Source of the DNA: Bacillota bacterium
Lineage (GTDB): Bacteria > Bacillota > DTU030 > DUMP01
Assembly (NCBI GenBank): GCA_012799605.1
Contig: JAAZKX010000017.1
Span: 1 to 50,381 of the forward strand
Direction of reading: 5' to 3'
Length of the DNA: 50,381 nucleotides
The notes beneath the pieces are model-generated. The model worked only from the letters and a program-made list of their open reading frames with translations. It searched no databases and had not been told where the DNA came from. The translations under genes were made by a program, and so were the position numbers. Shown here one piece after another: positions 1 through 50,381 of this stretch. Position 1 is the first letter of the stretch; every line of letters begins with the position of its first letter.

Positions 1-124
1 CTTCCACCCCATTATAAGCCATTTCTACTAATTTCATATCAGCTTGTTCTTCAATGTATTCTTTCACTAAAGCGCAGAACTCTTTATTGTCGTCAGCAAT
101 CATCACCCTAATGCAATCTGACAC
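1..124 (-). CDS. spo0A: Spo0A, 5' end only (partial)
   Basis: Start of the sporulation master response regulator; only the first 41 codons of the receiver domain lie in the window. The translation from a GTG start contains the acidic pocket IADDN followed by a typical receiver helix and strand (KEYIEEQADMKLVEMAYNG), as in Spo0A. An AAAGGGGG ribosome site lies 7 nt before the GTG. It follows recN and spoIVB, the classic recN-spoIVB-spo0A order of endospore formers. The phosphoacceptor aspartate and the DNA-binding domain are beyond the edge. Identity rests on receiver sequence plus synteny. Confidence 0.93.
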   Translation of the reverse strand, partial: MSDCIRVMIADDNKEFCALVKEYIEEQADMKLVEMAYNGVE

Positions 125-198
125 AATTCTTCCCCCTTTCTACCTTTTGGTAATGAATGTTCCTTTTAGTAAAGTTAAAGTAATTGCTCTTAGCAGGT

Positions 199-226
199 AT
201 TCGACGCGCCGTTACCATAATCCTCC
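199..226 (-). promoter_or_regulatory. SigH-type promoter of spo0A
   Basis: On the minus strand GGAGGATTA (218-226) and GTCGAAT (199-205) are separated by 12 nt. This fits the SigH consensus RnAGGAwWW and RnnGAAT. The predicted start is about 65 nt before the spo0A GTG. The -10 overlaps CGTCGAA, one base off a Spo0A box (TGTCGAA), so feedback by Spo0A is possible. Known biology: spo0A has a SigH promoter in Bacillus. Confidence 0.75.
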
Positions 227-240
227 TTATTTGGTATAAA

Positions 241-275
241 AATCCCAAATATTAAGGGGGCCCGGCGGCCCCCTT
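241..275 (-). terminator. Terminator overlapping the spoIVB stop codon
   Basis: AAGGGGGCC and GGCCCCCTT form a 9-bp stem with a 4-nt loop (254-275). It is followed on the minus strand by a loose T-rich stretch ending in ATTTTT. The hairpin contains the last spoIVB codons, so spoIVB transcripts are probably separated from spo0A, which has its own promoter just downstream. Confidence 0.7.
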
Positions 276-1556
276 TAAAACCGATCTCCCTTTTTCAAGC
301 ATCCATTCAGCTAAAATTCCAAAGCCTCGACTGGGATCGTTGACAAACACATGGGTAACAACCCCGGCTAATTTTCCATCCTGGATTATGGGGCTTCCGC
401 TCATCCCCTGAATAATTCCACCGGCCCTATCGATAAGTTTTTCATCGGTTATCCTCAGCACTAGCCCCTTATCGGTGGGACTGTACTGGCTAATCACCCG
501 TTCTATTTCCGCATCAAAACTTTCGATTTTATCCTGTTCCAAGACAGTGTATATTTTTGCGGGGCCGGGATAAACTTCGCCGGCCATCGCAACCGGAACC
601 CCTGCGGGGAAATGAGGATTTTGCAAAGGCTCTTTTAGTACACCAAAGATTCCATAGTGGGTATTAGCTGTTATAGGCCCCAAAATATTCGCCTCGGGCA
701 AAAAGACTCCTACCTTTTCCCCGGGCTGACCCCTTGCTCCCGCATTAATGCTGGAAATGAACGCCTTTACGATAGATCCATCCCTTACAACCAGCGGGGC
801 ACCCGTATCCTCATCAGTTACGATATGACCCAGCGCACCAAAGCAGCCCCTGTCCGGGTCATAAAACGATAAAGTGCCCACTCCGCTCGCTCCTTCCCGC
901 ACATACAGGCCAATGCGAAAAGTTTTTTTGTTTGTTTCGACCGGGCGTAAATCTATCTGTTTGGTTTCTGTCCCCCGTTTCAGTATCAGCGCTAAGGTCT
1001 TATTTTCCTGTCCTGCCTCTTCCACCGCTTGAATCAAGTCCGCCACTTTCAATAGCACGGTCCCATTAGCCTCAAGCAAAATATCTCCTGGCAAGATACC
1101 AGCATCTTTGGCTGGAGAAAAAGTTCCGCCTGCCTCGAGGATCTTATCATAGCCTACAACAATGATCCCTTCACAAGCTAGCAATACCCCGATGGCATGG
1201 CCGCCGGGTATAACAATATCAGGTTCCTTAGCTTCGACCGAAATACGCCGGCAAGGAACACCGAACAATAACAATTCGACCTCGAATCGACCAGGGTCTG
1301 CTGTCTCCAGTGTAAATGAAGGTCCTGAATTTAACCGTACTGGTTTTTCAGTTAACCAAGTCTTATTGAGTTTTACTCCGGTCCCGGTTAGCAAACGTGC
1401 TTTAACCGGAAGCGACACATAAAGATCAAAAGACCGGCTTTGGCCCACCGGCAGCCCAATATTATCTGGGAAAGAAACCAAATGAAAGCAATTTAAAACC
1501 AGACTGACAGCTACAACAGCAAGTACAATAACCAGCCTGTTTGTTCCTCGTCTCAT
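252..1556 (-). CDS. spoIVB: SpoIVB, sporulation signalling serine peptidase
   Basis: Serine peptidase (family S55) made in the forespore. In Bacillus it crosses to the intermembrane space and triggers SpoIVFB-dependent pro-SigK processing. About 434 aa: one N-terminal membrane segment (residues ~6-25), a PDZ domain (~120-205), and a C-terminal peptidase domain with the catalytic histidine in LGHIV (~244) and serine in GMSGSP. The ATG at 1556 is chosen over an upstream GTG because AAGGAG lies 8 nt before it. It lies between recN and spo0A. A terminator on each side suggests a single-gene transcript. I found no convincing SigF/SigG promoter. Confidence 0.95.
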   Translation of the reverse strand: MRRGTNRLVIVLAVVAVSLVLNCFHLVSFPDNIGLPVGQSRSFDLYVSLPVKARLLTGTGVKLNKTWLTEKPVRLNSGPSFTLETADPGRFEVELLLFGVPCRRISVEAKEPDIVIPGGHAIGVLLACEGIIVVGYDKILEAGGTFSPAKDAGILPGDILLEANGTVLLKVADLIQAVEEAGQENKTLALILKRGTETKQIDLRPVETNKKTFRIGLYVREGASGVGTLSFYDPDRGCFGALGHIVTDEDTGAPLVVRDGSIVKAFISSINAGARGQPGEKVGVFLPEANILGPITANTHYGIFGVLKEPLQNPHFPAGVPVAMAGEVYPGPAKIYTVLEQDKIESFDAEIERVISQYSPTDKGLVLRITDEKLIDRAGGIIQGMSGSPIIQDGKLAGVVTHVFVNDPSRGFGILAEWMLEKGRSVLKGAAGPP

Positions 1557-1602
1557 GACCGGCACTCCTTATCCCAGCTTTGCTAATCCGGCCTCCTTTC
1601 AT

Positions 1603-1628
1603 AAAAAAAAAGAACCTGAGAACAGGTT
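1603..1628 (-). terminator. Terminator between recN and spoIVB
   Basis: AACCTG-TTCT-CAGGTT stem-loop on the minus strand, followed by CTTTTTTTTT. It lies downstream of the recN stop and upstream of spoIVB. Confidence 0.8.
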
Positions 1629-1667
1629 TCCCCGTCCGAGGTCCGTTTATCCAGTCCGGTATGCTGG

Positions 1668-3374
1668 TCATTTATTCTGCAATAATTGTTCCGCATGTCG
1701 CAGGACTACAGGGTTTATGCTCGATCCGGCCAGCATTCGGGCCAGCTCTTGCACCCGGGCTGTCGAAGATAATTTATCCATTCTGGTGTAAGTTTTACCA
1801 GCGATGGTCTCTTTGTAAATATAATAATGTGTGTCCCCTCTGGCAGCAATTTGCGGCAAATGGGTAATACAAATCACCTGATGAAAACTGCTTACCTGTT
1901 CCAGTTTCAAACCTACCTTTTCGGCCGCCCGTCCCCCGATGCCAGCATCCACTTCGTCAAAAATCAGCGTCGGCACATCATCGGTATCGGCTAATACCGT
2001 CTTTATTGCCAACATGGTACGGGCTATCTCCCCCCCGGAGGCAATTTTTGCCAACGGTTGCGCCATTTCACCAGGATTAGCTGCTAGCAAAAATTCGGCT
2101 TGTTCAAATCCAGTTGGTCCAATTTTGAGTTTTCGCCCGTCATAGCTTAGGCCTGTGCCTTCTTCCTGCACCAAAAAAGATACCTGTAGTTGAGCCTTTT
2201 CCATGCCTAGATCAGCTAATTCATCTTGCACTTCTTGTTGAAAAACAGCTGCCGTTCGCCGCCGTTTACTAGTTAATCGCCCTGCAGCTTCAGCCAATTG
2301 TTTTTTTATCTGAACCAATTCATCAGCTAATTTGGTTTGGTCGATTTGCTCCTTTTCCAATCGTGCCAATTCATCGGCTGCAGTTTGGGCATGCTGCAAA
2401 ATGGAAGGTATGTCGGGCCCATACTTTCTGGCCAGAGATCGGATCAATTGTAGCCTGTCTTCTACCTCACTCAAGCGGTGAGGGTCTTGGGGAAAGTCTT
2501 CTTGGTATTGCCGCAGCTTAGGTACTAGCTCCTCCAAGTTGTATAAGTTCGTGGTTAATTCTTTGCTTATTGCCGCCAACCTTTCGTCTATCTTTGCAAC
2601 CTGATCGAGGCAAACCTGAGCCTGTCCTACCAGATCAACGGCGCCTTGCTCGGGTCCACCATGTAAAAGTACATATGCGTTGGCTGCAGCTTCTAACAAA
2701 CTTTCGCGTTGTTTTAAGCGTTCTTTTTCTTGCTCCAGCTCCTCTTTTTCACCGAGTTCCAACCCGGCAGCTTCAATCTCTTCTATTTGATATTTGAGCA
2801 AATCTATTCTTTGAGCCCGTTCCCTCTGAGCCTGTTCAAGATTTTCTATCGCAGTTTTCAATTTACTGTACCGGGAGTATAAATCGCGCACTTTCTTAGC
2901 TAAAGCTAACTGGTCAGGGCCACCAAAAGCATCCAGAAAAGCTAAGTGCGTTGCCGAGCGTAATAGGGATTGATGCTGATGTTGGCCATGTATATCTACC
3001 AGTTCTTGGGCAACTTCCTTTAATTGCATCGTAGTTACAAGGCGCCCATTTAGGCGGCAATAATTGCGTCCGGATATATTTAATTCACGCGTTAATATCA
3101 AGCGGCGATCGGCTATGGGGATTCCTATTTTATTCAACAGGTTCATTAGTCTAGATCCCGGTTCTAGGGAGAATATGGCTTCAACCAGCGCAGACGATGC
3201 TCCGGTGCGCAAAAAATCGGACGAGGCTCTTTCTCCCAAGGCCATACCCAATGCATCGATAATAATTGACTTTCCAGCCCCTGTTTCACCTGATATGATG
3301 TTTAACCCGGGCCCAAATTCTATTGCAAGTTTGTCAATCAAAGCGAAGTTGCAAATGGAAATAGCCTCTAACAA
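1668..3374 (-). CDS. recN: RecN, SMC-like DNA repair ATPase
   Basis: Cytoplasmic SMC-like ATPase that acts early at double-strand breaks. About 568 aa, normal for the family. Walker A GETGAGKS is near residue 33. A long heptad-rich coiled coil fills the middle (~150-370). The signature and Walker B region (ASGGE, LIFDEVDAGIGG) is near 440-475. The TTG at 3374 is preferred because AAGGTGG lies 5 nt upstream and RecN usually begins within 12 residues of the first strand. An in-frame GTG at 3383 is possible. The argR stop is just upstream, so the two are probably co-transcribed. Confidence 0.96.
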   Translation of the reverse strand: MLEAISICNFALIDKLAIEFGPGLNIISGETGAGKSIIIDALGMALGERASSDFLRTGASSALVEAIFSLEPGSRLMNLLNKIGIPIADRRLILTRELNISGRNYCRLNGRLVTTMQLKEVAQELVDIHGQHQHQSLLRSATHLAFLDAFGGPDQLALAKKVRDLYSRYSKLKTAIENLEQAQRERAQRIDLLKYQIEEIEAAGLELGEKEELEQEKERLKQRESLLEAAANAYVLLHGGPEQGAVDLVGQAQVCLDQVAKIDERLAAISKELTTNLYNLEELVPKLRQYQEDFPQDPHRLSEVEDRLQLIRSLARKYGPDIPSILQHAQTAADELARLEKEQIDQTKLADELVQIKKQLAEAAGRLTSKRRRTAAVFQQEVQDELADLGMEKAQLQVSFLVQEEGTGLSYDGRKLKIGPTGFEQAEFLLAANPGEMAQPLAKIASGGEIARTMLAIKTVLADTDDVPTLIFDEVDAGIGGRAAEKVGLKLEQVSSFHQVICITHLPQIAARGDTHYYIYKETIAGKTYTRMDKLSSTARVQELARMLAGSSINPVVLRHAEQLLQNK

Positions 3375-3386
3375 ATAAACCACCTT

Positions 3387-3839
3387 CTAACCAAGAAGTT
3401 CTTTAAAACGTTTCATAACCCCCAAAACTTGGTCCTTGTCCTTGACAATTACCAAAATTGTATCATCGCCAGCCAAACTTCCCAATACTTCTTTCCAATC
3501 CATATTGTCAACAGCATAAGCTACACCTTGGGCCGAACCGGGGAGCGTCTTTATTACAATCAAGTTTTCGCTATAATCCAAGCGGATGACTGATTCGCAG
3601 AATATCCGCTTAAGACGCGGATCGATTGTTTCGCCGGGCATGTCCGGTGGCAAAGCGTACCCATATCTGCCCTCCCCTAAAGGCGCTTTAATCAGGCGCA
3701 ACTCTTTAACATCACGCGATACAGTCGCCTGAGTTACATTAAAGCCGCATTGGCCGAGCAGGGCCACCAATTCTTCTTGAGTTTCTATAGCGCGGCTAGT
3801 AACTAACTCCATAATTTTCATTTGGCGCCGCACCTTCAT
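3387..3839 (-). CDS. argR: ArgR, arginine repressor/ahrC family
   Basis: 150-aa arginine-responsive transcription factor. N-terminal winged helix (~5-75, with TQATVSRDVKEL as recognition region). C-terminal oligomerisation and arginine-binding domain with GSLAGDDTILVI (~120-132), whose two aspartates bind arginine in the family. The start has AGGGGG 7 nt upstream. The argR-recN pairing next to nadK and tlyA is standard in Firmicutes. No arginine genes are in the window, so it acts elsewhere. Confidence 0.95.
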   Translation of the reverse strand: MKVRRQMKIMELVTSRAIETQEELVALLGQCGFNVTQATVSRDVKELRLIKAPLGEGRYGYALPPDMPGETIDPRLKRIFCESVIRLDYSENLIVIKTLPGSAQGVAYAVDNMDWKEVLGSLAGDDTILVIVKDKDQVLGVMKRFKELLG

Positions 3840-3863
3840 TCCCAGACCCCCTCTGTCTTATGC

Positions 3864-4742
3864 TTACTTGGGCTCTGACATGCTGCAGTTACCATCGAAC
3901 AAGCATACCCGTAATGCTTGGTAGAACTTTTGTTCCGGCAACCGAATAAACTTTATTGTCTCGTTGGATAAGGTAACTTTTACCTCGTCACCCTGTTCCA
4001 GCGAATAAGCAGACTGACCGTCAATTGAGATCATGATATCGCCTTTATGGGCCAAAATGTGGGCTCTAAATGTTTCTTGGTCAGATATGATCAAACTACG
4101 CGCATCGAGTGCATGGGCGCAAATAGGCGTAATAACCAAGCATTTTAAGGCAGGATTGACGATAGGGCCACCCGCTGATAAAGAATACGCTGTCGAGCCG
4201 GTGGCCGTAGCCGCAATTACGCCATCGCCACGATATGTGGCTAAATATTCATCGCCAATGTAACATGCCACTTGTATCCGGGCAAAGCCTTTTTTTGTAA
4301 TAACCACATCATTTACTGCTCTGAATTCTCCCAGGGCTTGTCCCTGACGGTAGATTGTTGCTTGAGCCAGGTTCCGTTCTTCTAAGGAATAGTGACCGGA
4401 AACCAAATCCGAAAACAGCTGCTCCAAATGCTCCGGCTCGGCTGCCGTCAAAAACCCCAAGTGACCTAAATTTATTCCCAAAATTGGAATTCCTGCTGGT
4501 GCAAACAAGCGGGCTGTATTCAACAAGGTACCATCGCCGCCTAGCGAAATGACCAAATCAGCCCAATGTCTTAGTTCTGCGAGCGTTTTTGCTTGCCCGG
4601 GATAATCTAGAAATTCGGCGTCGACTGGCAATAAACCTGTATTGAGTAAATGCTCCTGGCAGTATGTAATCAGCTGGCGCCCCAACTTATGGGCCCGCGT
4701 TTTTTCTTTGTTAACTACAATGGCTATGTTCTTCATGTTCAT
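3864..4742 (-). CDS. nadK: NAD kinase
   Basis: ATP- or polyphosphate-dependent phosphorylation of NAD to NADP in the cytoplasm. 292 aa. The signature GGDGTLL (~72) and the NDVV motif (~140) are intact, and the glycine-rich loop ATGSTAYSLSAGGP is present. The reading frame is open to 5006, but that extension overlaps the upstream gene. The ATG at 4742 has GGGGG 8 nt upstream and gives the normal family N-terminus (MNMKNIAIVVN). Only 2 nt separate it from the preceding gene. Confidence 0.95.
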   Translation of the reverse strand: MNMKNIAIVVNKEKTRAHKLGRQLITYCQEHLLNTGLLPVDAEFLDYPGQAKTLAELRHWADLVISLGGDGTLLNTARLFAPAGIPILGINLGHLGFLTAAEPEHLEQLFSDLVSGHYSLEERNLAQATIYRQGQALGEFRAVNDVVITKKGFARIQVACYIGDEYLATYRGDGVIAATATGSTAYSLSAGGPIVNPALKCLVITPICAHALDARSLIISDQETFRAHILAHKGDIMISIDGQSAYSLEQGDEVKVTLSNETIKFIRLPEQKFYQALRVCLFDGNCSMSEPK

Positions 4743-4744
4743 TT

Positions 4745-5263
4745 CTATATCCCCCTGCCTAGCAGATAAATAATTATGCCTCCCAGCGTAATAATGATTA
4801 TGCCCAAAGCAGCGATCAGTAGTATATTGTCCCGGTTCAGCGGCCAGCAAAACGATATTTCCTGCCACGTTTTTTTGTTCATATTCACAAGTAAAATGCT
4901 GTTGGCCCGAAACGCCAGCTGGTATTCCAGCAGCTGGCGGCGCGTTCGTGCCGTCAATCTCGAATGAGTATGTCCGCTTTTTACCTCTACCACGTACTTG
5001 CGCCAACCTTTTTTTACAATGAAATCTGCCCTGATCGTAGTTGTGCGCGGCTTACCATTGATATAAACCAACGAGGATGCAGTAGGCTGGCGGGATACAA
5101 TTTGAAACCCTTGCCGTTCCAATAGATTTGCAGCCTCTTCTTCGGATCGTTTGGCTCCTTTAAATTGCCATTTCCGTAGCCAACGCCGCCAAACTGTGTG
5201 GCCAAAATAAAGGCCTGTCACACCCAATATAATCCCCAGAACAAACACGTCGCCCCGAGTCAC
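4745..5263 (-). CDS. Membrane-anchored PD-(D/E)XK nuclease-like protein
   Basis: 172-aa protein with no name I can assign. It has one membrane segment at the N-terminus (~4-22) and another at the C-terminus (~147-168), bracketing a soluble domain. That domain carries the pattern of PD-(D/E)XK nucleases: an acidic helix (SEEEAANLLERQGF, ~40-53), Asp80 in RADFIV, and Glu93-Val-Lys95 in VVEVKSG, followed by a helix with Gln110. The GTG start has GGGGGAG 8 nt upstream. It sits tightly between tlyA and nadK, so it is probably co-transcribed. Nuclease activity is inference from the motif; substrate unknown. Confidence 0.75.
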   Translation of the reverse strand: MTRGDVFVLGIILGVTGLYFGHTVWRRWLRKWQFKGAKRSEEEAANLLERQGFQIVSRQPTASSLVYINGKPRTTTIRADFIVKKGWRKYVVEVKSGHTHSRLTARTRRQLLEYQLAFRANSILLVNMNKKTWQEISFCWPLNRDNILLIAALGIIIITLGGIIIYLLGRGI

Positions 5264-5347
5264 TGTATGTTCTCCCCCATTTTTCTAGTCCGGCTACCCC
5301 TGCTGGTCAGAAACGCTGGTTCCAATAAGGGTTGTGTTTTATGCATT

Positions 5348-6148
5348 TTAAGCCAGTTTAGCGTGGGCTTCCTTTACCACCTGATCGATGTCCAGGGTTG
5401 TTTTTCTGCAGCCAGCGCACGCATAAACTAGGTACTCGATATTCCCCTTGGCCCCAGTAATGGGTGAATAATCAAGACCGGCGCAGTTTAAGTGTTGATC
5501 AAGTAGCTCTACAATCGCTACCACTACTTCCCGGTGTAATAGGGGATCTCTAACAATTCCCCCTTTTCCGACCTTTCCCTTCCCGGCTTCAAACTGGGGT
5601 TTTATCAAGGCCACTATTTCCTTTCGGCCCACCAGCACATCGAGGATCGGCGGTATTACTTTCTTTAGCGAAATAAAAGATACATCGATACAAGCTATTT
5701 CCGGTCGGGGGACCAACTGCTGTGCGGTTAAGTATCTAATATTAGTGCGTTCCAATACTGTCACCCGGGGGTTCTGCCTCAGATCCCAGGCCAGTTGGCC
5801 ATAACCGACGTCAACCGCGTATACTTTGGCCGCTCCATGTTGTAAGGCACAGTCGGTAAACCCTCCGGTTGATGCCCCGGCATCCAAAACAATCTTACCT
5901 TTAAAATCCAGGCCGAAACTATGTATGGCTTTTTCCAGTTTTAGCCCACCACGGCTCACGTAGGGGGAATCATCTTCCAGCAACACCAGTTCGGCCTCAG
6001 TTCGAACTTTAGTTCCCGATTTATCAATAAGGCGTCCATCTACTAAAACCTTTCCGGCTAAAATATGGGCTTGAGCCCGGTCGCGGCTGGCTAGTAGACC
6101 CCGTTCTACCAGAAGTAAGTCGAGTCTTTTACGTCTCACTAATATCAC
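5348..6148 (-). CDS. tlyA: TlyA family rRNA 2'-O-methyltransferase
   Basis: 266 aa: N-terminal S4 RNA-binding domain (~5-65, RKRLDLLLVERGL) and an FtsJ-like SAM-dependent methyltransferase domain (DAGASTGGFTDC, ~88-99). TlyA proteins 2'-O-methylate cytidines in 16S and/or 23S rRNA. It overlaps the end of dxs by 20 nt from a GTG at 6148. A second in-frame GTG 9 nt later is also possible, since the AAGGG site lies between ideal spacings for both. The dxs-tlyA-nadK-argR-recN order is conserved in Firmicutes. Confidence 0.92.
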   Translation of the reverse strand: MILVRRKRLDLLLVERGLLASRDRAQAHILAGKVLVDGRLIDKSGTKVRTEAELVLLEDDSPYVSRGGLKLEKAIHSFGLDFKGKIVLDAGASTGGFTDCALQHGAAKVYAVDVGYGQLAWDLRQNPRVTVLERTNIRYLTAQQLVPRPEIACIDVSFISLKKVIPPILDVLVGRKEIVALIKPQFEAGKGKVGKGGIVRDPLLHREVVVAIVELLDQHLNCAGLDYSPITGAKGNIEYLVYACAGCRKTTLDIDQVVKEAHAKLA

Positions 6149-8039
6149 ATGCCCTTAATTTTATTTCGGCTGGGTTTTTAGAGGTAAAATAATTATAAAA
6201 ACTGGTTATAAGGCTTTGTTCATCGAGCCCGCACAGTTTCAACTGTTCTGCCCGGCTGCCATGGTCAATAAATTGATCTTTCACTCCGAACCGTTTTACC
6301 GGAATGTTTAGGCCAGCCTCATTAAATAGTTCTAAAACGGCACTGCCAAAGCCGCCGGCTAAAGCATGGTCTTCAACCGTAGCAATTAGCCGATGGCAAC
6401 GGGCCAAATCCAAGATCAAATCCCTCGGCAAAGGCTTCACGAAACGGATATCGCATACCCCGATATCAAGGCCCTGTTGGGTCAAAGCTTGAGCAGCTCT
6501 GAGGCTGGGCAATGCCATCGCCCCTGCAGCCAACACCATTCCACCAGCTCCTTCTTTTAGCAACTCTCCTTCAGCCCAACCAGCTGTGCCAATTATTTCC
6601 GGATCGGCTTCGACCTCGGCCCGAGGGTATCGAATCGCTACCGGCCCCGGGTAATCAACAGCGTAATTTAGCATTTGGTCTAATTCCCTCGCATCGCGGG
6701 GGGCCAATATATTTATGTTGGGTATATGACGCAAGTAGGCAAAATCAAATAATCCTTGGTGGGTAGCACCATCTTCACCGACAAGACCAGCCCGGTCTAA
6801 ACAAAAAGTAACAGGAAGGTTTTGTAAACAAACATCGTGGACAATCTGATCGTAAGCCCGCTGCAAAAACGTACTATAAATAGTTACCACCGGGCGCTTG
6901 CCCCCGGCTGCCAAAGCAGCTGCTAAAGTTACAGCATGTTGCTCGGCGATCCCAACATCGAATATCCGCTCCGGATAACGTTGGGCAAACTCGCTTAAGC
7001 CAGTACCGGAAATCATGGCTGCGCAGACCGCAACCAAATCCGGCTTCTTTTCCGCTAGTTTTAACATCGCCCGGGAAAAAGCATCTGTATAAGTTGTGCC
7101 GCCGCTTGCCAAAGGCTTGCCGCTGCTGACCTCAAAAGGGCCGATACCATGAAATTTGCAGGGCCTTTCTTCTGCTGGGGGATAACCCTTCCCTTTTTTG
7201 GTCAGTACATGGATCAGAACAGGCCCCCCTGCTTTACGGGCATGGGTAAAAACACTGCGCAATTCCGCAATGTTATGTCCGTCCAAGGGCCCAAAATAGG
7301 TGAAACCCAATTCTTCGAACAAAGTGCCCGGGATCAACATATAGCGCACCGCATCTTTAACCCGTTCCGCTGTTTTAGCCATTTGGGTTCCAATAGCCGG
7401 GATGCGTTTTAATAAAAACTCTATATCCTCCTTGAGCCGAAAATAGTTTGGATTCGATCTTAGTCTGGTTAAATACATGGATAACGCTCCTACATTAGGG
7501 CTTATCGACATTTTGTTGTCATTAAGTATAACTACAATTCGTTTTCTCAATTGTCCAGCGTGGTTTAAGGCCTCAAAGGCTAGGCCGGCTGTTAAAGAAC
7601 CATCGCCGATCACCGCGCTGATTACCCCATCCTGCCCTTCGAGGTCGCGGGCAATAGCATAACCTAAAGCAGCAGATATCGATGTGCTGCTATGGCCGAC
7701 CCCAAAATAATCATAGGAACTCTCGGAACGATTAGGGAACCCACTTAGGCCCCCAGACGTACGCAAACTAAAAAAGCGCTCCCGCCGGCCGGTTAGCAGC
7801 TTATGGGCATAAGCCTGATGGCCAACATCCCAAATTATCTTATCTTCCGGTTTATTAAAAACTGAATGCAAAGCTACAGTCAGCTCCACTGTCCCGAGGT
7901 TCGGGGCCAAATGTCCCCCATTGACCGCAACGGTATTTATTATTGTTTCTCTCAATTCCCGGCATAGAGCTTTTAATTCTGGTATATTGAGGCCCTCGAG
8001 GTCGGATGGGCTGTTAATTTGGGCTAATATTCCTGCCAT
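6129..8039 (-). CDS. dxs: 1-deoxy-D-xylulose-5-phosphate synthase
   Basis: First enzyme of the MEP isoprenoid pathway: pyruvate plus glyceraldehyde 3-phosphate to DXP, with thiamine diphosphate. 636 aa, full length. The ThDP/Mg motif GDGSLTAG...N is at ~145-175, the catalytic glutamate lies in VGIAEQHAV (~367), and the C-terminal transketolase domain is complete. GGAGGT is 8 nt before the ATG, which overlaps the upstream stop as TAATG. It is functionally linked to ispA about 2 kb upstream; the OLE RNA gene lies between the two. Confidence 0.97.
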   Translation of the reverse strand: MAGILAQINSPSDLEGLNIPELKALCRELRETIINTVAVNGGHLAPNLGTVELTVALHSVFNKPEDKIIWDVGHQAYAHKLLTGRRERFFSLRTSGGLSGFPNRSESSYDYFGVGHSSTSISAALGYAIARDLEGQDGVISAVIGDGSLTAGLAFEALNHAGQLRKRIVVILNDNKMSISPNVGALSMYLTRLRSNPNYFRLKEDIEFLLKRIPAIGTQMAKTAERVKDAVRYMLIPGTLFEELGFTYFGPLDGHNIAELRSVFTHARKAGGPVLIHVLTKKGKGYPPAEERPCKFHGIGPFEVSSGKPLASGGTTYTDAFSRAMLKLAEKKPDLVAVCAAMISGTGLSEFAQRYPERIFDVGIAEQHAVTLAAALAAGGKRPVVTIYSTFLQRAYDQIVHDVCLQNLPVTFCLDRAGLVGEDGATHQGLFDFAYLRHIPNINILAPRDARELDQMLNYAVDYPGPVAIRYPRAEVEADPEIIGTAGWAEGELLKEGAGGMVLAAGAMALPSLRAAQALTQQGLDIGVCDIRFVKPLPRDLILDLARCHRLIATVEDHALAGGFGSAVLELFNEAGLNIPVKRFGVKDQFIDHGSRAEQLKLCGLDEQSLITSFYNYFTSKNPAEIKLRACDISET

Positions 8040-8623
8040 TATTTTTTACCTCCACTACCGTTTTTTTTCAATACTTCCCGACCGCAAATACGCTCGACCA
8101 ACCAAAGAACACGTCCCATTTTCAATGTTATGATATTAGCATGCCAGAGTGAAAAATGTTTACCCACAGCCTTTCCGCCCACTGTCACAGCAGATACCAA
8201 GGCTACAATGGCTAAAGAAGCCCATTCTTCCTTGATAGGATAATGCTTGGCCAAACCAAACACAATTGTAGCTCCAACAGCCCCCGATAAAGTACCAGCA
8301 ATGTCACCTACCAGATCATTACACAAGTTGCTTATAGCGGGCGCCTGCCGCCGTAGGCGGACAGCTTCACGTGCGCCCAGGATTCTTTTCGCCGCCATGG
8401 CGTGAAGCGACGGTTCATCGGCTACCGTTACAGCTACCCCCATAACATCAAAAAGAATACCTAATCCTATAATAGCCAATAGGACTAGAAAAGCCAAAAA
8501 AAATGGTACCGTGCGTACCACATGTCCTGAACAAAAACCCAATAGCAAGGAAAGCGCCAGGGTTATCAAACCCACTTTCAATCCGTGGTGCCATGTACTG
8601 ATCCTCGTACTTTTGAGCTTCAC
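8039..8623 (-). CDS. oapA: OapA, OLE RNA-associated membrane protein
   Basis: 194 aa, about four predicted membrane segments (~17-35, 41-66, 104-125, 134-153). It carries a DxxxD motif (Asp103-Leu-Val-Gly-Asp107, in CNDLVGDIAG) and a polar FDVMGVAVTVADE stretch. Clostridial homologues are often labelled CorB/DUF21-like. Its position directly downstream of the ~630-nt structured non-coding gene and upstream of dxs matches OapA, the protein that binds OLE RNA and places it at the membrane in Bacillus halodurans. From memory, mutations near D104/G107 in that protein are disruptive; this motif aligns one residue away. GTG start; GGAG 9 nt upstream. Confidence 0.85.
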   Translation of the reverse strand: MKLKSTRISTWHHGLKVGLITLALSLLLGFCSGHVVRTVPFFLAFLVLLAIIGLGILFDVMGVAVTVADEPSLHAMAAKRILGAREAVRLRRQAPAISNLCNDLVGDIAGTLSGAVGATIVFGLAKHYPIKEEWASLAIVALVSAVTVGGKAVGKHFSLWHANIITLKMGRVLWLVERICGREVLKKNGSGGKK

Positions 8624-8654
8624 CCCACCACGCTCCGGCTTTTGTTTTTAGTTC

Positions 8655-9287
8655 GAATATGATAAATAAAAGGTGGTAATAGGATGAGTAAATGCTGCGG
8701 CTTCAGGTCTAGTAGGTTTTCCCAACAATCACCGATTCGTCACCGAATAGGCGGTTTCCCTTTACGATTGCTCGATGCCGTTGCCGAACATCGGACTAGA
8801 TTGCCACTTAGCCCGCACTTCAATCCTCACCCTATCCCAACTGGGTTGGGCAGTCTAGGAGTTTTCCTCAACAACTCTTCCGCCTTCTAGCCTCTTTTGC
8901 ATAAAAGGTTTCAACAGCAGCAGCTTGTTATTTTTGGGCCCTAAAATAACGAGCCGGACCTGTATTCGCCCATTACACTCAAGGCAGGCTACGCTGCACA
9001 CAGCTTGCACCGCATGCAGGTTTTTATCCCAAGCCATAACCCAAAGGCTACGTACTTGGGTCTCCGCGGGAAGAGGAACAAGTCCCACATGCCGTTGTGG
9101 TTGCCCTTTTCCCTTAACTCCCAGCAGCAGCCGCTCACTGGGCGTAAGCAGCCACCACCAGAAACTTCATCGCTGTGCCCTCGACGGATTTTTAGGCCCG
9201 TTTTCAAAAGCGGAATCGCTGACTAGAATACTGCACCACCTGACCGCGAAAAATTTCTATCCCAAACATGATAATATTATTTGATTC
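8655..9287 (-). ncRNA. ole: OLE RNA (ornate large extremophilic RNA)
   Basis: About 630 nt without a credible reading frame, preceded by a strong promoter and followed by oapA. It contains stable hairpins: CCACA/TGTGG (9085-9100), GTTATTTT/AAAATAAC around GGGCCC (8927-8950), CCCAAC/GTTGGG (8836-8850), and a GNRA-capped ATTCG-GTGA-CGAAT (8735-8748, minus-strand reading). OLE RNA is known from extremophilic and anaerobic Firmicutes, averages about 600 nt, lies beside oapA and isoprenoid genes (ispA, dxs), and forms a membrane ribonucleoprotein linked to cold, alcohol and Mg2+ stress. The 3' end is uncertain (8640-8690). I identify it by context, size and structure, not by alignment. Confidence 0.85.
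8927..8950 (-). repeat. Inverted repeat inside OLE RNA
   Basis: Perfect 8-bp arms GTTATTTT and AAAATAAC flank the self-complementary GGGCCC. The stem extends outward by a wobble and two more pairs. Read as RNA this is one of the most stable helices of the OLE transcript. No T-run follows, so it is a structural helix rather than a terminator. Confidence 0.6.
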
Positions 9288-9293
9288 AAAGCC

Positions 9294-9322
9294 ATTATAC
9301 CATGGCTAAAAAGGCGATGCAA
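9294..9322 (-). promoter_or_regulatory. SigA-type promoter of OLE RNA
   Basis: Minus strand TTGCAT (9317-9322), a 17-nt spacer ending in TGG (extended -10), then a perfect TATAAT (9294-9299). It starts 6 nt after the PAP2-like stop codon and predicts a transcript start near 9287. It points straight into the non-coding region. Confidence 0.85.
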
Positions 9323-9327
9323 TGGAT

Positions 9328-9771
9328 TTAAAGGCGCATAAGAACCCCTACCAACACCCCTAAAATAGCCCCAACAAATACTTCAACTGGAGTATGCCCT
9401 ATTAGTTCGCGCAAACGTTCTTCTCGGATGCGCCCCTCCTTAAATACCTCATCTACAATTTTATTGAGAATAATTGCTTGAGCCCCGGCCGCCCGGCGCA
9501 CACCAGCCGAATCATACATCACTACCAAGGCCAAAACAGTTGCGATTGCCGCCTCAGCAGAAGAAAAACCCTTAACGCGTCCTACTGCCACAAACAGAGC
9601 AGTAACCAAAGCGGAATGCGAGCTAGGCATTCCCCCTGGACTGACCAAACGGGCAAAATCCCAATGCCGCCTACTGATTAATGTACTCGGCACCTTTAGT
9701 CCCTGCGCGATAGTCCAGGCAACTAGGGCTGTAAACAGGATTTTATTGCTCAATAGTCCGGATATATTCAT
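9328..9771 (-). CDS. Divergent PAP2-family membrane protein (YuiD-like)
   Basis: 147-aa small membrane protein of the DUF212/divergent PAP2 family. It has the motif SPGGMPSSHSALV (~43-55), resembling the PSGH block of type 2 phosphatidic acid phosphatases, a short basic/acidic segment, and a C-terminal HTPVEVFVGAILG block with the second conserved histidine. Three or four hydrophobic segments are visible. Lipid or prenyl-phosphate phosphatase activity is plausible beside ispA but unproven. GGAGG is 4 nt before the ATG. Confidence 0.85.
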   Translation of the reverse strand: MNISGLLSNKILFTALVAWTIAQGLKVPSTLISRRHWDFARLVSPGGMPSSHSALVTALFVAVGRVKGFSSAEAAIATVLALVVMYDSAGVRRAAGAQAIILNKIVDEVFKEGRIREERLRELIGHTPVEVFVGAILGVLVGVLMRL

Positions 9772-9811
9772 AATACCTCCACAGTACTGACCGAGTCGTT
9801 TCTAAACAAAG

Positions 9812-10711
9812 TCATTTTCGCCTCTGAATGGCATAATGGGCTATCGCCCTAAGCGGATCAGCCAGTTCATTAAATTCAGTTAGGCTTTCAACAGCTTCAA
9901 AAGCTAACCGCCTAGCCGCATTTTTAGCTTCCTGCAAGCCATGTACGGTCACATAAGTTAGTTTTTTATGAGTAGCATCGGTTTTAACCGGTTTGCCCAG
10001 TAGTTTGGGATCCCCAGTGGCATCCAAGATATCATCACAGATCTGAAAAGCTAAACCCAGCTTCTTACCGTATGTAGTCAGTAGCTTCAATTGTTTTAAG
10101 GTGGCACCGCCCAAAATGGCGCCGGCCCGTACTGAAGCCATTATTAAGGAACCGGTTTTGTGAGTATGGATATACTTTAACACAGAAGGTGCAGCTTGGG
10201 CTTTAATTGCTCCCTCTTGTTCAATATCTGCACTTTGCCCCCCTACCATACCTTCAGGGCCAGCCGCGGAAGCAATTTCCAGCACCACCTTAAGTACTTT
10301 CTCGGGCTTAACCGAATCCAACTTATAGGATGCAGCCAATATAGTAAACGCGTGGGTCAAAAGGGCATCGCCGGCCAGCAGTGCCTGAGCCTCGCCGAAT
10401 ACTTTATGGCTTGTCGGCTTACCGCGGCGCCAATCATCATCATCCATAACGGGCAGATCATCATGAATAAGGGAATAAGTATGTATAAATTCAATGGCAC
10501 AAGCTGCCGGCATAGCCACCTGAGGGTTTCCACCTACCACTTCAGCGCTGGCCAAGGTTAATATGGGTCTTAGCCTTTTTCCGCCCGCAAATAAACTATA
10601 ACGCATGGCTTCTCCTAGCCGCTCCGCCTCCGCGGGAAGCGAAGGAATATAGGTCTTTAATGCTTTTTCTATCTCTAAGGCCTTTTCATGTAAATATTGC
10701 TTCAAGTCCAT
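9812..10711 (-). CDS. ispA: Farnesyl/geranyl diphosphate synthase (polyprenyl synthetase)
   Basis: Trans-prenyltransferase condensing IPP with allylic diphosphates. About 299 aa. The first aspartate-rich motif is HDDLPVMDDDD (~88-98), the second is ICDDILD (~226-232), and the GKRLRP substrate motif is present near 45. The two residues between the paired aspartates of the first motif are the short-chain bacterial FPP-synthase type. The ATG at 10711 is chosen because GGAGGAG lies 8 nt upstream; a GTG at 10720 is alternative. It follows xseA-xseB, the usual xseA-xseB-ispA operon. Confidence 0.95.
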   Translation of the reverse strand: MDLKQYLHEKALEIEKALKTYIPSLPAEAERLGEAMRYSLFAGGKRLRPILTLASAEVVGGNPQVAMPAACAIEFIHTYSLIHDDLPVMDDDDWRRGKPTSHKVFGEAQALLAGDALLTHAFTILAASYKLDSVKPEKVLKVVLEIASAAGPEGMVGGQSADIEQEGAIKAQAAPSVLKYIHTHKTGSLIMASVRAGAILGGATLKQLKLLTTYGKKLGLAFQICDDILDATGDPKLLGKPVKTDATHKKLTYVTVHGLQEAKNAARRLAFEAVESLTEFNELADPLRAIAHYAIQRRK

Positions 10712-10716
10712 CTGTA

Positions 10717-10962
10717 TCACTCCTCCTCGGATTCCAATTCAGGAGGCAGGGGCTGATCGTCAAAATTAATAACCTGCAAAGTCTTTTCAGCTTCACCGAG
10801 TAATCCCTCGCAATACTTAAGCAGCCCTTTTCCCTCCTTGAAAGCCGTCAGCGTATCTTCCAAACTTAAATTTCCCTTCTCCAGCTGTTCTGTCAGTTGT
10901 TCCAGCCGTTTAAATGCTTCTTCAAAAGTCAGCCGTTCTTTGCGCTTATTTTTTTTAGGCAT
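10717..10962 (-). CDS. xseB: Exodeoxyribonuclease VII small subunit
   Basis: 81-aa helical subunit of ExoVII. It shows the conserved block TFEEAFKRLEQLTEQLEKG followed by LSLEDTLTAFKEG. The second ATG (10962) is used because AAGGAG lies 9 nt before it; the first ATG touches the ribosome site. It overlaps the end of xseA by 8 nt, consistent with translational coupling of the two subunits. Confidence 0.95.
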   Translation of the reverse strand: MPKKNKRKERLTFEEAFKRLEQLTEQLEKGNLSLEDTLTAFKEGKGLLKYCEGLLGEAEKTLQVINFDDQPLPPELESEEE

Positions 10963-12196
10963 CCCGGTCATCTCCTTGCATGGCTGTAATAACCCGGACT
11001 AAAACTTCCCCGTCAGCAAACCTGACATTCAAGTTTTGGCCCGGAAAGGTTTGTCCGGCCCGAGCTACAACAGAGCCACTCTCGTGGTCAAAAACAAGGG
11101 CAAAACCACGTTTTTGTACCGCCAACGGATCTAAAACCAGCAAGGCCCGCTTCATCCCAGTTAAAACAGTCTTTTTATAAGTCATGAAGTTAATCTTTGA
11201 TCGTGCCAGCCGGGATTCCAGACTTTTTAACACCTGCTGCCGGCCAGTTAGCTGGGTCAATGGGCGGCGCCAAGGTTGGCGTTTCCGAATATCGTCGAGC
11301 TCCAGGTAGCAATCAATAAGGCATCGCTTAAAAGCTTTATCCAACCGCTGTGAAAAATAAAACAGTTCCTTTTCTATTTGCCTGGCATCAGGAAAAACCA
11401 ATTCCGCTGCTGCCGATGGGGTAGCAGCCCTAACATCGGCGACCAGATCAGTCAGAGTATAATCGATTTCATGTCCCACTGCGCTTACCACCGGTGGTTT
11501 CGAAGCCGCAACTTGGCGCGCCAATTTCTCATCATTAAACACCCATAGATCTTCTTTGCTTCCCCCTCCCCGGGCCAGAATAATAACATCAATCTGTTCT
11601 AGATCATTTAACTTCTTTAAGGCGTAAACAATCTGGTCAGCAGCGTGTTCACCCTGCACCAGCACGGGGCAGAGAAAGATCTTTACAGCCGAAAAGCGCC
11701 GCTGGGCTACGGCCAGAATATCCTGAAAGGCTGCCCCGGCTGGGGAAGTTACTACCGCTACCTGCCGTGGAAAGGACGGTAAAGGCCGTTTGCGGTCAGG
11801 GGAAAAAAGTCCCTCACGGGCCAAACGTTCTTTGGTCTGTTTTAGAGCCAAATGTTGTGCCCCTAAGCCGTCCGGCTGTAGTTCCCGCACGTAAAGCTGG
11901 TAGGCGCCGTCACGCTCATATACGCTTATTTCGCCAAACGCTAGTACATCCAAGCCGGAATTAGGTTTGAAACGCAACCGCCTGGCAAAGGAACGGAACA
12001 TCACACAACGCAATAAGGTCTCTTCATCCCTCAGGGTAAAAAAAACGTGCCCCGATGAATGGTGCCTATAGGTGCCAATTTCACCCCGGACCCAGATACT
12101 TCCTAACCGGGGATCCAGCTCCAAATTATCCTTAATTAACTGAGTAAGCTCGGAAATAGTATAAACTAATGCTGGCAACGGTCGTAAATGGGCCAT
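10955..12196 (-). CDS. xseA: Exodeoxyribonuclease VII large subunit
   Basis: 413-aa catalytic subunit of ExoVII, which degrades single-stranded DNA to oligonucleotides. N-terminal OB fold (~10-110, with GEIGTYRHHSSGHVFFTLRDE), then the catalytic domain with VVTSPAGAAFQDI, ILARGGGSKEDLW and the active-site block VSAVGHEIDYTLTDLVADVRA (split across ~240-260), and a helical C-terminus. AGGTG is 7 nt before the ATG. It overlaps the upstream TsaD-like gene by 31 nt. Confidence 0.96.
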   Translation of the reverse strand: MAHLRPLPALVYTISELTQLIKDNLELDPRLGSIWVRGEIGTYRHHSSGHVFFTLRDEETLLRCVMFRSFARRLRFKPNSGLDVLAFGEISVYERDGAYQLYVRELQPDGLGAQHLALKQTKERLAREGLFSPDRKRPLPSFPRQVAVVTSPAGAAFQDILAVAQRRFSAVKIFLCPVLVQGEHAADQIVYALKKLNDLEQIDVIILARGGGSKEDLWVFNDEKLARQVAASKPPVVSAVGHEIDYTLTDLVADVRAATPSAAAELVFPDARQIEKELFYFSQRLDKAFKRCLIDCYLELDDIRKRQPWRRPLTQLTGRQQVLKSLESRLARSKINFMTYKKTVLTGMKRALLVLDPLAVQKRGFALVFDHESGSVVARAGQTFPGQNLNVRFADGEVLVRVITAMQGDDRDA

Positions 12197-13158
12197 AAGT
12201 TATCACCTCTCATCGTCACTAGCCCTAGCCAGGCAGTACCTACAGCATTATCAGGGCTCAGGTTCGAAGGGGCAAAGAACAAGCTTGCACCTACTGCTGG
12301 ATGCTCCAGACGGTCTATGAGCCGTTCGCGAATAATCATATTAGCAGCAACCCCACCAACGAACAAGATTCCATTAATTCCTAGCTGCTTTACCGCCGGT
12401 CGGAGTACTTTTTCCAAGGAATTAGCAATACAGCGGAACACAGCTTGAGCTATAGCGGTCCTGTCTGCGTTGGCCGATACTAACCGCAAAGCAGCAGCGG
12501 TAGGACCGGAAAAGCTGACATTATACCCTTTCGTATAGGAAGGTATGGACAAGACATCCGTTTTGGGATCGGCCAGCGCTAGTTTCTCCAAATGAGGTCC
12601 AGCCGGAAAAGGGAGACCCAAAGATACACCGACGCGGTCGACAAATTGACCGGCATTCAAATCTAAAGTTTTACCCAGAACAGAGATCTGAAAACCACCC
12701 GTTTTTTTTCGCACATGGAGTAGTTCACTGGTTCCACCGGAAAGGTGAACCGCTAGGAAAGAATCAACGCATGGCCCTTTGGCCCCGAACAAACCAGCGG
12801 CAATATGGCCTTCTTGATGGGTAAATGGTAGTGATGGTATCCCGAGCAGGGCTGATATGGATTGGGCCAACGAAGCACCAGCAGTAAAAACCGGAAGGTA
12901 GGAATCCGGTTGATCCGTAGGCCTGTTGCTATAAGATATAGCTATAGGTTTTAAGCTGGGGATCGAGCGCACCTTTTGAAATAATTCGGGGAAGTTACGC
13001 CAGTGCTGGAATAACGCCTCCTGTTGGCGCAAACCGATGGCTCCGGCCCCAACAGCCAACATGCGGCGCCAGTCAGCTATCACTTCCCCCGTTAAGGAAA
13101 CAGCCGCTATCGAGGTAGTATAGCAGCTGCTGTCAAGCCCAATCACTACTTGTTGCAA
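12166..13158 (-). CDS. TsaD/Kae1-like peptidase M22 paralogue
   Basis: 330 aa, ASKHA fold. It resembles TsaD (tRNA t6A synthesis) block by block: GLDSSCYTTSIA near the start, metal-binding HQEGH at 114-118 (HMEGH in TsaD), LSGGTSELL, RVGVSLGLPFPAGPHLEKLA-type block, FVGGVAANMIIRERL, and SPDNAVG carrying the third metal ligand. It differs from true TsaD in the first motif and in linkage: no tsaB/tsaE is nearby. It sits between nusB and xseA, overlapping both. A TTG start is used. Function unknown; the intact metal site argues it is active rather than a relic. Confidence 0.8.
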   Translation of the reverse strand: MQQVVIGLDSSCYTTSIAAVSLTGEVIADWRRMLAVGAGAIGLRQQEALFQHWRNFPELFQKVRSIPSLKPIAISYSNRPTDQPDSYLPVFTAGASLAQSISALLGIPSLPFTHQEGHIAAGLFGAKGPCVDSFLAVHLSGGTSELLHVRKKTGGFQISVLGKTLDLNAGQFVDRVGVSLGLPFPAGPHLEKLALADPKTDVLSIPSYTKGYNVSFSGPTAAALRLVSANADRTAIAQAVFRCIANSLEKVLRPAVKQLGINGILFVGGVAANMIIRERLIDRLEHPAVGASLFFAPSNLSPDNAVGTAWLGLVTMRGDNLWPIYDRCQH

Positions 13159-13577
13159 TCGTTTTTCCCATCCCTTATAAATTTACGTTTAGCCACTGAG
13201 CTGAGGATACCGTTTACAAACCGGCTTGATTGCTGGGTAGAATAGAGCTTGGCCAATTCTACCGCTTCATTGATGGCAACCGATACTGGTATATCAGGAC
13301 AAAAAAGCAGTTCATAAACAGCTAGCCTGAGCAAGGTACGGTCTATGTTAGCCATCCGCTTCAGGCTCCAATCAATGCTCAGTTGGGCTAAAATCCTGTC
13401 CACTTCCGGTTGTTCAGCTAATACGCCATCGATCAGCCGGCGGGCAAAACGGGCAGCATCCTCAGTTAACCCATCTTCCAATATAAGTTGTTCTAAAGCA
13501 AAATCAGGTTGAGCACCCCCCAGCCCAACTTGAAAAAGGGTTTTTAAAGCAGCTTCACGTCCCTGACGCCGGCTCAA
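13146..13577 (-). CDS. nusB: Transcription antitermination factor NusB
   Basis: 143-aa all-helical factor that binds boxA with NusE and supports rRNA antitermination. It begins SRRQGREAALKTLFQ and contains WSLKRMANIDRTLLRLAVYELL (split motif ~75-96) and VAINEAVELAKLYS (~103-116), all family hallmarks. A TTG start with AAGGAG 8 nt upstream. It is placed downstream of asp23-amaP-DUF2273 and overlaps the next gene by 13 nt. Confidence 0.96.
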   Translation of the reverse strand: MSRRQGREAALKTLFQVGLGGAQPDFALEQLILEDGLTEDAARFARRLIDGVLAEQPEVDRILAQLSIDWSLKRMANIDRTLLRLAVYELLFCPDIPVSVAINEAVELAKLYSTQQSSRFVNGILSSVAKRKFIRDGKNDCNK

Positions 13578-13591
13578 TCAGATCGCTCCTT

Positions 13592-13810
13592 TTATCTATC
13601 ATATGGAAAAATTCTTTCTAAAAATGTGGCCAGTTTTTCCCCTTGATCAACTTTCTTACCGATAATATAGCCTACAACAAGGCACAAGAGCAGGAAACAA
13701 GCGGCAAACAAACCTTTAGATAGCACAGTAGCCCCAAAAATCAGCCCCAGAATTGAGAATATTATTTTTCCGCTATGTCGAACAAGAAAACCCAACCAAA
13801 AATTCATCAT
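13592..13810 (-). CDS. DUF2273 small membrane protein
   Basis: 72 aa with two hydrophobic segments (~12-30 and 33-52) and a basic/acidic tail. DUF2273 proteins are encoded beside AmaP and Asp23 and are thought to belong to the same envelope stress complex. The start overlaps the amaP stop by 4 nt, so they are coupled. Confidence 0.85.
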   Translation of the reverse strand: MMNFWLGFLVRHSGKIIFSILGLIFGATVLSKGLFAACFLLLCLVVGYIIGKKVDQGEKLATFLERIFPYDR

Positions 13811-14376
13811 GCTATACCTCTTCTTTCCCGGGTTCTTGCTCCAACGCCCTGTATTTCCACGCTGACCGAAGTAACTGTAAGCCCAGCAGCCTTTTTTAGC
13901 TGGGAACTAAGAAGTTCTTGAATCTCAGTTGCCAATTCAGGCATGTGGGCCTCTTGGTCCACCCAGGCCCTTAGTTTTATGGCCACACCATCCGGTTTAA
14001 CAATCACAGCCGGACGAGCTTCCCTGATTCCAGCCACTTGAAATGCTGTTCGTTGAACCATGTTTTCCACCGCAGCTATGGTGATAGTTACATCTCCAAG
14101 TTCTGAACTGGAAATCAACGCCCGCGGGGCTTTACGGCCCGACAAAGCAAGGTAAATAAAGCGTAAGCCCATCAGCATAATTAAAAAGCCAACTGCCGCA
14201 GCCTCCCAATGGCCGTAAATTAACTGATTTGCCAACTGCAAGCCCAGATCCTGGGCGGGACTCCAGTTTACAGCCATAAGAATAATACCTACCGCAACTA
14301 CAAAAAGCAACGCGGCAGCTATTAAAAGTAACAACCGATCGCCTACGCTGGCAATTTTACCATCTTTATTTAACAC
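13807..14376 (-). CDS. amaP: AmaP, alkaline shock response membrane anchor
   Basis: 189 aa. Two N-terminal membrane segments (~14-34 and 58-78) are followed by an Asp23-like soluble domain (SSELGDVTITIAAVENMVQR, ~90-109, then conserved KLRAWVDQEAHMPELA). In Staphylococcus AmaP tethers Asp23 to the membrane. It is encoded between asp23 and DUF2273 with overlaps on both sides. Confidence 0.88.
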   Translation of the reverse strand: MLNKDGKIASVGDRLLLLIAAALLFVVAVGIILMAVNWSPAQDLGLQLANQLIYGHWEAAAVGFLIMLMGLRFIYLALSGRKAPRALISSSELGDVTITIAAVENMVQRTAFQVAGIREARPAVIVKPDGVAIKLRAWVDQEAHMPELATEIQELLSSQLKKAAGLTVTSVSVEIQGVGARTRERRGIA

Positions 14377-14779
14377 GGACTTCCTCTTCTTTCTCTTCCC
14401 CTGCTATTTTTACTCCCTGTACATGAACGTTGACTTCAACTACATCCAGGCCGGTCATACTTTCGATCGCTTGTTTTACATCCTTTTGTGCATGCCAGGC
14501 TACCTCCGGAATCTTGGCCCCATATTCTACGATAAGAAACAGATCGACTGCAGTTTCTCTTTCACCTACAACGACCTTAATACCTTTGGTCAGATTTTTC
14601 CGGCCTAGCATTTCAGCAATGCCCCCGGCTAACCCACCGCTCATGCCAGCAACACCGGCTACTTCGGTTGCGGCTAACCCGGCAATAATAGCTACAACTT
14701 CATCGGCAATCTTGATACTACCTAAATCATTCTCAGATTCTACGATCTGGATCGAATTCGGCATTTTTTCCACGGCCAT
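14366..14779 (-). CDS. Asp23/Gls24 family envelope stress protein
   Basis: About 137 aa: a single Asp23 domain with LGSIKIADEVVAIIAGLAA and a VNVHVQGVKI strand near the C-terminus. It is abundant and membrane-peripheral in related bacteria through AmaP. The ATG at 14779 is preferred (GGAGG 10 nt upstream). A GTG two codons later fits the second purine run, and the frame stays open to 14830. First gene of the asp23-amaP-DUF2273 group, 63 nt after spoIIIAH. Confidence 0.88.
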   Translation of the reverse strand: MAVEKMPNSIQIVESENDLGSIKIADEVVAIIAGLAATEVAGVAGMSGGLAGGIAEMLGRKNLTKGIKVVVGERETAVDLFLIVEYGAKIPEVAWHAQKDVKQAIESMTGLDVVEVNVHVQGVKIAGEEKEEEVRVK

Positions 14780-14842
14780 CTCTCCTTTGCCTCCATTTTC
14801 TGTTTCTCCATTATAACAGAATTGGCACACGTTGACAACGAA

Positions 14843-15355
14843 TCAAGGTCTAGCACCGATACTGATATTCTCCAGTGGTATTTCCAAGCTTTTAGCTACA
14901 ATATCGCCTATACACGTAACTTCATCTACCGTTAGGTTCGCAGCTTTCACTAACACATGCACTGAATTGGAATGAAGGTAGACGATAGCGTCCGCAAATC
15001 CTTTAGCTTTAATTAAGGCCTCGGTACTAGTTTCCTTGGCTTGTTCTTCGCTAAGGTAAATTAACCGGCTTTCTGCTTCCGTCCGATTATTGTGGCTGGT
15101 GCCAGGATTATGGATTATCTCCCTTAATGTATCCATCTCTTGGCTGCGAACACGATCCCGGCTCAAGCGCTGCTCAACATAAAAATCCTGGTCCCGCATC
15201 TGGCCAGATACTTCCTCTGGCCCTGGTCGGCTAAGGACTGGCTCAGCCAGCGTCTCCCGGGCCAATTGCTGGCTACGAATATAAAATGCCGATGCCACTA
15301 ACACCACAACACAAATTAATAGCCATGCATTTACCCTTTTTTCCCGCCAGTGCAC
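14843..15355 (-). CDS. spoIIIAH: SpoIIIAH, forespore channel protein
   Basis: 170 aa. An N-terminal membrane segment (~10-27) precedes a charged linker and a C-terminal YscJ/FliF-like domain (~95-168, ending VAKSLEIPLENISIGARP). The mother-cell SpoIIIAH interacts with forespore SpoIIQ to form the feeding-tube channel. Last gene of the spoIIIA operon, 1 nt after spoIIIAG. Confidence 0.93.
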   Translation of the reverse strand: MHWREKRVNAWLLICVVVLVASAFYIRSQQLARETLAEPVLSRPGPEEVSGQMRDQDFYVEQRLSRDRVRSQEMDTLREIIHNPGTSHNNRTEAESRLIYLSEEQAKETSTEALIKAKGFADAIVYLHSNSVHVLVKAANLTVDEVTCIGDIVAKSLEIPLENISIGARP

Positions 15356-15356
15356 T

Positions 15357-15971
15357 TTATTCTCCCCTTTCCAAAACTTTTACTTTGTGGGCTGGCAAAG
15401 CGAGCAGCACTTGCACGGCTTGGCTAAGTTCTTCCTTAATAAACGGATTTTTAGCACCTTCCGCCACCACCAGTACACCGCGTACAACCGGCATAAACTC
15501 ATCAACCACTATCGGATATTCCGTGCTCCCTTCCCGGGCCATTACCAATTGGGTTTCCGAGCGCCTCTCTTCGCTAGCCCGGACAGCGCCGTCCGCCGTT
15601 GCTTTCTCCTCAGTACTTCGTATCTCTTCTTGCTTGTTTGTAGCGTAAGTAACCCGATTGCCCCCTTCCAGGCTTAACTGAACTAATACCTGACCGGCTC
15701 CGCTTACCTGGGACAAAGAATGAGCCAATTGCTGTTCCAAAGCTTCTTGGTATGATACTGCCCCTACCGGTTTTGGACTACCAGCAGCCCCAAAATCTGG
15801 TATCGGGTTAGCTGTAGGCGATCTTTTGCCCATTTGCCCCACCACTAACAGGATTATACCTAGGCCAGCCAATAACCCTAACTTTACCAGCGTATACCGG
15901 TCCATCTTTAACCCCGGCAAACCTAGTTTGCTTGACTGCATTTTGGACAGCCGCATATCCTTTTCAGTCAT
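15357..15971 (-). CDS. spoIIIAG: SpoIIIAG, channel ring protein
   Basis: 204 aa. Short cytoplasmic N-terminus, one membrane segment (~28-46), then a linker and ring-building domain (YQEALEQQLAHSLSQVSGAGQVLVQ, read as two blocks) and a C-terminal segment PVVRGVLVVAEGAKN typical of SpoIIIAG. The homologue forms the large ring of the mother-cell/forespore channel. GGGGGAGG lies 7 nt before the ATG. Confidence 0.93.
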   Translation of the reverse strand: MTEKDMRLSKMQSSKLGLPGLKMDRYTLVKLGLLAGLGIILLVVGQMGKRSPTANPIPDFGAAGSPKPVGAVSYQEALEQQLAHSLSQVSGAGQVLVQLSLEGGNRVTYATNKQEEIRSTEEKATADGAVRASEERRSETQLVMAREGSTEYPIVVDEFMPVVRGVLVVAEGAKNPFIKEELSQAVQVLLALPAHKVKVLERGE

Positions 15972-15995
15972 TCAAATTCCTCCCCCGGCTTAACG

Positions 15996-16526
15996 TTATT
16001 CCCATCTTACCTTCACCTTGTCCGCGGTTAAGTCATAAAATTCGGCCAACAAAGCAGAGATTTTCTCCGGCTCGACCTGTTGTGTTTCTGTTTGCTCTGA
16101 TTCTAAGATAACGGTTATGGAGCATAACCGTCCTAAATCAGCCCCCGGTTGATCAATAATGTCCACCATAACACGTGCTTTAATATTATCGCTGCCCTGA
16201 AATTTTAATAGCGATAATACCTGCTGCTCTATATTAATCCGATATTGGGTCAGTATCTGTTCAAATTGTTGCTCCTCTAATTTATGCCCTTCCTTTAATA
16301 ATGTATCCGTAGCCGTTTCAGCTATCTCTGGCAACCCAAAGCCTGGTTGCTGTCGGATTAGATCTGCCACGGTTGAAACAGGGCCCAGCAGCAATAGCAG
16401 CACAAACAGCCCGACCAACACCTGTACCATCGGCCTCATGTTGCCAGATGGAAGCAATAATTCTAAAAATCCAGCAAAAAATACCAAGATAATTATCGTT
16501 CGCACCCACTCATTCAACCAGGCCAT
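15996..16526 (-). CDS. spoIIIAF: SpoIIIAF
   Basis: 176 aa. Two N-terminal membrane segments (~8-25 and 33-53) and a soluble C-terminal ring-building-like domain ending YDLTADKVKVRWE. It is part of the SpoIIIA-SpoIIQ channel. Spacing of 6 nt from spoIIIAE and 24 nt to spoIIIAG supports one transcript. Confidence 0.92.
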   Translation of the reverse strand: MAWLNEWVRTIIILVFFAGFLELLLPSGNMRPMVQVLVGLFVLLLLLGPVSTVADLIRQQPGFGLPEIAETATDTLLKEGHKLEEQQFEQILTQYRINIEQQVLSLLKFQGSDNIKARVMVDIIDQPGADLGRLCSITVILESEQTETQQVEPEKISALLAEFYDLTADKVKVRWE

Positions 16527-16532
16527 TTTTGA

Positions 16533-17681
16533 TCAACCTCGCCCTAGTGGCAAACCGACCAACCCAACCAAAGCTGTTATGGCTAAAAAAAATAGCAAGG
16601 CCACAACCCCTACAGTAGCAAAAATAAGCCCGAGGCTATTGCCCAGCCCCCCTAAACAGCGGGCAACTTTTGAATCGGCAATAGGTTCTGCCAGGGCAGC
16701 TGCCAATTTGTATACAAATATCAAGGCCAGAATTTTAATCAAGGGAAAAGAACATATCATCAACAGCACCGCAAGCCCAACTCCACTCACAGCAGTTTGT
16801 ACTGCGGCCGAGTAACCGATCACAGCTTCGACAGCATCAGCAAACAGTTTTCCCACCACTGGAATAAACGAAGCGGCTACAAATTTCGTGCTTCGCATAG
16901 CAACCCCATCGACCACTTTTCCTGCTGCCCCTTGAATAGTGCTTATTCCGACAAAGACACACAGCGCTAGGCCCAAAAATGTAACACAGATCCCGGCTAT
17001 AAATTTAGCCAAGCGCCCTACATTAATCTGAGGAACCACGTAAGTCACCAAGTGCAATACTGTGCTCAAGTACAGCAAGGGAAAAATTACATCCCTGGTA
17101 AGGGCGCCCAGTATAGTGATTGTGGCTAGTAAAAATGGATGCATCAAAGCTGTGCTGGCTACAGATCCGCTGGCTACCAACATGGTGAACAAAACAGGCA
17201 GTAGTGCCTGCATAAATGAAACCATGTTGCCAACAGCCGTTCTACCCGTCCGCAAGGCCACATTAAAACTTTGAATGGCGATCCCCATAATGGCCACAAA
17301 AACAAGTGTTTGGGCGATCTGTACTGTTTCTTGATTTTTAAAGCTTTGTTCCAACGCTGTAAGTAGTGCGGCAAATACCACCATAACCAATAGCTGTCCT
17401 AAAAGTTTAGACCCTAGCACCACTTCATGAAAAAAATATTTTAACAGACCGTTTATAGCAGCTCGCCAATCGATTCCTTGGCCACTTTTAGCTCGGGCAA
17501 ACAGGTTTCTCCATTGAAAATCAGGGATAAAATCAGTCCAGTTGTTTTCGAACTCCTTCACCGTATCCTCCAGTGCTCTCAAGTCAAGATCATGTTGCCC
17601 TTCGCCAGCGCCGGTTTGAGCATAAACAGGCAGTGCTATAATAAAAATCAAGATAGTTATGATAAAAAATTCCTTATACAC
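16533..17681 (-). CDS. spoIIIAE: SpoIIIAE, channel membrane component
   Basis: About 382 aa. A signal peptide (cleavage near ALPVYAQ) is followed by a soluble segment and a polytopic membrane domain of roughly 7-8 segments starting near residue 90. A GTG at 17681 is chosen because GAGGTG lies 6 nt upstream and it gives a clean signal peptide; a GTG at 17690 is also in frame. SpoIIIAE is the largest membrane member of the spoIIIA channel. Confidence 0.94.
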   Translation of the reverse strand: MYKEFFIITILIFIIALPVYAQTGAGEGQHDLDLRALEDTVKEFENNWTDFIPDFQWRNLFARAKSGQGIDWRAAINGLLKYFFHEVVLGSKLLGQLLVMVVFAALLTALEQSFKNQETVQIAQTLVFVAIMGIAIQSFNVALRTGRTAVGNMVSFMQALLPVLFTMLVASGSVASTALMHPFLLATITILGALTRDVIFPLLYLSTVLHLVTYVVPQINVGRLAKFIAGICVTFLGLALCVFVGISTIQGAAGKVVDGVAMRSTKFVAASFIPVVGKLFADAVEAVIGYSAAVQTAVSGVGLAVLLMICSFPLIKILALIFVYKLAAALAEPIADSKVARCLGGLGNSLGLIFATVGVVALLFFLAITALVGLVGLPLGRG

Positions 17682-17691
17682 CCAACTCACC

Positions 17692-18078
17692 TCAGGGGAG
17701 TAAATTTAAGGCCAAATCGAATACCGTAAGCAGAACCGGCACGGCCAAGAGCAAAATTACCACCCGACCCGCCAGTTCCACTGAGCCGGCTAAGGCTTCC
17801 AGATCAGCATCACGGCATACCTGGGCTCCAAATTCAGCGATATAGGCGATGGCGATAATTTTTAATATAAGGGTAAAATACTGCGGACTGACAGCAGTTC
17901 GCTCGGCTAATGATTCGAAGGCTGCTATTACAGTTCCTAACCGTGTAACAGCAAACAAAAAAATAAGGGCACTGGTGGCAAGGTTGATCAGCAGTGCTAT
18001 TTCTGGCTGTTCATCCTGGAAAATCAAAACAAACAAAACAGAAGCTATGGCACCGCCTAAAATCGGTATTATTTCCAT
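17692..18078 (-). CDS. spoIIIAD: SpoIIIAD
   Basis: 128-aa polytopic membrane protein with about four hydrophobic segments. The conserved MEIIPILGGAIASVLF start and ALILKIIAIAYIAEFGAQ-like middle block (~56-75) match SpoIIIAD, which is related to the longer of the two small channel membrane proteins. Placed between spoIIIAC and spoIIIAE. Confidence 0.93.
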   Translation of the reverse strand: MEIIPILGGAIASVLFVLIFQDEQPEIALLINLATSALIFLFAVTRLGTVIAAFESLAERTAVSPQYFTLILKIIAIAYIAEFGAQVCRDADLEALAGSVELAGRVVILLLAVPVLLTVFDLALNLLP

Positions 18079-18090
18079 CGTTAAGCCACC

Positions 18091-18285
18091 TTATAAACGA
18101 AATACCGATCTTACCGTTAGAAACAGCTGGTTAATAGTGGGGATAACGAGCAACAAGGCTATTACTACTCCGACCAGGGCCAGCAAATGAGCCTGTTCTT
18201 CTTTGCCGGCCTGTTTTAGCACTATGTTTAAAACTGAAATTAAAAGACCGATACCAGCTATCTGTAAAATGATATCTATGTCCAT
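18091..18285 (-). CDS. spoIIIAC: SpoIIIAC
   Basis: 64-aa membrane protein with two hydrophobic helices (~4-24, 32-52). MDIDIILQIAGIGLL and the HLLALVGVVIALLLVIP block match SpoIIIAC. Length is typical. It is flanked by spoIIIAB and spoIIIAD in the expected order. Confidence 0.93.
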   Translation of the reverse strand: MDIDIILQIAGIGLLISVLNIVLKQAGKEEQAHLLALVGVVIALLLVIPTINQLFLTVRSVFRL

Positions 18286-18306
18286 GCCTCTTCTCTCCTC
18301 GGTCAG

Positions 18307-18822
18307 CTAAATTAGAATAAGCACAACCACAAGCCCGCTTAGAATCCCCAGATAACGCCATATCTTTTTATTCTTATTTACTTCGTGTTCGACCTGAAGC
18401 TGCGTCTGGCGCAAATGCTCTTGGGCCAACTTTATATGCCGTAGCTGGTCCTGGCGGCTAGTAAGTCCGATTATAGGAGCCAAAGATAACAATGGTTTTA
18501 TATCATCGGCGTACAGAGGGCTATTACTGGTAAGCTGGATCAACGCTTCTTCCCAGGCAGCGGATAAGGGTACCCCGGCCTCAAGCCCTTCAACTACTTG
18601 TTGGCAAAAGCTATCTATTTCGGCACCCAAAGCTGGGCCAACTTTGGTCAAGGCATCGGGAAAAAAAGTCAGTGCAAAATCAATTTCTGTTATCATAAAT
18701 TGGAGTAAACTTTGTAAGCGGGCAATTAGAGCTACCCGTTCACACATGCTTCTCGCTATAGCAAAACCAGCCTTGCCAGAAGCAAAAATTAGCATACAGC
18801 TGCCTAGAAGTTTCAGTTTCAT
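18307..18822 (-). CDS. spoIIIAB: SpoIIIAB
   Basis: 171 aa. An N-terminal membrane segment (~3-22), a helical soluble domain (~28-140), and a second hydrophobic C-terminus (~152-170). The fold resembles type II secretion GspF domains in the family. The start overlaps the spoIIIAA stop by 4 nt (ATGA), so the two are translationally coupled. Confidence 0.92.
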   Translation of the reverse strand: MKLKLLGSCMLIFASGKAGFAIARSMCERVALIARLQSLLQFMITEIDFALTFFPDALTKVGPALGAEIDSFCQQVVEGLEAGVPLSAAWEEALIQLTSNSPLYADDIKPLLSLAPIIGLTSRQDQLRHIKLAQEHLRQTQLQVEHEVNKNKKIWRYLGILSGLVVVLILI

Positions 18823-19808
18823 TTTTTTCCCTCCAGTTGTTCTGCCTTGTCTGCCTTATAGGTATAGACCGGCTGCAAACTGTAGCCATTATAAATGCTT
18901 TCTATTGTGCCCACCCCTTGTGATAGACCTAGAAATACTATGCGGCCAAAAAGCCTTCTTTCAGTCAGTTGTGCTAACAGCGGCCGTGACACTAGATCAT
19001 CAATGCCATCGCCATGGCTAGTAGCTATAAGCTCAACTCCGCTTACCAGCGCTTCTTCCAAAGCGGTTATGTCGCCGGCCGACCCCACCTCGTCAGTAGC
19101 AATGATTTCTGGAGACATCGATCTGAGGAGCATCATTATCCCTTCAATTTTGCCGGCACCGTCTAAAACATCGGTTCGCGGACCCACATTATTTTGCGGT
19201 ACTCCCCGAAAACAAGCCGCTATTTCCGATCGCTCGTCCACCACACCAACCTTATAGCCCTTTAGGCACAAGCTAGGGACACCGTAACTGAGTTGACGAA
19301 CTAAATCCCGCAACAAAGTTGTTTTTCCGCAACCCGGCGGCGACACTATCAATGTACTGATAAAACTCTTATTTAGAATAAGGTAGGGCAAAACAAAATC
19401 GGCGGCACCAATTATTTGTTTGGCCAAACGAATATTTAGGCCGCTGATATGTTTGATCGTGCGGATACTTCCACGTTCTAGTATAGCCTGCCCCACAAGA
19501 CCCACCCGATGACCGCCCGGCAGGGTTATAAAACCCTGACGCAACTCTTCCTCGCAAGCATAGACTGAAGACCGGGTAATAAACTGTATTGTTTGCCTCA
19601 TCTTATCCTCGGATAACATCCCTATTTTAGTCAGGACTACATCCTCAGCGTCGCAAACCAGCATGACAGGACGTCCAACACGAAGCCTTATTTCTAGAGT
19701 TGAGTCCTTAATTTTCTCCGGCAACGAACGCATGGGTTCTTGAAGCGAAAGAGCAAGGTATGGAATAATTTCTTGTTCCAGTATTTTAGCCCGTGACCGC
19801 TGTGCCAC
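18819..19808 (-). CDS. spoIIIAA: SpoIIIAA, channel ATPase
   Basis: About 329 aa, a secretion-type ATPase needed to energise the SpoIIIA channel in the mother cell. Walker A SPPGCGKTT (~160), Walker B EIIATDEVGS (~230). The frame is open to 19961, but that extension runs through the upstream terminator. A GTG at 19808 has GGGGGG 6 nt upstream and gives a family-like N-terminus (AQRSRAKILEQEIIPYLA). First gene of the eight-gene spoIIIA operon. I saw no convincing SigE promoter in the ~95-nt gap before it. Confidence 0.94.
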   Translation of the reverse strand: MAQRSRAKILEQEIIPYLALSLQEPMRSLPEKIKDSTLEIRLRVGRPVMLVCDAEDVVLTKIGMLSEDKMRQTIQFITRSSVYACEEELRQGFITLPGGHRVGLVGQAILERGSIRTIKHISGLNIRLAKQIIGAADFVLPYLILNKSFISTLIVSPPGCGKTTLLRDLVRQLSYGVPSLCLKGYKVGVVDERSEIAACFRGVPQNNVGPRTDVLDGAGKIEGIMMLLRSMSPEIIATDEVGSAGDITALEEALVSGVELIATSHGDGIDDLVSRPLLAQLTERRLFGRIVFLGLSQGVGTIESIYNGYSLQPVYTYKADKAEQLEGKK

Positions 19809-19844
19809 ACTATTCCCCCCAGGCTGTTCCATTAACATCTTTAT

Positions 19845-19887
19845 GCCAAACAAAAACAAAAAGACCTGCAACTTTCGTTGCAGGTCT
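19845..19887 (-). terminator. Strong terminator before spoIIIAA
   Basis: AGACCTGCAAC and GTTGCAGGTCT form an 11-bp stem (19862-19887) with a 4-nt loop, followed on the minus strand by TTTTTGTTTTTGTTT. It ends the efp-region transcript and isolates the spoIIIA operon. Confidence 0.92.
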
Positions 19888-19902
19888 GTGAGACGGCTGC
19901 AG

Positions 19903-20340
19903 TCAATCCTCCGCTGCCACAGTATCCAGCTCGTTTTCGGCGCTTTGGTCGCTAAAATCAAAAATTACCCCGCCACATTGAGGGCAAGATATTTGATCCA
20001 TGCTGTCATCCTCCAAAATATCCGCTTCAAAAAACACAGTTTCATGGCAAGAAGGACACTCAACCTCGATAAAGTCGTCATCGTTATTTACATCCGAGCC
20101 GATACAGTCCTCCTCCAAGCCCCAATAATCGTCTTCCAACTCGCCTACGCTTTCGTCCAAAGCATCTAAATATTTTTCAATATCCCTTTGGGCTTCCTTA
20201 AGATGGCTCAGTTCTAGGGTTATATCATCAAGTACAGAGATTATTTCTACCACTAACCGCCCTTCCTGACCGGTTTTTTCGACTCCCAAACCTTCAGCCA
20301 ATCCTTTTAAATAAGCTACCTTAGTTCGAAGCGTATCCAT
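19903..20340 (-). CDS. CD1247-type zinc-ribbon protein
   Basis: 145 aa. The N-terminal helical domain (MDTLRTKVAYLKGLAEGL, ~1-60) matches the CD1247 N-terminal domain of Clostridia. It is followed by a very acidic linker and a zinc ribbon with CPSC (~94-97) and CPQC (~119-122). Conserved beside efp and spoIIIAA. Function unknown. The C-terminal tail is acidic. Expressed with efp (12-nt gap) and terminated by the strong hairpin just downstream. Confidence 0.8.
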   Translation of the reverse strand: MDTLRTKVAYLKGLAEGLGVEKTGQEGRLVVEIISVLDDITLELSHLKEAQRDIEKYLDALDESVGELEDDYWGLEEDCIGSDVNNDDDFIEVECPSCHETVFFEADILEDDSMDQISCPQCGGVIFDFSDQSAENELDTVAAED

Positions 20341-20352
20341 AACCTTTCCTCC

Positions 20353-20910
20353 TTAAGCACGTGTTAGGTATTCTCCGGTCCGAGTATCAATGCGGATGAT
20401 TTCTCCCTCCTCTATAAATAAAGGGACTTGAACTATGGTTCCTGTTTCTAAAGTGGCAGGTTTAGAGGCTCCGGATACGGTATCCCCACGGGCACCCGGA
20501 GCAGTCTCCACTACCTTAAGATCAACAAAATTTGGCACCTCTATACCCAAAATATCACCCTCATGCACTAGTACAGTAATCGTCATGTTTTCGGTAATAT
20601 ATTTTAAATTCTCGCCTAACTGATCCGCAGTCAAGGCCAACTGTTCGAATGTTTTAGTATCCATGAAGGTATGAGTATCGCCGGACACATATAAGTACTG
20701 CATCTCACGTCGTTCGATATGGGCTGTCTCGAATTTCTCGCCGGCACGGAAAGTGCGCTCGATCACGGCGCCAGTACGGATATTTTTTATCTTTGAACGG
20801 ACGAAAGCCTGCCCTCGGGCAGGTTTTACGTGAAGAAAATCCACCACTGTGTATACTTCATTATCGAGTTTAATTGTAACCCCAGTCCGGAAATCGTTGG
20901 TAGAAATCAT
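20353..20910 (-). CDS. efp: Elongation factor P
   Basis: 185-aa factor that relieves ribosome stalling at polyproline. Three beta-barrel domains of normal length. The ATG at 20910 is used (AGGAGG 9 nt upstream); the frame is open to 20967. The loop tip reads [10 protein letters not shown], with arginine at position 32 where Bacillus and E. coli have lysine. Arginine-tip EF-P is rhamnosylated by EarP in some proteobacteria; no earP, epmA or ymfI is in this window. It follows the X-Pro peptidase gene, the usual pairing. Confidence 0.96.
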
Positions 20911-20923
20911 AATTATAAACCTC

Positions 20924-21994
20924 CTAAAGGATAAAGGGCTTTTTAGCTGCCCGTGATAAAATTTCAACGCCCTGATCAGTAATTAAAAGCACATCTTCGG
21001 TGCGGACACCCCCCCAACCCGGTATATAAACCCCAGGCTCTACAGTGATTACCATGCCTGGGAGCAAAGTATCAGCAGATCGGGATGATACGTGCGGGGC
21101 CTCGTGAACAGCTAAACCCAGCCCATGCCCAGTAGCATGGCCGAAAAAATTGCCATAATTGGCGCCAGCGATAACATCCCGGGCGGCACTGTCCACTTCA
21201 ACACAAAGCACCCCGGGCCCAGCACTAGCGATGGCTTTCTCTTGGGCCTCAAGTACCAGCTCGTATATTGCCACCTGCTTGTCAGTGGGCTTTCCCAACA
21301 CAAAAGTACGGGTCAAATCAGAATGATAGCCTTGATAAACAGCTCCAAAGTCAACCGTAACCAGTTCACCGGCTTGAATTTTCTTTTCACTGGCTGTCCC
21401 GTGAGGTAACGCCCCCCTCGTCCCCGAAGCAACTATAAAGGGAAATGCTGCCCGTTCAGCCCCGTGTTTGCGTAAGAAAAATTCCAGCTCTAAAGCAACT
21501 TCTTTTTCTGTCCGCCCCGGGACTAGTATGGATCTGAGGTATTCTGCTCCCTTATCAGCCAAAACAATCGCCTGTCGAAGGGAAGCTAGTTCTTGCTCAT
21601 CTTTTTGGACCCGCAGCCTTTCCACCAAACCGAAGGTGGGGCTTAAGTCCGCTTTGGAAAAGGTTTGGGTTAATTTGTACCAACTTTGATAGTTGAGATC
21701 GTGGCTTTCAAAACCAATCTTTTTTTGGCCCGATGGGCATAAGCTTTGAATCGTTTGCTGCCAATTGGAATTTTTGATCTCCACTACTTCCCAATTACTT
21801 GTTTCCGCTGCAGCTTGCTGGCTGTAGCGATAATCCGTGCATAAATATGCTTTGTCTTTTAAGACAAAAAGCCAGGCCGTGGAACCGGTGAAGCCGCTTA
21901 AATACCGTATGTTTTCGGCCTTACTTATTATCAATCCGGCCAAATCTTGTGCTGCAAGCGCGTCTTGCAGTTTTTGTAATCTGGTTAAACTCAA
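20924..21994 (-). CDS. X-Pro aminopeptidase / M24 family peptidase
   Basis: 356 aa: an N-terminal creatinase-like domain (~5-125) and a pita-bread metallopeptidase domain. Metal ligands are visible as [19 protein letters not shown] (two Asp), [14 protein letters not shown] (His) and [12 protein letters not shown]...TED (Glu pair). It cleaves N-terminal residues before proline. TTG start, AAGGAGG 6 nt upstream. The M24 peptidase-efp pair is conserved in Firmicutes. Confidence 0.92.
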
Positions 21995-22017
21995 GCCATC
22001 CCTCCTTGCCCGCTGAA

Positions 22018-23361
22018 TTAGTCACCGCTGATAGTAAGAGATTCTACTAATAAGGTCGGGGATCCAAAACCCAAATAAAAGCGAAGATTGGATGCCACAG
22101 CTTTCACTTGCTGCAGCATTGTTTGAATATTACCGGCCAAAATTACCTGCCGTACGGGTTGGGTAAACCGGCCGCCTTCTATTAACAAACCCGTTATTCC
22201 GAGGGAAAAATCGCCTGAAATAGGATTAGCGGTATGAGCACCCATTAAATCAAAAACATAAAGCCCTTTGTCTACGCTAGCGATCAACTCTTCTTCGGCA
22301 ATTTCACCGGGGCTAAAAAACATATTCGTTGGCCCCACTTCAGGTGCACTTTTGAAAGAACCACGGACACCGTTACTAGTAGACACAGTTCCCGCCCGGC
22401 TAGCAGTATAAAAATTGTGCAAAAATCCGTGCAGCACCCCATTACTCATTAAAACGGTCCGTTGGCTTGGAACTCCTTCTCCATCGGTAGGGGCGGTGTT
22501 GATCGCCCCGGGGAGGGAACCATCATCCACTATGGTAACTGAGGGCGAAGCGATCTCTTCATTCAAGCGGCCGGCAAACAAAGACTTGCCCTTTTGGACT
22601 GCTTCAGCAGTCAGGGCGGTAGCCAAAATACCCAAAAACCGGGCTGCTACCCGCGGTGGTAAGACAAGATCTAGTTTCTGCGTTTTAATTGGTTTGGCCC
22701 CTAACAGCTGAACTGCTCTTTGTGCTGCCTCCTGACCGATGGCTGTAGGGTCTATTTGGGCCAGCTGCGTAGCATACGATAGCCCAGATCCCGTTTGAAC
22801 ATCTCCCCCGTTGTCATCGGCCACCACCCATGTATATCCTCCACAAAAATTCAACCTGTATTTTACGTTCAAACCATGCGAGTTAGCCAACAATACTGAG
22901 CTGTTATTTTCTTCATATACTGCGCGTTCTACCATAGTAATCCTATGGTCTGCAGCTAAAGCAGCCTGCTCAATAGCAAGGGCCAAATTCAGTTTTTCTT
23001 CCAGCGGAGTCTCTACAATACCGGGATCGAACTGAGCCAGGGCGGTATCATAGTCCGCAGGCTGGGGGAAACCCGGTTCAGTATCCAAGCTCGAATATTT
23101 AGCCCCCTGCACAGCCATTTCAACCGCAGCGGCTATTGCCGCCTGTTCAAGGTCAGAAGTAAATGCGTAACCAAAGCTGCCAGCTTTAATCACTCGAATC
23201 CCTAATCCTCGTTCACAACTTCGATTCGAGGTTTCCAGTTTCCCAGCTCGAACCTCTATAGCAAGGCTATCGTGCTGTGTAAAGTAAATTTCTGTTGCCT
23301 CAGCCCCAGCCTTATCCGCCAGTTGTAAACTGCTTTTAACGATTACAGCCGCGTTCTTCAT
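22018..23361 (-). CDS. tldE: TldE/PmbA family metalloprotease subunit
   Basis: 447 aa. Non-catalytic partner of the TldD/TldE peptidase, which in other bacteria trims leader peptides of modified peptides and antitoxins. It shows the TldE/PmbA C-terminal block (NPISGDFSLGITGLLIEGG) and lacks the HExxxH zinc motif found in its neighbour. GGGGGTG 8 nt before the ATG. It follows tldD by 14 nt. Confidence 0.9.
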   Translation of the reverse strand: MKNAAVIVKSSLQLADKAGAEATEIYFTQHDSLAIEVRAGKLETSNRSCERGLGIRVIKAGSFGYAFTSDLEQAAIAAAVEMAVQGAKYSSLDTEPGFPQPADYDTALAQFDPGIVETPLEEKLNLALAIEQAALAADHRITMVERAVYEENNSSVLLANSHGLNVKYRLNFCGGYTWVVADDNGGDVQTGSGLSYATQLAQIDPTAIGQEAAQRAVQLLGAKPIKTQKLDLVLPPRVAARFLGILATALTAEAVQKGKSLFAGRLNEEIASPSVTIVDDGSLPGAINTAPTDGEGVPSQRTVLMSNGVLHGFLHNFYTASRAGTVSTSNGVRGSFKSAPEVGPTNMFFSPGEIAEEELIASVDKGLYVFDLMGAHTANPISGDFSLGITGLLIEGGRFTQPVRQVILAGNIQTMLQQVKAVASNLRFYLGFGSPTLLVESLTISGD

Positions 23362-23375
23362 TAACTACACACCCC

Positions 23376-24755
23376 CTAAAGTACACCACCGACAACCAGC
23401 TCCGGTATGCGAATGGTAGGCTGCGCATCCGATACAGGTACTCCCTGTCCATCCTTGCCACAGGTACCGATAGCAAAACCCAAATCTGTTCCAACCATGT
23501 CAACCGCAAGCAAAACCTTTGGCCCGTTGCCGGTCAAGGTAGCACCCCTTACTGGGTATGTCGGCCGGCCATTTTCAATCACGTAACCTTCCGCCACCTC
23601 AAAAACAAAATCGCCCGTAGTCGGATTCACCTGCCCCCCACCCATACGTTTAACCAATAAGCCCCGTTTTGTCGAGGCAACTATTTCCTCCGGTGCCGTC
23701 TCGCCCGGGGCTAAATAAGTATTGCTCATGCGAGGTATGGGGCTAAATTGGAATGACTGGCGTCTGCCATTCCCTGTAGATTCGACTCCTTGCCGGCGGG
23801 CCCATTTAAGGTCGTACATATAGGTTTTTAAGATTCCGTTATCAATCAGCACGGTTTCCTGAGCCGGAGTACCTTCATCATCGTAGGAATAGGTCCCATA
23901 TTTGCCGGGCAAAGTAGGATCATCTATTACCGTAATCAATTCGGATGCAACCCGTTGGCCTGATTTTCCCGCATATACTGACATGTCTTTACCGACAATA
24001 TCTGCCTCCAGGCCATGGCCGCAGGCTTCGTGGATCATGGTGCCACCCGCTTCGCCCGCTAGCACAACTGGCATCCGGCCTGTAGGGGCGGGTTTAGCCG
24101 ATAAAAGCATCGAGGCCCGCTGGGCTGAACTGACAGCTAGTTCGAGCACCTTATCTTCAGTAAAAATAGCATTATCATTGCACGAACCCAATGATTCGTA
24201 TCCTGTTTGCACGATATCCCCTTTGGCAGCAACTATATGAATGATTAAAGTAGTTCGACTGCGTGAATCGGTCACCATTTTTCCTAAAGAATTGGCGATC
24301 TGTACCCGTTGATCTGAGCTGCGGTACCGGACTAACACCTGTTTGATTTCGTCCCCGACTGACCTTGCCTCGGCGTCAGCCTTAGTTAGCAGTTCGACTA
24401 CTTGGTCAATTTCGATAACATTGTTGTGCGGCTGCTTTTGAGCCGGGCCCTCTTCAGTTAAAGCCGGCAAGCGTACATCCGTTAGCTTTTGTTTAAGTGC
24501 CATATTAGCATCAGTTGCAGCCTTGAGCAAACCACTGGGCGAAATATCATTAGTGTAAACATAAATTGAACTATCACCCGCTAACAAACGTATACCGGCT
24601 CCTTGATCCAGTCCGGAATGGACTTTTTCTATTCGTCCAGCTTCCAGGCCGATACTGCTAATTCGGCGACATTCCAAAAAAATCTCAGCAAAATCTCCCC
24701 CGCTGGCCAGAGCTCGGGCTAAAGCTTGCTCTATACTCTTACGCTTTACAATCAT
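23376..24755 (-). CDS. tldD: TldD family metalloprotease subunit
   Basis: 459 aa, catalytic subunit. The zinc motif HEACGHGLEAD (HExxxH, ~237-247) is intact, with the C-terminal cysteine-bearing block GTCGKDGQGVPVSDAQP that supplies the third ligand in the family. The subunits form a heterodimer with the catalytic cleft in TldD. No RiPP precursor is evident nearby, so the substrate is unknown. Transcribed just ahead of tldE. Confidence 0.92.
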   Translation of the reverse strand: MIVKRKSIEQALARALASGGDFAEIFLECRRISSIGLEAGRIEKVHSGLDQGAGIRLLAGDSSIYVYTNDISPSGLLKAATDANMALKQKLTDVRLPALTEEGPAQKQPHNNVIEIDQVVELLTKADAEARSVGDEIKQVLVRYRSSDQRVQIANSLGKMVTDSRSRTTLIIHIVAAKGDIVQTGYESLGSCNDNAIFTEDKVLELAVSSAQRASMLLSAKPAPTGRMPVVLAGEAGGTMIHEACGHGLEADIVGKDMSVYAGKSGQRVASELITVIDDPTLPGKYGTYSYDDEGTPAQETVLIDNGILKTYMYDLKWARRQGVESTGNGRRQSFQFSPIPRMSNTYLAPGETAPEEIVASTKRGLLVKRMGGGQVNPTTGDFVFEVAEGYVIENGRPTYPVRGATLTGNGPKVLLAVDMVGTDLGFAIGTCGKDGQGVPVSDAQPTIRIPELVVGGVL

Positions 24756-24846
24756 TGCCTTTCCTCCCCGCCATAAAATTGCAAGTTAGGCCTTAATATG
24801 TTTAGTCTATCCCGGCACCCCAAACTGTACTCTCACCTGCAGTTGG

Positions 24847-25410
24847 CTAGCACAATTTTGCCCTACCAGCCTTTTCCAAGGCTGGTTTTTCTATTAAACC
24901 GCGTTTAATAAGCTGCCTTAAGGCAATCCGTTCAATGTAGCGCATGAGTCTGGTGCCAATAAATTCCGTTTTGGATAGGGGTTTTACTAAAACAGTGTAT
25001 AAGCCCATACGATTCCCCCCAAGAACATCAGTAAACAGTTGGTCGCCAACAACTGCCGTCTCTTTGGCAGACGTACCCAAAGTTGCAAGTGCCTGCCGGA
25101 AGGCCCGGCGGCTAGGTTTGCGTGCTTTAGAAATAGCTGGAAGGTTCAACACCTGGGCCACCGATTCTACCCGGGTTTTTTTATTGTTGGAAACTAAACA
25201 AGATAAAAAGCCTTCGTGCTCGAGCTGCCTAAACAATTTCCGGGCGTCGCCGGTAACTTCGCACGAATTCCAATAAAGAAGCGTATTATCCAAATCAAAT
25301 ATAAGCCCGCGAATACCGCGGTCTTTTAGTTGGCTGACCGGCAAATCAAACACCGAACGTAAAAATAACTGGGGGCAAAGCAAGTGATAAAAAGTTTTAA
25401 GGGGCATCAT
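24847..25410 (-). CDS. yqeG: YqeG family HAD (IIIA-type) phosphatase
   Basis: 187 aa. HAD motif I FDLDNTLLYWNS (~40), motif II threonine/serine in LVSNNKK (~78), motif III lysine around KARKPSRRAF, and motif IV GDQLFTDVLGG (~122). YqeG-type proteins are putative phosphatases of unknown substrate, common in sporulating Firmicutes. GGGGAGG precedes the tandem ATG. Divergent from sigK. A hairpin near the 3' end (24865-24886) lies inside the coding region. Confidence 0.88.
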   Translation of the reverse strand: MMPLKTFYHLLCPQLFLRSVFDLPVSQLKDRGIRGLIFDLDNTLLYWNSCEVTGDARKLFRQLEHEGFLSCLVSNNKKTRVESVAQVLNLPAISKARKPSRRAFRQALATLGTSAKETAVVGDQLFTDVLGGNRMGLYTVLVKPLSKTEFIGTRLMRYIERIALRQLIKRGLIEKPALEKAGRAKLC

Positions 25411-25499
25411 TATCGTCCTCCCCGATAGTTAAGACCTTTTTATTATACCAATATCAGCACTGCAATACCATAATCTTAAAAACCCTTGCGGTGGACAAG

Positions 25500-25527
25500 C
25501 ACAAAGGAAGGTCAAATCCCATACTAT
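25500..25527 (+). promoter_or_regulatory. SigK/SigE-like promoter of sigK
   Basis: CACA (25500-25503), 16 nt, then CATACTAT (25520-25527). This matches SigK (mACm and CATAnnnTa, last base off) and the SigE -10 (CATACAMT, 7/8); the SigE -35 fit is weak. Predicted start near 25535, about 30 nt before the sigK GTG. SigE followed by SigK autoregulation is known in Bacillus. Confidence 0.6.
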
Positions 25528-25566
25528 TTCAAAGAAGGCATTTTGACTCGCGGAGGTGTTTAGCAC

Positions 25567-26277
25567 GTGCTTTTCCCAGCCTGCATCCTCGGTACTGCCT
25601 TATTGCCAGGATTTTTTTTATTAATTTCATACATAACAAACAGCAGCGCTTTTCCCCAGCCCCTTTCAGCCAAAGAGGAACATCGTTATATTGTGGCTAT
25701 GGAGAAGGGAGATGAGATCGCACGCAATATTTTAGTAGAACGAAACTTGAGGTTAGTTGCCCATGTGGTAAAAAAATTCGATAACACAGGTGAAGAAGTA
25801 GATGACCTTATTTCTATCGGCACCATCGGTCTAATAAAAGCTATCAATACGTACGACCGGCACCAAGGAACCCGGCTGGCCACATATGCTGCAAGATGCA
25901 TCGAAAATGAGTTGCTTATGCATCTTAGGGCTATTAAGCGGATTCGTCGGGAGGTTTCCCTTAACGATCCGATCGGGACAGACAAGGAAGGGAGCGAAAT
26001 TGCCTTAATGGACGTTTTATGTACTGATGCCGATGAAGTTCCCGATATAGTAGCGACAAGATGCGAACAAGAGAGGCTCTACAAAAAGATACAATGCTTA
26101 GGCCAGCGTGAGCGTAAGGTAGTTGAGCTACGTTATGGTCTCCCTCATGGTGGCAAAAAAACACAACGGGAAATCGCTGGTATTTTAGGCATCTCCCGTT
26201 CATATGTGTCGCGGATTGAAAAAAGAGCCTTAAACAAGCTGTTTCAATACCTGTCAGCCGATCGGGTTTGCAAATAA
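25567..26277 (+). CDS. sigK: Sporulation sigma factor SigK
   Basis: 236-aa late mother-cell sigma factor. A hydrophobic N-terminal pro-sequence (~1-25, ending YITNSSAFPQPLS) is present, so it is made as pro-SigK. Region 2 contains RNLRLVAHVVKKF and DLISIGTIGLIKAI, and region 4 contains TQREIAGILGISRSYVSRIEKRA. The gene is continuous: no skin element. GTG start with CGGAGGTG 8 nt upstream. One of only three plus-strand genes here. SpoIVB, at the other end of the block, belongs to its activation pathway. Confidence 0.97.
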   Translation: MLFPACILGTALLPGFFLLISYITNSSAFPQPLSAKEEHRYIVAMEKGDEIARNILVERNLRLVAHVVKKFDNTGEEVDDLISIGTIGLIKAINTYDRHQGTRLATYAARCIENELLMHLRAIKRIRREVSLNDPIGTDKEGSEIALMDVLCTDADEVPDIVATRCEQERLYKKIQCLGQRERKVVELRYGLPHGGKKTQREIAGILGISRSYVSRIEKRALNKLFQYLSADRVCK

Positions 26278-26322
26278 TATTTGCTTAAATAGCATCCAAA
26301 ATTAGCTTAACCTATAATTTAA

Positions 26323-26385
26323 GAGGCGGTCTTGGACCAATAAATTGAATGCCATCTAAAAAAGACCGCCTCAAAAGCATTTTTT
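26323..26385 (+). terminator. Terminator after sigK
   Basis: GAGGCGGTCTT (26323-26333) pairs with AAGACCGCCTC (26362-26372), an 11-bp stem with a 28-nt loop. AAAAGCATTTTTT follows. It lies between convergent sigK and the Lon-type protease gene. Confidence 0.7.
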
Positions 26386-26407
26386 CAGGTAATTTACTTA
26401 AATAGCG

Positions 26408-28798
26408 TTAAATGTATTCATCGGTCCTGAGGGCTGACTTAAACTGTTTGATCTTTTCGTTCATCTCCTGCAGTCTAAGTTCAACTTTACGGTGCAGTTC
26501 ATCAGCCGGCAAACCGGTCATCAATTCTATGGCTTCATCTACGGTTTTTATGGCATAGACATTAAATTTGCCTTGCTGGACGGCAGCTATAACAGCATTG
26601 TCAAGCATAAGATTATCAACGTTTTGGGCCGGAATGATTACCCCATGGCTACCATCGAGCCCCCGTGCCCGGCAGATTTTGAAAAATCCTTCGATCTTCT
26701 CGTTGACCCCGCCGATGGGTTGAATTTCACCCTTTTGGTTGATGGAACCTGTAATGGCCAGGTTTTGTTTTATTGGAACATAAGATAGTGCCGACAACAA
26801 CGCTAACAGCTCTGCACAAGAAGCACTATCACCATCAATATTAGCATAACTTTGTTCAAAAGCCAGGCTTGCCGACAACGTCAAAGGTTTGCCCCGGGCA
26901 TATTTGCCGCCCATAAACCCTGTCAGAATCAGAACACCCTTATTGTGAATATTGCCGCTGAGTTTGGCTTCCCGTTCAATGTTTATTACACCTTCCTGAC
27001 CTAAGTAAACCTGGGCTGTTATGCGCGCAGGCCGGCCAAAAAGGTAGTCCCCGGTCCCATATACAGACAACCCATTAATTTGGCCTACAACCTGGCCCTC
27101 GGTATCAACCAATATATTCCCGCGGTCCATCATTTCCTGGAGACGCTCCTCCGGCTGATTGGACCGAAAAACTTTTTCGTGGATCGCTTTTTCAACATGC
27201 TTTCCTTCTACCAACGAACATTTTTCCATTTGTGCCCAAGCACTTGACTCATATATTATTTCTACTATCTCGTTAAACTTTGTCGACAGCTTCCTTTTAT
27301 CGGCAGCTAGCCGCGAGCTGTAATCTACCACCTGGGCTACTGCTGAAGGGGAAAAATGGATTAAGCCCTCTTTGGCACATAAATTACGGATAAATATAGC
27401 ATATTTTTTGATATTATCATTATTCCTGGCCATAACTGTATCAAAGTCGGCCTTTATTTTGAATAGTTTTTGAAAACCCTCGTCATGCAAATAAAGCAAT
27501 TGATATAAACGCGAACTGCCGATCATAACAACTTTTACCTTCGTGGGTATAGGTTCCGGTTTCATCGTTGTTATAGGCACAGTGCGATAGCTCTCGCCGA
27601 TATTTTCTATCCGCGCTTCTTCATTTTCCAACGTGCGTTTTAAGGCGGCCCAAGCCCGGTAATCTTTGAGCACATCTTCAGCCTGAATTATAAGGTATCC
27701 CCCATTGGCCCTATGGATAGCACCGCTTTTTATCATCGTAAAATCAGTGCTAACTGCCCCCAATTGAGCCCTGCCCTCTATCTTGCCACAAAGATTATAA
27801 TAGGTTGGATTAGTCTCAAAAACAATAGGCGCACCCTTTTGCTCACAGTTATCGACAAATAAGTTTACTTTATAACGTGTGAAAAAATTTTCGGTATCCC
27901 CTTTTGGGAAAGGAAGCGGGAGTACAGCCTCTTTTTCTTTTTTATCACGGAATTTGTCCAAATGTAAAATTATATCCTCCTGTACATCCTCGAGGTAGCA
28001 TATTACCTTGGCGAATTTCGAATAAGTTGATTTCATATCATCGATACTGGGCTTGAGCACTGAAAGGGCTACTTCTTTTTCCAGCTGCGCCACCTGATCT
28101 TGTGCAGCCACCTCCAGCTGTCGGATCTGACGCATCGCCTTTTCCATTTCGCGTCGGATTATCCGGGATTTAGCCTCGATCTTCTTTTTTTCTTCCGGTT
28201 CTAGCTGTTCGAATTTTAATTGGTCCAAAGGTTGCCCCTCCATCAACGGCACTGTAGCCAGGCCTTTCCCCGTTTTACGCAGGGCGAAACCGTGGCTGGC
28301 TGAAAGTTGCTCCAGCTCGGCTAAGATGCGGCTGGTGCTCATTTGGTAATGTTCCATGATAGCCGCATGTTGTTTCTCGAACTCTTTGCTTTGGAGGGAT
28401 TTGGAAATACTTTCTCGGCTGGTGTCAATAAAGCGCTCCATATCCTCAACAAATTGGCAGCCAAGACCCGCAGGGAGTTTTAACGCCCGGGGTTTTTCCG
28501 GTTTGTCAAAATCATAGACATAGCACCAATCAGCAGGTACCGGTTCTTCAGCTGCAAAGGACGAAATCAAGGTGCGGGCATAGCTTGTCTTGCCCGTACC
28601 TGCAGCACCAGCCATATAGATATTATAACCCTTGTTCCTTACCCTAAGACCAAAGTTCATCGCTTTAACAGCCCTCTCCTGACCGATGATGCCCTCTAAA
28701 GAAGGAAGTTCCTCCGTAGAAGCAAACGGGAACAACTTTCCATCACACCGCTCTGAGAGTTCCTCTAGGCAAAGTTTATAGTTGCTTTGCTGTGCCAC
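26408..28798 (-). CDS. Lon-family ATP-dependent protease (AAA_32 type)
   Basis: 796-aa single-chain AAA+ protease of the Lon-like, non-classical type with an AAA_32 ATPase. Walker A GAAGTGKT (~64) lies in an N-terminal ATPase domain interrupted by a long coiled-coil insertion (~150-270). The C-terminal protease domain has the catalytic serine in DGDSASCAEL and lysine in GGVNEKIEGF, the Lon Ser-Lys dyad. It lacks the classical Lon N-terminal LAN domain. GTG start, GGGGG 10 nt upstream. Substrates unknown. Confidence 0.9.
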   Translation of the reverse strand: MAQQSNYKLCLEELSERCDGKLFPFASTEELPSLEGIIGQERAVKAMNFGLRVRNKGYNIYMAGAAGTGKTSYARTLISSFAAEEPVPADWCYVYDFDKPEKPRALKLPAGLGCQFVEDMERFIDTSRESISKSLQSKEFEKQHAAIMEHYQMSTSRILAELEQLSASHGFALRKTGKGLATVPLMEGQPLDQLKFEQLEPEEKKKIEAKSRIIRREMEKAMRQIRQLEVAAQDQVAQLEKEVALSVLKPSIDDMKSTYSKFAKVICYLEDVQEDIILHLDKFRDKKEKEAVLPLPFPKGDTENFFTRYKVNLFVDNCEQKGAPIVFETNPTYYNLCGKIEGRAQLGAVSTDFTMIKSGAIHRANGGYLIIQAEDVLKDYRAWAALKRTLENEEARIENIGESYRTVPITTMKPEPIPTKVKVVMIGSSRLYQLLYLHDEGFQKLFKIKADFDTVMARNNDNIKKYAIFIRNLCAKEGLIHFSPSAVAQVVDYSSRLAADKRKLSTKFNEIVEIIYESSAWAQMEKCSLVEGKHVEKAIHEKVFRSNQPEERLQEMMDRGNILVDTEGQVVGQINGLSVYGTGDYLFGRPARITAQVYLGQEGVINIEREAKLSGNIHNKGVLILTGFMGGKYARGKPLTLSASLAFEQSYANIDGDSASCAELLALLSALSYVPIKQNLAITGSINQKGEIQPIGGVNEKIEGFFKICRARGLDGSHGVIIPAQNVDNLMLDNAVIAAVQQGKFNVYAIKTVDEAIELMTGLPADELHRKVELRLQEMNEKIKQFKSALRTDEYI

Positions 28799-29101
28799 CG
28801 GTTAATTACCCCCTATTGTATTATTCTTCAGCTACGATATTTAAACAGTCTTACCCGCTCAAATTCTCTAGTATATTGGGACCAATTCATTCAGACAATT
28901 AAACCCCCGCCGGTTAGAGCAAGAAAATCCGTGGCCATAGCCTGCCGGCCTATTTGCATCATAAGCGTATTCAATTGGGCCAAGTGTGTCAAGTTCAACC
29001 AATGCAGCCTCATCCGAATTTTTAGGGCCACGATCGGTAATTTTAAGAATAAAAGCAGGAGTTTCTCATCGAGTACCGAAGTATGACAGGAGCATCAATA
29101 T
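28799..29101. other. Intergenic region before the TPP riboswitch
   Basis: About 300 nt between the divergent protease gene and the TPP leader. It must hold both promoters. On the minus strand TTGAGC-17 nt-TATCGT about 45 nt before the protease start is a moderate SigA match. I could not place the thi promoter. A short minus-strand open frame (ATG at 29013, stop at 28891, 40 aa) has no ribosome site; I do not call it a gene. Confidence 0.5.
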
Positions 29102-29200
29102 GTATCTCCCCTAGGGGTGCCCCTAAGGTGGGGCTGAGATAAGGGATCTATCCCTTGACCCTGAAACCTGATCTGGGTAATGCCAGCGTAGGGAAGTGGA
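29102..29200 (+). promoter_or_regulatory. TPP riboswitch (THI element)
   Basis: All conserved blocks are present in order: GGGGTGCC, GGGGCTGAGA, the variable P3 arm AAGGGATC...ATCCCTT, ACCTGATCTGGGTAATG and CCAGCGTAGGGAA. It binds thiamine diphosphate and here controls a terminator 19 nt downstream, so thiD-tenA are off when TPP is plentiful. Confidence 0.97.
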
Positions 29201-29218
29201 ACAATGCACTTGCAATGT

Positions 29219-29250
29219 ACCGCCTTTCCTGCGGAAAGGCGGTGTTTTTA
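29219..29250 (+). terminator. Riboswitch-controlled terminator
   Basis: ACCGCCTTTCC and GGAAAGGCGGT form an 11-bp stem with a 3-nt loop (29219-29243), followed by GTTTTTAT. The expression platform of the TPP riboswitch. Confidence 0.92.
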
Positions 29251-29304
29251 TCGGTTATTATTTATTCTAGGACATGCTATTTAGTATAGAAAGGTGTGTT
29301 GGCG

Positions 29305-30102
29305 ATGAAAATTTCCCATGTGCTTACCATTGCTGGCTCGGATTCAAGCGGCGGGGCTGGCATCCAAGCAGATCTTAAAACCTTCACCGTACTGGGGGCA
29401 TATGGCATGAGTGTTTTGGCTGCCGTTACCGCCCAAAACACTTTGGGGGTACAAGGAGTATATCCTTTACCGCCGGATGCTGTCGGTGAGCAGATGGAAT
29501 CTGTCTTTAGCGATATACGTGTAGACAGCGTAAAAACCGGAATGCTATTTTCGGCCCCGATAATTAGCGAGGTTGCGGCGAAATTGCATAAATTTGAGGT
29601 CAACAATCTGGTGGTCGACCCGGTGATGGTAGCCAAGGGCGGAAGCAGGCTATTGCAAGAAGAGGCTACTGAAGCTCTCATCGATAAACTAATGCCCTTG
29701 ACTACAGTAATCACACCCAATATTCCCGAGGCTGAGATTTTAACCGGGATTAAAATCACAACTATATCCGATATGAAAACAGCAGCTAAACGACTAGTCT
29801 CTATGGGTGTGCAAGCAGCAGTTGTCAAAGGCGGACATCTGGCAACCGAGCCAGTTGACATCCTCTATGATGGGGACAAAATCAAGGAGTATCCCGGCAA
29901 GCGCTGGCAAACTAAAAACACTCATGGCACAGGTTGCACTTTCGCAGCTGCTCTAGCTGTAGGGCTGGCTCAAAAACTTCCCCTGGCTGCTGCCGTGCAA
30001 CAAGCTAAGGATTTTGTCAGCTTAGCTATCGCCCGAGCAGTACCGATCGGTCATGGCCATGGCCCGACTAATCATCTGGCTTGGTTGGAAAAACAAAAAT
30101 AA
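29305..30102 (+). CDS. thiD: HMP / HMP-phosphate kinase ThiD
   Basis: About 265 aa ribokinase-fold enzyme that makes HMP-PP for thiamine synthesis by two successive phosphorylations. [16 protein letters not shown] (~9-24) binds the pyrimidine and [12 protein letters not shown] (~209-220) is the anion hole with catalytic cysteine/aspartate region typical of ThiD. The ATG at 29305 is used (AAAGGTG 8 nt upstream), not the GTG at 29296. First gene under the TPP riboswitch. Confidence 0.96.
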
Positions 30103-30116
30103 GGAGATGGTATAAA

Positions 30117-30746
30117 ATGCTGGCTAATGAATTGTTTGATAAAAACATGGATATTGTTAAATCATGTTTACAGCATCCTTTTGTAGCCGGAATTGCCTCC
30201 GGCAGCTTGGAACGCGAGAAATTTGTTTACTATATGTCCCAAGACGCGTTTTACCTTACCGCTTATGCCCGCGCTTTTGCTTTAGGGATCGCCAAGAGCC
30301 CGGATGAAAAGGCGATGAGAATGTTTAAATCACAAGTCGATGCAACTTTTGCCGAACTAAACCTCCATGCCGGTTATTCTAATAAATGGGGGTTTTCATT
30401 GGATGTTTCCCCGGCTAAAGCAACCTTGAACTACACCAACTTTTTAGAACGGGTAGCTGCTTTTGACGATATCGGGTCTATCGCAGCAGCTACTTTGCCA
30501 TGTAGCATTCTGTACGCATATTTGGGCACCGAGCTGTCCCAAGACTTTAATCCTTCAACACCCTATAAAAGCTGGATAGACACTTACTCGTCAGCCGAAT
30601 TTAAACAAGGAACTGCTGTATTAGAATCTCTGGTAAATGAATACGGTGTTGACGAACACAAAATAAGGACTTATTATCGCAGGGCAATGGAATTAGAATA
30701 CGATTTTTTTGCTGCTGCTTATAAAAGTACCAACAACAAAATTTAA
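30117..30746 (+). CDS. tenA: TenA, aminopyrimidine aminohydrolase (thiaminase II)
   Basis: 209-aa helical enzyme that salvages the thiamine pyrimidine from degraded thiamine. The catalytic cysteine lies in ATLPCSILYAYLG (~134), and substrate-pocket residues around YMSQDAFYLTAYARAFA and YSSAEF are present. The ATG at 30117 with AAGGAG 10 nt upstream is preferred over an earlier frame overlapping thiD. Together with thiD it forms a salvage operon without thiC or thiE, so thiazole coupling must be encoded elsewhere or precursors imported. Confidence 0.94.
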   Translation: MLANELFDKNMDIVKSCLQHPFVAGIASGSLEREKFVYYMSQDAFYLTAYARAFALGIAKSPDEKAMRMFKSQVDATFAELNLHAGYSNKWGFSLDVSPAKATLNYTNFLERVAAFDDIGSIAAATLPCSILYAYLGTELSQDFNPSTPYKSWIDTYSSAEFKQGTAVLESLVNEYGVDEHKIRTYYRRAMELEYDFFAAAYKSTNNKI

Positions 30747-30794
30747 TATATGCCAACAAAACTGCTGCTCCCCTGAAACATAGGGAAACATAGG

Positions 30795-30843
30795 ACTGAC
30801 GCCTAACAATGAATCGTTACTTCCGGTTAGGCGTCAGTTTTTA
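30795..30843 (+). terminator. Terminator after tenA
   Basis: ACTGACGCCTAAC pairs with GTTAGGCGTCAGT across an 18-nt loop, followed by TTTTT. It ends the thi operon. Confidence 0.92.
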
Positions 30844-30871
30844 AATTTATTAAATAAAGGCTACCTTCCCC

Positions 30872-31474
30872 TTAAATTGACTTGAGTAACCCTGCGATAG
30901 TTTGGGCCATCTCCCTGCTTAGTTTGTTTATACTTTGGCGGCAAGTCCTAGGCTGAGTTGAAGGGAATAATGGCTTTCCGATAACCACGCTTATGGGGAA
31001 CCGGCGGGGAACATATTTTCCCACCGGTAAGACACGTCTTGTTCCAGATATGGCTGCTGGTATCGCCGGCACCCCCGCCTTTAAGGCTAAGAAAGCCCAA
31101 CCAGGCAGGAACGGTTGTAGCTTTCCGTCAGAACTTACACCGCCCTCGGGAAAAACTCCAATGGCCCCACCTGTAGAAAGGTTTGCTAGAGCCTGTTTTA
31201 TCGTGCCCAAATCACCTTTGGGGTGGTTTACCGGTAGAGCACCCCCGGCTGTAATTATCCTGCCAATAAAAGGTAGTTCAAACAAGTATGCAGCGGCCAG
31301 GAAGATTATTGTCCGAGGTATGCAAACCCCAAGTACGAGCGGGTCAATCAAACTTTGGTGGTTAGCTACGAGTATAAATGGCCCTCGGGCCGGAATATGG
31401 TCCCGGCCGGATATTGTTATACCCCCCGTCAATTTAAACAGGCCACTAGATAACAGTTTCAGAAAATTATACAC
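30872..31474 (-). CDS. plsC: 1-acyl-sn-glycerol-3-phosphate acyltransferase
   Basis: 200 aa. Makes phosphatidic acid from lysophosphatidic acid at the membrane. Acyltransferase motif I NHQSLID (HX4D, ~38-44), motif III FPEGGVSSDGKL (~107-118), and the later PAIPAAISGTRRVLP block. The N-terminus is hydrophobic. GTG start, GGGGTG 6 nt upstream. It lies alone downstream of an ABC-transporter group. Confidence 0.9.
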   Translation of the reverse strand: MYNFLKLLSSGLFKLTGGITISGRDHIPARGPFILVANHQSLIDPLVLGVCIPRTIIFLAAAYLFELPFIGRIITAGGALPVNHPKGDLGTIKQALANLSTGGAIGVFPEGGVSSDGKLQPFLPGWAFLALKAGVPAIPAAISGTRRVLPVGKYVPRRFPISVVIGKPLFPSTQPRTCRQSINKLSREMAQTIAGLLKSI

Positions 31475-31514
31475 CGGTCACACCCCGCCAGCAAAATACA
31501 GCAGCGAAAGGCCA

Positions 31515-32246
31515 CTATAAAATCCATTTCCGCTTGATATTGTAATGGCAAAGGAAAAACAGGCCAGTTGCGAAGGCTAGCAACACTCCATAAGATAAGG
31601 CTGGGGCCATAAGATTATTTCTGGTAATAGCGCCTTTTATAATATCAGTCCCGTATGTAAGCGGCAATAAATACGATACCGGTCGAAGGAACAGAGGCAG
31701 GCTATTTAGGGGCAGAAACAGCCCACAGAGAAACAACATCGGGAACCGAAAGAAGTTTGATAAAGTCTGAGCCTCGAAAACCTGTTGGGCCGATACTGCA
31801 ATCAGTAGCCCAATCAAAGCGGAAGTAATAGCTACTAAAAGTACGCCTAAAAACAACATCGCCCATTTTACCCGTTCGAGTCCAATATAATGGAAAACAA
31901 GTATAACCGGAACCACGGCATTGAAGATGCCAAATATTACTGCCCCAGCAATTTTAGCACCTACCATCATCCCCAAACTGATAGGAGCAAGTAGCAGCCG
32001 GTCAAATGAACGCCCGCTTCGTTCAAAAGTGATAGTCACTGCTAACATCGAAGTTGTGCCAAACAGCACACTCATGGCAATCAGCCCAGGCAACAGCCCT
32101 GACATATTTCCCTTGGCCGAATGTAAGGCTTGCATAAGCGTCCAAGACAAGGGAAAAATTATGCCCCAGCTGATATTAGGCGGCTTAAGATAATATGTTT
32201 TAACATCCTTTTTGAGAATGTTCCAACTGGCAATCAGGCTTCTCAT
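31515..32246 (-). CDS. ABC-2 type transporter permease
   Basis: 243-aa membrane protein with six hydrophobic segments and the ABC-2 signature region (FRFPMLFLCGLFLPLNSLP, ~170-188). Forms an exporter with the ATPase encoded just upstream (TAATG overlap). Substrate unknown; drug or lipid export is typical of the class. Confidence 0.88.
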   Translation of the reverse strand: MRSLIASWNILKKDVKTYYLKPPNISWGIIFPLSWTLMQALHSAKGNMSGLLPGLIAMSVLFGTTSMLAVTITFERSGRSFDRLLLAPISLGMMVGAKIAGAVIFGIFNAVVPVILVFHYIGLERVKWAMLFLGVLLVAITSALIGLLIAVSAQQVFEAQTLSNFFRFPMLFLCGLFLPLNSLPLFLRPVSYLLPLTYGTDIIKGAITRNNLMAPALSYGVLLAFATGLFFLCHYNIKRKWIL

Positions 32247-33211
32247 TAAGGCTTTTGTCCTCCTTTCCCTTTGTTACGGGAAATCAGCGGCTTTTCGCTG
32301 CCAGTTAAGCTTATAAATACATCTTCCAAAGAAGGCCGCACGTATTTTGCCTCATAAACCGAAATACCGTGGCGGCTCAAGTATTCCACTAGCGGCAAAA
32401 GCGGTATCTGATTCCGCGATTTAAGCAGCATAGAGCGATCGTCTATTTGCTCAATAATACTGCCTTCGAACCGGGCTTGTAACCCGCCGATCAAGCCGCC
32501 CACATTGGCATCCGTTACTACCTGCATTGCTTGCCGATGTGATACCTGGTCCATTAACTCTTTCACTGAACCGTCTGCTACAATTTTACCGTTTGCAATA
32601 AAAGCTAGCCGATCACAGATACGTTCAGCTTCTTCAATATTATGGGTAGTAACAAAAATAGTGGTACCCAGTTCTTTTAACCCTAATACCAATTCCCTCA
32701 CTTGCCGGGCGCTTACTATGTCGATACCCGCAGTGGGTTCATCGAGAAATAGTACTCGAGGGGAATGGATAATCGCTGCTGCAATAGTCAGTTTACGACG
32801 CATCCCTTTTGAATAAGCCTTAAAAGGGCGTTCTTCAATCCCGGTTAGCTGAAAGCGTTCCAATAGCTGCCGGGCTTTATGTTCCCGCTCCTTTTTGGGC
32901 AGCCCATATAAAGAAGCACAAAAGCACAAGTTTTCAAACCCGGTCATCTCGTTATACAGATTACTCACATCGGGAACAATGCCCATAATAGCTTGAGCCT
33001 TCTTAGTTTGGCGGCGGACATCAATCCCATCTATAATAATTTCCCCTTCGGTTGGGCGCGACAAACCTATCATCATGTTGATCGTAGACGTTTTTCCCGC
33101 GCCGTTAGGCCCTAAAAATCCAAATATCTCGCCTTGTTTGACTGTAAAGCTAATCCCATCTACCGCGGTAAAATCACCATATTTCTTTTTTAGTTTTGAT
33201 GCCACAATCAA
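32246..33211 (-). CDS. ABC transporter ATP-binding protein
   Basis: 321 aa. Walker A GPNGAGKTST (~34-43), signature variant YSKGMRRK (~138), Walker B VLFLDEPTAG (~158), switch His in VTTHNIEEAE. A C-terminal ~100-residue extension is typical of DrrA/NatA-type exporters. TTG start at 33211 with GGAGGGG about 12 nt upstream; a GTG two codons later is possible. Operon with the permease and the YczE-like protein. Confidence 0.93.
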   Translation of the reverse strand: MIVASKLKKKYGDFTAVDGISFTVKQGEIFGFLGPNGAGKTSTINMMIGLSRPTEGEIIIDGIDVRRQTKKAQAIMGIVPDVSNLYNEMTGFENLCFCASLYGLPKKEREHKARQLLERFQLTGIEERPFKAYSKGMRRKLTIAAAIIHSPRVLFLDEPTAGIDIVSARQVRELVLGLKELGTTIFVTTHNIEEAERICDRLAFIANGKIVADGSVKELMDQVSHRQAMQVVTDANVGGLIGGLQARFEGSIIEQIDDRSMLLKSRNQIPLLPLVEYLSRHGISVYEAKYVRPSLEDVFISLTGSEKPLISRNKGKGGQKP

Positions 33212-33990
33212 TTTGACACTGGTCCCCTCCCTTTCTTATTGGGCCTTAAAGGGCAAGCGGAAATACCCTCCTCCAAGACAGGCTCGACAGGCTCTTTATA
33301 ATAAGGCTCCTGCGGCTGTCTTTTGCTTTTTTGGGGGCCCCCTCCGTAAGCCAGCAGCGCTTGATAATTATCCTGCAGCGTTCTATGTCGGATCGACTTT
33401 GGATCTTTGCCAACAATTTGGTATACAATCTGAATTGCCGGGCCTATAAGCCAAGCGTATAAAACCGTCCCTAACCCTAACCGCCCTCCCAAGGCATACC
33501 CGGCCCCTGCAACCACAACTTCTACCGCTGTTCTGGCTTTCCACACCTTGGTAGAAAAGCGTTTTGACAAACCGAGCATCAGTCCGTCCCTTGGACCAGC
33601 CCCCCAGCCAGCATCCATATAAAAAAAGGTCGCCCAACCTGTGACAATTATCCCCATCAACAGCATTACTAATTTTCCCCACCAGCCCTGGGGGTTAGGA
33701 ATAATGGCCAGTCTTTCGATTAAATCTATAAAATAACCGATAAAATACATGTTCAGGATCGTGCCCCAACCGGGCAGCTCCTTTAAAACAATATTGAGGC
33801 CAATAATTATCACACCTACTACCTGGGATACCCGCCCCAATGTCAGCCCGGTATGAACAGAGAGGCCAATTTGAAATGTATCCCATGGCGCCGTCCCCAG
33901 ATGGGCATGGATAGTTAGCAATATGCCAACACTATACAGGAATAATCCGAACATAAGAAGCGCAAATTTTTTTACCCGATCAATAGTCAC
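33208..33990 (-). CDS. YczE/YitT-like membrane protein
   Basis: 260 aa, five or six membrane segments in the first ~200 residues, then a hydrophilic tail. Repeated motifs HLGTAPWDTFQIGLS (~30-44) and GWGAGPRDGLMLGLS (~127-141) are the duplicated signature of the YczE family (DUF6198-like). Function unknown; in Bacillus YczE is linked to surfactin production. GTG start, AGGGG 5 nt upstream. The 4-nt overlap with the ABC ATPase suggests shared expression. Confidence 0.82.
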   Translation of the reverse strand: MTIDRVKKFALLMFGLFLYSVGILLTIHAHLGTAPWDTFQIGLSVHTGLTLGRVSQVVGVIIIGLNIVLKELPGWGTILNMYFIGYFIDLIERLAIIPNPQGWWGKLVMLLMGIIVTGWATFFYMDAGWGAGPRDGLMLGLSKRFSTKVWKARTAVEVVVAGAGYALGGRLGLGTVLYAWLIGPAIQIVYQIVGKDPKSIRHRTLQDNYQALLAYGGGPQKSKRQPQEPYYKEPVEPVLEEGISACPLRPNKKGRGPVSN

Positions 33991-34218
33991 AATTTCCCCT
34001 CTCCTGACCTGATTCTTATTTTAGGGCTTGCAGCTGCCCGGCAACCAACCGGATCTAATATGCTTCCGGGCCGCCCAAACACGACTTGCTCGAAAATCAC
34101 ACCCACAGTGATCATCTTACAGCAGAACATTGGTTTTGGGACCAGGAAAAAAGTGGCGGTATTTGGATTTAAAGCATGGAAGGGGCCCGCAGGATCTGGG
34201 CCGGCTAGAATTTATATC
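33991..34218. other. Intergenic region mltG / yczE-like gene
   Basis: About 230 nt between two minus-strand genes. It must hold the promoter of the yczE-ABC group and the end of the mltG transcript. I see only weak hairpins (5-bp ATCAC/GTGAT at 34095-34112 followed by TTTTC on the minus strand; 6-bp GCCCGG/CCGGGC). No gene or clear promoter. Confidence 0.4.
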
Positions 34219-35256
34219 TTATTTAGATTGATAGATGCGCTGATTGTTTACATGGCCTTGGTACGTGGTGCTGAAAGCATGGCTGCCATCTGGTTTAGCC
34301 AAAAAGTAGAGGTTTTCAGAATTACCCGGCCGAAGAACTGCCCTGATGGCCTCTCTCCCCGGGGCGGCTATAGGTCCCGGCGGCAATCCGCCATGGAGAT
34401 AAGTATTATAAGGTGAGGGTATTGTGGTATCCTCTTCACTCAGTTCTGGTTTTTGTTCCGGAAATAGATACTGTACGGTTGCGCACGACTGCAGGAGCAT
34501 GTCCTTGCGCAAGCGATTATAAAAAACAGCTGCGATCAGGGGACGCTCCTCTGCCAGTTTGGCCTCTCGTTCAACCAAGGAAGCCAGCGTTATCAGTTCC
34601 CGGGGCTTGAGATCGGCCGGGAAATCGGTTAGACCTTTAATTTCTTCCGACCAGACTTCGTCTAGGCGGTGAAGCATTTTTTGCGCTACTTCTTCAGCTG
34701 GGCTGTTGGGCAAAAACAGATATGTATCCGGAAAGAAAAAGCCTTCCCAGCGCCAATCTGTCTCCGCCTCAGCCATATCAGCAAAATACTTTGAGTCCAA
34801 ATCCCCGTTTTTGGCAATAGCTAGAAAATCTGCCTCTTTGGTTATCCCTTCGGCCTCCAACAAGCGAGCCATCTGTCTTACAGTGTACCCTTCGGGGATA
34901 ACAACTTTAATTTCTCGATGAAAAGTGAGCCCCTCCGCCAAAATTTGCAAAATTTCTCGCGGCGTCTGAGCCGGCCCCAGGTTGTATTGCCCAGCTTGTA
35001 TAGCAGTCTCTTGCCCGGTCAATTTCCCTAAGAGGCGAAAAACATGGGTACTTCTTATCAAGCCCTCTTCCTTAAGTAGTCTGGCCACATCGGTAGCTGT
35101 GGCTGCCGGAGGGATCTCTACCACCTTCATATCATCAACCCCGGGTTGGGGTGGTTTCAATAGAACATTAGCTATAAATATAAAACAGAAACAAATAAAC
35201 AGGGTGATGGCTGGAAGCCGAAACAAGGCTTTTTTCCTCGATACCGTAGGTGTCAT
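34219..35256 (-). CDS. mltG: Endolytic transglycosylase MltG (YceG)
   Basis: 345 aa. One N-terminal membrane segment (~13-33), a LysM-like domain (VVIPEGYTVRQMARLLE, ~98-112), and a YceG catalytic domain with the catalytic glutamate in LASLVEREA (~222) plus the SPYNTYLHGGLPPGPIAAPG block. It cleaves nascent peptidoglycan glycan strands and sets their length. ATG with GGGGTGG 7 nt upstream. Upstream of it a terminator separates it from the DUF1292 gene. Confidence 0.95.
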   Translation of the reverse strand: MTPTVSRKKALFRLPAITLFICFCFIFIANVLLKPPQPGVDDMKVVEIPPAATATDVARLLKEEGLIRSTHVFRLLGKLTGQETAIQAGQYNLGPAQTPREILQILAEGLTFHREIKVVIPEGYTVRQMARLLEAEGITKEADFLAIAKNGDLDSKYFADMAEAETDWRWEGFFFPDTYLFLPNSPAEEVAQKMLHRLDEVWSEEIKGLTDFPADLKPRELITLASLVEREAKLAEERPLIAAVFYNRLRKDMLLQSCATVQYLFPEQKPELSEEDTTIPSPYNTYLHGGLPPGPIAAPGREAIRAVLRPGNSENLYFLAKPDGSHAFSTTYQGHVNNQRIYQSK

Positions 35257-35321
35257 ACTTTACCCACCCCGCTAATTTCTTCCTTGGTGTAATTATACGA
35301 TCTTGTCCACACTAAATCAAC

Positions 35322-35345
35322 AAAAAACGGGGCTGATTCGCCCCG
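35322..35345 (-). terminator. Terminator after the DUF1292 gene
   Basis: CGGGGC-GAATCA-GCCCCG (35328-35345, minus-strand reading) followed by TTTTTTG. It ends the ireB-ruvX-DUF1292 transcript before mltG. Confidence 0.85.
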
Positions 35346-35429
35346 CTGTAAAGGTTGCTCCCCCAAAAGCAACTTTTCTCATCTACATAATGCCCTTCGG
35401 GCAGAAATTTATGCATAAACCGTTACAGG

Positions 35430-35717
35430 CTACTCATCTTCAGCCAAATCTTCTTCTGTCAACCGTTCCTCCCACATCGCCGCCGCACGTTCCCATTCCT
35501 CGTCATCTTCGATTTCCACCAGAATTTGGTCGCCATCTTCTTCATCTTCAATCCGGAAGATCAAAACCTCACCATCTTCATCGTCTTCAAAATCGTCTAT
35601 GGCTAACAAAATAGCATACTCTTTCTCGTCCAGGCTGAAATAATCTACCACTTCAAATTCGTGTTCTATACCCTCTTCGTCGGTCAAGACAACCGTATCA
35701 TCGCGTTCTTCGCTCAT
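35430..35717 (-). CDS. DUF1292 family protein
   Basis: 95-aa very acidic protein. DDTVVLTDEEGIEHEFEVVD and YFSLDEKEYAILLAID are the DUF1292 (YrzB) core; about one third of residues are Asp or Glu. Start at 35717 (GGGGTG 7 nt upstream). Conserved after ireB and ruvX in Firmicutes. Function unknown. Confidence 0.9.
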   Translation of the reverse strand: MSEERDDTVVLTDEEGIEHEFEVVDYFSLDEKEYAILLAIDDFEDDEDGEVLIFRIEDEEDGDQILVEIEDDEEWERAAAMWEERLTEEDLAEDE

Positions 35718-35774
35718 TATTAAACACCCCAATCTTTTAAATTAAGCTCATTGTACCCGGGAAGGTAATCCCTG

Positions 35775-36194
35775 TCAATCTTTATTTCCCCGCTGAGCCA
35801 GAAACTTTTGCAGTATGAGGCTGGCTGCAACTTTATCTATTACCTGACGGCGCCGCTGCCGGCTTAGGTCGGCTTCCAATAGAATTTTTTCCGCCGCCAC
35901 TGTAGTAAGCCGCTCATCTTCCTCAAAAACAGGCCGGTTAAATTCATCCCGAAGCAATTGGGCAAAACGGCGCGCTTCTTCGGCCGCCGGACCATAGGTC
36001 CCATTCATGTTTATCGGTATCCCCACCACGAAACACTGGACTTCATATTCGGTCATCAGCTCACGCAAGCGGGACAGATCTTGCACCAAATCGCGCCGCC
36101 GAATTACCTCAATTCCTTGAGCAGTCAGACCGACAGGATCGCTCACCGCTACGCCAATAGTTCGTGTTCCCACATCCAGCCCCATCACTCTCAT
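35775..36194 (-). CDS. ruvX: Pre-16S rRNA nuclease YqgF/RuvX
   Basis: 139-aa RNase H-fold nuclease implicated in 16S rRNA 5' maturation. Catalytic blocks GLDVGTRTIGVAVSD (~5-19), FVVGIPINMNGT (~56-67), DERLTT (~98-103) and DKVAASLILQ are all intact. AGGGG 7 nt before the ATG. It lies between ireB and DUF1292, the standard alaS-ireB-ruvX-yrzB order. Confidence 0.95.
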   Translation of the reverse strand: MRVMGLDVGTRTIGVAVSDPVGLTAQGIEVIRRRDLVQDLSRLRELMTEYEVQCFVVGIPINMNGTYGPAAEEARRFAQLLRDEFNRPVFEEDERLTTVAAEKILLEADLSRQRRRQVIDKVAASLILQKFLAQRGNKD

Positions 36195-36263
36195 AACCTG
36201 ACCCCTTTACACAGTTTTTATGCACTGATCAAAGCACTAGTTTATATTTGTTTCCCTTCTAAA

Positions 36264-36300
36264 AGACGATTAACCCGGCACCTTAGTGCCGGGGTTAATC
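36264..36300 (-). terminator. Terminator-like hairpin between ireB and ruvX
   Basis: GATTAACCC..GGGTTAATC arms with inner GGCAC/GTGCC (36268-36300), one bulged G, followed on the minus strand by GTCTTTTAG. A stable stem but a short T-run, so it may attenuate rather than end transcription. Confidence 0.65.
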
Positions 36301-36314
36301 CCAATCAGTTCTTC

Positions 36315-36572
36315 TTATTTCCGCAGTAAATAAGTGCGTATTAATTCTTCTAGGATCTCGTCCCGCTCCAGTTGGCGAATTTTGTTACGGGCACCCATAT
36401 GATTGGTAATATAAGCCGGATCACCAGATAGCAAATATCCTACCAGCTGATGAATTGGATTATAGCCCTTTTCTTGCAAAGCACGGAAAACCGATTCAAG
36501 AATTTTTCGAGCCTCGGCCGTCTCGTCGCCTAAAGAATACTGCTGCGTTTCTTCCATCCGGTCTTTTAACAT
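36315..36572 (-). CDS. ireB: IreB family regulatory phosphoprotein
   Basis: 85 aa, all helical, family DUF965 (YrzL). It reads [22 protein letters not shown] in the centre and ends [21 protein letters not shown], both near-invariant. In Enterococcus IreB is a substrate of the IreK kinase controlling cephalosporin resistance. GGGGTG 7 nt before the ATG. Downstream of alaS. Confidence 0.95.
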
Positions 36573-36667
36573 ACGGCCTCACCCCTTTAGCAAAATCCCG
36601 TCCATGAATCTATATTCTGTTCGGAAAGATGCTTTTCCTGCCCCAGGGTGTGGTAAATAGTTTTCTG

Positions 36668-39313
36668 CTAGTGAATTTCTTGCAGCTTAGCCTCAGCCAT
36701 ACTGGCTGCGGCTGCCAAGGCTTCATTCAGCTTGGAAGGCTCCTTCCCACCCGCTTGTGCTAGTTCGGGCCGGCCACCACCGCCGCCACCGGCGATAGCT
36801 GCCGCTTTTTTTATTATTTTACCGGCATGAAGACCATGGGAAACCAAATCCTGGCTAACATAAACAAGAAAATTGACCCTATCCCGGTTACGAAAGCCCA
36901 AAATAACCACTGCACTGAGCAGATGATCTTTGAGATAATCGACCGCCAAGCGAAGTTCATCCATGTTGCGAACAGGCATTTCCGCTGCCAACAGCTTGCT
37001 TTGGCCTACTGTTTCGGCCTGATCTAACAGGGCCAGAGCATTTGTTTTTAACATCCGTTCGCCAAGCTGCCTCAGCTCTTTTTCTCTTTCTTTTAGCTCG
37101 GCTTTCAGTTCCTCTATTTTAGCTAATACATTTTCAGCAGGAGTATTTAGCAGCCCGGCTATTTTTAACAATGCCCTATTTTGTTCTTGCCAAAGAGCCA
37201 AGGCCCCCATCCCCGCCACGGCTTCGATCCGGCGTAGTCCCGCACCTATGCTGGCCTCGCTTACAATTTTACATAGCCCAACTTGGCCGGTATGATCGAC
37301 ATGAGTTCCCCCGCACAGCTCCTGGCTAAATGACCCAATCTTAACTACCCGTACCAGGTCGCCATATTTTTCCCCAAATAAGGCCATGGCACCAGAAGCC
37401 TGAGCCTGTTCAAAATCTATAACAGTTGCCTTTATCGGAGTGTTGGCCAAAACTTGTTCGTTAATAACCTTTTCCACCTGTTGTATCTCCGCAGATGTAA
37501 GCGGAGCAAAATGGGAAAAATCAAATCTGAGCCGCTCCGGACTGACCAAGGACCCTTCCTGATGAACGTGGGTACCTAGTACCTGCCGGAGTGCTTGGTG
37601 TAAAAGGTGGGTAGCTGTATGATGGCGAGTTATGGCCAAGCGCCGCTTTTTGTCAACCTGGGCCTCGACTTTATCCCCCACTCGAATAATGCCTTCCACT
37701 ACCACACCCGCATGAACAATAGCTCGACCGACTGACTGGGTATTGTTTATTTTTACCAAACCCCCTGCTGCCGTTTTGATAATGCCGGTATCGCCAACTT
37801 GCCCGCCCGCTTCAGCATAAAAAGGGGAGCGGTCCAAAGCCAGCAGCACAGAAGTTCCGCAAGCAGCTTCCTGCACCGGTAAGTTGCCGCTTACCAGGGC
37901 TTGAATGTAAGGGCCCGAGTCAGCTAGCCGGTCATAACCGATAAATTCGGTGCAGTAATTGGCAAAAGTTTTTTCACCGTTATCTTTGCTATCCGTATCG
38001 TCAGCGAGGCGTGCCCGGCGGGCGCGTTCACGTTGGGCCTCCATCTCCTGTTTGAAGCCTTTGATGTCAGTGTTTAAACCTTGTTCAGCCAAAATTTCTT
38101 TGGTAAGATCTAACGGAAATCCATAAGTATCGTATAAAACGAAGGCATCATGGCCTGATAGGGTCTGTTTCCCCTCAGCTTTCAGCTTGTCAGCCAGCCC
38201 AGCCAGAATGCTGAGCCCAGTTTCCAATGTGCATTGGAAACGTGCTTCTTCCTGTCGGATTACTTCCTGGACAAAAGCTTCCTTTTGCTTTAATATCGGG
38301 AAACCAACACAGCCCACTTTTATTACGGCGGCAGCGATTTTATTCAAAAACGGTTCCTTTATGCCCAGCAAACGGCCGTATCGCACAGCTCGTCTCAACA
38401 GGCGCCTGAGCACATATCCACGCCCCTCATTGGCTGGCAAAACATCATCCGCTACCAAATGCACAACTGCCCGGCAGTGGTCAGCAATTACAATCAGCGC
38501 CGTATCGGTAGCAGCTGATTGACCATATTTTACCCGAGCGACTAGTTCGGCCGCTTGAATAATAGGAAATAATAAATCCGTTTCGAAATTATTGGGTACG
38601 TCTTGCAATACCGATGCTAGTCGCTCCAAGCCCATACCGGTATCAATATTTTTTTTGGGCAAAGGGGTATAATTACCTTCCGCATCGCGATCATACTGGG
38701 TAAATACAAGATTCCAAATCTCCAGGTAACGGTCACAGTCACAACCTACCTTGCAGGTGGGCAGGCCGCAGCCTCGCTCGGGGCCAAGATCGATATAGAT
38801 CTCCGAACAGGGACCGCAGGGGCCGGTACCAATTTCCCAAAAATTCGTTTCTTTGCCCAGCCGTACAATTCGTTCCGCTGGGATTCCGACCTCATGCCGC
38901 CAGATGTCATAGGCTTCGTCATCATCTGTATATACTGAAATCCAAAGCTGCTCCCGCGGTAAGCGCAAATCCTCGGTTAAAAACTCCCAGGCCCAGAGTA
39001 TTGTTTCTTGTTTGAAATAATCCCCGAAAGAAAAGTTGCCTAGCATCTCAAAGAAGGTATGATGACGGGCAGTACGTCCGACATTCTCCAAGTCGCCAGT
39101 ACGAACGCATTTTTGCGAAGTAGCAATCCGAAACGACGGCGGTGTGGCTTGTCCGGTAAAATACGGCTTGAACGGTGCCATCCCAGCCCCGATCAAAAGC
39201 AAACTAGGGTCTTGTTCCGGTACCAAGGAAGCACTGGGCAATATAAGATGTCCTTTGCCGGCCATGAAATCTAAGAACCGGGTTCTAATTTCGTTGCCGC
39301 TTAATTTTTCCAT
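36668..39313 (-). CDS. alaS: Alanyl-tRNA synthetase
   Basis: About 881 aa, full length. Class II catalytic domain (TARHHTFFEMLGNFSFGDYF near 84-103), tRNA-recognition region, editing domain with HHTATHLLH (~562) and CGGTHVDHTGQ (~663), and a C-Ala domain with the GGGGGGRPELAQAGG run. The ATG at 39313 follows GAGGTGGAGG; the frame begins three codons earlier with GTG. Expression is controlled by a T-box leader. Confidence 0.97.
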   Translation of the reverse strand: MEKLSGNEIRTRFLDFMAGKGHLILPSASLVPEQDPSLLLIGAGMAPFKPYFTGQATPPSFRIATSQKCVRTGDLENVGRTARHHTFFEMLGNFSFGDYFKQETILWAWEFLTEDLRLPREQLWISVYTDDDEAYDIWRHEVGIPAERIVRLGKETNFWEIGTGPCGPCSEIYIDLGPERGCGLPTCKVGCDCDRYLEIWNLVFTQYDRDAEGNYTPLPKKNIDTGMGLERLASVLQDVPNNFETDLLFPIIQAAELVARVKYGQSAATDTALIVIADHCRAVVHLVADDVLPANEGRGYVLRRLLRRAVRYGRLLGIKEPFLNKIAAAVIKVGCVGFPILKQKEAFVQEVIRQEEARFQCTLETGLSILAGLADKLKAEGKQTLSGHDAFVLYDTYGFPLDLTKEILAEQGLNTDIKGFKQEMEAQRERARRARLADDTDSKDNGEKTFANYCTEFIGYDRLADSGPYIQALVSGNLPVQEAACGTSVLLALDRSPFYAEAGGQVGDTGIIKTAAGGLVKINNTQSVGRAIVHAGVVVEGIIRVGDKVEAQVDKKRRLAITRHHTATHLLHQALRQVLGTHVHQEGSLVSPERLRFDFSHFAPLTSAEIQQVEKVINEQVLANTPIKATVIDFEQAQASGAMALFGEKYGDLVRVVKIGSFSQELCGGTHVDHTGQVGLCKIVSEASIGAGLRRIEAVAGMGALALWQEQNRALLKIAGLLNTPAENVLAKIEELKAELKEREKELRQLGERMLKTNALALLDQAETVGQSKLLAAEMPVRNMDELRLAVDYLKDHLLSAVVILGFRNRDRVNFLVYVSQDLVSHGLHAGKIIKKAAAIAGGGGGGRPELAQAGGKEPSKLNEALAAAASMAEAKLQEIH

Positions 39314-39344
39314 TTCCTCCACCTCATTATAAAATTCTTACCAA

Positions 39345-39578
39345 CAAATAAACCCCCGCCGCAGGGACGAGGGCCGATTTCGTGGTACCACCCTGATTGT
39401 AGTCTCAAACTGCTGGTTGCACAGCAGATGAGCGGTAACGGGCTCAGCGGAAGCGCTCTTCACGCCCGGCTCAGGAACGGCTTTCCTTTCAGCCTGTCCG
39501 GGAGCCTTTCACCCCGGGGCTCCCTCTCTAACGAACGAGACTAGAAAGTACTTTCTCCTTCTACGCCTTTAGTTATTG
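39345..39578 (-). promoter_or_regulatory. T-box leader of alaS
   Basis: The T-box sequence AGGGTGGTACCACG (39380-39393, minus-strand reading) is followed by a terminator-type stem (CCCTCG...CGGGGG) and TTTATTTG. Stem I shows GGAGAAAGTA (AGTA motif) and the distal AGAGAGGGAGCC...GGGTGAAAGGCTCCC hairpin. Ala codons GCT (in CAGGCTGAAAGG) and GCC (39479-39481, in AAAGCCGTTC) are both candidate specifiers; I cannot decide without folding. Uncharged tRNA-Ala would promote readthrough into alaS. Confidence 0.95.
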
Positions 39579-39584
39579 ACTTTT

Positions 39585-39613
39585 ATTATAAAGGAGCCTT
39601 TACTTTCTGTCAA
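39585..39613 (-). promoter_or_regulatory. Consensus SigA promoter of alaS
   Basis: Perfect TTGACA (39608-39613), 17-nt spacer, perfect TATAAT (39585-39590). Transcript start near 39578. The -35 and spacer lie within the last codons of the upstream AI-2E-type gene. Confidence 0.93.
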
Positions 39614-40655
39614 CTTCTGCCGGTCCCAGTTTTTTACTACAGCTGATATACCAAAAATTAAAACAAGCCTTTATCCCGGCTGTAAGCGGCACAGCCAGCA
39701 AAACACCGGCAATGCCAGCCAATTGCCCGCCGACCAAAATCACAAAAATAACCGTCAATGGATGAAGCCCAACCCTGTCACCTAAAATCTTAGGTGAGAT
39801 AATGGTGCTCTCTAGCTGATGGATTATGATAAAAAGGATCGCCACATATAGGGCCTTAACCGGTGATTCTAACAAAGCAAGAAAGATAGCCGGAAGCGCA
39901 CCAATTATAGGGCCAAAATAAGGAATAATATCTAAAATTCCCGCGGCCATACCGATCAGCAAGGCAAATTCAATCTGAAGCAGGCTCAGCCCTAGAACTG
40001 AAATCAAACCAACAATAGCTGCAACCAATAGATGCCCGCGGATAAACCCATCCAAAACAATATTCAGTTCCCGAATTAGGGACCCCAAACCGGTTCGCTC
40101 TGCGGAAAAGAAGGCCGCGGATGCAGCCTTAATGGCTGGCAAATCGCGCAACATATAAAAAGCCAGCACTGGTGCAATAACGATAGCCAATAGGTGGGAG
40201 AACAATGCCATAGTAAACGTTGCGATTGAACGTATATAAGTTAGCAACGTATATTCCATGCGCATAATATTTTCATCCACAACCTGGCGTAAACTTGCCG
40301 GCAAAGGAACTTTGGAATACAAGCGTTGCATCTCATTTAACCGGTCCGAAATTTCCTTGGTATAACTTGGTATCATATGGGCAAGCGTATCTAATTCAAC
40401 TAAAGCTGGAGGAACGATTCCCAACAATACTACGGCCAGCAAAGTTATTGTTCCGCTGTATACCAGCAGTATGGCAGCAACCCGGCTGAGCCCCCGACGC
40501 TCTAGATATTCTACCAGCGGCACCAGCAGATACGTCAGCACCAGGGCATAAGCAAACGGGACTACCGCTGCACGTATCAGATAAAGAAAAAGGCCCAGCA
40601 ACAGTAAAAGGCCGACAAGTAAAGACCAACCCAAAGGCCTCCACTGATCAAACAT
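39600..40655 (-). CDS. AI-2E family transporter / permease
   Basis: 351 aa, about eight membrane segments, with a soluble amphipathic region (~85-140) between them. The GIAGVLLAVPLTAGIKA block near the C-terminus and IGALPAIFLALLESP are hallmarks of the AI-2E transporter (UPF0118/YrrI) family, which includes Na+/H+ antiporters as well as the TqsA-type exporter. In Clostridia it usually precedes alaS, as here. Substrate unknown. Confidence 0.9.
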   Translation of the reverse strand: MFDQWRPLGWSLLVGLLLLLGLFLYLIRAAVVPFAYALVLTYLLVPLVEYLERRGLSRVAAILLVYSGTITLLAVVLLGIVPPALVELDTLAHMIPSYTKEISDRLNEMQRLYSKVPLPASLRQVVDENIMRMEYTLLTYIRSIATFTMALFSHLLAIVIAPVLAFYMLRDLPAIKAASAAFFSAERTGLGSLIRELNIVLDGFIRGHLLVAAIVGLISVLGLSLLQIEFALLIGMAAGILDIIPYFGPIIGALPAIFLALLESPVKALYVAILFIIIHQLESTIISPKILGDRVGLHPLTVIFVILVGGQLAGIAGVLLAVPLTAGIKACFNFWYISCSKKLGPAEVDRK

Positions 40656-40656
40656 G

Positions 40657-40842
40657 CTATCCTTTAGACATCTGGCGCCAAGTATTGGTAATCAATCTTT
40701 TGATCCTGCTCATATTTTGATAAGTACGCTGGAGGCGGCCTTTTGAACGCGGCCTTGGGCTGGCCTGTGATGTAGCCCAGCCGATAAGTGTTCCTATGAA
40801 ACCACCCATCATCAAACCGGACCAAAACCTGTTTCGTTTCAC
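40657..40842 (-). CDS. Small basic membrane protein (YtxH-like)
   Basis: 61 aa. MKRNRFWSGLMMGGFIGTLIG resembles the glycine-rich membrane start of YtxH-type proteins, followed by a strongly basic tail. AGGGGG 7 nt before a GTG start supports expression. It ends 1 nt before the AI-2E-type gene. Function unknown. Confidence 0.72.
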   Translation of the reverse strand: MKRNRFWSGLMMGGFIGTLIGWATSQASPRPRSKGRLQRTYQNMSRIKRLITNTWRQMSKG

Positions 40843-40855
40843 CGCAATACCCCCT

Positions 40856-41038
40856 CTAAAAGCTGATAATGGTGTCTTCCCAAGCGGTCAAAGAGCCATC
40901 ATCTTGTACTTCGTAAACAAGATACCCTTCCTGTGTAGGTCTAAACTCCAGATAGCAGTTACGGCAATAATATTGGTTTGTGCCCACACGGCCCACATTA
41001 TGCTTGCCACACACAGGGCAATTCCAAGGAGCGGACAC
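40856..41038 (-). CDS. Small zinc-ribbon protein
   Basis: 60 aa. CPVC (~7-10) and CRNC (~25-28) form a zinc ribbon, then YLEFRPTQEGYLVYEV. The frame is open to 41098, but the GTG at 41038 has AAGGGGG 8 nt upstream, whereas an earlier TTG lies beside a terminator with no site. Encoded 13 nt ahead of the basic small protein. Not recognised. Confidence 0.7.
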   Translation of the reverse strand: MSAPWNCPVCGKHNVGRVGTNQYYCRNCYLEFRPTQEGYLVYEVQDDGSLTAWEDTIISF

Positions 41039-41104
41039 AGGCTGTTCCCCCTTACTTGCTTCTTTAACCTTAGTATGTCCTGTGCCTGAAGCTTCCAAAC
41101 TAAA

Positions 41105-41135
41105 AAGGATCCGTTGCCCCAGCCAACGAATCCTT
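41105..41135 (-). terminator. Terminator after mnmA
   Basis: AAGGATTCGTTG and CAACGGATCCTT form a 12-bp stem (one wobble) with a 7-nt loop, followed by TTTTAG on the minus strand and GTGTTTTT on the plus strand. It ends the iscR-iscS-iscU-mnmA operon. Confidence 0.88.
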
Positions 41136-41141
41136 GTGTTT

Positions 41142-42224
41142 TTACTTTACAATAGTACCTCCGCCAAGAACTTCATCTTCAGCACCATAAAATACCGCGG
41201 CCTGTCCGGGGGCCGGAGCCCGGGCCTCTTGGTGAAATTTAATCGTAACAGCAGCTTGTCCTTCCGGCACCAGCTGGGCCCGATAAAGAACACCCCGGTA
41301 GCGTACCCGGACTCGCGCCTCTTTTGGTTTTGCGGGTGGGGGAATACTGACCCAGTTGACTTTTTCAGCCCGTATCTGTGAATACCATAAGTCCTGTTCG
41401 GGGCCTAAAGTGATCGTATTGTCCGTTTGATTCATATCTGTTACATATAAACGCTCAGCCGACGAAATCCCCAGTCCCCGGCGTTGCCCTACAGTATAAA
41501 AAGGCAAGCCCCGGTGCTTTCCCAGCACACGCCCCGTTGCGTCTATAAACAAACCCGGCCTTATGGCTGCTGGAATTCGTTGCTCTAAAAAAGCACGGTA
41601 ATCATTGTCGGGCACAAAACATATTTCTTGACTATCCTTTTTTTGAGCTACTTTTAACCCCAAGCGTTCAGCCAGCGCCCTGGTTTCTTTTTTGGTCAGC
41701 CCGCCTAAAGGAAAGATTATATGGGACAATTGATGCTGGTTAAGCCCGTAAAGCGCATAACTTTGATCCTTTTGTTTATCCTTGGCAGCCAATAGCATAA
41801 AGCGGTCTCGACCCGGATCATATCTAAGGCGGGCATAGTGCCCAGTAGCCATATAAGTTGCCCCAAGCGCCAACACCTTTTCCAACAGATAGCCAAATTT
41901 TAATTTCATATTGCACCTGATACACGGGTTTGGCGTCCGCCCGTAAGAATATTCCCGGCAAAATTCGTCCACAACTTCCCGGCTGAATATCTCTTTACAA
42001 TCGAAAACATAATGGGGTATTTGAAGTTTTGCCGCTACTTGTCGAGCATCATCTATTGCAGTAGAAAATCCGTCTTCCGATTCTTCGGTTAAATCGGCTC
42101 CCAACCCCGTGATTTTCATCGTAAACCCCATCACTTCGTGGCCTTGTTGTTGGAGTAATGCTGCTGCGATCGACGAATCAACACCACCGCTCATAGCTAC
42201 AGCCACAACTTGTCTAGGGGTCAT
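41142..42224 (-). CDS. mnmA: tRNA-specific 2-thiouridylase MnmA
   Basis: 360 aa. Thiolates U34 of tRNA-Lys/Glu/Gln using sulfur from the cysteine desulfurase. PP-loop SGGVDSS (~11-17), catalytic cysteines in NPCIRCN (~101) and EICFVPDN (~200), and GATYMATGHYA. ATG at 42224 with AGGTG 7 nt upstream. Encoded after iscU and the desulfurase, matching its need for a persulfide donor. Confidence 0.97.
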   Translation of the reverse strand: MTPRQVVAVAMSGGVDSSIAAALLQQQGHEVMGFTMKITGLGADLTEESEDGFSTAIDDARQVAAKLQIPHYVFDCKEIFSREVVDEFCREYSYGRTPNPCIRCNMKLKFGYLLEKVLALGATYMATGHYARLRYDPGRDRFMLLAAKDKQKDQSYALYGLNQHQLSHIIFPLGGLTKKETRALAERLGLKVAQKKDSQEICFVPDNDYRAFLEQRIPAAIRPGLFIDATGRVLGKHRGLPFYTVGQRRGLGISSAERLYVTDMNQTDNTITLGPEQDLWYSQIRAEKVNWVSIPPPAKPKEARVRVRYRGVLYRAQLVPEGQAAVTIKFHQEARAPAPGQAAVFYGAEDEVLGGGTIVK

Positions 42225-42230
42225 CAAATA

Positions 42231-42611
42231 TCACCTGCTCGCCTGTACTTGTTTTTCCTTATAATCAGCAATAGCAGCATGAAGCGCGTCAGCCGCTAAA
42301 TTGGAACAGTGCATTTTTTTGCAAGGCAACCCACCTAATGCCTCAGCGACCATCCTATTGTTGAGCGCAAGCGCTTCTGCTACAGTTTTGCCCTTCACCA
42401 GCTCGGTCACCATACTTGATGTTGCAATAGCAGCTCCACAGCCGAAGGTTTTAAATTTAATATCTTCAATACGGTCGTCTTTGATACGTAAAGACATCTT
42501 CATTATGTCCCCGCAGACGGGATTTCCGACTTGGCCCACACCATCAGGATTATCTATCTCCCCCACATTGCGCGGATGCATAAAGTGATCCATAACTTTT
42601 TCTGTATACAT
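42231..42611 (-). CDS. iscU: Fe-S scaffold IscU (NifU-like)
   Basis: 126-aa scaffold on which Fe-S clusters form. Three conserved cysteines: GNPVCGDI (~34), FGCGAAIATSS (~59) and KKMHCSNLA (~101). The Asp of CGD is present. Seven nt after the desulfurase gene. Lacks the LPPVK site for HscA seen in proteobacterial IscU, as is usual in Firmicutes. Confidence 0.95.
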   Translation of the reverse strand: MYTEKVMDHFMHPRNVGEIDNPDGVGQVGNPVCGDIMKMSLRIKDDRIEDIKFKTFGCGAAIATSSMVTELVKGKTVAEALALNNRMVAEALGGLPCKKMHCSNLAADALHAAIADYKEKQVQASR

Positions 42612-42617
42612 GCTAAC

Positions 42618-43787
42618 CTAAGCCTCCTTCGCTGGTGTTAACGGCGACATCGCCCTCAGCCGCCCTACAATATCAGGTAACACCGAAAGTACGTAGTCGA
42701 CATCTTCTTTATTGTTTTCACGGCCAAGGGTAAGCCGCAGGGAGCCATGGGCAACTTCATGGGATAGGCCGATAGCCATCAACACATGGGAAGGATCCAA
42801 TGAACCGGAAGTACAGGCGCTGCCGCTGGAGGCAGCAATGCCCGCCATATCAAGACTCAAAAGTAGCGATTCGCCTTCTATGAACTCAAATGAAAAATTG
42901 GCATTGCCCGGTAAACGAAGTGTCCGGTGACCATTTAAGCGTACATGAGCGATGGAACTTAAAACCCCATCAATAAGATAATCGCGCAGCTCGGTAAGAT
43001 GAGCAGAGCGCGCCGGCAATTCAATCCTCGCCAGTTCAGCAGCCTTGCCTAAGCCTACAATGCCAGGAACATTTTCGGTGCCGGGCCTTAATTTACGCTC
43101 TTGGCTTCCTCCTTGCATAAGGGGCTTGATATTCATTCCCCGGCGCACGTATAAAGCCCCAATGCCCTTAGGACCATATATCTTGTGCCCTGAGAGCGAC
43201 AATAGATCGATATTAAGCTCCTCTACATCAATAGGAATGTTACCAACTGCTTGAACCGCATCTGTATGGAAAATAACCCCGTGTTTTTTGGCTATCTTTG
43301 CCAATCGATCTATCGGCTCGATGGTTCCGATCTCATTATTAGCAAAAATGATGCTGACCATTATGGTTTCAGGTGTCAATGCTTGCTCGAGCAAATCGGG
43401 GTTTATTAATCCATCCGGATCAACTGGAAGGTACGTAACTTGAAATCCTTTGCGCTCCAATTCCTCAGCTGTATGTAGCACAGCATGATGTTCGATCCTT
43501 GAAGTTATAATATGCCGTCCCTGCTGGCTCAAAGCGGTCGCCACCCCAGTCAGGGCCAGATTATCTGCCTCAGTGCCTCCACTGGTAAAAATAATTTCAT
43601 CCGGCTGGGCATTGATAAGGGCTGCCACCTGGGCGCGGGCTGTTTCTACTGCAGCCTTGGCTTCCCGGCCTGAACTATAAATGCTGGATGGGTTGCCTAG
43701 TTTATCTTGTAAATAAGGCAACATCGATTCTAACACTTTTGGATGCACAGCCGTAGTTGCTGCATGATCCAGATAGACGTTTCGCAT
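42618..43787 (-). CDS. iscS: Cysteine desulfurase (NifS/IscS family)
   Basis: 389-aa PLP enzyme releasing sulfur from cysteine as a persulfide. The PLP lysine is in SLSGHKIYGPKG (~206), and the active-site cysteine is in SSGSACTSGS (~327), the group I type. It supplies both IscU and MnmA encoded downstream. Second gene after iscR, which likely represses it. Could equally be named nifS. Confidence 0.95.
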   Translation of the reverse strand: MRNVYLDHAATTAVHPKVLESMLPYLQDKLGNPSSIYSSGREAKAAVETARAQVAALINAQPDEIIFTSGGTEADNLALTGVATALSQQGRHIITSRIEHHAVLHTAEELERKGFQVTYLPVDPDGLINPDLLEQALTPETIMVSIIFANNEIGTIEPIDRLAKIAKKHGVIFHTDAVQAVGNIPIDVEELNIDLLSLSGHKIYGPKGIGALYVRRGMNIKPLMQGGSQERKLRPGTENVPGIVGLGKAAELARIELPARSAHLTELRDYLIDGVLSSIAHVRLNGHRTLRLPGNANFSFEFIEGESLLLSLDMAGIAASSGSACTSGSLDPSHVLMAIGLSHEVAHGSLRLTLGRENNKEDVDYVLSVLPDIVGRLRAMSPLTPAKEA

Positions 43788-43820
43788 AACACCTTTCCCC
43801 TTTCATATCTTGCCAGCAAA

Positions 43821-44279
43821 TTAACAGTTTTTATTTTTCGCGCTTGGTGCGGGCCCAATCCGCTTACCTTCGGCCATCAAATCGGCTAAAGTGATACTAT
43901 CTAATACTTTAACCATGCTATCGCGCAGCCGTTGCCATAGCAAACGTTCCACGCATGATTCAGCGTAGTCGCAAGCGTCGTCCATATCCGGAGACTCTAT
44001 CACGCACTGCACAGGGCCGATGGGCCCTTCCAAAACCCGGATTATATCACCGGCTGTGATAAGCGCTGGTTCTTTTGCCAAATAGTAACCCCCCTGCGCC
44101 CCTCGAACACTGCGGACTAAGCCCGCTTTTCTTAGTTCACCGGCTAATTGTTCAAGATACGACTCCGATAAACTTTCAATCTCCGCCACTTCTTTTAGCG
44201 GTATCGGCCCATCACCATAGCGTCGCGCTAATGCCAGCATCGCCCGCATACCGTAACGCCCTTTAGTAGATAGTTTCAT
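43821..44279 (-). CDS. iscR: IscR-type Rrf2 regulator
   Basis: 152-aa Rrf2-family regulator. N-terminal winged helix (MKLSTKGRYGMRAMLALA, then LSESYLEQLAGELRKAGLV). Three cysteines follow the IscR layout: VQCVIES, then DACDYAESC with C-x5-C. They probably bind a [2Fe-2S] cluster. First gene of the Fe-S operon. A palindrome sits at its promoter, so autoregulation by cluster status is likely. Confidence 0.92.
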   Translation of the reverse strand: MKLSTKGRYGMRAMLALARRYGDGPIPLKEVAEIESLSESYLEQLAGELRKAGLVRSVRGAQGGYYLAKEPALITAGDIIRVLEGPIGPVQCVIESPDMDDACDYAESCVERLLWQRLRDSMVKVLDSITLADLMAEGKRIGPAPSAKNKNC

Positions 44280-44293
44280 CTCTTTCTCCCCTC

Positions 44294-44327
44294 AATTCCC
44301 AGTAATCAACTCGGATTACTAGGGATT
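44294..44327. promoter_or_regulatory. Palindromic operator candidate at iscR
   Basis: AATTCCCAGTAATC (44294-44307) and GATTACTAGGGATT (44314-44327) are inverted half-sites matching at 12 of 14 positions around a 6-nt centre. The palindrome follows directly on the -10 box and lies 15 nt before the iscR start. A candidate binding site for IscR itself. Confidence 0.7.
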
Positions 44328-44356
44328 AGATTACCATAGCCACCCAGGATTGTCAA
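44328..44356 (-). promoter_or_regulatory. Promoter of iscR
   Basis: TTGACA (44351-44356), 17-nt spacer ending in TGG (extended -10), then TAATCT (44328-44333). The -10 is only a partial match; the palindrome starts at the next base. Confidence 0.7.
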
Positions 44357-44378
44357 GAGAAACAAAAATGGTACTGGC

Positions 44379-44426
44379 AAAAAAATTGCCACCCCGGGTA
44401 AAGTTTGTACAGCCGCTGGGGTGGCA
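44379..44426 (-). terminator. Terminator after the threonine aldolase gene
   Basis: TGCCACCCC and GGGGTGGCA form a 9-bp stem across a ~22-nt loop, followed on the minus strand by ATTTTTTTG. Confidence 0.88.
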
Positions 44427-44438
44427 TTTGCTTTAAGT

Positions 44439-45476
44439 TTAGCTTAAGATGCTTTTTATAACTGAAAGGGCGTAGTCTGCTGCTTCCTGGTTTACATCTT
44501 TATGGGTAACAAAGCGAATAGTAGTAGGGCTAAATTCGGTAGCCAAAACCCCTTCCTTTGCCAACCGTTCTAACAACTTTGGCGCTGTCCAGTTTTTATC
44601 TTTCAAATGGATCAGGATGATATTGGTTTCCGGAAATACCACATCCAGCCCTGGTATTTCGGCTAGACCGGTTGCTAAATATTGGGCCAGGTCATGATCT
44701 TCGGGCAAACGTTCGATCATTTGCTCCAAGGCTATGATACCGGCGGCAGCCAAGATTCCTGCTTGTCTCATCCCTCCGCCGAGGCGTTTGCGCCATTTAC
44801 GGGCCCGTTCAATCCAATCTTTTTTTCCTACAATTAACGACCCTACTGGGGCGCAGAGACCTTTGGAAAGACAGAACATTACTGAATCAACCTGGGATGC
44901 AAGTTGCTTAGCTTCGATCCCCAGGGCAGCAGCGGCATTAAAAATGCGGGCCCCGTCCAAATGGAGCGGGATGCAGTAGCGTTTGCTGATGGCTGATAAA
45001 GCAGTCATATCTGCAATCGATAGCACCGCCCCACCGGCCCGGTTATGGGTGTTTTCAAGTAAAATAAGGCCTGTGGCAGGAAAGTGAATATCGTCAGTAC
45101 GGATGGCTGCCTCAACTTTGTCTGGATCTAAAACACCCTTTTCCCCCGGTATAGTTCGTGTTTGTACCCCGCCAATAAGAGCAGCGCTGCCGACCTCGTA
45201 ATAAAATACATGGCTTTCGCTTTCTAAAATTATTTCTTGCCCGGGAACAGTATGTGTAAGTATAGAGATAAGGTTGCCTTGGGTTCCGCTGGTCACAAAT
45301 AGCCCTGCTTCTTTTCCTAACAATTGGGCCCCGAGCTCCTCCAGCCGGTTTACGCTAGGGTCTTCGCCATACACATCGTCTCCCACTTTAGCCTCATACA
45401 TAGCCCGCCGCATTTCTTGGGTAGGCTTGGTAACAGTATCGCTGCGAAAATCAGCTATTCTCGGCGGTTGCCCCAT
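44439..45476 (-). CDS. ltaA: Low-specificity L-threonine aldolase
   Basis: 345-aa PLP fold-type I enzyme that cleaves threonine (and allo-threonine) to glycine and acetaldehyde. FRSDTVTKPTQEMR (~10-23) is the classic start, GDDVYGEDPSVN follows, and the PLP lysine is in FCLSKGLCAP (~205). ATG with AAGGTG 7 nt upstream. Operon with the 5-formyl-THF cyclo-ligase gene (6-nt gap), giving a shared one-carbon/glycine theme. Confidence 0.93.
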   Translation of the reverse strand: MGQPPRIADFRSDTVTKPTQEMRRAMYEAKVGDDVYGEDPSVNRLEELGAQLLGKEAGLFVTSGTQGNLISILTHTVPGQEIILESESHVFYYEVGSAALIGGVQTRTIPGEKGVLDPDKVEAAIRTDDIHFPATGLILLENTHNRAGGAVLSIADMTALSAISKRYCIPLHLDGARIFNAAAALGIEAKQLASQVDSVMFCLSKGLCAPVGSLIVGKKDWIERARKWRKRLGGGMRQAGILAAAGIIALEQMIERLPEDHDLAQYLATGLAEIPGLDVVFPETNIILIHLKDKNWTAPKLLERLAKEGVLATEFSPTTIRFVTHKDVNQEAADYALSVIKSILS

Positions 45477-45482
45477 AAATCA

Positions 45483-46070
45483 TCACCTTCCTTGATTTAA
45501 ATTCCTACAGTCTTTGACGCCTGTTTCAGTTGCCAAATAATGTACTGGTACATCATGGGCTTCTTGAGGAACAGATGAAACGATCTGGAATTCAAATGCC
45601 AATCCTACCGAAGGAATATTTTTGAGCTGGGCCAACAGGCGGTCGTAGTAACCGGCCCCATAGCCAACCCGATAGCCGCCAGTAGAAAAAGCAACACCGG
45701 GCACCACAATCAAATCTAGCTTTGACAGCGGCACAACCGGTGCGCTACCGGATGGTTCCAACAAACCAAAATAACTTGGCTTAAGGTCGGACCAGTCCTT
45801 GATTTTAAGTATCAGCAACTCCCGGGTTGCCGGCACACAGCGCGGCATGGCTACCCGTTTGCCCAAGTCTAATGATCGCCGGGTAAGAAATTCTGTTTCG
45901 ATTTCCGAGCGCACGCCAGCAAACAAAAGCACTGTTCCAGCTTGCCGGTAAAGCGGCCAGGCAAGAAGATGCTGTGCCGCTGCCACGCTTAACCGATTAC
46001 GCATCATTGGATCGAGGTCGTCCCGCCATTTAATTATACGGCGGCGCAAGTTTTTCTTGTTATCATTCAT
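45483..46070 (-). CDS. 5-formyltetrahydrofolate cyclo-ligase
   Basis: 195 aa. Converts 5-formyl-THF to 5,10-methenyl-THF with ATP. RRRIIKWRDDL near the start (family basic N-terminus), then the hallmark VVPGVAFSTGGYRVGYGAGYYDRLL, read as two blocks (~115-141). Overlaps the tcdA stop by 8 nt. Confidence 0.93.
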   Translation of the reverse strand: MNDNKKNLRRRIIKWRDDLDPMMRNRLSVAAAQHLLAWPLYRQAGTVLLFAGVRSEIETEFLTRRSLDLGKRVAMPRCVPATRELLILKIKDWSDLKPSYFGLLEPSGSAPVVPLSKLDLIVVPGVAFSTGGYRVGYGAGYYDRLLAQLKNIPSVGLAFEFQIVSSVPQEAHDVPVHYLATETGVKDCRNLNQGR

Positions 46071-46773
46071 TAGCCTTACCTTCCTTGCTTAAAAGATCAC
46101 GAACACATTCCCCGGCCATCAGCAAACCAACGACCGAAGGTACAAACGAAATGCTGCCTCTTTGGCCCGAGCCTCCGTTTTTATATGCAGGTTTATCCGG
46201 CGAACATACTGCCTTGATTTTAGAACTGATATTAAACCGTCTCAGTTGTTGTCGAACCCGGCGGGCCAAGGGGCAGCCTGCAGTATCAAAAATGTCCATT
46301 ACCTTGAAGTTAGCAGCATCGAGACGGTTGGCTGCACCCATGCTGGAAATTATGGGTATTCCGAGCTGCTGGCATTTGATAATAAGATGTACTTTGGCTG
46401 ATACCTCATCCATCGCATCCAAAACATAGTCATACCCTGGGCTGACCAGCTCTGAGGCTGTTTCCGGCCCATACCGCTGCACTTTGGTTTCAAGCTCACT
46501 CCAGGGAACAATGCTGCCAAGGCGTTCTTTCAAAGCTAACGCCTTGGCATAACCTACAGTATCTTGGGTAGCATGAAGCTGCCGATTAATATTGCTGCGC
46601 TCTATTTTATCAGGATCCACCAATACCAATTTTCCGATACCGGCCCGGGCCAAGGCCTCGGCAGCAAAAGAACCAACACCGCCAAGGCCAAAGATGGCCA
46701 CTGTTGCCCGAAAAAGGATATCTAATCCATCCGTTCCAATAAGTAAGGCTGTACGAGCGAACTCTTCCCGCAA
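46063..46773 (-). CDS. tcdA: tRNA threonylcarbamoyladenosine dehydratase (TcdA/YrvM)
   Basis: About 236 aa, an E1-like adenylating enzyme that cyclises t6A37 to ct6A. Nucleotide loop FGLGGVGSFAAEALARAG, NINRQLHA, DAMDEVSAKVHL and ISSMGAANRLDA match TcdA. A TTG start at 46773 has AGGGG 8 nt upstream and gives the family N-terminus (REEFARTALLIG); a GTG at 46782 is possible. The frame open to 46863 lies inside the 6S RNA gene. Confidence 0.9.
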   Translation of the reverse strand: MREEFARTALLIGTDGLDILFRATVAIFGLGGVGSFAAEALARAGIGKLVLVDPDKIERSNINRQLHATQDTVGYAKALALKERLGSIVPWSELETKVQRYGPETASELVSPGYDYVLDAMDEVSAKVHLIIKCQQLGIPIISSMGAANRLDAANFKVMDIFDTAGCPLARRVRQQLRRFNISSKIKAVCSPDKPAYKNGGSGQRGSISFVPSVVGLLMAGECVRDLLSKEGKANE

Positions 46774-46786
46774 CTGAGCCACCCCT

Positions 46787-46980
46787 AAAAAAATGCCCCA
46801 CCATGCCGTGGGTCGGCTGTTTTTGAAGCTGCTCTCCCAAGCAGGTGGGTGCCCGCCTGACAAATTTGTACGTCCCCCCTAAGGGGCGTGTACGTACTTA
46901 TCAGAGACAAAGCTCCCTCTTCAAAGGTGTTGGCTCAAAACTAGCCGACTCACCACGTACACAGCAGGGTTTGTTTGGTC
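46787..46980 (-). ncRNA. ssrS: 6S RNA (6S-1/BsrA type)
   Basis: About 194 nt. A consensus promoter starts it and a terminator hairpin (CCCAC-GGCATG-GTGGG) with T7 ends it (46787-46793). The 5' and 3' arms pair: 46943-46957 with 46807-46818 (CGTGG and GTCGGCT, 3-nt bulge), and a long central hairpin has GTACGT/ACGTAC arms (46868-46897) around GCCCC/GGGGG. Length and rod shape fit 6S RNA, and the place between aspS and tcdA (yrvM) is exactly that of bsrA in Bacillus subtilis. 6S RNA holds the SigA RNA polymerase holoenzyme. Confidence 0.9.
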
Positions 46981-46986
46981 AGCTAT

Positions 46987-47015
46987 ATCATAGCACAACC
47001 AAAACCGATTTTCAA
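46987..47015 (-). promoter_or_regulatory. SigA promoter of 6S RNA
   Basis: TTGAAA (47010-47015), 17-nt spacer ending in TGC (extended -10), TATGAT (46987-46992). Predicted start near 46980. Confidence 0.88.
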
Positions 47016-47051
47016 GCGAACCATGTCGCCCCAAGGGGCGAAAGAGCCAGA

Positions 47052-48839
47052 TCAAGAGCCTTGGTCCGATGGTAATATTAGGTTAACCTCGGCCAGCTGT
47101 TTGGGCTCTGCTGATCCCGGTGCACCCGTTAGTAAACATGCGCCCGAGGCCGTTTTGGGAAAAGCAATAACATCTCTGATGCTATTCGTCCGGGCAAATA
47201 ACATCACCAACCGGTCAAAGCCGAGGGCGATACCGCCATGCGGTGGCGTACCATATTCAAAGGCTGCTAGCAAAAAGCCAAATTTTTGCTCCGTCTCTGT
47301 GGAGGAAAATCCCAACGCCTCAAATACTCTTTCTTGAATTTCTCGCCGGTGAATCCGAATGCTGCCGCCTCCTATTTCAACGCCGTTCAATACTAGGTCA
47401 TAGGCTTTGGCCCGCACCTTTGCAGGATCAGTTTCCAAGTATTCTAGATCTTCTTCGACCGGGGAGGTAAAGGGATGGTGTACTGCTACATATCGTCCCC
47501 GTTCATCATCCCATTCAAACAGTGGGAACTGTGTAATCCAAGCAAAAGCCATCGAATTTTCATCGATTAAATCGAGTTTGTGGCCCAAATACAGGCGTAA
47601 TTGTCCTAAAGCCATTGCTGCTGTATGTTCATCAGCAGCTACCAGAAGCAATAAATCGCCCTCGCTCGCTGCGAATAAACTTACAAGATCTGCTAGTTCT
47701 TGGTCCGTCAAAACTTTAGCCAGCGGGGAGCGTACCTTGTTTTCTTGTTCTAAAGCAATCCAGGCCAAGCCTTTAGCCCCCAGCTGGGTTACAACTTCCG
47801 TTAATTCATCTATTTCCCTACGGCTAAAGCCCGCACAGCCAGGCGCTTTCAAGCCCCGAACGCAGCCATTTTGTTTCAACGCCTGTTGAAATACCCGGAT
47901 GTTAGTGTCAACGAAAACGCCGCCTGCATCCACGATGGGCAAACCAAATCTTAAATCGGGTTTGTCACTGCCGTAACGCGCTATAGCATCCCGGTAGGTT
48001 ATGGTCGGAAATGGAGCGGGGATATTACGGCCCAATACTTCTTGTGCCAGGGTAACCATCATCTCTTCGACCAACACGCGTACATCTTGCGCGGTAACAA
48101 ACGACATTTCCAGATCGATTTGAGTAAATTCCGGCTGCCGATCAGCCCTCAGGTCTTCATCACGAAAACAGCGCGCCAACTGGAAATATCGTTCCAGGCC
48201 GGAAGCCATCAGAAGCTGTTTAAATAATTGCGGTGATTGGGGTAGGGCATAAAATTTACCCGGATTCAATCGGCTGGGCACCAAAAAATCACGAGCCCCT
48301 TCCGGGGTGCTCAAGGTGAGTATCGGAGTTTCAACCTCAAGAAACCCATGCCTAGTCAAGAAATTTCGGACCGCTTGGGCCAAGCGATGGCGAATAGCCA
48401 AATTTTGCTGTAATTTAGGCCGCCGCAGATCTAAATGCCGGTATTTAAGCCTCACTGTCTCATCTACGGTCGTATTATCTTCGATATAAAACGGAGGCGT
48501 TTTAGCCGTATTTAAAATCCAGGCATCTTTTGCCTCAAGTTCAATAAAGCCGGTTTTTAACCTGGGGTTTTCTGTTCCCGCGGGTCGTTGGCAAACATAC
48601 CCTTTAACCGCAAGTACATATTCACTCCGGATTTTTTCGGCTAAGGTAAAACAAACCGCTGTATCAGGGCTAAATACGACTTGAACCAAGCCGGAACGGT
48701 CCCTAAGATCTACAAATATGAGGCCGCCATGATCTCGCCGGCGTTGTACCCAACCGTTAAGTATTACTTCTTGTCCTACCAGAAGCGGAAGCTCATCAGC
48801 CATATGAGTCCGCTGCCAATCTTCCTGTCGCTGTGCCAA
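47052..48839 (-). CDS. aspS: Aspartyl-tRNA synthetase
   Basis: 595-aa bacterial-type AspRS. OB-fold anticodon domain (~1-105, with [20 protein letters not shown]), class II motif 2 [18 protein letters not shown] (~218), GAD insertion domain (~290-420), and motif 3 [12 protein letters not shown] (~535). TTG start with GGAGGG 8 nt upstream. It follows the hisS stop by 1 nt; the two share a T-box-controlled transcript. Confidence 0.97.
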
Positions 48840-48840
48840 A

Positions 48841-50100
48841 TCATCTGCCCTCCTGCAAGAAAGTTATTAATTGGTCAAGGGGTATCTCATGCTGTTCGCC
48901 CGTAGTCATGTTACGCACAGCTACCATACCCTGAGTTCGTTCAATTCCCCCTACCAAAACTGCATACCGTGCCCGGGAGCGGTCAGCAGCTTTCAGTTGG
49001 GCCCGTAAACTGGTTTGACGGTAATCTTTATCGCTGATAATATCCGCACGGCGAAGGCGGGTTAAGATCCTGAATGCCTCTTGGTTATCAGCCGCTGATA
49101 ATGCCACTACATAGGCTAGCGGGGTTTTTGCGGCCGGGACAGCTGCTCCAGCTTTTTGTATGGCCAACAGCACCCGATCCAGGCCCATCGCAAACCCTAC
49201 CGCTGGCGTCGAAGGCCCGCCGCATTCTTCGATCAAGCCATCGTAGCGCCCGCCGCCACAAATCGCGGCTTGGGCTCCCAGCCCCGGCCAAACTATTTCA
49301 AAAACCGTTTTGGTATAATAATCCAGGCCTCGCACTAGGGCCGGATTTATCACATAGTGCGCCTCGATACTTTGTAAGCATTCCTGCACAGCCTTAAAAT
49401 GTTCATCGCATTCAGAACATAGATAGGTAAGCATTCGCGGGGCATCAGCAGTAATTGCCTGGCAACCCTCTTCTTTGCAATCTAAAACACGAAGCGGGTT
49501 GCGGTCTAGCCGGGAAAGGCAGGTCCGACAAAGCTGCCCCCGGTGCTGGGATAAATAATTCAATAAAGCCTGTCGATAATCCTGCCTGCATTTTGGACAG
49601 CCAATACTGTTTAATTGAACCTCTAAACCGGTAAGCCCAAGGCGACAATAGAAATCCAAAGCGACGGAAATAACCTCGGCATCCATGGTCGGATCCTGAG
49701 TTCCTATGGCTTCGATCCCAAATTGTGAAAACTGCCGGTAACGTCCGGCTTGGGGACGATCATAACGGAACATCGGCCCTAGGTAGTACATTTTTACCGG
49801 TTGCGGCCCAGCATAAAGATTGTGTTCTAAATAGGCACGCACAGTAGAAGCGGTAGCTTCAGGCCGCAAAGTTATGTTTCTGCCTCCGCGGTCTCTAAAT
49901 GTATACATTTCCTTTTCAACAATATCTGTAGTTTCCCCCACACTGCGTAAAAACAACTCTGTATGTTCGAACAAGGGCGGGCGTATTTCCCCGTAACCAT
50001 ACAGCAAACAACACTGGCGAATATTGCTTTCCACATACTGCCACTGAGCAGCCTCTTCGGGCAAAATATCGCGCGTTCCCCGCGGTGCAGTGGTGAGCAT
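48841..50100 (-). CDS. hisS: Histidyl-tRNA synthetase
   Basis: 419-aa class II HisRS. It begins [12 protein letters not shown] (~5-16), has motif 2 [19 protein letters not shown] (~107-125), histidine motif [14 protein letters not shown] (~257-270), and a C-terminal anticodon domain (~325-419). The ATG at 50100 has AGGAGG 6 nt upstream; the frame extends through the T-box to 50220 but that part is leader. It also carries a small Cys-rich insertion (CPKC...CRTC...CKEEGC), a known variation that may bind zinc. Confidence 0.96.
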
Positions 50101-50107
50101 TGAACCC

Positions 50108-50339
50108 CTCCTATAAATTAAGTCTAGACGCAGAAAACCCCCCTCTCCCCGGCACAAAGCCTGCCAGGGACGGGAGGATATTCCCGCGGTGCCACCCTGT
50201 GTTAGCGTAGCGCCATACATAAATGATAACAGAGCAAAGCCAGGTTAGCTAGTCAAAATAAAGCCTATCCGGGGATGCTTTTTGGCTATAGTTTTCCCTA
50301 ATCCTCCCCTATTCGCGCTTTACCCTTACCTTCTTGTCA
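50108..50339 (-). promoter_or_regulatory. T-box leader of hisS-aspS
   Basis: AGGGTGGCACCGCGGG (about 50190-50206) is a textbook T-box, followed by a terminator (CCCTGGCA...TGCCGGGG) and GGTTTTC. The 5' part is less canonical: a GGGGA/TCCCC stem is visible but I could not find the AGTA motif. The specifier could not be fixed: a His CAT (in AAGCATCC) and an Asp GAC (in TTTTGACTAG) both occur. Confidence 0.92.
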
Positions 50340-50345
50340 CTTTTA

Positions 50346-50374
50346 ATTCTAGACCTTCAAGCAGCTGATGTCAA
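50346..50374 (-). promoter_or_regulatory. SigA promoter of hisS-aspS
   Basis: TTGACA (50369-50374), 17-nt spacer, TAGAAT (50346-50351). Predicted start near 50339, giving a ~240-nt leader. Confidence 0.87.
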
Positions 50375-50381
50375 TCACTGC

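Follow-up and report, generated by a model that had tools for sequence, protein, structure and literature searches.

A predicted membrane-anchored PD-(D/E)XK protein encoded between tlyA and nadK in Bacillota, and the uneven conservation of its catalytic triad

Proteins that join a PD-(D/E)XK domain to a membrane helix have been described previously. COG4741 was predicted in 2005 to consist of a one-helix membrane tether and a minimal YraN-related PD-(D/E)XK domain on the cytosolic side, and RmuC was described as carrying a membrane helix together with a PD-(D/E)XK domain (both in the excerpt of PMC1189080). RecB-like nucleases are defined by a set of four motifs (PMC2602864, in excerpt), and Cas4 proteins contain four Cys residues for an Fe-S cluster (PMC4176176, in excerpt).

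Here we analyze gene X, a reading frame in a 50,381-nucleotide stretch of DNA from a Bacillota bacterium (hereafter the window, meaning that whole stretch). A preliminary description of the window had proposed that gene X encodes a membrane-tethered nuclease, and that no description of it was known. The latter statement stands for the gene X family, for which we found none in the open PMC literature (weak evidence), but not for the architecture, given the accounts of COG4741 and RmuC in the excerpt of PMC1189080. We describe the gene X protein as a new family within a kind, the membrane-tethered PD-(D/E)XK nucleases, that was already described.

Gene X and its place between tlyA and nadK

In the window, gene X belongs to a co-directional series composed of xseA, xseB, ispA, a gene for a DUF212 protein, a gene for a weakly CNNM-like membrane protein, dxs, tlyA, X, nadK, argR, recN and spoIVB (features of the locus are given in Table 1). 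The identities of tlyA, nadK, argR and recN were confirmed with Pfam, and the names xseA, xseB, ispA and dxs are presumed, having been assigned from the sequence. Gene X is separated from tlyA by 84 nt and from the nadK ATG by 2 nt (8 nt to the next ATG). The position of the AGGGGG sequence, together with the spacing survey described below, indicates that gene X and nadK are likely translated in sequence. The CNNM-like protein (194 aa; window 8039-8623, minus strand; E 0.0017, under the cut-off) is encoded upstream of dxs; tblastn matches to it were found in 52 of the 74 Bacillota loci, and where present it precedes dxs or tlyA. Between window positions 3300 and 9400 there were 15 terminator-like patterns vs 7.8 in shuffles (sd 3.0), and 6 of the 15 represent a single overlapping site at 7177.

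Table 1. Coordinates of gene X, its sequence features and its neighbors in the window
Feature	Position	Strand	Basis or remark
Gene X, predicted 172-aa membrane-tethered PD-(D/E)XK protein	4745..5263	-	GTG start, stop included
Ribosome-binding-like GGGGGAG	5272..5278 (read 5278-5272)	-	8 nt before the gene X GTG
AGGGGG within the gene X 3' end	4751..4756	-	8 nt before the nadK ATG at 4742
First membrane segment, ~residues 6-24	5192..5248	-	hydropathy and model; within helix 3-50, leading into catalytic helix A
Nuclease domain (predicted), ~residues 36-138	4850..5158	-	model and structural matches
E41, motif I	5141..5143	-	alignment
D80, motif II	5024..5026	-	alignment
E93-V-K95, motif III	4979..4987	-	alignment
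Q110xxxY114, RecB-type motif	4922..4936	-	alignment; PMC2602864 (excerpt)
Second membrane helix, ~residues 144-169	4757..4834	-	hydropathy and model
nadK, NAD kinase	3864..4742 or 3864..4736 (two candidate starts)	-	Pfam
tlyA, S4 and FtsJ-like methyltransferase	5348..6148	-	Pfam

With the window protein as the query, matches were found in 8 of the 13 genomes of its class (8/8 in its own family and 0/5 in the other family), and of 398 genomes from the phylum, 72 matched a profile built from those eight, representing 53 of 266 genera; in one of the 72 (G037) the match is a fragment riddled with stop codons that yielded no ORF. A scan of named genomes with the single window protein gave no relative, but the profile scan did, returning 35 loci: 6 genomes already seen, 4 records titled Peptococcaceae and 25 loci outside of Bacillota. 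The records of these 25 are titled Myxococcota-type, Planctomycetota or Proteobacteria (Pseudomonadota), 3 of them without a phylum in the NCBI ranks, although the titles are those of metagenome bins and may be wrong, above all for Pseudomonadota. Neither viral contigs (one scan, 10 stretches and a pattern search) nor plasmids (one search with the window protein as the sole query) yielded a confirmed relative.

Gene X is directly preceded by tlyA and directly followed by nadK on the same strand in 63 of the 74 Bacillota loci, an arrangement also conserved in the four Peptococcaceae-titled records (L040, L042, L043 and L057). Considered singly, nadK directly follows in 71/74 loci and tlyA directly precedes in 65/74. 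Among the 11 exceptions, L074 lies at a contig end, tlyA is fragmentary or absent in L112 and L126, the genomes of L106, L113 and L116 carry tlyA at another site, L070, L076 and L117 have sequence in between, and the X-nadK gap is wider in L128 and L130. At L070, argR is directly after X and nadK was not found between them, and at L126 (G022) the genome has no tlyA match, yet X and nadK stay together after dxs. The X-nadK gap has a median of 5 nt and is ≤30 nt in 66 of 74 loci measured, while the tlyA-X gap has a median of 52 nt and is ≤30 nt in 20 of 68; thus, gene X is more tightly spaced to nadK than to tlyA. Because matches recur in the class, in the phylum and between tlyA and nadK in these numbers, gene X is not a chance reading frame. 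These results uphold the preliminary description, which gave no strand, in treating this frame, GTG-initiated and on the minus strand, as a real gene and in assigning it to a conserved household operon, the neighbors found being household genes in a survey that looked only for nine window proteins of the tlyA-nadK operon. We also considered a defence-island reading, which is not favored because, with only those operon proteins looked for, the neighbors found in Bacillota are household genes, and because neither the one viral-contig scan nor the one plasmid search confirmed a relative.

As an X-negative set we used the 40 loci with the best tlyA scores. In 34 of these, tlyA and nadK are neighbors, ≤303 nt apart by BLAST ends; two of the others have a reverse-strand gene between them, and four, including one at a contig end, lack nadK within the stretch. 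A hidden, diverged X in the 40 loci was rejected, as the best E-value with a wide profile was only 0.58. In the X-negative genomes of L159 (852-1361, minus strand) and L172 (1094-1591, minus strand), an opposite-strand gene that is lipoprotein-like, judged by its start, lies between tlyA and nadK.

Outside of Bacillota, neither tlyA nor nadK was found near X in any of the 25 loci (0/25) in the stretches examined, some of which were short. Ten proteins encoded near X in these genomes were scanned; protein kinases, a metallo-beta-lactamase-fold protein, a GT87 glycosyltransferase and a trypsin-like protease were among them, and no functional theme was shared by the ten. Seven non-Bacillota loci (L056, L058, L059, L060, L065, L066 and L068) have in common a BLAST cluster of proteins within ~5 kb of X; two of its members (L068, L066) were identified by profile, both as metallo-beta-lactamase-fold hydrolases.

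Predicted fold and membrane topology

An AlphaFold2 model of the gene X protein, built with 35 aligned sequences (mean pLDDT 93.3, pTM 0.71), has the helix-strand order of the PD-(D/E)XK superfamily core, with a helix at residues 3-50 in which the membrane segment leads into helix A and E41, followed by strands, a helix at 105-117 (Q110, Y114) and a helix at 144-169. The model of a Myxococcota-like relative without the second membrane helix (L061) showed the same order (pLDDT 94.6, pTM 0.80). The leading Foldseek matches were SSO0001 (1.1e-5), which we take to be a Cas4, AdnA (1.5e-5), the Argonaute-associated Cas4-family protein ACE1 (7.0e-5) and AddAB (1.1e-4). With VIA, the top row was the tRNA-splicing endonuclease 2zyz_C, with a Z of 11.0 but an rmsd of 5.1, and matches were also obtained to the UPF0102 protein 3fov (Z 10.8, rmsd 2.2, 87 aligned) and to Hjc 1gef (Z 9.8, rmsd 2.9, 89 aligned). 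The leading solved matches were mostly superfamily nucleases or proteins containing one, at a moderate level of similarity (query-normalised TM-scores of 0.35-0.46 in the best Foldseek rows, small targets excepted; VIA itself notes that a best Z of 7-8 is common without true kinship). Sequence profiles agreed weakly, with 15 of 35 members reaching PDDEXK_1 and 6 reaching UPF0102 at E 0.01. The gene X protein is confidently predicted by the modeling to have the PD-(D/E)XK core fold. The preliminary description had recognized a nuclease-like core in D80, E93, K95 and a following Gln, which is Q110; these residues are indeed present, and the fold predicted with AlphaFold2, Foldseek and VIA, along with the conservation of the motifs, supports that interpretation.

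Two hydrophobic segments flank the domain according to both the hydropathy scan and the model, as was previously proposed. The N-terminal segment was detected by the scan in all 98 rows of our alignment, which contains 74 rows from Bacillota and 24 from outside of it, and the C-terminal segment was found in 66/74 Bacillota rows and 10/24 others. The residues following the first segment carry more positive charge than those preceding it in 94/98 rows (70/74 Bacillota and 24/24 others). By the positive-inside rule for membrane proteins, this charge bias suggests a cytosolic nuclease domain, a topology that was derived from hydropathy and charge rather than from a trained predictor.

Conservation and loss of the active-site residues

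The full set of D80, E/D93 and K95 is found in 48/74 Bacillota rows and in 24/24 rows from elsewhere, a total of 72/98. The conservation anticipated for this triad was thus observed outside of Bacillota and in these 48 rows, but it is not general, since D, E/D or K is gone in 26/74 Bacillota rows. Among the intact rows, Q110 and Y114 are present in 72/72 and E41 in 71/72, compared with only 2/26 incomplete rows having both Q110 and Y114. Hence, E41, D80, E93, K95, Q110 and Y114 are kept or lost together, which is the behavior expected of one active site. The incomplete rows retain R108 in 24/26 and G52 in 26/26 cases, and 19/26 are located directly between tlyA and nadK.

The substitutions differ among lineages. 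K95 is changed to I in G006, which belongs to the window's own family, to N in the f11/f103/f119 clade, where D80 and E93 are retained, and to R in two rows of f39; the change of K95 to R is the sole change in L106 and L116, and f12, f69, f79 and f86 are among the further incomplete groups. A quick tree that excluded six catalytic columns requires five changes of state, loss and regain not being told apart, and this number is rough, as 34/95 inner branches are open and several rows (e.g., L131 and L125) are very long. The dN/dS ratio of the f11 clade was 0.09-0.17 (13/15 pairs computable), which indicates purifying selection, and the intact clades f38 and f91 gave similar values of 0.12-0.27 (7/10 pairs) and 0.15-0.22 (5/10 pairs), respectively, all of these being rough values with synonymous sites near saturation in many pairs. 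Other degenerate clades gave 0.22 for f69 (1/6 pairs), 0.22 and 0.43 for f12 (2/3 pairs) and no computable pair for f79 (0/3), and purifying selection among degenerate clades is established for f11 only. Repeated loss of the triad, while the gene and its position persisted, suggests a role without cutting for part of the family; given the proportion of incomplete Bacillota copies, cutting may be dispensable there.

Proposed function and comparison with known systems

The window protein contains the complete RecB-type motif set (E41, D80, E93xK95 and Q110xxxY114). We propose, with a probability of roughly 0.6, that the gene X protein is a small PD-(D/E)XK nuclease of the RecB-like QxxxY type, anchored in the membrane and facing the cytosol, and a putative DNase. 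Helix 1 would span the membrane and continue as catalytic helix A, and because of this continuity a rigid stalk would hold the metal site (E41, D80, E93 and K95) on the inner side of the membrane, some 2-3 nm away from it to judge from the length of the helix. Helix 2, where present, would bring the chain back to the membrane. The enzyme would hydrolyze DNA phosphodiesters in a metal-dependent manner, with Q110 and Y114 steadying the strand near the active site, and its substrate may be DNA ends or strands that reach the membrane, i.e., imported, extruded or trapped DNA. Copies without the full active site would perform a fold-dependent job, perhaps without cutting, of which the simplest would be binding of nucleic acid or a partner. 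The gene, its predicted fold, the motif conservation, the charge-based topology, the gene order, the joint motif loss and the purifying selection on one degenerate clade are computational results, while we infer catalysis, the choice of DNA over RNA and the process served alike. Two links to known processes were rejected using two sets of 38 genomes, X-positive and X-negative, selected from the 398: there was no signal for replacement of YraN by X (YraN in 36/38 vs 35/38) or for an association of X with competence (ComEC, PF03772, in 35/38 vs 37/38).

Three other explanations were weighed against a membrane-anchored DNase. It is improbable, in our judgment, that the substrate at the membrane is RNA, as would fit the neighboring tlyA, whose product is presumably an rRNA methyltransferase: tlyA adjoins gene X and tRNA-splicing endonucleases, including the top VIA row, are among the structural matches, but the protein has the motifs of RecB-like DNases and tlyA was present in none of the 25 non-Bacillota loci in the stretches examined. 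We give similarly little credence to a membrane guard against foreign DNA, be it phage or transforming DNA; while COG4741 has the same architecture and such a role was speculated for it (PMC1189080, in excerpt), gene X occupies a fixed place among household genes in Bacillota (nine operon proteins looked for), gave no confirmed relative in a single scan of viral contigs and a single search of plasmids, and frequently loses its triad.

Less remote, though still unlikely, is an explanation in which the shared, older function is to retain nucleic acid, or else a partner protein, at the membrane, so that some lineages kept the nuclease and others the holder only. Gene X would then, doubtfully, encode a widespread Bacillota household protein that uses a nuclease fold to anchor nucleic acid at the inner membrane, a membrane pseudo-nuclease with binding as its main job and cutting dropped in several lineages, in which the gene, its position and, for f11, selection on it have persisted. 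The incomplete Bacillota rows and their five state changes, the 19 of these rows still directly between tlyA and nadK, the low dN/dS of the f11 clade despite its K95 to N change, and the retention of R108 and G52 argue for this, as does a virus nucleocapsid protein that is a Cas4 derivative without catalytic residues (PMC4625639, in excerpt). However, catalysis is the best explanation for a full triad and QxxxY in 72/98 rows, and loss of one residue is no proof of inactivity, the change in L106 and L116 being merely K95 to R; active enzymes with a changed E and active QxxxY mutants are cited by a reviewer in the excerpt of PMC4625639.

As a predicted membrane-anchored DNase, gene X represents a defined candidate for a role in handling DNA at the inner membrane, both in part of Bacillota and in at least two other phyla. 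At one locus it offers both intact copies and copies lacking part of the catalytic set, a natural series for asking whether cells keep the cut or the grip. New here are the incomplete triad in 26/74 Bacillota copies, the five state changes, the joint loss of QxxxY and the purifying selection on one such clade.

The window protein reached no curated cut-off in Pfam or NCBIfam. It was 0.1 bit short for PDDEXK_3 (21.9 vs 22 bits) and also fell short for GxxExxY (19.3 vs 35), PDDEXK_1 (PF12705; 13.6 vs 22), NERD (PF08378; 14.9 vs 22.1) and UPF0102 (YraN, PF02021; 15.4 vs 23.6). The UPF0102 model was likewise missed by L040 (17.1) and L054 (19.2) and just passed by the homologue G094 (23.9 bits), and PDDEXK_1 was passed by 2 of 10 relatives tested (L046, 25.9; L056, 22.3), both being broad models; no family model specific to gene X was found in the libraries searched. 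The nuclease domains of RecB, AddB and AdnAB, along with Cas4, supply the leading Foldseek matches, but the gene X protein differs from them in having 172 aa without a helicase, a single Cys and membrane helices. The four-Cys set of Cas4 is absent (1 Cys in the window protein, median of 1 over the 98 rows), and PADLOC gave superfamily-level echoes only (e.g., Cas4, E 0.0029 for the window protein).

UPF0102/YraN is similar in fold (3fov) and in an hhalign comparison (probability of 92.7 over 78 columns, 9/20 YraN loci), whereas the gene X protein has membrane helices and QxxxY, and the window genome also has a separate true YraN. The hhalign comparison of alignments A2 and A3 is no evidence, since these have rows in common. 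PF10107 (Endonuc_Holl), which we take to be the Pfam counterpart of COG4741, had no match in the window's genome and was absent from the nine Pfam rows obtained with the window protein; in a control search it gave matches in Thermotoga and two archaea. RmuC shares the combination of a membrane helix and a PD-(D/E)XK domain (PMC1189080, in excerpt) but has coiled coils and further domains, and is set apart by description alone. COG4741 is described as mostly archaeal, and a second membrane helix is not described in the excerpt of PMC1189080; nevertheless, its N-terminal membrane helix and YraN-related nuclease domain recur in the gene X protein, making it the closest described architecture.

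Follow-up and report, generated by a model that had tools for sequence, protein, structure and literature searches.

OLE RNAs are among the largest structured bacterial RNAs, and full-length members are known from Halalkalibacterium halodurans, Clostridium acetobutylicum and C. botulinum. In H. halodurans, the partner protein OapB is essential and binds the hairpin P13 of the RNA. Hairpin P12.2 also belongs to the OapB-binding region (PMC12265935), a part of the RNA (domain 2) that the published structures leave out. A published survey reported OLE in 2,822 Bacillota genomes (PMC11332333). OapB occurs in about 60% of OLE species, and the same survey singles out the reduced-genome RF39 and TANB77 clades, home of OLE variants 1 and 2, as OLE species without this protein; pseudogenes are not mentioned in its text (PMC11332333).

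We analyzed a stretch of 50,381 nucleotides from the draft genome of an uncultured Bacillota bacterium (assembly GCA_012799605.1, contig JAAZKX010000017.1; hereafter the window), whose minus strand carries an OLE RNA. This RNA has the same length and the whole secondary structure of the full-length OLE RNAs from the three species named above. It shares with them the P4, P5, P6 and P9.3 dimer loops, the kink turn, the GNRA hairpins P12.2 and P13, the possession of its own promoter, and a site between ispA and oapA-dxs. It differs from them in that P7 and P8 are short, a trait common to its family, and in that the genome has no intact OapB. Short P7 and P8 and the absence of OapB are also features of OLE variants 1 and 2; however, unlike these variants, the RNA described here retains P7, P8, P9 and the P13 end, it matches the full Rfam model, and OapC is present (PMC11332333). 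Judged by its sequence, the RNA is one more member of an established class (PMC9723947, PMC11332333, PMC12265935, PMC12286853, PMC12054373).

Identity and structure of the OLE RNA

The earlier note had read the minus strand of 8655-9287 as an OLE RNA, had proposed a search with the Rfam covariance model, and had named the lack of a match together with conserved codon periodicity as the outcome that would speak against its reading. In the covariance-model scan, RF01071 matched the minus strand at 8657-9255 over model positions 1-616, which is the full length of the model. The score of 502.5 bits (E=1.5e-144) exceeded the cut-off of 50, and no conserved reading frame was found in the region. The RNA is 599 nt long by the model; the slightly larger interval of the earlier note spans the expected transcription start to the 3' end of the Rfam model. 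This is the single OLE in the genome (a 1.57-Mb draft with 89 contigs and a completeness of 92.5%), and the bit score of the RNA is higher than those in the congeners G001 and G002. The description of OLE as rare was overstated, given the count of the published survey and the presence of OLE in 62 of the 81 genomes that we sampled.

Among the model pairs for which both sides are present, 146 of 156 are standard pairs in this RNA. Covariation was calculated from a MAFFT alignment of 39 sequences that was not fitted to the structure. Across these sequences 87.5% of the cells are paired, and 112 pairs have changes on both sides; in 200 column shuffles such pairs numbered 81 on average and never more than 88. 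When one arm is slid by 1-3 columns, pairing falls to 40-46%. By these measures of sequence change the secondary structure is real and evolves as an RNA. The folding energy of the minus strand is -226.5 kcal/mol (z = -4.1 relative to shuffles; 0 of 100 shuffles were as stable), and P12.2 (GCAA) and P13 (GUGA) are both GNRA-capped, in agreement with the earlier description of several stable hairpins, one of them with a GNRA cap. A terminal stem, P1, is absent from the Rfam structure; its 3' arm (8671-8677) forms 7 pairs with 9235-9241. Over the 39 sequences, 97.8% of the P1 pairs are standard, with changes on both sides in 6 of the 7 pairs. Most family members have 9-10 pairs in P1, whereas here the stem ends after 7, with mismatches at the two positions beyond.

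The sequence elements of the dimer contacts are all present, and a dimer is predicted. The A-rich P4 loop, CCUAAAAA (9189-9196, minus strand, as are all elements of the RNA given here), is near-invariant; in solved OLE structures this loop forms dimer bridge B1 (PMC12286853). The P5 loop GCCCA (9139-9143) contains a GCC complementary to the GGC of the P6 loop (9091-9093), and G113, C116, G163, G164 and C165 in these two loops, which form the L5/L6 dimer contact (PMC12286853, PMC12265935), are invariant. The palindrome GGGCCC of L9.3 (8936-8941) corresponds to the self-complementary kissing loop of dimer bridge B3 (PMC12286853). The near-invariant J4a/5 strand, CGAUGAAG (9165-9172), belongs to the OapC-binding kink turn (PMC9723947, PMC12286853), and the J6/7 strand GGAGA (9061-9065) is the opposite side of this turn in the cryo-EM model (PMC12286853). 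Both strands are conserved and match the OapC site (PMC9723947) as well as the cryo-EM kink turn (PMC12286853). In the P12.2 hairpin (8773-8793), 8 of 8 pairs are standard. The Rfam register for P13 gave few pairs when projected on the alignment; this hairpin was therefore read directly as CCUAUUCG-GUGA-CGAAUCGG (8732-8751), with 7 of 8 pairs formed, which is inside the range of 6 to 8 found in relatives.

The predicted OLE promoter (9294-9322, minus strand) consists of the -35 element TTGCAT (9322-9317), a 17-nt spacer, and the extended -10 element TGGTATAAT, in which a TG extension precedes the hexamer TATAAT (9299-9294). The same element, TTGCnn followed after 16-18 nt by TGnTATAAT, precedes OLE in almost every relative from the family and the class. 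Transcription would be expected to start near 9287. The strong dedicated promoter of the earlier note is indeed OLE's own and conserved; however, its strength rests on the extended -10, the -35 being weak, and because of this weak -35 the promoter was missed in an automatic promoter scan. No clear terminator was found between the OLE end and the oapA start; co-transcription and processing of the 3' end, both of which are reported for H. halodurans, are therefore likely.

Two other identities of the stretch were weighed. A missed protein-coding gene might be suggested by open frames that reach 119 aa; however, these frames have no Pfam match, and no reading frame stays open across 12 relatives. 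The longest open stretch is 132 codons (shuffled sequence: 95th percentile 126, maximum 188), and the open frames are no longer than in shuffles, as expected from the statement that 8655-9287 holds no credible gene. With RF01071 matching and every frame lost in relatives, this candidate is ruled out, and we give it practically no chance. The stretch could also be a cis-regulatory, riboswitch-like leader of oapA and not a separate RNA, a reading favored by the start of oapA 33 nt past the end of the OLE model, the lack of a clear terminator between them, and the likely co-transcription. We consider this very improbable: the match is full length to a class of abundant, separately accumulating RNAs of about 630 nt (PMC9723947), and the conserved elements of the studied OLE RNAs serve in protein binding and dimer formation. 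None of the observations speaks against an OLE identity. By analogy with those RNAs, the region almost certainly encodes a full-length OLE RNA that would be functional.

Elsewhere in the window, a TPP riboswitch (29103-29211, plus strand; RF00059, 76.4 bits) precedes two genes, one for a phosphomethylpyrimidine kinase (29296-30102) and one for a TenA-family protein (30081-30746). A 6S RNA (46791-46973, minus strand; RF00013, 83.7 bits) is flanked by an aspartyl-type tRNA synthetase gene and a gene of the ThiF family; the listed start of the latter overlaps the RNA, and its true start is probably further in.

Gene neighborhood and partner proteins

The gene order xseB-ispA-DUF212-OLE-oapA-dxs-tlyA, an isoprenoid/DNA-repair cluster, is common to the family. 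All of the following genes are on the minus strand: ispA, encoding a polyprenyl synthetase (9812-10720; PF00348, E=5.6e-60), the DUF212 (divergent PAP2) gene (9328-9771; PF02681, E=1.6e-48), oapA (8039-8623), and dxs, encoding 1-deoxy-D-xylulose-5-phosphate synthase (6129-8039; PF13292, E=7.9e-120). The placement of the RNA between ispA and dxs was thus right as to the neighborhood, but ispA is not adjacent, as the DUF212 gene intervenes. The position of the DUF212 gene is the same throughout the family members examined and in several class and phylum relatives, and the gene is a possible further functional neighbor of OLE. In the tlyA-nadK gap, a 172-aa ORF (4745-5263, minus strand) has a borderline match to PD-(D/E)XK nucleases (21.9 bits, cut-off 22), and G001, G002, G003 and G005 have a homolog at the corresponding position.

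The DxxxD membrane protein that had been noted directly downstream of the RNA is the 194-aa product of oapA. Its DxxxD residues, D103 (codon at about 8315-8317) and D107 (codon at about 8303-8305), are invariant in 11 homologs and correspond to D100 and D104 of the H. halodurans protein. NCBIfam and Pfam contain no model naming OapA, and the Pfam CNNM match is sub-threshold (18.1 bits, cut-off 28.4). The AlphaFold2 model has long membrane helices at moderate confidence (pLDDT 77). Its best solved match is the CNNM protein MtCorB, 7m1t (E=0.036, probability 1.00); the match to the CorC membrane domain is weaker. The protein is OapA, with the CNNM/CorB-like fold published for OapA here predicted from the model. 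The DxxxD motif and the predicted CorB/CorC-like membrane fold are shared with the MpfA-CNNM family of Mg2+ transporters; unlike that family, OapA has no CBS or CorC domains, scores below the CNNM cut-off, and is tied to OLE RNA. OapA has a dN/dS of 0.09-0.12 relative to the congeners and is therefore under selection.

Of the partner set OapA, OapB and OapC invoked in the earlier note, OapA and OapC are present, but OapB is degraded in this genome. The OapC gene is intact between rpoC and rpsL; its product has B. subtilis YbxF as best PDB match, keeps the conserved glycine, and, like OapA, retains a low dN/dS. The ribosomal protein bS21 is encoded in the same genome. No MpfA-type protein (CNNM over the cut-off together with CBS and CorC) was found in the draft genome, where the only match was OapA itself. 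In our set of 81, strong CNNM proteins are encoded by 17 of the 62 genomes with OLE and by 15 of the 19 without it (p=1e-4). These counts and the absence of MpfA fit the published anticorrelation between OLE and MpfA.

The oapB remnant

The oapB site is outside the window, between map and infA on contig C23 (about 16991-17205) of the same genome, G000. The map-infA interval measures 219 nt in G000 versus 311-312 nt in the congeners G001 and G002 and the family members G003, G004, G006 and G007. All six of these relatives have an intact OapB of 97-98 aa, for which OLE-associated protein B (7k9b) is the best match among solved structures. In the remnant, about 93 nt are missing over the KOW core, and the rest contains an in-frame TGA at a position that is a sense codon in the congeners; in addition, Tyr replaces the near-invariant His54. 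Over the only 28 codons that can be compared, the dN of the remnant to G001 is 0.27, close to the 0.24 between intact copies and compatible with a recent loss.

We searched the 81 genomes using an alignment of true OapB proteins. One copy each was found in 68 of the 81 and a second copy in none; G000 is the only genome in which the match is interrupted by a stop. Each of the 12 other class members sampled has an intact gene, and 58 of the 62 OLE-bearing genomes have an OapB without inner stops. The OLE-bearing genomes G015, G024 and G045 gave no OapB match; each of them encodes a CNNM protein. The Pfam KOW model (PF00467) was uninformative as a finder of OapB: it gave just two matches, in G002, which has an intact OapB.

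In the lineage of G000, OapB seems to be a recent loss, as read from one draft genome that is 92.5% complete; a second copy might lie in the missing 7.5%. The protein is not a defining feature of OLE, and many accepted OLE species are without it. While OLE species without OapB are already known, no case of a full-length OLE together with an oapB in decay was found in the OLE literature examined.

With a single genome in 89 contigs and incomplete, errors of the draft assembly might have produced the damage, and the organism might have a normal OapB. We regard this as unlikely, in view of the several kinds of difference (the deletion of about 93 nt, the in-frame TGA, and the replacement of His by Tyr) between flanking genes map and infA that are both intact. 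Moreover, TGA serves as a regular stop codon in this organism (xseB, ispA, adk, truA), and a second oapB copy that might have stood in was seen in no genome examined. If the loss is real, OLE itself could be on its way out, with a non-functional particle and an RNA kept for now. The essentiality of OapB in H. halodurans gives this idea some force, as the gene is broken here and the particle could be altered; in addition, two outer P1 pairs are gone, and the RNA has 22 private differences, the joint highest number in the family. However, only 1 of these 22 is in a near-invariant column, and G005, with an intact OapB, has equally many. The 146 standard pairs, the bit score above those of both congeners, and the low dN/dS of OapA and OapC also argue against decay, for which we see little chance. 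The P12.2 and P13 hairpins, OapB sites elsewhere, are preserved despite the remnant and remain within the range of relatives. We are evenly divided on the full reading, in which OapB would have been lost recently and naturally while selection maintains OLE, OapA and OapC, in a lineage without MpfA as a fallback.

Proposed particle and its significance

By analogy to H. halodurans and to the clostridial OLE structures, the RNA would be made at a high level from its own promoter and from the operon, and would be processed at its 3' end. Two copies would pair through the P4, P5/P6 and P9.3 loops, after which OapA, as a CNNM-like membrane protein, would anchor the dimer at the membrane. OapC would clamp the kink turn and bS21 would dock in domain 1. 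The particle may help the cell to adapt to cold, alcohol, Mg2+ and poor carbon sources; its probable route of action is through OapA, on the handling of divalent metals. Since oapB has decayed in this species, its particle most likely works without OapB.

Another OLE RNA by itself adds little to the knowledge of the class. If the recent loss of OapB is true, a full-length OLE particle would be able to work without OapB, and something other than OapB binding would account for the conservation of the P12.2 and P13 hairpins. A full-length OLE with a just-decayed oapB, in a genome whose close relatives have the gene, offers a natural comparison for the role of OapB; the same comparison between oapB-decayed and oapB-intact relatives may serve to recognize other uses of the P12.2/P13 region.
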